IMG/VR virus record: IMGVR_UViG_3300037264_008034
Span: 1-24,535 of that record
Length of the DNA: 24,535 bases
Strand: one strand, 5' to 3'
DNA from: a virus
The position numbers were made by a program, and so were the translations under genes. Under the pieces are notes generated by a model. The model saw only the letters and a program-made list of their open reading frames with translations. It was not told the DNA's origin and did no database searches. Positions 1 to 24,535 of the stretch are shown here, in pieces (positions within the stretch are counted from its first letter, which is position 1; each line of letters opens with the position of its first letter).

Positions 1-2120
1 ACGTGCGCCAATATGGATGCAGCAGCCTTCTGACCAGTCTTAACCACTCCAAGATGCTCCGACAGAATCGCCCTATTGGTTTTGTTCCAGTCTGACCTTG
101 CCTGCGACACGATTGCTTCAATCTTCTTCGATTTAGTACCGATGTAAGCCGACACCGTTCCCGGTTTCCCCACATCGACTGGAACATCCGTGATATCCGG
201 CGGAATATCGATAATCAGCGGCTTGCTGATATCCGGTGGTTTCTTGACGACCGGCAGCACCCTCCCCGGCTTGTGAATGGAAACAAGAACTCCGTGCGTA
301 CTTGCCGGTGTAACGAAATACAAAGTGCCATCGGTAGCTTTCCGCACGTATAGACCAGCGCCGCGAGCCGAAACGTTGAATTTGTCCCAAGTGAGCGACG
401 GATCAACCCCAGCCGCTGAGTATCGGAACGCCGTCGATTTAGACACCGACGGAGCCTTATCAAATATAACCACTCCCTTGGTGTCCCTATCGATCGGGTC
501 AATCTTGACCAGCAGGGCATCCTTATCCGTCGTGAACACATCCGAAATTTTGGCTCTCGAAGTAACCGGGACAACTGGAGGCCGGGAAACTGGTATAACT
601 GGAGGAAGTCTACCGGCATTCTTAACCAACAGACCATACGTGCTGTTCGGAGTCATGTAGTAAATTCGACCATCCGACGCTTTGCGAATGTAGTATTTTA
701 ATCGTCTGGATTCTTCATTAAATTTCCACCACGGCAGCGAATTGTCAATACTTCCGCCGCTGAATTTTATAGCCGATGCTCCCGTTGCCACCGTTGGCGG
801 GTTGGTGAATATAGTCATTCCAAATGTTGATCTGTCTATCGGGTCAACAACGACCAGCAAATCATCGGTCGCCTTGGTTAACGTGCTGGCATCGGCCAAG
901 TCATCAATAACCACGGCCTTAGGGTAACTAATGCTGCCAATTTCTGGAAGATTGGCCTTGATGTAGGATGTTGACGCCGGGTACGTCATGCCATTCTTTC
1001 TTAATACGATGGCGTCAATCGGAAATTTCTCCTTCTTCCACAAATCGAACAACGACTGATTGCCGAATACCTTTGCCTTCTCTACGTCAGGCATAGTGAA
1101 GAATCGATCCCGCAACGACACAAACGGAGCTTGGTGTGCTCCCCACGCCGCTTTCTCCATCGCCGGTGGAACTTTGAGTCCCATTTCGGTCGGCGTTTTG
1201 AGGATGGGAACGAATGTGCACATGCCCATTGGATGGTCCGGAAGTTGCTGTCCTACCCTATATATCGTTCCGTCAAGAAGAACACACGCCAAACACGGGC
1301 GCCCATCGGCCACTCGCATCAATCCGGATACGATCTCGCTGTTTAATTCGGCAAACGCCATCGTGTCGGCATTGACACCATCGTTGTACGACGTCCTAAC
1401 GATTCGCATGATGTTATTTTCCATCGATGTGCGAATGTCCGGATCTGTAACCGCGCCGGTGATGTTTTTGAACGCCTCATCTTTGGCCCAACGGAACGAC
1501 TCGCCCTTATCGAGCATTTGGAGCGCGGCCCCACGAACCTTGGTAACGTGCTCAGCGCTAAGTGTCTTTATGAGTGACCCCGGCTCCAAGTCAGATCGAA
1601 GCTGCTTTTCTACCCAGCTTTTGTACTCATCGCGCACCGTACCGCCGCCGAAATTGAACGAAATGGATTCAATCTCTATCATACGACGAATGTCCAAAAC
1701 CGAAATGTCGTCACCGTCACTCTCGAACAATTGACAGGCGTCTCCTTCCATCGACCAGCCCTCGCGTCGAGGGACATACCGAACAGGATAAAGCTTGGCA
1801 ATGGTCGCCCGAAGCATGTTTGCTCCAAGGAAAAACCCGGATTCAACATGCTTTCGTGCCGAACGTTGAATGGTCGTATAAGTGTCGTCGATTGGCGTTT
1901 GTAGGAGACGCAGATACATGCGCTCCCGCGCCTTGCGTTTTAGCGGTTCAAATGGCGCACTGGGAATGAGGTAGAGATCATCGAGGGAACGGGAAATCGC
2001 TCCCTTCAGCGCATCTTCCAATGATAACATCCTCTGCCGCACAGACTGAGCAAACGCGCTATCCCTCTTGCGTGACTCGCGCTGAATTTCGACTGCCATT
2101 CTTCGTATTGGAAAAGGCAT
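1..2120 (-). CDS. Minor head / head-morphogenesis protein with C-terminal repeats (3' end outside window)
   Basis: An uninterrupted frame of 706 codons runs from an ATG that overlaps the upstream stop (TGATG) off the left edge, so the C-terminus is missing. Residues about 225-305 resemble the SPP1 gp7 / Mu gpF minor head family: a helical segment (IMRIVRTSYNDGVNAD) is followed by C276xxC279, LDGTIYR, then H295P and C301, the usual Cys/His pattern of that domain. Such proteins sit inside the procapsid near the portal and assist head assembly. After about residue 340 the protein is unlike a normal gp7: it has two clear copies of a module of roughly 105-115 residues (DPIDR at 426 and 541; Trp at 465 and 578; an IRKASDG/VRKATDG strand; a TPxSTxG turn) plus a degenerate partial copy around residues 350-390 (W361, YPASTSY). 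A Pro/Ile-rich linker follows. It lies downstream of the portal, the normal order. The head-family call is good; the function of the repeats is unknown. Confidence 0.85.
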   Translation of the reverse strand, partial: MPFPIRRMAVEIQRESRKRDSAFAQSVRQRMLSLEDALKGAISRSLDDLYLIPSAPFEPLKRKARERMYLRLLQTPIDDTYTTIQRSARKHVESGFFLGANMLRATIAKLYPVRYVPRREGWSMEGDACQLFESDGDDISVLDIRRMIEIESISFNFGGGTVRDEYKSWVEKQLRSDLEPGSLIKTLSAEHVTKVRGAALQMLDKGESFRWAKDEAFKNITGAVTDPDIRTSMENNIMRIVRTSYNDGVNADTMAFAELNSEIVSGLMRVADGRPCLACVLLDGTIYRVGQQLPDHPMGMCTFVPILKTPTEMGLKVPPAMEKAAWGAHQAPFVSLRDRFFTMPDVEKAKVFGNQSLFDLWKKEKFPIDAIVLRKNGMTYPASTSYIKANLPEIGSISYPKAVVIDDLADASTLTKATDDLLVVVDPIDRSTFGMTIFTNPPTVATGASAIKFSGGSIDNSLPWWKFNEESRRLKYYIRKASDGRIYYMTPNSTYGLLVKNAGRLPPVIPVSRPPVVPVTSRAKISDVFTTDKDALLVKIDPIDRDTKGVVIFDKAPSVSKSTAFRYSAAGVDPSLTWDKFNVSARGAGLYVRKATDGTLYFVTPASTHGVLVSIHKPGRVLPVVKKPPDISKPLIIDIPPDITDVPVDVGKPGTVSAYIGTKSKKIEAIVSQARSDWNKTNRAILSEHLGVVKTGQKAAASILAH
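240..895 (-). repeat. Two diverged in-frame repeats within the minor head protein
   Basis: Translated copies lie at about 590-895 and 240-570. Shared landmarks are a DPIDR box, an IF..(A/P)P(S/T)V strand, S-L-x-W-x-K-F-N, an IRKASDG/VRKATDG strand and a TPxSTxGxLV end. Nucleotide identity is not obvious by eye, so the duplication looks old. A degenerate half copy precedes them near 950-1070. Confidence 0.75.
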
Positions 2121-2386
2121 CAGCTTTCTATCCGGTAGAACCCATCCTTTCCTTGAGTCAGTTTAGATTTTCCAACAGTGCCGCCACGGTTGATCACGTC
2201 TGTTAGATCGCAAACCATCTTAGTGAACACCACGGCCTTTCTCCTCTCATCGAGTCTCGTCGACAGGAAATCCATCGACCTATACTTCCGAGCCGCCTCA
2301 TTTAGTACAACGAAACCATACCTCCAAAGTCCGCCGCCGCGGGACACCTCCACCACCTGCAGAACGTGACCGGGAATCGGCTTCAT
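2120..2386 (-). CDS. Hypothetical protein, 88 aa
   Basis: I do not recognise this family. It is a small basic protein with alternating hydrophobic stretches (HVLQVVEVS, RYGFVVLNEAA) and a C-terminal part rich in Lys, Gly and Arg (GGTVGKSKLTQGKDGFYRI). No signal peptide or membrane segment is visible. The ATG is preceded at six bases by a GGGGAG ribosome binding site that lies inside the end of the upstream deoxyribosyltransferase-like gene, three bases before its stop ends. Its own stop overlaps the minor head ATG (TGATG). Lying between portal and minor head genes, it may be a minor structural or accessory protein; that is context only. Confidence 0.65.
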   Translation of the reverse strand: MKPIPGHVLQVVEVSRGGGLWRYGFVVLNEAARKYRSMDFLSTRLDERRKAVVFTKMVCDLTDVINRGGTVGKSKLTQGKDGFYRIES

Positions 2387-2389
2387 CCA

Positions 2390-2758
2390 CTACTCCCCAC
2401 AAACGAAGTGCGAATGGAGCGAAGCAGTGTCACAAAAAATCGGAATGTTGGAGTCTTTGGCAACGACCAATTCAGCCAAGGTTCCGCTCGACGCCAATAA
2501 AGCGTCAAGGCCGCAGCAAAGAAAAACCGCATCCGATCGCCGAACCAACTCCCTGTGTCCTTTAAGGATGACATCCTCCGGCTGCTCAAGCCCGCCGGTA
2601 TTGGTATGTGGACAAATAACAGCAAATCCGCGCTCCCACAATTCCTTCGCCGCCGCAGAAGCCGCCGCAATGTTTGCCCGTCTTCCTTCCTCAGTGGATG
2701 ATCGATACGGACCCGCCACGTAAATTATCTTGCCGCGAAAAGACACCACTCTATCCAT
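2390..2758 (-). CDS. Nucleoside 2-deoxyribosyltransferase-like protein (DUF4406-type)
   Basis: The protein has the Rossmann-like layout of the nucleoside 2-deoxyribosyltransferase superfamily. It starts with a strand and loop IIYVAGPYRSS, followed by a helix ending in LWERGFAVICPHTNT, then ELVRRSDAVFLC, and finally SSGTLAELVVAK, where the Glu matches the superfamily's catalytic or sugar-binding acid. About 120 residues is the usual size for phage DUF4406 proteins. Relatives cleave or exchange N-glycosidic bonds of deoxynucleosides or deoxynucleotides, so a role in the deoxynucleotide pool is plausible, which is interesting beside a PurZ gene. The start is uncertain: TTG 2764, ATG 2758 and GTG 2749 or 2746 are all in frame, and all but the last overlap the portal end; a GGAG stands nine bases before GTG 2749. 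The gene sits oddly among head genes. Substrate and activity are inference. Confidence 0.75.
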   Translation of the reverse strand: MDRVVSFRGKIIYVAGPYRSSTEEGRRANIAAASAAAKELWERGFAVICPHTNTGGLEQPEDVILKGHRELVRRSDAVFLCCGLDALLASSGTLAELVVAKDSNIPIFCDTASLHSHFVCGE

Positions 2759-4640
2759 CTCCAAACTCGAATCGTTCCGGGATCACCGGCTCGCCGCTGT
2801 CCGCGGCGTCCTTTCCGGTTCCGAAATCGTTAGCCCTCTTCTCAGCGTCCGCTTTGCGACGTTCCTCGTCCTCATCCCGCTGCAACGCCAAACGCGACTT
2901 CTCCACATCCGGATCAATGCCGACCATCTCCCATGATGTTCGATCGGATATCAACCCCAACTCACGCAACTTGGCCACTCGGTCGGTTATCTTCTCCGGA
3001 TCCGGTGTCGCCACCGCCGGAAAAGTCATGCCAATCGGCACTTCATTGGTTGGAATCCTGTGTACCGCCGCTCCCTTGCTCACCGCATCCTCGGTGAGAC
3101 GCCGCATCTCACGAAGGATGGAGTCATCATCGTACCCGCGCCTCATACACCAACCAACCCGCGATTCCATATCACCAAACAGCTCCGGCGTCTCCTCCGG
3201 AACCTCAACCTCCTTATCAACGAATCCATCCTCAATGGCCCACAACACCACCTGAGTGAGAAAGTCCATGTTGACCGTAAGATAAAAGTCCTGATACGCC
3301 CCGATAAGCTGCGCAAACGGCGTATCAGCTATTCGAATCGACGAGTAGTTGGTCGACGACGAATCGAGCATGAGAATGTGTGGCGGTGTTCCCGTTCCCG
3401 CCGAAACACGGAGCACAATTAGATCATGATCCGGCTTCGATTCTCCGCCCCGAATTTCCGGGGAAATGAATCGGTAGGAGTAGTCCATTCCCTCATTGAG
3501 AATGACACCCGCCGGAGGCATGCGAGTATACCGAGGTGTCGCCTTTCCCGACGTTGATGATTTGAGCATCTTGCGAACCATGAACGTGCTGGCGGCATGC
3601 CGATTTCGGAGAACGCGACCACGCACAAAATCGCGCAGATATCGTAGGTCCTTCATCACCGAAAAAAGAAGCGGCAAACCGCGAACATCGCCATCGCCGT
3701 CAAGGGGATAAAATCCAGCAACGGCATCGTCCATAAACTTGATCGTCTGCTTGCCACGACTTGCGTCCGGAAGCACACGATCCGGCGCCGTTGGCGGCGC
3801 GTCTCCATACCAATGGGTCTTGTAAAATTCGTTGTGCTCCTCCATCTTCTGATCGAAGTACGTCCTTCGCAATGCGACGGGTGTCCACGGATCATCGGGG
3901 TCACGATACACCTCAGCTATCTCGTCGGAGGGCAAAAACCGAAGGCGAGCAATCGGGCTTTTGTCGCCGCCCTTGTCCTTCTTCACTCGAACAAGCAGCG
4001 GAATTAGCTCCCCTTCAAGCAGACACTTCCGAAATCCAACCTTCTGTGCCTGCGCCATATTGTTAGTGCGATGTTTCCAGAATCGCATTAAGGCACGGTT
4101 CAATTCCGAACTGACCGTGTTGATCTTCGCGCCTTTGCCAATGGCGTATGCCGTTGGAGCATTGATAGCATTCTTGGCTACACCGTCGCGCTTAAACCAC
4201 CATTTAGATGCCGCAATGGCCCGAACCCTCTGACTGTTGTTGATATCACGGATCACCAAGTCATTGCTCACCATATCAACATCCGGAGAGGAGGTCGACT
4301 CAGTGAGTCGCATCGTCCTTCCCCCGCCACCAGACGCCGGAATGGACTCCGTTAACACGCCAAGCATCGGGTTGGACTTTAGCCCGGTCCACGTTCCCGC
4401 CGCATCCATAGCATCCTCACCATCAAGCCGGTCAAATCGATCCTCACCATCGTCTCTAACATCGCCATCATAAAGTTCGGCCCTTCGACGTAGCTCTTTT
4501 ACCTCCTCCATCAACATGGCCTGCGACATCTTCAGGTCCGTTAGCTCCGCCTCCGGAACCCGAACGAGTTTGACCGGATCGACGCGTTTTTTACCTTTGG
4601 CCACAACCATCTCCCCGACCGCAGGCTTCGTTTTTGCCAT
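2751..4640 (-). CDS. Portal protein
   Basis: This 629-residue protein has the composition and layout of large phage portal proteins. A charged N-terminal region with a short coiled coil (about residues 30-55) is followed by a mixed core with RVRAIAASKWWFKRDGVAKNAI, a GELIPLLVRVKKD strand, and LRFLPSDEIAEVYRDPDD. A stem/wing-like helical section then follows (VMKDLRYLRDFVRGRVLRNRHAAS), then GVILNEGMDYSYR, HILMLDSSSTNYSSIR and FAQLIGAYQDFYL. It ends in an acidic/basic tail. These segments match the phage portal pattern in which the ring docks the terminase and passes DNA. It lies directly after the terminase nuclease gene (two bases separate stop and ATG) and upstream of the minor head gene, the conserved packaging order. 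The recognition rests on motif style and context rather than on a catalytic signature. Confidence 0.85.
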   Translation of the reverse strand: MAKTKPAVGEMVVAKGKKRVDPVKLVRVPEAELTDLKMSQAMLMEEVKELRRRAELYDGDVRDDGEDRFDRLDGEDAMDAAGTWTGLKSNPMLGVLTESIPASGGGGRTMRLTESTSSPDVDMVSNDLVIRDINNSQRVRAIAASKWWFKRDGVAKNAINAPTAYAIGKGAKINTVSSELNRALMRFWKHRTNNMAQAQKVGFRKCLLEGELIPLLVRVKKDKGGDKSPIARLRFLPSDEIAEVYRDPDDPWTPVALRRTYFDQKMEEHNEFYKTHWYGDAPPTAPDRVLPDASRGKQTIKFMDDAVAGFYPLDGDGDVRGLPLLFSVMKDLRYLRDFVRGRVLRNRHAASTFMVRKMLKSSTSGKATPRYTRMPPAGVILNEGMDYSYRFISPEIRGGESKPDHDLIVLRVSAGTGTPPHILMLDSSSTNYSSIRIADTPFAQLIGAYQDFYLTVNMDFLTQVVLWAIEDGFVDKEVEVPEETPELFGDMESRVGWCMRRGYDDDSILREMRRLTEDAVSKGAAVHRIPTNEVPIGMTFPAVATPDPEKITDRVAKLRELGLISDRTSWEMVGIDPDVEKSRLALQRDEDEERRKADAEKRANDFGTGKDAADSGEPVIPERFEFGDG

Positions 4641-4642
4641 TG

Positions 4643-5752
4643 TTAGTCCCCCCCAATTCCAAAATCATCATCGCCATCAAGGTCGTCCGAGTACCTCCCC
4701 GGCGCAAACATATCACCATCCAGATCGTCTGGCTCGCCCGATCCGGCCTCATTCACCTCTGCGTGTTTCCTTCTCAGCGCGGCAACGAAAGTCTCCCCCG
4801 GCTGTCTGTCAACGTCCAACTTTTCATCTTTCCTCGCCCGCGGAGCGCGTGAGTCAGTCAACTCTATGTCTGGAGGATCGGCATTGTTGAGCGTGTTAAA
4901 CACCGAAGCGGCAACGGCCTGAACCAAATCATCGGTGCCATTTGGGTTTTTCCTTACCTTGCCGCCCTCATTCTCCAAATCAAACATCTCCAACTCAAGC
5001 CACTCGAATCCGTTAAAAATTGCCTCCGGGTAAGTAGGAATGAAAACACGGGTGTCTATCACCGCGCCGAAGTAATCCTGCATCACGGCATTAAGTCGCC
5101 CATCTGTGGAAACGCGGGAAATCTCTGCTATTGTGGCCCCTTTGGACCCGGCCCCTAAACTCTTCTGCTTGAACACGGGGAAGTTTCTGGTCGCATCGAC
5201 CGACATCGTACAAGACGGTATGTTCCTATCATTCAGTTCCTGAATCGAGTCTATGCTTTGCCAACCATCAAACGTGATCAACGACAAGTCGAACCCGCGA
5301 TCTTGCATGTCATATAGCACACTGCGAACAGCCGCAAACCGAATCTCCTCGCCCGGATTGGCAAGTATTCGCCACATAACCACAACGCGCACCACGGGAA
5401 GCTGTACCTTCGTTCCATCGCCATGATCGACTGGAATGGTTCCCGGCATACAGGACAGGGCCAGCCCGCACGCATCCTTCTTGTGACCAAGATCACAATG
5501 ACCAAAAAGAGGAAAGTCGCCGATCATCTCCGGCGTGAACCATGGATCGAGCACGGGCTTTGGTCCTTTGCCGGTTTGGACCACGCGTCCGGGATTAAGC
5601 ACATCCTTCTTAATGCAAACGGACAGAGCGTCACGATCAGAAAAGGCTGGCTTCAGGGCAGATACGGGACGGTCTCCGTACATCCTCCAGCTGTTTGCTG
5701 GATCGCGGCGAAAGTCCGGTAGAAAGTCCAAAGGGATACGGTAAACTGTCAT
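4643..5752 (-). CDS. Large terminase, nuclease domain encoded as a separate protein
   Basis: This is the C-terminal half of a phage large terminase, the RNase H-fold nuclease that cuts concatemeric DNA during packaging. It opens with the segment that normally joins ATPase to nuclease (VYRIPLDFLPDFRRDPANSW), then shows the three acidic metal-binding positions: D87 in HCDLGH, D162 in LITFDGWQS, and D275 in GTDDLVQAV. The ATPase half lies in a different upstream gene, so the terminase is split. A long acidic, low-complexity tail (about residues 295-369, with two DDLDGD runs) ends the protein. The ATG sits three bases after the stop of the coiled-coil gene and has only a weak GAAG upstream, so translation is probably coupled. 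It is unlikely to be a pseudogene because all nuclease acids are present and the frame is clean. The split could be natural or reflect a lost intron or intein; see findings. Confidence 0.88.
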   Translation of the reverse strand: MTVYRIPLDFLPDFRRDPANSWRMYGDRPVSALKPAFSDRDALSVCIKKDVLNPGRVVQTGKGPKPVLDPWFTPEMIGDFPLFGHCDLGHKKDACGLALSCMPGTIPVDHGDGTKVQLPVVRVVVMWRILANPGEEIRFAAVRSVLYDMQDRGFDLSLITFDGWQSIDSIQELNDRNIPSCTMSVDATRNFPVFKQKSLGAGSKGATIAEISRVSTDGRLNAVMQDYFGAVIDTRVFIPTYPEAIFNGFEWLELEMFDLENEGGKVRKNPNGTDDLVQAVAASVFNTLNNADPPDIELTDSRAPRARKDEKLDVDRQPGETFVAALRRKHAEVNEAGSGEPDDLDGDMFAPGRYSDDLDGDDDFGIGGD

Positions 5753-5755
5753 TGT

Positions 5756-6202
5756 CTACTTCGGCAAACGATCAATTGCCGCCTGTGCAAATGCCTCCGG
5801 ACTGTCATCGTCCGTTCCCGTTCCAGTCGCCAACACATCGAGCATCGCCACAAGTCCATCAATAAACGCGATCCGATGCATGTTCCGGTCGGCCCGACTG
5901 TCCTGATTGACAGTCAACTCAAGCCTCTTTGCCTTTAGAACAGAAACGACCGGAGCTGTCTCGATCGGTGACTTTGACGACTTTGACTCTCCGAGCTGCA
6001 ACTTTGTTTGTTCCAACTCGGCTTCCAGATCGGCGACCCTTTCGTTTGCTTCTTCCAGTTCGCTTGACTCTTGATCCGCCGACAGCTTCATCGCCGCCCT
6101 TACTCTTGCCTCTTCCTCTGGCAGCAATTTCTCCTCGCTTGATTCTTGGTTTGCCGGTGACGCCAGCCCAAGACCGATCATCGCTTTCCGCAGCTCTCCC
6201 AT
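5756..6202 (-). CDS. Coiled-coil protein encoded between the two terminase halves
   Basis: I do not recognise this family. The 148-residue protein has an acidic, heptad-like helical stretch at about residues 24-73 (EANERVADLEAELEQTKLQL), a Ser/Lys linker, and a C-terminal helical region containing IAFIDGLVAMLDVLA and an acidic end. A good ribosome binding site (GGAGG, eight bases before the ATG) supports translation, although the gene begins inside the reading frame of the terminase ATPase gene: 284 bases are open in both frames. Its stop is three bases upstream of the terminase nuclease ATG. The position suggests a packaging role, for example an oligomerising bridge between the separate ATPase and nuclease, but this is inference. 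It lacks homing-endonuclease motifs, so it is not a typical intron-borne gene. Confidence 0.7.
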   Translation of the reverse strand: MGELRKAMIGLGLASPANQESSEEKLLPEEEARVRAAMKLSADQESSELEEANERVADLEAELEQTKLQLGESKSSKSPIETAPVVSVLKAKRLELTVNQDSRADRNMHRIAFIDGLVAMLDVLATGTGTDDDSPEAFAQAAIDRLPK

Positions 6203-7223
6203 TTTCTTTTCCTCCGCCTTCCGGGTCTATGCCGACGATTCTCATCGTCGACGTGTCAAAATAGAAAAACCGATCACTGAATTTGCTGGCTGGGACAGTC
6301 TGCCACGTACATCGAGTGGTCACCATGGTTGGTGGCAAAAGCGGCTCCTTCTCCAACTCGCCTCGCTCCACCAATGTTATGGTACGATCAAAGAAATCTC
6401 CCTTATAACGAGAGTTGGATATCATGTGCAAAAGACCGTACACACGCCCATGCAAAGAAAATCGAGATTTGATGCGACTGAAAATCTCGCTGAACGCTAT
6501 CTCCGCGGCATCAAACCGTCCTTGTGCTCCATACTCGCGCTTCGAACCAGCGACGACTTCGAGATAGTTGGCCTCATCAACGGTGCCAGCGTAGATGTCA
6601 TACCCAAGCGGGTCAAACACCTCTTTCGTCGCCGGGAAAATGTGCACCCGACCGGGGAATCGAATCGACTTTGGGTAACGAACGAACACTTTCTGATCGG
6701 CGTTAATGTCCTCCGGTCGAATATTTGGTGGAAAGTGCTCTATGATCGCCGGAGCGCAGCAAAATGGAAGAATGGTGCTGAATGTCACCTCGCGACTTTG
6801 CTTTTCCTTACGGGACATCGTAAGAATGACGATATCCTTGTTAGCATTGAACGTCGCCCGCAAATCTGGGGTGGTTAAGATTTCCAAAAGCAAAAGCGCC
6901 GAAAGAGCAGCGGCCTTTGTGGTCTTGCCCGACCCAATGCCTTCCTGATCAATATAAAGGGACACTCCCTCAGTCTTGCGCCGCTCCCACAGCTCCTCAA
7001 TGTCGGCCATGTGCGGAGAAAACAAATCCTTACCCCCAACCTTGCCAAAAAAGTAGTCATCCGTCAGAATTTCCCGAACACTCATAGATTTCAGCGACTC
7101 ATAGTCTTTCTCAGTCCATTCTCTCTGCGGCGCCAAATGCTCACGCCCCGCCCGTCGTATGGCCTGATCGAAAATTCGACGAGCCGAACGAGCCGTCCCA
7201 TGCACAGAAGCCCCAACCGGCAT
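5919..7223 (-). CDS. Large terminase, ATPase domain encoded as a separate protein
   Basis: Residues about 1-335 form the packaging ATPase of a phage large terminase. The Walker A loop is EGIGSGKTT (Lys100), Walker B is YAGTVDEANYL (D216, E217), and LLHMISNSRYKG near residue 268 fits the coupling motif. The domain ends around FFYFDTSTMRIVGIDPE, just where a complete terminase would continue into the linker and nuclease; that part is in a downstream gene. From residue 342 the frame encodes a Gly/Lys/Arg-rich tail of about 93 residues overlapping the coiled-coil gene in another frame, so it is unclear whether this tail is functional or merely open. The ATG overlaps the upstream stop (TGATG). ATP hydrolysis at the portal would drive DNA into the head. 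The ATPase call is strong; the C-terminal boundary is not. Confidence 0.88.
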   Translation of the reverse strand: MPVGASVHGTARSARRIFDQAIRRAGREHLAPQREWTEKDYESLKSMSVREILTDDYFFGKVGGKDLFSPHMADIEELWERRKTEGVSLYIDQEGIGSGKTTKAAALSALLLLEILTTPDLRATFNANKDIVILTMSRKEKQSREVTFSTILPFCCAPAIIEHFPPNIRPEDINADQKVFVRYPKSIRFPGRVHIFPATKEVFDPLGYDIYAGTVDEANYLEVVAGSKREYGAQGRFDAAEIAFSEIFSRIKSRFSLHGRVYGLLHMISNSRYKGDFFDRTITLVERGELEKEPLLPPTMVTTRCTWQTVPASKFSDRFFYFDTSTMRIVGIDPEGGGKENGRAAESDDRSWAGVTGKPRIKRGEIAARGRGKSKGGDEAVGGSRVKRTGRSKRKGRRSGSRVGTNKVAARRVKVVKVTDRDSSGRFCSKGKEA

Positions 7224-7996
7224 CAGCCTACTTCACCTCCACTCTCCTGAATTGGAACCCTGAAACTGAGGCCATTTTGCCACAACTCAAGACGACTTTT
7301 CATATCATTTAAAACAACAACACGGGCCGGTCCGGGGATGCGACGCTCAACCGACCTTATCATTTCCTCCACCAGCGCGTCTACTTGATCGCGAGTGACG
7401 TAGTTTTGCGTCGATTGTGTGCGTACGATCTCAAGTTTGAGTCGAGCAAGGCGGGACAAGTCATCCCACAGTATGCCGGTGGCCCGAAGACGAGCCGAAA
7501 CGTCGGACCCGGCAAGGTCGGAAGCAAGCACATCCTTGCGCATCTCAAAAAGGGCCATCATCGCTGCCAATTCCGGTTGTGGCGTTCGAAGGTCTATTGA
7601 TTGAGAAAGATCATAAGCTCGGTCGATGTACGGCTGAAGTGGATTGTTGGGAACGGATGACCCACTAAGCAACAACGCCTTATAAAATCGTTCTCGCGCC
7701 TCTTTGGTTAGCTCATGCTGACTACATCTACCATAACCAAAATGAACCGTACCGTCTCCAGCCCCCTTAATACAAACAAGACCCTTGCGATGCCCAATTC
7801 TCTGGGCACCGCAAATTAAAACGTCCCTGTTGCCGTAAGAGTCTAACTTCCAGACGTTGAAATCGTCAACTACTTCAATGTCCGGCTGTGTTGACTCTTC
7901 TACTGCTGCGATTTCCTTTGCTGCTGGAACTCGCACCGACAACTTTGGGGACGGTTTGGACTTTGACTTTTTCTTTTGGTAAACTGACAACGGCAT
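7223..7996 (-). CDS. Possible small terminase subunit, 257 aa
   Basis: The protein starts with a Lys/Ser-rich segment. A middle part contains GNRDVLICGAQRIGHRKGLVCIKGAGDG and GYGRCSQHEL, which has the look of a Cys/His nucleic-acid-binding knob. The C-terminal half is mainly helical (KEARERFYKALL, LRTPQPELAAMMALFEMRKDVL, ARLRATGILWDDLSRLARLKLEI, RDQVDALVEEMIRSVERRI). That composition, and its place immediately upstream of the terminase ATPase with a TGATG overlap, fits a small terminase, which recognises phage DNA and feeds it to the motor. I did not find a diagnostic motif, so this is mostly context. I chose ATG 7996 because GGAGG lies nine bases upstream; the frame is open further up, but the extra residues look like a shadow. 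The first 122 bases overlap the upstream gene in another frame, so a later start is possible. Confidence 0.6.
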   Translation of the reverse strand: MPLSVYQKKKSKSKPSPKLSVRVPAAKEIAAVEESTQPDIEVVDDFNVWKLDSYGNRDVLICGAQRIGHRKGLVCIKGAGDGTVHFGYGRCSQHELTKEARERFYKALLLSGSSVPNNPLQPYIDRAYDLSQSIDLRTPQPELAAMMALFEMRKDVLASDLAGSDVSARLRATGILWDDLSRLARLKLEIVRTQSTQNYVTRDQVDALVEEMIRSVERRIPGPARVVVLNDMKSRLELWQNGLSFRVPIQESGGEVG

Positions 7997-8366
7997 CCCC
8001 CCGAACCTCCGCCATAGACCAAACCGGCCAGCAAAAAAACACACGAGTTCGTGAGTCCTGTTGCAAAATCCGGGACAACGAAACCCTGACCGCGGTCGAC
8101 ACGTGCCGCCACACCTGTCTTCCACCAGCAACATTAAAAGCGTACCCGTGCCTCAAATGTATAAGCGGATGCGTAGGCACGTGTTGATAGAACAAAACAT
8201 GACCATCCCGCTCAATCGACCTCATCCCATTAAAGGCCGAATTGCCTGACAAAACCAACCGCACCGATTCGACCAGCGCGGGGAATAGTTCCCGATCCAA
8301 GTCGGCAATGTTTTTATCGTCCCTGACGAAGAATTGATCCGGCAACGTGTTACTTGATTTTATCAT
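7875..8366 (-). CDS. Hypothetical protein, 163 aa
   Basis: I do not recognise this protein. Its ATG has a GAGG eight bases upstream, which supports a real start. The first two thirds look folded, with helices such as DLDRELFPALVESVRLVL and strands such as DGHVLFYQHVP and RVFFCWPVW. There are several His and Trp residues in the middle (HPLIHLRHGYAF, RQVWRHVS). The last 40 residues are Lys/Ser/Val-rich and overlap the possible small terminase in another frame for 122 bases. It lies between the RuvC-like resolvase and the packaging genes. No function is proposed. Confidence 0.6.
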   Translation of the reverse strand: MIKSSNTLPDQFFVRDDKNIADLDRELFPALVESVRLVLSGNSAFNGMRSIERDGHVLFYQHVPTHPLIHLRHGYAFNVAGGRQVWRHVSTAVRVSLSRILQQDSRTRVFFCWPVWSMAEVRGDAVVSLPKEKVKVQTVPKVVGASSSSKGNRSSRRVNTAGH

Positions 8367-8423
8367 GCTTTCGTCCTCTTCTTGACTAATGAAAATGTCA
8401 CCGCCACACCCCGCCGCTCGTCG

Positions 8424-9161
8424 TCATACGAAACGCCATCTATCGGCGCCGTGGTTGATTAAGAACTGGCCAATCCTGCTGTGATGCACCCCACCCCCGT
8501 CCGGAACAACCGCCGCCACACAACACGCCGCGAAGTCAGACAGATGAAAAGCGTCAGCTTCATTGTTATCCGTTATCCCTGTTCCTGAATTTTCACGTGC
8601 AACCTTAGTCATGGTCAATTTGTCTGCTGCCCCATTGCCTGTAGCAAACAGCTTCAACGTGGACGGCGACACAGTAAAAGCAAAAACGGGAATCTTGGTC
8701 TTCTTGTGCCATGCATACACCGCATTGCGAACCACACCACCAATCTCACCGAAGTCATACGCCCCTTCGGGCCGCCCCAAAGCGTAATTCTCAATGCACA
8801 CAACAGCGGCCAAACTCTTCACATCGGCAACCGCTCGACTTCGTGCATCCTCCAAATAATGCGTAATCCACGTGCTCACGCCATATAAAAAAGCGCCGCG
8901 GAGTTTTTTGCGCAAGGATTTGTCTACATCAGTTCCAAAACTCGCCAGAATGGGAGAGCCGCCAGAGACGAATCCGGGGCCGTCGAAGTGCATGATCGAC
9001 AAGGAACTATGCACCTTGGAGAGGTCGATTCCAACGCAGAGTAACCGAACCACCGGCTCAGTTAAATACGCAGACACAAAACCGAGGAATTGGGCGTTGC
9101 GCCCATTAAACTTGCGAGTATAGGATTCGATTCTCCGAGCGGCTGCCCCCACTCCAGTCAT
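8424..9161 (-). CDS. RuvC-like Holliday junction resolvase
   Basis: After an N-terminal extension of about 40 residues, the protein shows the RuvC/RNase H-fold pattern. The first strand is LLCVGIDLSKVHSSLSIM with catalytic D46, then AVVCIENYALG with E124, and the last acidic pair is NNEADAFHLSDFA (E201, D203). Before that pair comes VSPSTLKLFATGNGAADK, a stretch typical of phage RuvC-like resolvases. Such enzymes cut four-way junctions formed during recombination-dependent replication, or trim branched DNA before packaging. The gene overlaps the SbcC-like gene by four bases (ATGA), and with the SbcD-like gene forms a recombination set. Length (245 aa) is somewhat above bacterial RuvC (about 170), mainly from the N-terminal extension and a Cys/His-containing C-terminal tail. 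Confidence 0.82.
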   Translation of the reverse strand: MTGVGAAARRIESYTRKFNGRNAQFLGFVSAYLTEPVVRLLCVGIDLSKVHSSLSIMHFDGPGFVSGGSPILASFGTDVDKSLRKKLRGAFLYGVSTWITHYLEDARSRAVADVKSLAAVVCIENYALGRPEGAYDFGEIGGVVRNAVYAWHKKTKIPVFAFTVSPSTLKLFATGNGAADKLTMTKVARENSGTGITDNNEADAFHLSDFAACCVAAVVPDGGGVHHSRIGQFLINHGADRWRFV

Positions 9162-11329
9162 CCGTCTACCTCAACGACTACACCATCCGTAGATTTTGTT
9201 ACAATCACGGCTTTGTCTACCAACGACCCAACCACATCGCGGCCATGATGTGATACCACCAACGTTAACGAATTGCGAAGCTGCGGAACATTGAGAAGAT
9301 ACTTCAATCCGGTGAGGTCAAAGCTCCGTTCGGCTTCATCCAGCATTAAAATGTTCATGGCGACTTCGCCCAATACTACCGAACGCATGGCCACCGCAAT
9401 GGAGAACGCAACGCGGCCCCATTCTCCCTGTGAGTACGTACCCGACTCGCGCCAATGTCTGCCATCCCACACTTTGATGGAAAATCGTTGAATAACAGCG
9501 CCCGATTTGGTTGTGCCCGTAAGTGAAAACTGCACCTGCTCCACCATGCCCAATTCAGCGAGTAATCGATTAGTTTCGGCCTCAAATACCGGAAGGAACC
9601 TCTCCATCACCGCATCGCGCATTTTGGGGAACGCATCCTGCGCGGCCACGAGATGCTCCAATGGTCCTTTGGCGATGCGAATTTCGGCCTTCATTTCCTG
9701 TTCCTTCTGCAGTTGCCGCTCCAAATCACTCAAAACCCGGTTACAAACAGCCAGCCTTTCCCTGTTGCTGGCAAGGCTCTGATCAATTTCCCGACCGCGC
9801 CGTTTCTCCTCCACAATTGCCGCCTGTAACCGCAAAACGTAGTCGCAGTCCCAGTCGTTTGGATCAACGTTAAACTTCCGCTCCATTTCCGATTTTAGAT
9901 TGACGAATCGGAGCTTCAGCTCGTCTCGTTTTCTGTTTGCCTCCTGCCGTTCCTTTTCAACGTCGGCCCGCCTCTTCAGTTTCGCCGGAAGATCGTTCAA
10001 GTCAACCCATGCAACATCACGAACGGCATATAATCGGTCCACCTTCAACTTCACATCGGATAAATAGGTAGTGGCGTGTACTCGAAAATCGTCCAACTCC
10101 GATTGTGCTTGATCTCTATCCGATCGAAACGACAGCACCTCTTCCCACATTTCATCACACTTAGACCTCCAATACCCAACTGCACTTTCCGCCTGTTTCT
10201 GATCAAACGAATGAAGGATACCATCGCGAATCATAAGATAAGCACTACACTCAGGACAACAAAGCCCTCTGGCAAGCTGCGCCTCCGCCGTTCTCAAGCT
10301 AATCTTGGCGGTGTTCGATTTCTCCTCAGCGTCCTTCATTTGACCAGACAACGCGTCAAGTGCCTCTCGTTTACTGCCTCCCTCAACGTTGAGCCGAGTT
10401 GCCGATTCATCCATCTCGGCCTGCGCCACAATGACAGCGTCATTTGCTTTGTTGCACGCAAGCGTCAATTCGGATTCAGTCGGAAGCGGCGGGTCATCCG
10501 CCGCGTGTATGGGAGCCGAAGACGCATCGACCGATTCGCGCAAACCCAAATACAAGTTTACGAGTTTGTGATTTTCCTCCAATTTCGCTAAATTGACTTC
10601 GCAACCCACTTTAGACTTTCCAATCTCCTCCTGCTCCTTGCTAATCCTAACAACCTCCGAACCGGCGTTCTCCGCAACAAGGCGATCCTTCTCGGCGGTG
10701 ACGGACGCCAGCCGACCCTCCTTTTCAGCCACGGATGCTATGATCGAACCGGCCCTTGATTTCGCTTCCTTCTTACATCGGTCAAATATTTCAAGATGCA
10801 ACATACGAGAAAGGACGGCGTGTCGATCAGATGGATCAGTATCAGACGACGTCAGCGTGTCGACCGCGGTGCCGGTAAGATAGTAGAAATTGATAAAGTC
10901 ACGAAAATTGGTTATGCCAAGAAGTTCGTTGATCTTTGCCTGCAAATCGGCTACTCGATGCTCAGGCAACGAAACACCATCGATAGCCATTTGCAACTTT
11001 TGACTCTCGCCACGCTTGCGAACACGGTCTATTGTAACCACGCCCTCATCAAAAACAAGGCTGATCCATCCAGAAGCCACACTACAGTCATAGTTGATAA
11101 CGCTTTCGACGCTTTCGAGCTTGCGAGAAACTTCGCCGGTTAGCACCCAACTGATACCATCCTCCAGCGTCGTTTTGCCTGCCCCATTGCTGTCCGCGCC
11201 GTCCCGCGTGTTGTTCTCGCCAAACAAACCGTACAGCCCCGGACACGACAAAGACAGCTCTACCGCGTCACGATAGCCACCGAATCCTTCGAGACAGACA
11301 TCAATCTTGCTGAGTTTCGAGTACGTCAA
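9158..11329 (-). CDS. SbcC/Rad50-like recombination ATPase (T4 gp46-type)
   Basis: This 723-residue SMC-like ATPase pairs with the nuclease encoded just upstream. Walker A is in SNGAGKTTL near residues 47-55, preceded by GLFGENN. Long coiled-coil arms run from about residue 180 to 360 and from about 370 to 590. At the tip is a zinc hook C359-P-E-C362. Near the C-terminus, YSQGEWGRVAFSIAVAMR resembles the ABC signature region, and ILMLDEAERSF is Walker B. The complex with SbcD tethers DNA ends and processes them for recombination; in T4 the gp46/gp47 pair performs resection. It is shorter than E. coli SbcC (about 1050) and near phage-type lengths. The start is TTG at 11329, with GGGAG about ten bases upstream and a 29-base overlap with the SbcD-like gene; the predicted start gives a typical N-terminal strand. 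Confidence 0.9.
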   Translation of the reverse strand: MTYSKLSKIDVCLEGFGGYRDAVELSLSCPGLYGLFGENNTRDGADSNGAGKTTLEDGISWVLTGEVSRKLESVESVINYDCSVASGWISLVFDEGVVTIDRVRKRGESQKLQMAIDGVSLPEHRVADLQAKINELLGITNFRDFINFYYLTGTAVDTLTSSDTDPSDRHAVLSRMLHLEIFDRCKKEAKSRAGSIIASVAEKEGRLASVTAEKDRLVAENAGSEVVRISKEQEEIGKSKVGCEVNLAKLEENHKLVNLYLGLRESVDASSAPIHAADDPPLPTESELTLACNKANDAVIVAQAEMDESATRLNVEGGSKREALDALSGQMKDAEEKSNTAKISLRTAEAQLARGLCCPECSAYLMIRDGILHSFDQKQAESAVGYWRSKCDEMWEEVLSFRSDRDQAQSELDDFRVHATTYLSDVKLKVDRLYAVRDVAWVDLNDLPAKLKRRADVEKERQEANRKRDELKLRFVNLKSEMERKFNVDPNDWDCDYVLRLQAAIVEEKRRGREIDQSLASNRERLAVCNRVLSDLERQLQKEQEMKAEIRIAKGPLEHLVAAQDAFPKMRDAVMERFLPVFEAETNRLLAELGMVEQVQFSLTGTTKSGAVIQRFSIKVWDGRHWRESGTYSQGEWGRVAFSIAVAMRSVVLGEVAMNILMLDEAERSFDLTGLKYLLNVPQLRNSLTLVVSHHGRDVVGSLVDKAVIVTKSTDGVVVEVDG

Positions 11330-12428
11330 GCCAAACTTTCTCCCTGTCCTTGTCTCCGGCGGAGAATTCGCGTATTAGCTCCTTCGGGTCCGATACAAAC
11401 CCGGAGGACGAGGCGATTGTCGGACGAATTTCGTCCGTCGTCTCAGTTTCTACCTTAACAAACTGAGCCTGTTTCTCGTACAGATGAGCAAGAAGACCCT
11501 TAACATCAAAAACCGCCAACTCCGATCTTGGTCCTCGCACCACGACCTTAATTATAGCATTTGAGACTAAATCGTCTGGAAGATGATCCTTCGTTCCCAT
11601 CGTTATACACAAAACCGGATCGTCGTCACTGTTCACCCACTCAACCTCGTAGTCGGGCCACTCAAACAAACGAAGGACCGCAAACCCGTGCGGGTACTCC
11701 GACTCAGCAAAACTTATCGCCGCCGCCGATCCAACATACCCATGCCATTTTCCGTCCTCCTGCTTCCATTGCCGACGATGAAAATCGCCCAACATGGCCA
11801 CACGATAGGGGTCAAGCACATTCGGATCAACACCCAAATCCGAAATCATGGACATGCTTTGCCACCAACCAGCCAAAGGAAAATGGCTAAACAAAACAGT
11901 GTGATCCTTCAACACCAAATCGTCCGCCAACGATATTCCGCTCGTTGCCAGTGCCAGTCGCTCACCCACGTCGGTGCTGAATGGCACAAACAACAAATCC
12001 CAACCACCTTTACATCCAACCCGCCACGATTCCGGCCCAGTAACGAGTACATATCCAAAATCAGAAAGTGCCGCTATTAAACTCTCCGAAGCCATTGGCA
12101 CCACATTGCCAACCCGCGGGTGGTTGCCCGCCACATGGACAACACGAACGGGAGAAACGTCGCCATTTGAACAGGAGGTTAATACGCGAGTAAACGCAAA
12201 CCGGATCGACTCATCCACACGCGGCGAATCGAACATATCCCCCGCAAGAACCAAGTACCGCTGATGGGCCGCAAAGCCGGAAGCGTGATCCACCGCTTTC
12301 TGTAAGATTTCAAGTTTCTTTTTTGTGCGTGTGTTCTCCACGCCGTACCCTGTGCCCATGTGGTCGGTCGACTTCAAATGCAAATCGGCCAGAACGACAA
12401 TCTCAACAAACGGCACCCGCTCACTCAT
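11301..12428 (-). CDS. SbcD/Mre11-like nuclease (T4 gp47-type)
   Basis: This is a calcineurin-like metallophosphoesterase of 375 residues. Metal-binding motifs appear in the proper order: D15-x-H17 (VLADLHL), G63-D64-x-x-D67 (LAGDMFD), G101-N102-H103, H182 (LFSHFPL), and G214-D215-F-H217, a phage and bacterial variant of GHxH. The C-terminal third is the accessory and coiled-coil-binding part that should contact the SbcC-like ATPase. With that partner it forms a DNA end-processing nuclease used in phage recombination and repair. The ATG overlaps the end of the upstream gene by eight bases, and its own stop lies inside the SbcC-like gene, indicating coupled translation in the proper stoichiometric pair order (SbcD then SbcC). 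Confidence 0.9.
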   Translation of the reverse strand: MSERVPFVEIVVLADLHLKSTDHMGTGYGVENTRTKKKLEILQKAVDHASGFAAHQRYLVLAGDMFDSPRVDESIRFAFTRVLTSCSNGDVSPVRVVHVAGNHPRVGNVVPMASESLIAALSDFGYVLVTGPESWRVGCKGGWDLLFVPFSTDVGERLALATSGISLADDLVLKDHTVLFSHFPLAGWWQSMSMISDLGVDPNVLDPYRVAMLGDFHRRQWKQEDGKWHGYVGSAAAISFAESEYPHGFAVLRLFEWPDYEVEWVNSDDDPVLCITMGTKDHLPDDLVSNAIIKVVVRGPRSELAVFDVKGLLAHLYEKQAQFVKVETETTDEIRPTIASSSGFVSDPKELIREFSAGDKDREKVWLDVLETQQD

Positions 12429-12681
12429 TTAACACGCCCGGCCTGTTGGACGAAACCGCCGCCGCATTGTTCACAGCCGCCACCACCGACAGATACGCAT
12501 CAACAATCAGGACAACTCGCTCCTCATCAGCACCGCCAAGCTTGCGAGTTCCATACTCAAGCAAGCCAGACAAACCAACGGCAAGATCGCCAATGTCGGC
12601 ATCACTCGCATCATCCGCGGACAGTTTGGACCGCAAAAGCTCAACGAGCGAATCCATGTTCTTTGTGTTAATAATTTCCAT
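12421..12681 (-). CDS. Hypothetical protein, 86 aa
   Basis: I do not recognise this protein. It is acidic and probably all-helical, with repeated Leu/Val/Ala-rich segments (SLVELLRSKL, LAVGLSGLLEYG, VVLIVDAYLSVVAAVNNAAAV). The Val/Ala segment is hydrophobic enough to resemble an amphipathic or membrane-adjacent helix, but there is no clear signal peptide. The ATG at 12681 has a GAAGGA a few bases upstream; a second ATG eight codons later is possible. Its end overlaps the SbcD-like gene by eight bases, so it is probably co-translated with the recombination nuclease. Confidence 0.6.
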   Translation of the reverse strand: MEIINTKNMDSLVELLRSKLSADDASDADIGDLAVGLSGLLEYGTRKLGGADEERVVLIVDAYLSVVAAVNNAAAVSSNRPGVLNE

Positions 12682-12736
12682 TGTCCTTCAAGATACCAAC
12701 CACGCCACTACGACGTTTCTTTTGAAGAGCAGACAT
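12668..12736 (-). CDS. Possible 22-residue micro-ORF
   Basis: Between the DnaA-like gene and the next gene lies a short ATG frame starting MSALQKKRRSG, with a strongly basic N-terminal half and a weak GGGA six bases upstream. Its stop falls inside the next gene. A second, alternative 28-codon frame begins at the TAG-ATG junction of the DnaA-like gene (near 12772). Neither is well supported; one may be a leader peptide or a spacer. Confidence 0.2.
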   Translation of the reverse strand: MSALQKKRRSGVVGILKDNGNY

Positions 12737-12774
12737 TTTTGATCCCGACTATTGGTCCTGAAGACCGAATCCAT

Positions 12775-13116
12775 CTACTGTTCACCCCCGCAGTTTGCTC
12801 CCACCTTCCCGACACCGGACAAATGGACCTTACATTCATCCAGCCAAGAAATCCATTTCGGATCACGTTGCTTCAACAGACCCCCCACAACCGCCATGCC
12901 GTATGTCAGCGTCGTGTGATGCCGGTTCATAAAACGGCCAATTTGAACCAGCGTCCACCCCTCATAGACATACAACAGGAACGCCAAAAGATAGCGAGCA
13001 TCCACGAGCAGACGCTGTCGCCCCCTCGACAACAGCCAATTTCCTTCAATACCAGTCACGTCGGAGACGACATCCAGATACCGCTGCCAACATTCGGATT
13101 CGGACTCACTCATCAT
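12775..13116 (-). CDS. Stand-alone DnaA domain IV-like DNA-binding protein
   Basis: The 113-residue protein matches the C-terminal DNA-binding domain of DnaA without the AAA+ ATPase. The basic loop GRQRLLVDARYLLAFLLYVY is followed by WTLVQIGRFMNRHHTTLTYGM, the counterpart of the DnaA signature (IGR.FG.RDHTTVLHA). The usual Asp of DHTT is His here (HHTT, residues 66-69); in bacterial DnaA this position contacts DNA. A Trp-containing helix and a Cys/Gly-rich tail follow. Such a protein could bind DnaA-box-like sites as an origin-recognition or regulatory factor. ATG 13116 has no clear ribosome binding site, and the upstream 58-residue gene ends at a TGA exactly 12 sense codons upstream in the same frame, so coupling or read-through is possible. 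Function is inferred from the fold. Confidence 0.75.
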   Translation of the reverse strand: MMSESESECWQRYLDVVSDVTGIEGNWLLSRGRQRLLVDARYLLAFLLYVYEGWTLVQIGRFMNRHHTTLTYGMAVVGGLLKQRDPKWISWLDECKVHLSGVGKVGANCGGEQ

Positions 13117-13152
13117 CGTCTCGGCTTTTGCCAGTTGCGACTGTTCAATGCG

Positions 13153-13329
13153 TCACTTCTTTTGCTCATGCCCACGATCATGAAACTGCTTCAACAGAAG
13201 CTCCTCCGCTTCCGTCATCGCCTCTTGAGCGCTTTCGTTTTCGTTAACAGCAACAGTCGCTTCATACGTTAAAGTTTGGTATTGACCCAAATTAAATACC
13301 CGTCGGACCGAAATCTCCTTCACATACAT
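13153..13329 (-). CDS. Small conserved-looking phage protein, 58 aa
   Basis: A short gene with an excellent ribosome binding site (a GAGGAGGAG run five bases before the ATG). The product starts MYVKEISVRRVFNLGQYQ, continues with a strand (TLTYEATVAV), and ends in an acidic-then-basic helix (AQEAMTEAEELLLKQF). This layout resembles small beta-strand/helix proteins often found beside phage replication and recombination genes, but I cannot give it a function. The stop is TGA followed by C, and the next sense frame runs directly into the DnaA-like gene. Confidence 0.7.
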   Translation of the reverse strand: MYVKEISVRRVFNLGQYQTLTYEATVAVNENESAQEAMTEAEELLLKQFHDRGHEQKK

Positions 13330-13332
13330 TTT

Positions 13333-13341
13333 CTCCTCCTC
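13333..13341 (-). promoter_or_regulatory. Ribosome binding site of the 58-aa gene
   Basis: A GAGGAGGAG run on the minus strand, ending three bases before ATG 13329. It decides that this short frame is a gene. Confidence 0.7.
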
Positions 13342-13389
13342 AATAAAAACGGCAACGGTGCCGGGATTGATTCCGACTCCGGGTTTGTT

Positions 13390-13515
13390 TTACGACGAGT
13401 AACGCTCGTCAATCGGCGGTTTTTCAGCGCCCAAGACGCGAATCTTGGAGTATTTATCCGGTGCCCGCTTCATCGCCATGTGTGTCCATCCACACCGACC
13501 GTCGCCACAAATCAT
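13390..13515 (-). CDS. Small Cys-containing protein, 41 aa
   Basis: The ATG overlaps the upstream stop by four bases (ATGA), a strong sign of coupled translation. The product begins MICGDGRCGWTHMAMKR, with C3 and C8 and a GW pair like the first half of a small zinc-binding knuckle, followed by a Lys/Arg-rich segment (PDKYSKIRVLGAEK) and an acidic end. No second Cys pair is present, so zinc binding would need dimerisation or a partner. Function unknown. There is an in-frame second ATG at residue 13. Confidence 0.55.
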   Translation of the reverse strand: MICGDGRCGWTHMAMKRAPDKYSKIRVLGAEKPPIDERYSS

Positions 13516-13772
13516 CTGATCGGATCAGGATTTCTACCAACACCCGGCCTGTCGCCGTGCCGCGGCAACGCCGGTGGTTCATCCGGAGCACCGAGCAACT
13601 CACACTGTGGCTCATCAACCACCACCATCTTGCACGGCTCCCCATCCTTTGATCCTTCAGGTTGAAATTGAATCCGAGTGCACCCATGAAGCCAATGAGT
13701 GATAGAAACAACCACCCCTTCCAACTTCGACAGCTTGTCCCGAACTCGTGACCCCAGCTCTATCACTCCCAT
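13512..13772 (-). CDS. Conserved small phage protein, 86 aa
   Basis: The start has a full AAAGGAGG three bases upstream. The product begins MGVIELGSRVRDKLSKLEGVV, then SITHWLHGCTRIQFQPEG and KMVVVDEPQCELL. This pattern (a short SH3-like barrel: LGxxVxDkxxxxxGvv, then a L-x-G-C strand and a DE pair) is familiar from small conserved proteins in many tailed phages, whose function is unknown to me. The C-terminal 20 residues are Pro/Arg/Asp-rich. It ends with a four-base overlap onto the 41-residue gene. The 81 bases between the upstream stop and this start are open in the same frame but have no ATG. Confidence 0.7.
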   Translation of the reverse strand: MGVIELGSRVRDKLSKLEGVVVSITHWLHGCTRIQFQPEGSKDGEPCKMVVVDEPQCELLGAPDEPPALPRHGDRPGVGRNPDPIR

Positions 13773-13775
13773 GTT

Positions 13776-13784
13776 CCTCCTTTT
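13776..13784 (-). promoter_or_regulatory. Strong ribosome binding site of the 86-aa gene
   Basis: AAAAGGAGG on the minus strand, three bases before ATG 13772. It fixes the start although the frame is open upstream to the previous stop. Confidence 0.75.
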
Positions 13785-13853
13785 GTTGACCTTGGGTTTC
13801 CTTGCTCCAATGTTGCACTCAACGCCACAATCGCGGCACCAAAGCCGAATCGC

Positions 13854-15014
13854 TTAAAAGTTTAACTTCGCCACCGGTTTCGCACCAATCGACGCCGTTT
13901 CATTTCCAGCAACCGCGGCCACAACGGTCCTCGATTTTGGTGACAATTTACTGGCTCCCACTTCTCGCGTTTGAACCTTCACCGGAGCGGGAGTGTCATC
14001 GGAACCGCCCCCCGTTCCAACCGCGGATGTTCCATCATCGGAACCACCGCCACCAGTTGCTGTCGACTCACTGGATTCCGGACCAGCCACCGCTACCGGC
14101 AATTCGCCGACAAGCTGGATCACATCGCGCTTGGTGAAATACGGAATCTCAAGGGCGCTGAATTGCTGCAGAAGCTCCGGAGCGTATGGAAATATTCGCT
14201 TTCCGTCCCGGACGGCCCACGGATTAACCGGATTCTTGTTAAGAGCATCGAACAGCGCGGCGTCCGAAGTTGGAGCAAGCAGCCTGCTAACGGCACCCGA
14301 ATCGAGAAACTCCTCTGCTGCTTCCATTTCGGCGCTCGTCAGTACACCCTGTTCTATGTAATCAAAATCGGACGGAGGGCCATTCTTCCAATCGACCGGA
14401 CATTTCCCCTGCCACGTGTTCTGATATGGCACGGCGTCGTATCGCTTGGCACGACTGTCGGGAGAGTTGGGACCATGGCTTGGATCGCGGTATGCCTTGA
14501 GCACAACGTCATAGAGAATGGTCGGACCGTCAGCCAACTTCGATGCATCCCGCGGGTCCGGTTCCTTGCGTAGCTTCTCGATCTTCGTTGCCACAGTGAA
14601 CGAACATTCAACAACGACCAAGAACGGCTCCGGATCTCCATTTGGGTTCCACGTTCGAGATATGGCGGCAAACAGAAACGCCGACCCCGGCTCAAACTGC
14701 GACTTCACCGTCTTCGGGTCAACGTTGGCCGGGAGATGGGCCAATTGTGTTTGCTTGTCGGCAACCGCCAACGCCGAGAAGAAGTTGTCCTTCCTGTCGC
14801 GGACGATGATGGTTTCCCACCCCTCCTTGGCAGTCCCATCGTTCTTGCGACGAACGGTAGGGTAATACACCCGATGCACTTGAGTGGGCATGGACAGAAC
14901 GCGAACCAACAGACTGTCGCCCATGTCAAGCTCTTTGCCCAAGCGGAGAAGATTGCCAAAGTTGTTCGACATATTCTCGGCAAACTGCTGATCTGACCAT
15001 CCAAAGCGTGACAT
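13854..15014 (-). CDS. Replication-module protein, possible single-strand DNA-binding protein
   Basis: I do not recognise this 386-residue protein with certainty. The N-terminal part has a helix (NMSNNFGNLLRLGKELDMGD) followed by alternating strands (SLLVRVLSMPTQVHRVYYP, WETIIVRDR), a layout seen in phage gp32-type single-strand binding proteins. A middle region has several aromatic-rich motifs (ISRTWNPNGDPEPFLVVVECSF). A Gly/Ser/Asp-rich linker (about residues 310-345) leads to a basic C-terminal tail, unlike the acidic tail of classic SSBs. The start is fixed by AAAGGAGG seven bases upstream. High expected expression from this site, and a place between the polymerase group and the recombination group, fit an SSB, but this is inference. 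Confidence 0.5.
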   Translation of the reverse strand: MSRFGWSDQQFAENMSNNFGNLLRLGKELDMGDSLLVRVLSMPTQVHRVYYPTVRRKNDGTAKEGWETIIVRDRKDNFFSALAVADKQTQLAHLPANVDPKTVKSQFEPGSAFLFAAISRTWNPNGDPEPFLVVVECSFTVATKIEKLRKEPDPRDASKLADGPTILYDVVLKAYRDPSHGPNSPDSRAKRYDAVPYQNTWQGKCPVDWKNGPPSDFDYIEQGVLTSAEMEAAEEFLDSGAVSRLLAPTSDAALFDALNKNPVNPWAVRDGKRIFPYAPELLQQFSALEIPYFTKRDVIQLVGELPVAVAGPESSESTATGGGGSDDGTSAVGTGGGSDDTPAPVKVQTREVGASKLSPKSRTVVAAVAGNETASIGAKPVAKLNF

Positions 15015-15021
15015 TTTAAAT

Positions 15022-15029
15022 CCTCCTTT
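15022..15029 (-). promoter_or_regulatory. Strong ribosome binding site of the possible SSB gene
   Basis: AAAGGAGG on the minus strand, seven bases before ATG 15014. It is the same octamer as upstream of the purZ-like gene, and marks a gene that is likely to be well translated. Confidence 0.75.
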
Positions 15030-15056
15030 GTTCCTTGTTGTTACAAACGAATGGCC

Positions 15057-15677
15057 CTATCCGTTCGGCCCAATAGATGGACGACGGGACACAGGACCCC
15101 AGTTAAGACAAATAGTCTTCAATTCATCACCGCGCTTGTCCAGACATTTATACAGTGAGTCCATTGATCGCTCCATAGCACCCGCCTTATTGAGCAAATT
15201 CTGCCAACGATCCCACTCGTCCTCATTTTCTACGATGACAACCGCCTCCACCGAAGCCTTAGTAATCTGGTCCGTTTTGCTTCTCGTACCGGCAGCGACG
15301 TCCATCGATTTTCGTGTTTGTTGCCTTGCCTCCGATTGAAGATAAAGACGCGACCACCATTTGTCATACTCGCGCCTCAATTCGTCGAGCCTGTACTTTG
15401 CCTGTAACCATGAAGATAGAATGGTGTATCGAAGCGAACTCACACGATGAAGAGATTTCAAAGCTGAATCTCTTCCATCATCATTTAAGTCTAAATCAAC
15501 ACCAATGCCAAGCGCATCGGTTAAATCTACCTTGTGTTCGCGTCCGTGCAGAACAAAATGTCCCCACCATCGACCGTCGGTGTCACTGGACGGCCCAAGC
15601 CCAACCAAGAACGGATCGGACTCGTCCCACCCAAACAACGAAGACGGAAGCCGCTTTTCTACTTCGCTTCCGACCAT
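15057..15677 (-). CDS. Hypothetical protein with helical core, 206 aa
   Basis: I do not recognise this family. The N-terminal 50 residues look like a small beta region (RWWGHFVLHGREHKVDLTDALG). The rest is helical with many charged residues (LQAKYRLDELRREYDKWWSRLYLQSEARQQTRKS, VENEDEWDRWQNLLNKAGAMERSMDSLYKCLDKR), a likely coiled coil. Small helical proteins next to the phage polymerase and SSB include recombination mediators of the UvsY kind; that comparison is by size, context and helix content only. The ATG lies 18 bases inside the end of the polymerase gene, with GGTGG seven bases upstream. Confidence 0.6.
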   Translation of the reverse strand: MVGSEVEKRLPSSLFGWDESDPFLVGLGPSSDTDGRWWGHFVLHGREHKVDLTDALGIGVDLDLNDDGRDSALKSLHRVSSLRYTILSSWLQAKYRLDELRREYDKWWSRLYLQSEARQQTRKSMDVAAGTRSKTDQITKASVEAVVIVENEDEWDRWQNLLNKAGAMERSMDSLYKCLDKRGDELKTICLNWGPVSRRPSIGPNG

Positions 15678-18142
15678 CTTTTAACCACCTTTACCTCCAC
15701 AGAAAAAGGAATGTCGAACGGGACGACGGAAGTCTCCATTGTTTGCTTCACAAATGGAACAACTACGTCAAGATGTTCATCTGGGCAATACGTGTAGTTG
15801 GCATCGTGTACAATATTGACTATCTGACATCCAAGAGACGCCATTGACCCACGGTGTAAGTGCTGGGCCAGTCGATAGGTATTCAAACTGGTAACGTCCG
15901 ATGCTGGCTCCTGAATGAGGAACGATATGTATTGCCTGCGCATGTGATCCAACTCACCATCACGAACACCAAGCGATTTTCCCTTGAGCATTGGAAGACG
16001 GCGAACGCGACCAAACGCCGACACACCGTAACCGAGCTTGGCGATGTTTCGATGCTCCATATCGGTCCATTCTCGAACCTTTGGAAATGCTCTGTACCAG
16101 TCGGCTATTAGCTTTCGCGCCGCGGTCACCGAAATTCCTCCCACGCGAGCAAGCTTGTCTGGCGCCACGTTGTTGAGAATAGCGAAATTGGCCCTTTTGG
16201 CGTCGTATCTTTCCTTATCGGATATATCATCCTTTTCGTACATCTTGCGGGCCGTCGCCAAGTGCATATCAGTGCCATCGTAGCATGCCTGAAGCAACGT
16301 CGGCTCCTTAACCACCCACGCCAACACACGAAGCTCCATTTGACTGTAATCTACGCAGATGATCGAATGGCCCTCCGGAGCCACAATGACACCGCGAACA
16401 CGAGCACCGAGTTCAGTCCGCGCCGGAATTGCCTGCATATTTGGCTGTGTGCACGACAAACGCCCCGACACCGTCCGATGCTGATGGAAATTGGCGTGAA
16501 TTCGCCCGTCTTCGAGCACAAACTCCGGAAGCGTCTTTAGAAACGAGTCTATGATTTTTCGCCGCTGCCGCCACTCCTGTACAACGCCAGCAACGGGGTC
16601 ACCGTCATCAGCAAGTTTCTCAAGAACATCAACGTCTACCGCGGGCTTCCCAGCCTTCTTCGTCTTTTTGATCGACGCATACTTCATTGTCTCAAAGAAA
16701 TACTTGGACATCTGAACCGGGGAGTTCGGGTTAAGTGTCGCAATTCCCGATTTCTCGCGAATGTCAACCAGCAAGCTGGAGCATTCGATCTCCAATTCAT
16801 CACGAAACGCCGTACAGTAGTCAAGGTCAACGACCATACCATTGAGTTCCATCTCCGCCAACAAATGGGCCGTCGGCATGGTAAAACGACGGAAGAATTC
16901 GGCCTCATGCTCACTTGCCGCCAGCTCCGAGTTGAAATCAGCCGCCAAACGCGCCGTACCGATGGCATCACAGCACGCGTACTTAGCAAAGTCATCAAAC
17001 GGCAGCGCCAAAAATTCCGGCGTCCCACGAATTTCCTTTATTCCCTCGCCGTAGGTGGCGAGATCGGGGTAGCGCGATGCCAGCATCTCATCCAGCGAGT
17101 ACCCCTTCAAGTTTTCATTGAGCACGTGCTGGGCCAACTGTGTATCAAACACCCAATTGGAAACGTCGATATTTAGCATCGTTTTGAGACGAGTAACGTC
17201 GAATTTTCCGTTGTGTGCCACTTTTCGAGCCGGTCCAGACAACAGCATAGTCAAATGATGCAGCACGCGGTCGCGGTTGTCGCCCCAGCAGTCCACAAGT
17301 CCAATTGGAAACTCGGCACCGTCGCCCAACATCAAGTCTGGGTTCCACACCATCAACGGCATATACCACGCAAAATCGCGAGTAGGCGCGAACGACACAC
17401 CAACAATCCGAGACCGAAAAAGTTCGAGTCCTTCGGTTTCTATGTCAAAGGCAAAATGCGACCATGACTCCGATTCGATTTTGAATCGCTCGAAATCGTC
17501 CATGGTCCTAACCGATTTCCACGAAAAAGACGACTTTGGCGGGTTGATCCTCGCCATGACCACATTTACATCGGCCACCATCTGCGAAAATGCCTCAGTT
17601 ACTTCGCCACCGCCGCGCAAAGCATACGACGGATGCCAAGTGGGCATGACAACAAATGACTTTCGTATGTTACCATCCTCCCCACACCCAAAGCCAAGCT
17701 CCACCGTATCAAACTTGCCGCGAACGCCACCAATTTTGCGATCATTCTCCATCAGTGCTGTGTAGGCGGTCTGCCCCATCACGATGATAACCTCAGGGTT
17801 AACGATCTCGATTTCGCGAAGGAGATGATATCGACATGAGGCAATCTGCTCAGTCGTTGGGTGGCCTATCTTGCCGCCATCAAACGGAGCGCAATGAAGG
17901 ACATTGGTAACGAAAATCGATCCACGGTCAACACCGGTTTTGGTGAGAAGGCTGTTGAACAGCATCCCAGCAGGACCAACGAACGGCTTGCCGGACCTGT
18001 TTTCCTCGGCGCCCGGAGCCTCGCCGATCCACATGAGGCGCGATGGAATCGGCCCAACACCGGGAACGGCCCTCGTCCGATGCTTACACAGACCGCACGA
18101 TTGACACGACCTAATTTCGCTTGAAATCTGTTCGGGAGTCAT
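15659..18142 (-). CDS. Uracil-DNA glycosylase / family A DNA polymerase fusion
   Basis: An 827-residue fusion. Residues 1-200 are a family 4-type uracil-DNA glycosylase: GEAPGAEE (40-47), VGPAG, four Cys placed like an Fe-S cluster (C13, C16, C84, C103), and H170-PSYALR. Residues 205-410 are a 3'-5' exonuclease: FDIETEG (D233, E235), D315 in HNGKFD, and Y388-x-x-x-D392. Residues 420-827 are a Pol I-type polymerase without a 5'-3' exonuclease. Motif A is VDYSQMELR (D598); motif B has R645, K649 and F653; motif C is VHDAN (D780). Compared with E. coli Pol I, the O-helix Tyr766-Gly767 pair is Asn657-Asn658, Asn845 corresponds to Ser740, and the Glu after the motif C Asp is Ala. All catalytic acids are kept. 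It should replicate the phage genome and excise uracil. The purZ-like gene nearby makes a DpoZ-like role plausible. ATG overlaps the 23-residue ORF's stop. Confidence 0.93.
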   Translation of the reverse strand: MTPEQISSEIRSCQSCGLCKHRTRAVPGVGPIPSRLMWIGEAPGAEENRSGKPFVGPAGMLFNSLLTKTGVDRGSIFVTNVLHCAPFDGGKIGHPTTEQIASCRYHLLREIEIVNPEVIIVMGQTAYTALMENDRKIGGVRGKFDTVELGFGCGEDGNIRKSFVVMPTWHPSYALRGGGEVTEAFSQMVADVNVVMARINPPKSSFSWKSVRTMDDFERFKIESESWSHFAFDIETEGLELFRSRIVGVSFAPTRDFAWYMPLMVWNPDLMLGDGAEFPIGLVDCWGDNRDRVLHHLTMLLSGPARKVAHNGKFDVTRLKTMLNIDVSNWVFDTQLAQHVLNENLKGYSLDEMLASRYPDLATYGEGIKEIRGTPEFLALPFDDFAKYACCDAIGTARLAADFNSELAASEHEAEFFRRFTMPTAHLLAEMELNGMVVDLDYCTAFRDELEIECSSLLVDIREKSGIATLNPNSPVQMSKYFFETMKYASIKKTKKAGKPAVDVDVLEKLADDGDPVAGVVQEWRQRRKIIDSFLKTLPEFVLEDGRIHANFHQHRTVSGRLSCTQPNMQAIPARTELGARVRGVIVAPEGHSIICVDYSQMELRVLAWVVKEPTLLQACYDGTDMHLATARKMYEKDDISDKERYDAKRANFAILNNVAPDKLARVGGISVTAARKLIADWYRAFPKVREWTDMEHRNIAKLGYGVSAFGRVRRLPMLKGKSLGVRDGELDHMRRQYISFLIQEPASDVTSLNTYRLAQHLHRGSMASLGCQIVNIVHDANYTYCPDEHLDVVVPFVKQTMETSVVPFDIPFSVEVKVVKRWSEAK

Positions 18143-18210
18143 GTGGCAGATTCGGGGTCAAATTTCAATACATCATTCAAATACGAGACCATGGATTCGG
18201 CAGTCGTCAT
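18139..18210 (-). CDS. Micro-ORF of 23 residues directly before the polymerase gene
   Basis: This frame starts at an ATG overlapping the upstream stop (TGATG), has a GGGAGGG just upstream, and ends with its TGA overlapping the polymerase ATG (ATGA). The peptide (begins MTTAESMVSYL, ends KFDPESAT) looks like a normal amphipathic helix with no rare composition. Because both junctions are coupled and it occupies the exact gap between genes, it is probably translated. It may be a leader that tunes polymerase translation or a small protein in its own right. Confidence 0.5.
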   Translation of the reverse strand: MTTAESMVSYLNDVLKFDPESAT

Positions 18211-18404
18211 CAACCCTCCCACGCCGATTGTTGGGGAACGCCTTCTCCAAGAACCCGCACCAGTTTACGAAATTCCTGTTGGCAATAAGCCTCGGAGACA
18301 CAATCGGCTTGTGACCACAACGCTTCATCTTCGGCCTGCTTATCAATCAGCCGAATAGCCAAATCGAAGCGGCGGATTTTTTCATTTTTAGGAATTTCAG
18401 TCAT
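18210..18404 (-). CDS. Hypothetical protein, 64 aa
   Basis: A small, largely helical protein with a charged N-terminus (MTEIPKNEKIRRFDLAIRLIDKQ) and a Cys/Gln-containing middle (SQADCVSEAYCQQEFRKLVRVL). I do not recognise a family. I chose ATG 18404, four bases after the methyltransferase stop, because longer starts would run into that gene; no strong ribosome binding site is visible, so it is probably coupled. Its stop overlaps the ATG of the 23-residue ORF. Confidence 0.55.
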   Translation of the reverse strand: MTEIPKNEKIRRFDLAIRLIDKQAEDEALWSQADCVSEAYCQQEFRKLVRVLGEGVPQQSAWEG

Positions 18405-18408
18405 GCAG

Positions 18409-19293
18409 TTACGTACCGACCGCTGCATCGTCCGGTTCCTTGATAACAGGACCATCAGAAATTGAACCGGCTTGTTTTGCTTCTACAATCATTCGTTCCT
18501 CAAGAGCACGGTCGTCATCGTCGCGCAAATCGACATACTCAAATTGTGCGCCAGCTTTGGTAAGGCGTCTATGAGAAATGTCGATGGCCGCGCTGTTGAG
18601 GTCGATCCCAATAAAACGGCGCCCCATTTGATGGGCCGCCAGCAGTGTACTTCCCGCCCCAACAAACGGATCAAGTACCAAATCGCCCGTCTTTGTGTGG
18701 TTGGAGATAAAAAACGCCGGTAACTCAACCGGTTTCTCTGATTGATATTCAATCTTCGATGAATGAACACGGCGAATGTGTGAAATCACATCCATTACCG
18801 CCTTCTCTTTCGGGGCAAACCAGCGCAGCTTTCCATTGTTTGATGCAACAAACACACGCTCAAAAGTCCTCCGGTATTTCCACCCGGCCCCGTTGCCCTT
18901 GCTCCAAACTACCGGATGTTCAAACACAAATATTCGAGACAAAGCAAGAGCCACAAGCGCAAACCCAACCCTCCCCGGCTCACCGCACGCCGCGCTACAC
19001 ACACACACAACCCCATGCTTAGCCATAATCGGCTTCATCACCAACAGCGATGACTCAACAAGTGACTGCAATTGTCGGTCCTCCGCCCCAAAATCTCCGG
19101 GCACATGCCCGCAGGTTTCAATAGACCGAACCGGCTCCACGCCGACCCGTGTGTGCCTGTTTCGATCCTCCCTGTTGGTTGAAATCCCGTACGGCGGGTC
19201 AGCAAACACAAAGTCGACCGACCCGCCCGGCATCTTCGCAAGCACCTTACGACAGTCCCCATGGATGAGATAATTAAGGCTTAGGTCAGGCAT
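18409..19293 (-). CDS. DNA methyltransferase, beta-type amino-MTase (copy 2, DPPY)
   Basis: This 294-residue protein has the permuted (beta) arrangement of DNA amino-methyltransferases: motif IV D32-PPYG comes first, and the SAM-binding motif I DPFVGAGST (from D208) plus GIDLN (D231) is near the C-terminus. The DPPY form is normal for N6-adenine enzymes, although N4-cytosine activity cannot be excluded by eye. No restriction endonuclease is nearby, so it is probably a solitary methylase protecting phage DNA. It is a clear paralogue of the enzyme at 20813-21646: both have motif IV at residue 32 and share the GW(K/R)YRR.FE..(Y/F)VAS and KPVEL stretches. A charged tail of about 40 residues is extra. 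Start overlaps the HTH gene by eight bases. Confidence 0.9.
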   Translation of the reverse strand: MPDLSLNYLIHGDCRKVLAKMPGGSVDFVFADPPYGISTNREDRNRHTRVGVEPVRSIETCGHVPGDFGAEDRQLQSLVESSLLVMKPIMAKHGVVCVCSAACGEPGRVGFALVALALSRIFVFEHPVVWSKGNGAGWKYRRTFERVFVASNNGKLRWFAPKEKAVMDVISHIRRVHSSKIEYQSEKPVELPAFFISNHTKTGDLVLDPFVGAGSTLLAAHQMGRRFIGIDLNSAAIDISHRRLTKAGAQFEYVDLRDDDDRALEERMIVEAKQAGSISDGPVIKEPDDAAVGT

Positions 19294-19495
19294 TCGCCAG
19301 CTTTACCTTCCCACCGGACCGGGGGATGTGCTTCCAACTCAGCCCCTTGTTGATACGATTGACTGTGCCCGCGCTCACGCCAAATTCCGCGGCGATCTGT
19401 GCAACCGGCACTGCTTTATCGAGCTTGGATAAAATCTGCACCACTTTTGCGTCGTCCAACTTGGTCGGATCGACGCCTTTCGCCGTCTTTCCCAT
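19286..19495 (-). CDS. Small helix-turn-helix protein (copy 2), 69 aa
   Basis: The product has one HTH: KVVQILSKLDKAVPVAQIAAEFGVSAGTVNRINKG, then WKHIPR. This is the resolvase or homing-endonuclease-associated type of DNA-binding helix-turn-helix, here without a nuclease domain. It is a paralogue of the protein at 19537-19806 (shared V-A-x-I/V-A-x-E-x-G-x-S-x-x-T-V and KG..WKHI). The ATG has GGAGG seven to eight bases upstream, and the end overlaps methyltransferase copy 2 by eight bases, so it may regulate or be co-expressed with that enzyme. DNA target unknown. Confidence 0.75.
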   Translation of the reverse strand: MGKTAKGVDPTKLDDAKVVQILSKLDKAVPVAQIAAEFGVSAGTVNRINKGLSWKHIPRSGGKVKLANA

Positions 19496-19536
19496 TGCGA
19501 TTCCTCCGTCGGTTTAAAGTTTCATCAAACCACAGA

Positions 19537-19806
19537 CTATTTACCAACTGCCGCTCCCAGCCGTTCCACCGTGTCGGTGTCCGGCCTAACAATGTGCTTC
19601 CAACGAATCCCCTTCTTTATCAGGTACACAGTGGCAGGACTGATTCCATACTCCTCAGCCACTTCCGCCACCGAACAACCACAACCAAGACGTGTTAGTA
19701 TGCCGATTACCGCCGCATCAGTCAACTTCGCCTGACCATTCCTTTGACCGAGAGGCCCACTCGGCTTAAATTTTGGCTTCTGTTCCTGTATCTGAGTATT
19801 TTCCAT
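19537..19806 (-). CDS. Small helix-turn-helix protein (copy 1), 89 aa
   Basis: After a Gln/Lys/Pro-rich N-terminus of about 25 residues comes AKLTDAAVIGILTRLGCGCSVAEVAEEYGISPATVYLIKKG, then RWKHIVRP. The HTH spans about residues 44-66. It is a paralogue of the next gene and otherwise of unknown function; stand-alone HTH proteins of this kind are common relatives of the DNA-binding end of HNH and GIY-YIG endonucleases. The ATG lies inside the 3' end of the upstream gene (41-base overlap) with GGGAG just before it. A 41-base spacer, with nothing recognisable in it, separates it from copy 2. Confidence 0.72.
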   Translation of the reverse strand: MENTQIQEQKPKFKPSGPLGQRNGQAKLTDAAVIGILTRLGCGCSVAEVAEEYGISPATVYLIKKGIRWKHIVRPDTDTVERLGAAVGK

Positions 19807-20125
19807 GCTCCCATCTTTCTGTTATCACATAAACGGCGTCAGGCGACCATCCGCCTCGAACTTCTACCTGCCATCCGCGCTTTCTCGCATAAAACAAACA
19901 CTTAGCAAACAATCGGCAAAATGGACCATCAGCAGCATTCTTCCTGTCGGTACACTCAACTGCACAAAGCCGCGCCCGACACCGATCCTCAAATCCATCA
20001 ACGCGAGGGTCCGCCAACAAACAAGACCAAATGTGCCAAGATCGAGAACCGGGCACAAATGGCGAATCCAGCCACTCGCGCCGCGATATTCTGCGGTAAA
20101 ATGACTCCGGTTTCTGCCGAAGCAC
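19766..20125 (-). CDS. Hypothetical protein, about 119 aa (start uncertain)
   Basis: I do not recognise this protein. It has a basic N-terminus (QKPESFYRRISRREWLDSPF), a Trp-rich stretch (SRSWHIWSCLL), and a central region with four Cys (RCRARLCAVECTDRKN, GPFCRLFAKC), which could bind metal. A second Trp-rich part follows (GWQVEVRGGWSPDAVYVITERW). The frame is open up to 20251, but earlier starts (ATG 20203 and upstream) would overlap the sigma-like gene by 70 bases or more. I prefer GTG 20125, nine bases below the sigma-like stop, preceded by AGAAGG although the spacing is short. Function unknown. Confidence 0.5.
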   Translation of the reverse strand: MLRQKPESFYRRISRREWLDSPFVPGSRSWHIWSCLLADPRVDGFEDRCRARLCAVECTDRKNAADGPFCRLFAKCLFYARKRGWQVEVRGGWSPDAVYVITERWEHGKYSDTGTEAKI

Positions 20126-20133
20126 CCCCTTCT

Positions 20134-20742
20134 TTACGTTGCTGCGTTGGGATCGGCCACCAAGCCGAATTTCGGAGAGGTCACCAAACTCGTAGCCAGC
20201 CATCGGATCGTCCCATCTACCCACGGTCGAAGGAGCCGAAGCTCTCGACATACTGTCGCCTTGCCGCGCCGCGGGTCAAGCCGACTGCCTATGGCCGCAA
20301 GGTCGTACCCCTCCGTTCGATACTCTATGATCAGCGCCTTCGTCGACCCAACCCCAAAGTCCCTCTGTGCCTGACGAACAACGGCGTTAATCAATTCTGG
20401 GTATCCATGATGATAGGCCACACTGCTAAATCGGCCAGCGTTTGACTCTCGGATCGAATCGAGCACGCCAACAAGTCGGCGCCGACGAGCCAGCTCATTC
20501 AGTATGGCGTTCCCGGCAACGAACGCTATCAAAAACGTAGACGGGGCCGCCCCATCAATGCGACACTTGGGCACCGCCCGCCACGCCGCCTCAATGCCAA
20601 TGGACATAAGCCCATCAAGATCATAGTTGCTGCCGAATCGTGTTCTCACCATCCCGCGAACGGAACGCACGATCCACTCCGACACATCGCGCACAGCAGC
20701 ATCGTCTCCCCCAGCCGCATTGTTCACCGTTTGTAAGTCCAC
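20134..20742 (-). CDS. Sigma factor-like protein, 202 aa
   Basis: Residues about 39-89 resemble sigma-70 region 2: NYDLDGLMSIGIEAAWRAV, then DGAAPSTFLIAFVAGNAILNELARRR, comparable to the DL..G..GL..A...F....G..F.T.A...IR.AI..E pattern that binds core RNA polymerase and the -10 element. Residues about 137-172 (ALIIEYRTEGYDLAAIGSRL, then TVCRELRLLR) look like a region 4 helix-turn-helix. A phage-encoded sigma could direct host polymerase to late or middle promoters; a degenerate anti-sigma or structural homologue is also possible. GTG 20742 was chosen because AAAGGGAGG sits five bases upstream; the frame is open 16 codons further but those residues do not match. It is the first gene after a 70-base gap that could hold a promoter, though none is clear. 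Confidence 0.6.
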   Translation of the reverse strand: MDLQTVNNAAGGDDAAVRDVSEWIVRSVRGMVRTRFGSNYDLDGLMSIGIEAAWRAVPKCRIDGAAPSTFLIAFVAGNAILNELARRRRLVGVLDSIRESNAGRFSSVAYHHGYPELINAVVRQAQRDFGVGSTKALIIEYRTEGYDLAAIGSRLDPRRGKATVCRELRLLRPWVDGTIRWLATSLVTSPKFGLVADPNAAT

Positions 20743-20747
20743 GGTTT

Positions 20748-20756
20748 CCTCCCTTT
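20748..20756 (-). promoter_or_regulatory. Ribosome binding site that sets the sigma-like start
   Basis: AAAGGGAGG on the minus strand, five bases upstream of GTG 20742. It argues for this start rather than the longer open frame. Confidence 0.65.
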
Positions 20757-20812
20757 GTGTGTACCACGTAAAATTGAACGCAACCGCCACATCTCTTACA
20801 CAAAAAACGGTG

Positions 20813-21646
20813 TCAAGTGGCTCGTGTCAAGTCCTCCTTTTGATCACCAGAAAGATCAATAAACTCGTACTTAGCCCCAGCCTCATCCAATCTCCGTCTG
20901 GAGATTTCAATAGCTTTTGGATTTATATCAATCCCAATCCATCTCCGTTTGAGATTGTGCGCCGCAATCAACGTAGAGCCAGACCCGCAGAACGGGTCGA
21001 GGACATTATGAGATTCGTCGGTATGAAGCCTCATAAAGTGTTCACAAAGTTCGACCGGTTTCTGCGCCGGGTATAAAATGTGGCCGCTGTAGACGGGCTT
21101 GATGTGCGTGATGACATCCGGAATGTTGTTGGTCGTGTTGTACCACCGCAGAGCCTTGTTGGCCGACGCCACGTAAATAAACTCAAAACACCGCCTGTAT
21201 CGCCACCCAACCCCCAGCGCCCGCTTGTGCCAAACAACTACGTTAGCTAACCGGAATGCGCCATGAAGATCAAAGGCCCACTGCGCAAATGCTACCGGTC
21301 TCATGCCGCCGCTGCTCGGACAACACATACACACAACGGCATCCGCCTTGACGAGCGGCTTCAATGCCACAATCGCACCCCCAACCAGATCATCCGAGAA
21401 CCCGCCAGACCCGTCAAAGTCCCCAAGCACATTGCCGCCAGTCCCATTAGCGCGAACCGACGCGCCGGTCACACGCCCAGCCAATCGCGCATTTCGCTCA
21501 CGGACATGCGCTTTTCTGTCCTCACGGTCAACCACCACACCAAACGGGGGATCGGTGAACACAAAGTCCACAGACGACTTCGGCAAATCATCAAACGCCC
21601 TCCGAAAGTCCCCGTGAATCAGCCAGTTTCTGGTTAGGTCCACCAT
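20813..21646 (-). CDS. DNA methyltransferase, beta-type amino-MTase (copy 1, DPPF)
   Basis: A 277-residue amino-methyltransferase of beta arrangement: motif IV T-D32-PPFG near the N-terminus, and motif I LDPFCGSGST (from D217) with GIDIN (D240) near the C-terminus. DPPF is a permitted variant of the adenine-type DPPY. The middle part (GVGWRYRRCFEFIYVAS, LRWYNTTNNIPDVITHIKP, KPVELCEHF) matches the second methyltransferase closely, so the two arose by duplication. The target-recognition region (about residues 45-130) differs, which would suit different target sites. Its ATG overlaps the purZ-like stop (TGATG), so the two are translationally coupled. If the genome contains 2-aminoadenine, its true substrate base is an open question. 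Confidence 0.9.
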   Translation of the reverse strand: MVDLTRNWLIHGDFRRAFDDLPKSSVDFVFTDPPFGVVVDREDRKAHVRERNARLAGRVTGASVRANGTGGNVLGDFDGSGGFSDDLVGGAIVALKPLVKADAVVCMCCPSSGGMRPVAFAQWAFDLHGAFRLANVVVWHKRALGVGWRYRRCFEFIYVASANKALRWYNTTNNIPDVITHIKPVYSGHILYPAQKPVELCEHFMRLHTDESHNVLDPFCGSGSTLIAAHNLKRRWIGIDINPKAIEISRRRLDEAGAKYEFIDLSGDQKEDLTRAT

Positions 21647-22710
21647 CAGTCCTCGTCAAATTCCGATCTTGCTATCATCGTGTTAGGACCCAGTCCAATC
21701 CAATCAATGCGCTGACCGATGCCATCCTCAACCTGCAGGATAAACCGAATCGTTTTTTGAGTGGGCCTTCCGGTTCGGCGGGCCTCATAATCAACCTGAT
21801 CCACGTGGTTGAGACAGATTAAAGATGGCTTGTTTGACGCTATTGCCGAACGGACAAGCCCCGCATCAAATCGAGCCACGCGCCGGACGGTTTTGGTGAC
21901 GGACGTAAGCTCCATCAGTGAATCCGGGCTTCCCGATTCCTCCGTCACCGTTTGCCAATCAATCTCGTTCGGAAGTGGACCAGAATTCCCGCCAACTCGG
22001 ATCGGAAAGGCCCTAATAACCATGATGACATCCTTAACATCAAACGGCGACAGGCCAGCCTCGGACAAGAACGAAGCCACTCCGGTATCTCGCGATGTGC
22101 AGAACGGGTAACAGTCACAATGAAGCACCGACAGCCCCCATCCCTGCGTTCCCTCAAGCAAAACATAAGCGCCGCCCCTATCGAGCCGATCACGCAAGTA
22201 TGGCACGGTCGGTTTAACGTAGTGCTTAAGCAACGGCTCGTCCTTGGCGAATCTCAACGATCCATCGCGACGCAAACGGGCCATCGTCACGGCGCCGGTC
22301 CCAGAGTTGGTTGAACCTATGGCCGGACGAAGACCGCCATTCAATTCCTGATCAATATGCCCCTTGGTCATGATGGCCGCATTTGGGTCAATCAACAGTC
22401 GACCCGAATCAAGTGGACAGTACTCCAATTCCCGCTTCAAGATTTCGAGATCGATGATCGCCCCCGCACCAAGCACACACACACTGCGAGGAAGCAGGGC
22501 CGGAGTTGGAAGCTGTTTGAATATATACGATTTGCCGTCCGATCCGATCACGGTATGGCCTGCGTTAGGTCCGCCCGTCCTTACACAAATCACTTCGTTG
22601 TTATTGCTCGCCCCGTGCTTGGCGGACAACAGTTGTTTCGCCCAAAAATGCGCGACTTTCCCTTTCGACTCACTGCCAAATTGTCCTCCGAATATGACCC
22701 CGACCGGCAT
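21646..22710 (-). CDS. purZ: PurZ-like adenylosuccinate synthetase homologue (2-aminoadenine pathway)
   Basis: This 354-residue protein has the adenylosuccinate synthetase fold with the phage PurZ signature. The phosphate loop is GGQFGSESKGK (residues 8-18): Ser13 replaces the Asp13 of PurA (GDEGKG), the base catalyst that PurA needs to act on IMP. Next come PNAGHTV (PurA has HNAGHT), then GAGAIID, STNSGTGA, VLLEGTQGWGLSVLH, TSRDTGV, IRVGGNSGPLP and ICLNHVDQVD. The length fits PurZ and the short archaeal-like enzymes rather than E. coli PurA (about 430). PurZ joins dGMP and aspartate to give 2-amino-2'-deoxyadenylosuccinate, the step to dZMP, so that adenine is replaced by 2-aminoadenine (Z) in phage DNA. 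The start has AAAGGAGG six bases upstream, implying strong translation; the stop overlaps methyltransferase copy 1. Confidence 0.88.
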   Translation of the reverse strand: MPVGVIFGGQFGSESKGKVAHFWAKQLLSAKHGASNNNEVICVRTGGPNAGHTVIGSDGKSYIFKQLPTPALLPRSVCVLGAGAIIDLEILKRELEYCPLDSGRLLIDPNAAIMTKGHIDQELNGGLRPAIGSTNSGTGAVTMARLRRDGSLRFAKDEPLLKHYVKPTVPYLRDRLDRGGAYVLLEGTQGWGLSVLHCDCYPFCTSRDTGVASFLSEAGLSPFDVKDVIMVIRAFPIRVGGNSGPLPNEIDWQTVTEESGSPDSLMELTSVTKTVRRVARFDAGLVRSAIASNKPSLICLNHVDQVDYEARRTGRPTQKTIRFILQVEDGIGQRIDWIGLGPNTMIARSEFDED

Positions 22711-22711
22711 T

Positions 22712-23461
22712 TTAATCCTCCTTTGTTATTTGACGCATGTGTTGTTTGACTGCCGCACTCATCTTGGCGCGAGCCTCCGATGAGTGTTTGTGTCCAAAAC
22801 CGTAAGTGTTGCCAGTATTAATCGCCCTAAGTTTGGCTATGTGCTCTGGAGACATGCTTCGGTTTGCTGCACTAAGATTGGCCCTGTGCTCTGGACGCAG
22901 TTTCCTGCCGGTTAAGGTCGCGCTGATTTTAGCCCGTATCTCCAACGAAGGATTGCGCCCCAAAGCGTGCTTGTTTCCCATTCCTGCTGCGCTGATCTTA
23001 GCTCGTGTCTCTGGAGAAAGCCCGCGGCCCAAACTATGCTTGTTCCCCATCCCCGCCACGCTCAACTTGGCTCGCGTCTCCGGTGAGGGACAACACCCCA
23101 AAGCGTACTTGTTTCCTTTGCTCGCCGCACCAATCTTCGCCCTCGTCTCATCGATGTGTTTGTGGCCCAATGTGCCATCTCCGCCATCGGTAAGGTTAGT
23201 TAAGTCAAACCCAAAACTCCGCATCCTCGCTATCCAATATCGCTCCCGATCTTGCCAACCATCACCAACCCCGGACTCAACGACAGTGCACACAGGACGA
23301 AGACCGATATTTAAGAGAGAACGAATCCAACTGTACACATAAGCAACTTTATTATTGCATCGAGCGTGACTGAGATGCTGAATCGCCCGCCTCTTTGCTC
23401 CTAAATGTGTGACGCCCACATATCGGACCAAAGCGGTGCGCGGGTCCATTAAGGCGTACAC
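22712..23461 (-). CDS. GIY-YIG homing endonuclease with NUMOD3-type repeats
   Basis: The N-terminal domain is a GIY-YIG nuclease: the first strand VYAL stands for GIY, RYVGVT (13-18) for YIG, followed by an Arg/His helix, the catalytic Glu at 73 (DRERYWIARM), and LTNLTDGGDG. From residue 99 there are about seven degenerate repeats of the kind known as NUMOD3 (SPETRAKISAAGMGNKHALG and similar), which bind DNA along the minor groove in homing endonucleases. This is a free-standing mobile gene; it lies between the helicase and the purZ-like gene with no sign of an intron. The start is uncertain: GTG 23461 has AAGG nine bases upstream, but the frame continues upstream (KERRWEVYAL) without a good start codon. 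It should cut a related phage's sequence at this locus. Confidence 0.88.
   Translation of the reverse strand: MYALMDPRTALVRYVGVTHLGAKRRAIQHLSHARCNNKVAYVYSWIRSLLNIGLRPVCTVVESGVGDGWQDRERYWIARMRSFGFDLTNLTDGGDGTLGHKHIDETRAKIGAASKGNKYALGCCPSPETRAKLSVAGMGNKHSLGRGLSPETRAKISAAGMGNKHALGRNPSLEIRAKISATLTGRKLRPEHRANLSAANRSMSPEHIAKLRAINTGNTYGFGHKHSSEARAKMSAAVKQHMRQITKED
22717..22724 (-). promoter_or_regulatory. Strong ribosome binding site of the purZ-like gene
   Basis: AAAGGAGG on the minus strand, six bases before ATG 22710. It lies across the 3' end of the GIY-YIG gene, so purZ can be translated independently of that gene. Confidence 0.75.
22742..23164 (-). repeat. NUMOD3-type tandem repeats within the homing endonuclease gene
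   Basis: About seven copies of a degenerate unit of roughly 15-24 residues with the core SPE(T/H)RAK(I/L)SAA and often GNKHALG. Neighbouring copies look alike at the DNA level, for example the two GCTGG/GGGAATGGG-containing copies near 22980 and 23050, so the array could recombine. Confidence 0.75.
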
Positions 23462-23495
23462 CTCCCAACGCCTTTCCTTTATTTCAGCCGACTGG

Positions 23496-24509
23496 CTAAT
23501 TTTCGCCCCTATCGTCAGTTAATTCGTAAACTCTTCTTGTGGAACCTTCCCATCCTAATACTACAAATGCCCCGGCCCCGGCCTCGCCCTCTCGCTGCTT
23601 TCCAATCGTGATGTTCATTGTGTTGTCCGGCAGGTCTCTGTCATACTTTCCGGGACGATGCGGGGAGAGCATCAGGTCCGCGGCCTCCTCGTAAGATCGC
23701 GACTCCCCAACCGAATCGATCGACCCCTGTCCGTACTCCTCGGCGTTCTTTTTACTGCTCGATCCCTGCGCCCGCCGCTGCTGCGCCACGCAGCACACAT
23801 GCACATTCTCAGATTCGGCCAGCCCGGACATGGTCTGCAGCACCTTTTTTATCACTGCCGATTTCTCAGCCGAATTAACGCACGACGAAACTTCAACAAG
23901 CAGGTCGAACCGATCGATAAAAACGACGTTAACCGGCCCCTGCTGCTTGGACTTCCTCAGCCAATTTAAAACATCGTGGGCCGACATCATCTTGTCGTAT
24001 GCTGAATACAAATGCCACACCTTGTCAATTTCACGAATGGCTCGCTCGATGGCGGCATCCCGTTCCGCATCCTCCCCACGAAGCTCGTACCACGAACTCA
24101 CAACATCGTAATCATATCCGGTCTTAATGGACAACAAACGATTCATCTCGGATCGGACGGGGGTCTCGGTTGACAGGACCAGTACGCCCATACCGGCAAC
24201 ACACATGTTGACAGCCATGTTGCTGCGAAGTGCCGACTTCCCCGATGATGGGCGCCCAAACAAAACCGACACTGTGTTAGGAATGAACCCCTCAGCCAAT
24301 TTGCGGTCAAGCGACGGAAAACCGGACCCAATCTTCTTCATCGGCCCCAAACCCGAATGAACTGCGGCAAATGCCCCCTTTCCCACAAACCGCGCCGCGT
24401 CCTTGCCTATATTGAACGGTTCACCGGTCTCCAAGTACAATGAATAGAGATCGTCTATCGACGCCCGCTCATACGCCATCTCGATCAGTATATTAGACTT
24501 TTTTATCAC
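23496..24509 (-). CDS. DnaB-like replicative helicase (RecA-fold domain only)
   Basis: The 337-residue protein shows the DnaB-family helicase core. Walker A is FGRPSSGKS (Lys91), followed by VLVLSTETP with the catalytic Glu115; Walker B is VVFIDRFDLL (D199); then CCVAQQRR; the family's C-terminal arginine motif is KQREGEAGAG (304-313), comparable to KNRNGPTG of DnaB. The N-terminal primase-binding domain of bacterial DnaB is missing; only about 55 residues precede the core. It should unwind DNA at the phage fork as a hexamer. The start is a GTG with only a weak AGG upstream, and an ATG at residue 11 (24479) is possible. The remaining 26 bases to the right edge hold no recognisable gene start, and the gene order upstream is unknown. 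Confidence 0.88.
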   Translation of the reverse strand: MIKKSNILIEMAYERASIDDLYSLYLETGEPFNIGKDAARFVGKGAFAAVHSGLGPMKKIGSGFPSLDRKLAEGFIPNTVSVLFGRPSSGKSALRSNMAVNMCVAGMGVLVLSTETPVRSEMNRLLSIKTGYDYDVVSSWYELRGEDAERDAAIERAIREIDKVWHLYSAYDKMMSAHDVLNWLRKSKQQGPVNVVFIDRFDLLVEVSSCVNSAEKSAVIKKVLQTMSGLAESENVHVCCVAQQRRAQGSSSKKNAEEYGQGSIDSVGESRSYEEAADLMLSPHRPGKYDRDLPDNTMNITIGKQREGEAGAGAFVVLGWEGSTRRVYELTDDRGEN

Positions 24510-24535
24510 GCGCCTACGAATTGAATACTCACGAA

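Follow-up and report, generated by a model that had tools for sequence, protein, structure and literature searches.

Two clades of phage enzymes, PurZ and PurZ0, have been described. PurZ (phages phiVC8, S-2L, and PMBT28) uses ATP, and PurZ0 (Gordonia phages Archimedes and Ghobes and Arthrobacter phage Wayne; PDB 7vf6) uses GTP. PurZ phages carry DatZ/MazZ plus DpoZ-2 or PrimPol. Phages with a characterized PurZ or PurZ0 have all been treated as Z-DNA phages (PMC12884076), and a purZ-like gene has so far been read as a marker of such phages. The active-site residues of S-2L PurZ served as our reference, and the ATP site of the reference PurZ enzymes carries Asn or Gln (PMC8342488). A preliminary description of an IMG/VR virus record, a fragment of 24,535 bases (here called the window), predicted from its PurZ-like gene a phage genome in which 2-aminoadenine (Z) replaces adenine (A). 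We report here that this gene encodes a real PurZ-type enzyme that is not PurA and that its Ser13 clade is largely cellular; by itself, the purZ-like gene is no proof that the phage genome has Z in place of A.

The purZ-like gene and its surroundings

The purZ-like open reading frame is intact and begins with an ATG at position 22710 (Table 1). The coordinates in the preliminary description were correct, and the strand, which it left unstated, is minus. Its length of 354 amino acids (aa) was also given correctly there but is not specific to PurZ, since archaeal PurA is ~340 aa long. The protein belongs to PF00709, shares its fold with PurA, and has homology far beyond chance to PHROG 1211 (labeled 2-aminooxy adenylosuccinate synthetase; E = 4e-63) and to the sequence of PurZ0 7vf6 (E = 7e-43). 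Its AlphaFold model has a mean pLDDT of 94, and in a Foldseek search with this model (E = 1e-31) the top match was PurZ0 7vf6, followed by archaeal PurA 5k7x and then by phiVC8 PurZ. The overlap of the purZ-like stop codon with the start of the downstream methyltransferase gene may couple translation of the two. That methyltransferase and a second one in the window are paralogous (45% identity), and the pair flanks the purZ-like region.

Table 1. Features of the 24,535-base window
Feature	Coordinates	Strand	Basis
Nucleoside deoxyribosyltransferase-family protein (PHROG 355)	2390..2764	-	Profile match
Gene pair, SbcC-like and SbcD-like	9158..12428	-	
113-aa protein	12775..13116	-	Match to DnaA C-terminal DNA-binding domain
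Uracil-DNA glycosylase/3'-5' exonuclease/family A DNA polymerase fusion (UDG-PolA), 827 aa	15659..18142	-	
Second N6/N4-type DNA methyltransferase (PF01555), DPPY motif	18409..19293	-	
Sigma-70 region 2-like protein, possible phage sigma factor	20134..20790	-	
N6/N4-type DNA methyltransferase (PF01555), DPPF motif, directly downstream of purZ-like gene	20813..21646	-	
TGATG, purZ-like stop overlapping methyltransferase start	21644..21648	-	
Candidate succino-aminodeoxyadenylate synthetase, PurZ-like with Ser13, 354 aa	21646..22710	-	Homology, residues, tree, predicted fold
Homing-endonuclease-like gene (NUMOD3), located between the dnaB-like and purZ-like genes	22712..23461	-	Profile match
Shine-Dalgarno AAGGAGG, 6 nt 5' of purZ-like ATG	22717..22723	-	
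DnaB-type replicative helicase (PF03796)	23496..24509	-	Profile match

Active-site residues

As previously noted, the protein reads GSESKG, with Ser at position 13. The PNAGHT motif is likewise present but only weakly bears out the contrast drawn from it between PurA and PurZ: where E. coli PurA reads HNAGHT, the reference PurZ and PurZ0 proteins read PNAGHT or ANAGHT, and NSGHT stands in most close relatives of the window protein. A residue-by-residue comparison with S-2L PurZ showed conservation of the dGMP pocket (G12, S13, N49, A50, G132, S133, T134, Q189, R238, and V239). Ser13, Ser133, and Thr269 (Asp, Thr, and Gly in PurA) are common to all reference PurZ and PurZ0 proteins and to all viral members sampled; S133 and T269 set the whole Ser13 group apart from PurA, and T269 aligns with a PurZ-specific Thr (S-2L T273). 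Moreover, V239, which adjoins the deoxyribose in S-2L PurZ, is conserved, and a PIRVxGNSG insertion loop lies near the deoxyribose site, as in PurZ0.

The nucleotide triphosphate site differs from that of PurZ. The window protein has Asp at position 304, a residue shared with nearly all of its cellular and viral relatives and with both PurZ0 and PurA, whereas reference PurZ has Asn or Gln there, so that the Gln/Asn of the ATP base site (S-2L Q308, phiVC8 N297) is not matched. At position 301 the window protein has Asn, like most cellular relatives and PurZ; PurZ0 carries Thr or Ser at this site, and PurA carries Thr. From this D304/N301 pattern, GTP is the predicted energy donor. GTP use has been reported for PurZ0 in a paper whose results text gives the ATP/GTP preferences of the two groups opposite to its own introduction (PMC12884076).

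Among characterized enzymes, PurZ0 is the best structural and sequence match, sharing Ser13, S133, T269, D304, and the NSG insertion loop with the window protein, although the two are only 35 to 39% identical and no DutZ or DpoZ-1 gene lies near the window gene. PurZ shares Ser13, S133, T269, and the Asn at 301 but is more distant (28 to 32% identity). Archaeal PurA (Pyrococcus horikoshii, 5k7x) resembles the window protein in length, fold, and D304; unlike the window protein, the archaeal enzyme has Asp13, Thr133, and Gly269 and falls outside the Ser13 group.

Placement relative to PurA, PurZ, and PurZ0

A tree of these families had been proposed as a check in the preliminary description. We built it from reference PurA, PurZ, and PurZ0 sequences, 46 other phage sequences, and the window protein. 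All Ser13 proteins formed one group, split from archaeal and bacterial PurA at 100/100. In every tree the window protein lay outside the PurZ and PurZ0 clades; its own supported branch in this one also held IMG/VR contigs as long as 312 kb. The reference PurZ0 sequences formed a separate branch (100/99), and a joint clade of the window protein with PurZ0 was rejected (AU P = 0.002). A joint clade with PurZ, whose branch is long, was not formally rejected (P = 0.15). One match from a 735-kb uncultured phage (LR756503) proved to be an ordinary Asp13 PurA-like protein.

Profile scores gave a similar picture. Against the NCBIfam PurZ model NF038379 (cutoff, 300 bits), the window protein scored 210 bits, compared with 346 to 408 for phiVC8, S-2L, PMBT28, Wayne, and Ghobes (346 to 367 for PurZ0) and 127 for E. 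coli PurA. The archaeal PurA model NF003295 scored it at 229 bits, slightly above the PurZ model, and this score, together with the shared fold and PF00709 membership, is what speaks for an ordinary PurA acting on IMP. We consider that reading very improbable and reject it: Asp13 is lost, T133 and G269 are changed, the tree split is fully supported, and the protein fell below the cutoff of every PurA model. The gene is best read as encoding a PurZ-type enzyme of a third clade, distinct both from ATP-using PurZ and from PurZ0.

Cellular relatives and their operon

Scanning of genome contigs yielded 289 relatives, of which the best 80 were kept. Among these 80, the closest are 49 to 53% identical over the full length and are mostly bacterial and archaeal genes, with sources that include Nitrosospira, Nitrosomonas, Nostoc, Kordiimonas, and Geobacter. 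Many of the cellular relatives lie on long contigs, some of >2 Mb, and some lie on rhizobial plasmids. In the tree, the window protein nests with these cellular Ser/Gly13 proteins and not with known PurZ or PurZ0; branches within this clade are modestly supported, and viral sequences are scattered through it. A set of 11 sequences that includes the window protein and 8 cellular proteins has support of 98/95, and a larger cellular set groups with the window protein at SH-aLRT values of 95 to 98. The bacterial and archaeal NSGH clade is its nearest neighbor in the tree, and the two share an N-H-x-D motif at positions 301 to 304. They differ in that the cellular clade has NSGHT and a conserved operon, whereas the window gene has PNAGHT and lacks the operon partners. 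Matches on Rhizobium leguminosarum plasmids (H171 to H179), where PurA-like, folE, and purB genes are clustered, form a separate group at ~32% identity.

Of the 77 readable cellular sequences, 68 have Ser and 9 have Gly at position 13. The Gly13 (GGEGKG) members (L131, L134, L135, L136, L139, L140, L149, L188, and L189) come mostly from Desulfuromonadales-type and archaeal genomes. Otherwise, the cellular members also carry S13, S133, and T269, with a few Ser or Ala residues at 269, and nearly all of them have Ser in place of Ala at position 50. The variation at positions 13 and 50, and the fact that we found no assayed member of the clade, would fit an enzyme with a different acceptor, such as GMP or another purine nucleotide; retention of V239, the insertion loop, and T269 argues against this, and we regard it as quite unlikely.

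The cellular genes sit in a conserved operon (for example, L128:384-5089 among genome contigs L120 to L199), and several of the operons in these contigs adjoin restriction-modification genes. Among the best 80 of the 289 loci, a dCTP-deaminase-like gene adjoins the purZ-like gene at 76, and an RNase_H_2-domain protein of about 530 to 930 aa, the long form of which also has a C-terminal P-loop kinase-like domain, adjoins it at 72. A deoxynucleoside kinase profile was matched at 32 loci (at a few of them by the kinase domain of the long RNase_H_2 protein itself), a ~250-aa uncharacterized protein was present at 18, and a lyase-family match was present at 4, the Lokiarchaeota one being PurB. By inspection, the dCTP-deaminase/dUTPase-like protein of Nitrosomonas halophila has a likely membrane helix. 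Two viral contigs (L059:9231-10820 and L086:5515-7137) encode an N-terminal P-loop kinase domain fused to the PurZ-like protein.

No description of this operon was found in the open-license literature. Ten large operon neighbors were chosen by eye, not randomly, from cultured or well-assembled genomes, and nine of these matched PADLOC models (type I or IIG restriction-modification, TIR-Argonaute-associated, and GajB/UvrD-type); PADLOC made no call for the PurZ-like proteins themselves. These neighbors point the cellular operon towards defense, as a lead and not as proof. A tentative reading, which we hold to be less likely than not, is that the window gene is a viral branch of a cellular system of PurZ type that has so far gone undescribed. 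The Ser/Gly13 enzymes of that system would be dGMP-succinate synthetases, and the operon might supply the cell with dZ nucleotides, perhaps as a defense.

Another reading treats the phage protein as a nucleotide-pool enzyme that uses dGMP with a small output of dZ nucleotide, a counterdefense or defense element taken from the bacterial operon, with Z functionless in virion DNA. It would account for a gene that nests among or beside cellular genes of this operon, often near restriction-modification genes in the examples examined, and for the finding that neither the window as a whole nor the flanks of its purZ-like gene contain the RNase_H_2/kinase, dCTP-deaminase-like, or deoxynucleoside kinase partners. 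The phage copy is thereby isolated from those partners, however, and its own operon mates are DNA modification and replication genes; we consider this reading unlikely.

Polymerase and Z-companion genes

In a polymerase tree, the UDG-PolA of the window fell outside both DpoZ-1 and DpoZ-2, so that DpoZ was rejected. It grouped with polymerases (SH-aLRT, 95) whose phages gave no match in a PurZ search that was run without a positive control alongside. No close homologs were found in viral contigs. At the helix-O "steric gate," classical PolA invariably carries Tyr, and DpoZ-1 and DpoZ-2 carry Phe (PMC8599892); the window polymerase has Asn. Among PurZ-associated polymerases, this position is Asn in one other (L031) and Tyr in many, including that of the PurZ0 phage Galactica, which makes Phe an imperfect DpoZ marker. 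S-2L shows that DpoZ is not indispensable for a Z-genome phage. Replicases of phages with Ser13 PurZ-like proteins include families other than DpoZ or PrimPol: PolB-family matches were found in four such phages (G003 and G016, and as fragments in G004 and G006) and PolIII-alpha matches in G013 and G015. A 13-kb viral contig encodes a divergent PurZ-like protein that reads GSCGKG (L001:7183-8307); RecA-like, DnaB-like, and ribonucleotide-reductase-like open reading frames were recognized on it by eye.

The companion profiles covered DatZ (PF12917), MazG (PF03819), dUTPase (PF00692), and DUF5664 (PF18909). The 24.5-kb window matched none of the four. Across 30 virus records, DatZ-like PF12917 was found in none, dUTPase in 13 (mostly outside the window's clade), DUF5664 in 4, and MazG in 1, a record placed near that clade by score. 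Within the clade, DatZ and DUF5664 were absent throughout, contigs of 105 to 312 kb included, and dUTPase was limited to two records, that of L033 and a distant, split match in the 312-kb contig. In the PHROG 355 protein of the window, Y15 and E98 align with Y6 and E103 of DmtZ, and an Asp stands where DmtZ has Asn77, by inspection.

These results bear on whether Z takes the place of all A, as in phiVC8, S-2L, and Wayne. In favor, the protein has the key residues, the treatment of phages with characterized enzymes as Z-DNA phages gives a precedent, and missing companion genes could sit outside the fragment. On the other side stand the third-clade position with mostly cellular nearest kin, the non-DpoZ polymerase, the scarcity of companion genes in and near the clade, and the adjoining methyltransferases, which look like N6-adenine enzymes and would fit poorly with a genome wholly without A. 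We therefore think full replacement somewhat unlikely. A PurZ-type gene cannot by itself diagnose a Z-DNA virus, because the closest kin of this one are for the most part cellular genes in a conserved operon. The preliminary description was right in seeing a Ser13 enzyme of the PurZ branch, separate from PurA and, judging by residues, tree, and Foldseek, probably dGMP using; its prediction of a Z genome was not supported, given the subcutoff PurZ score, the position outside the reference clades, and the kin, polymerase, and companion results above. A Z genome may still be plausibly inferred, but on weaker grounds than that description supposed.

Proposed reaction and fate of the product

The substrate, energy donor, and incorporation into DNA of the product are what we infer from sequence. 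We hypothesize that the phage enzyme would ligate dGMP and Asp, probably with GTP, to form N6-succino-2-amino-dAMP (dSMP). Host adenylosuccinate lyase (PurB) would then convert dSMP to dZMP, and host kinases would convert dZMP to dZTP; no phage copies of either were seen in the window. UDG-PolA or a host polymerase might place dZTP opposite T. The phage gene itself speaks, through homology, only to the ligation step. With no dATP-depleting partner visible and a polymerase that is not DpoZ, the most likely outcome would be Z at part or all of the A positions in the virion.

We assign this reading, a third-clade PurZ-type ligase with Z in part or all of virion A positions, a probability of somewhat under 60%. 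In its favor are S13/S133/T269, the insertion loop, D304, the top match to 7vf6, the 100/100 split from PurA, and a strong ribosome-binding site before an intact frame, as well as the viral kinase fusions and the deoxynucleoside kinase, dCTP-deaminase-like, and few PurB neighbors of the cellular genes. Against it are our failure to find an assayed member of the clade, the NF038379 score (210 versus 300 bits), the lack of DpoZ, the companions not found in the window (itself a 24.5-kb fragment), and the adenine-type methyltransferases.

Significance

The Ser13 branch reaches far beyond the phage clades of PurZ and PurZ0, extending to phage contigs of jumbo size, to phages with family B and PolIII-alpha polymerase matches, and to bacterial and archaeal genomes with a conserved operon. 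The newer and wider point is that the clade is largely cellular, in an operon for which the open-license literature yielded no description. If the tentative cellular reading is true, Z metabolism would belong to cells as well as to viruses. Should the cellular enzymes prove to make dZ nucleotides, such metabolism would be older than, or broader than, phages, and the purpose of the operon would be directly testable.
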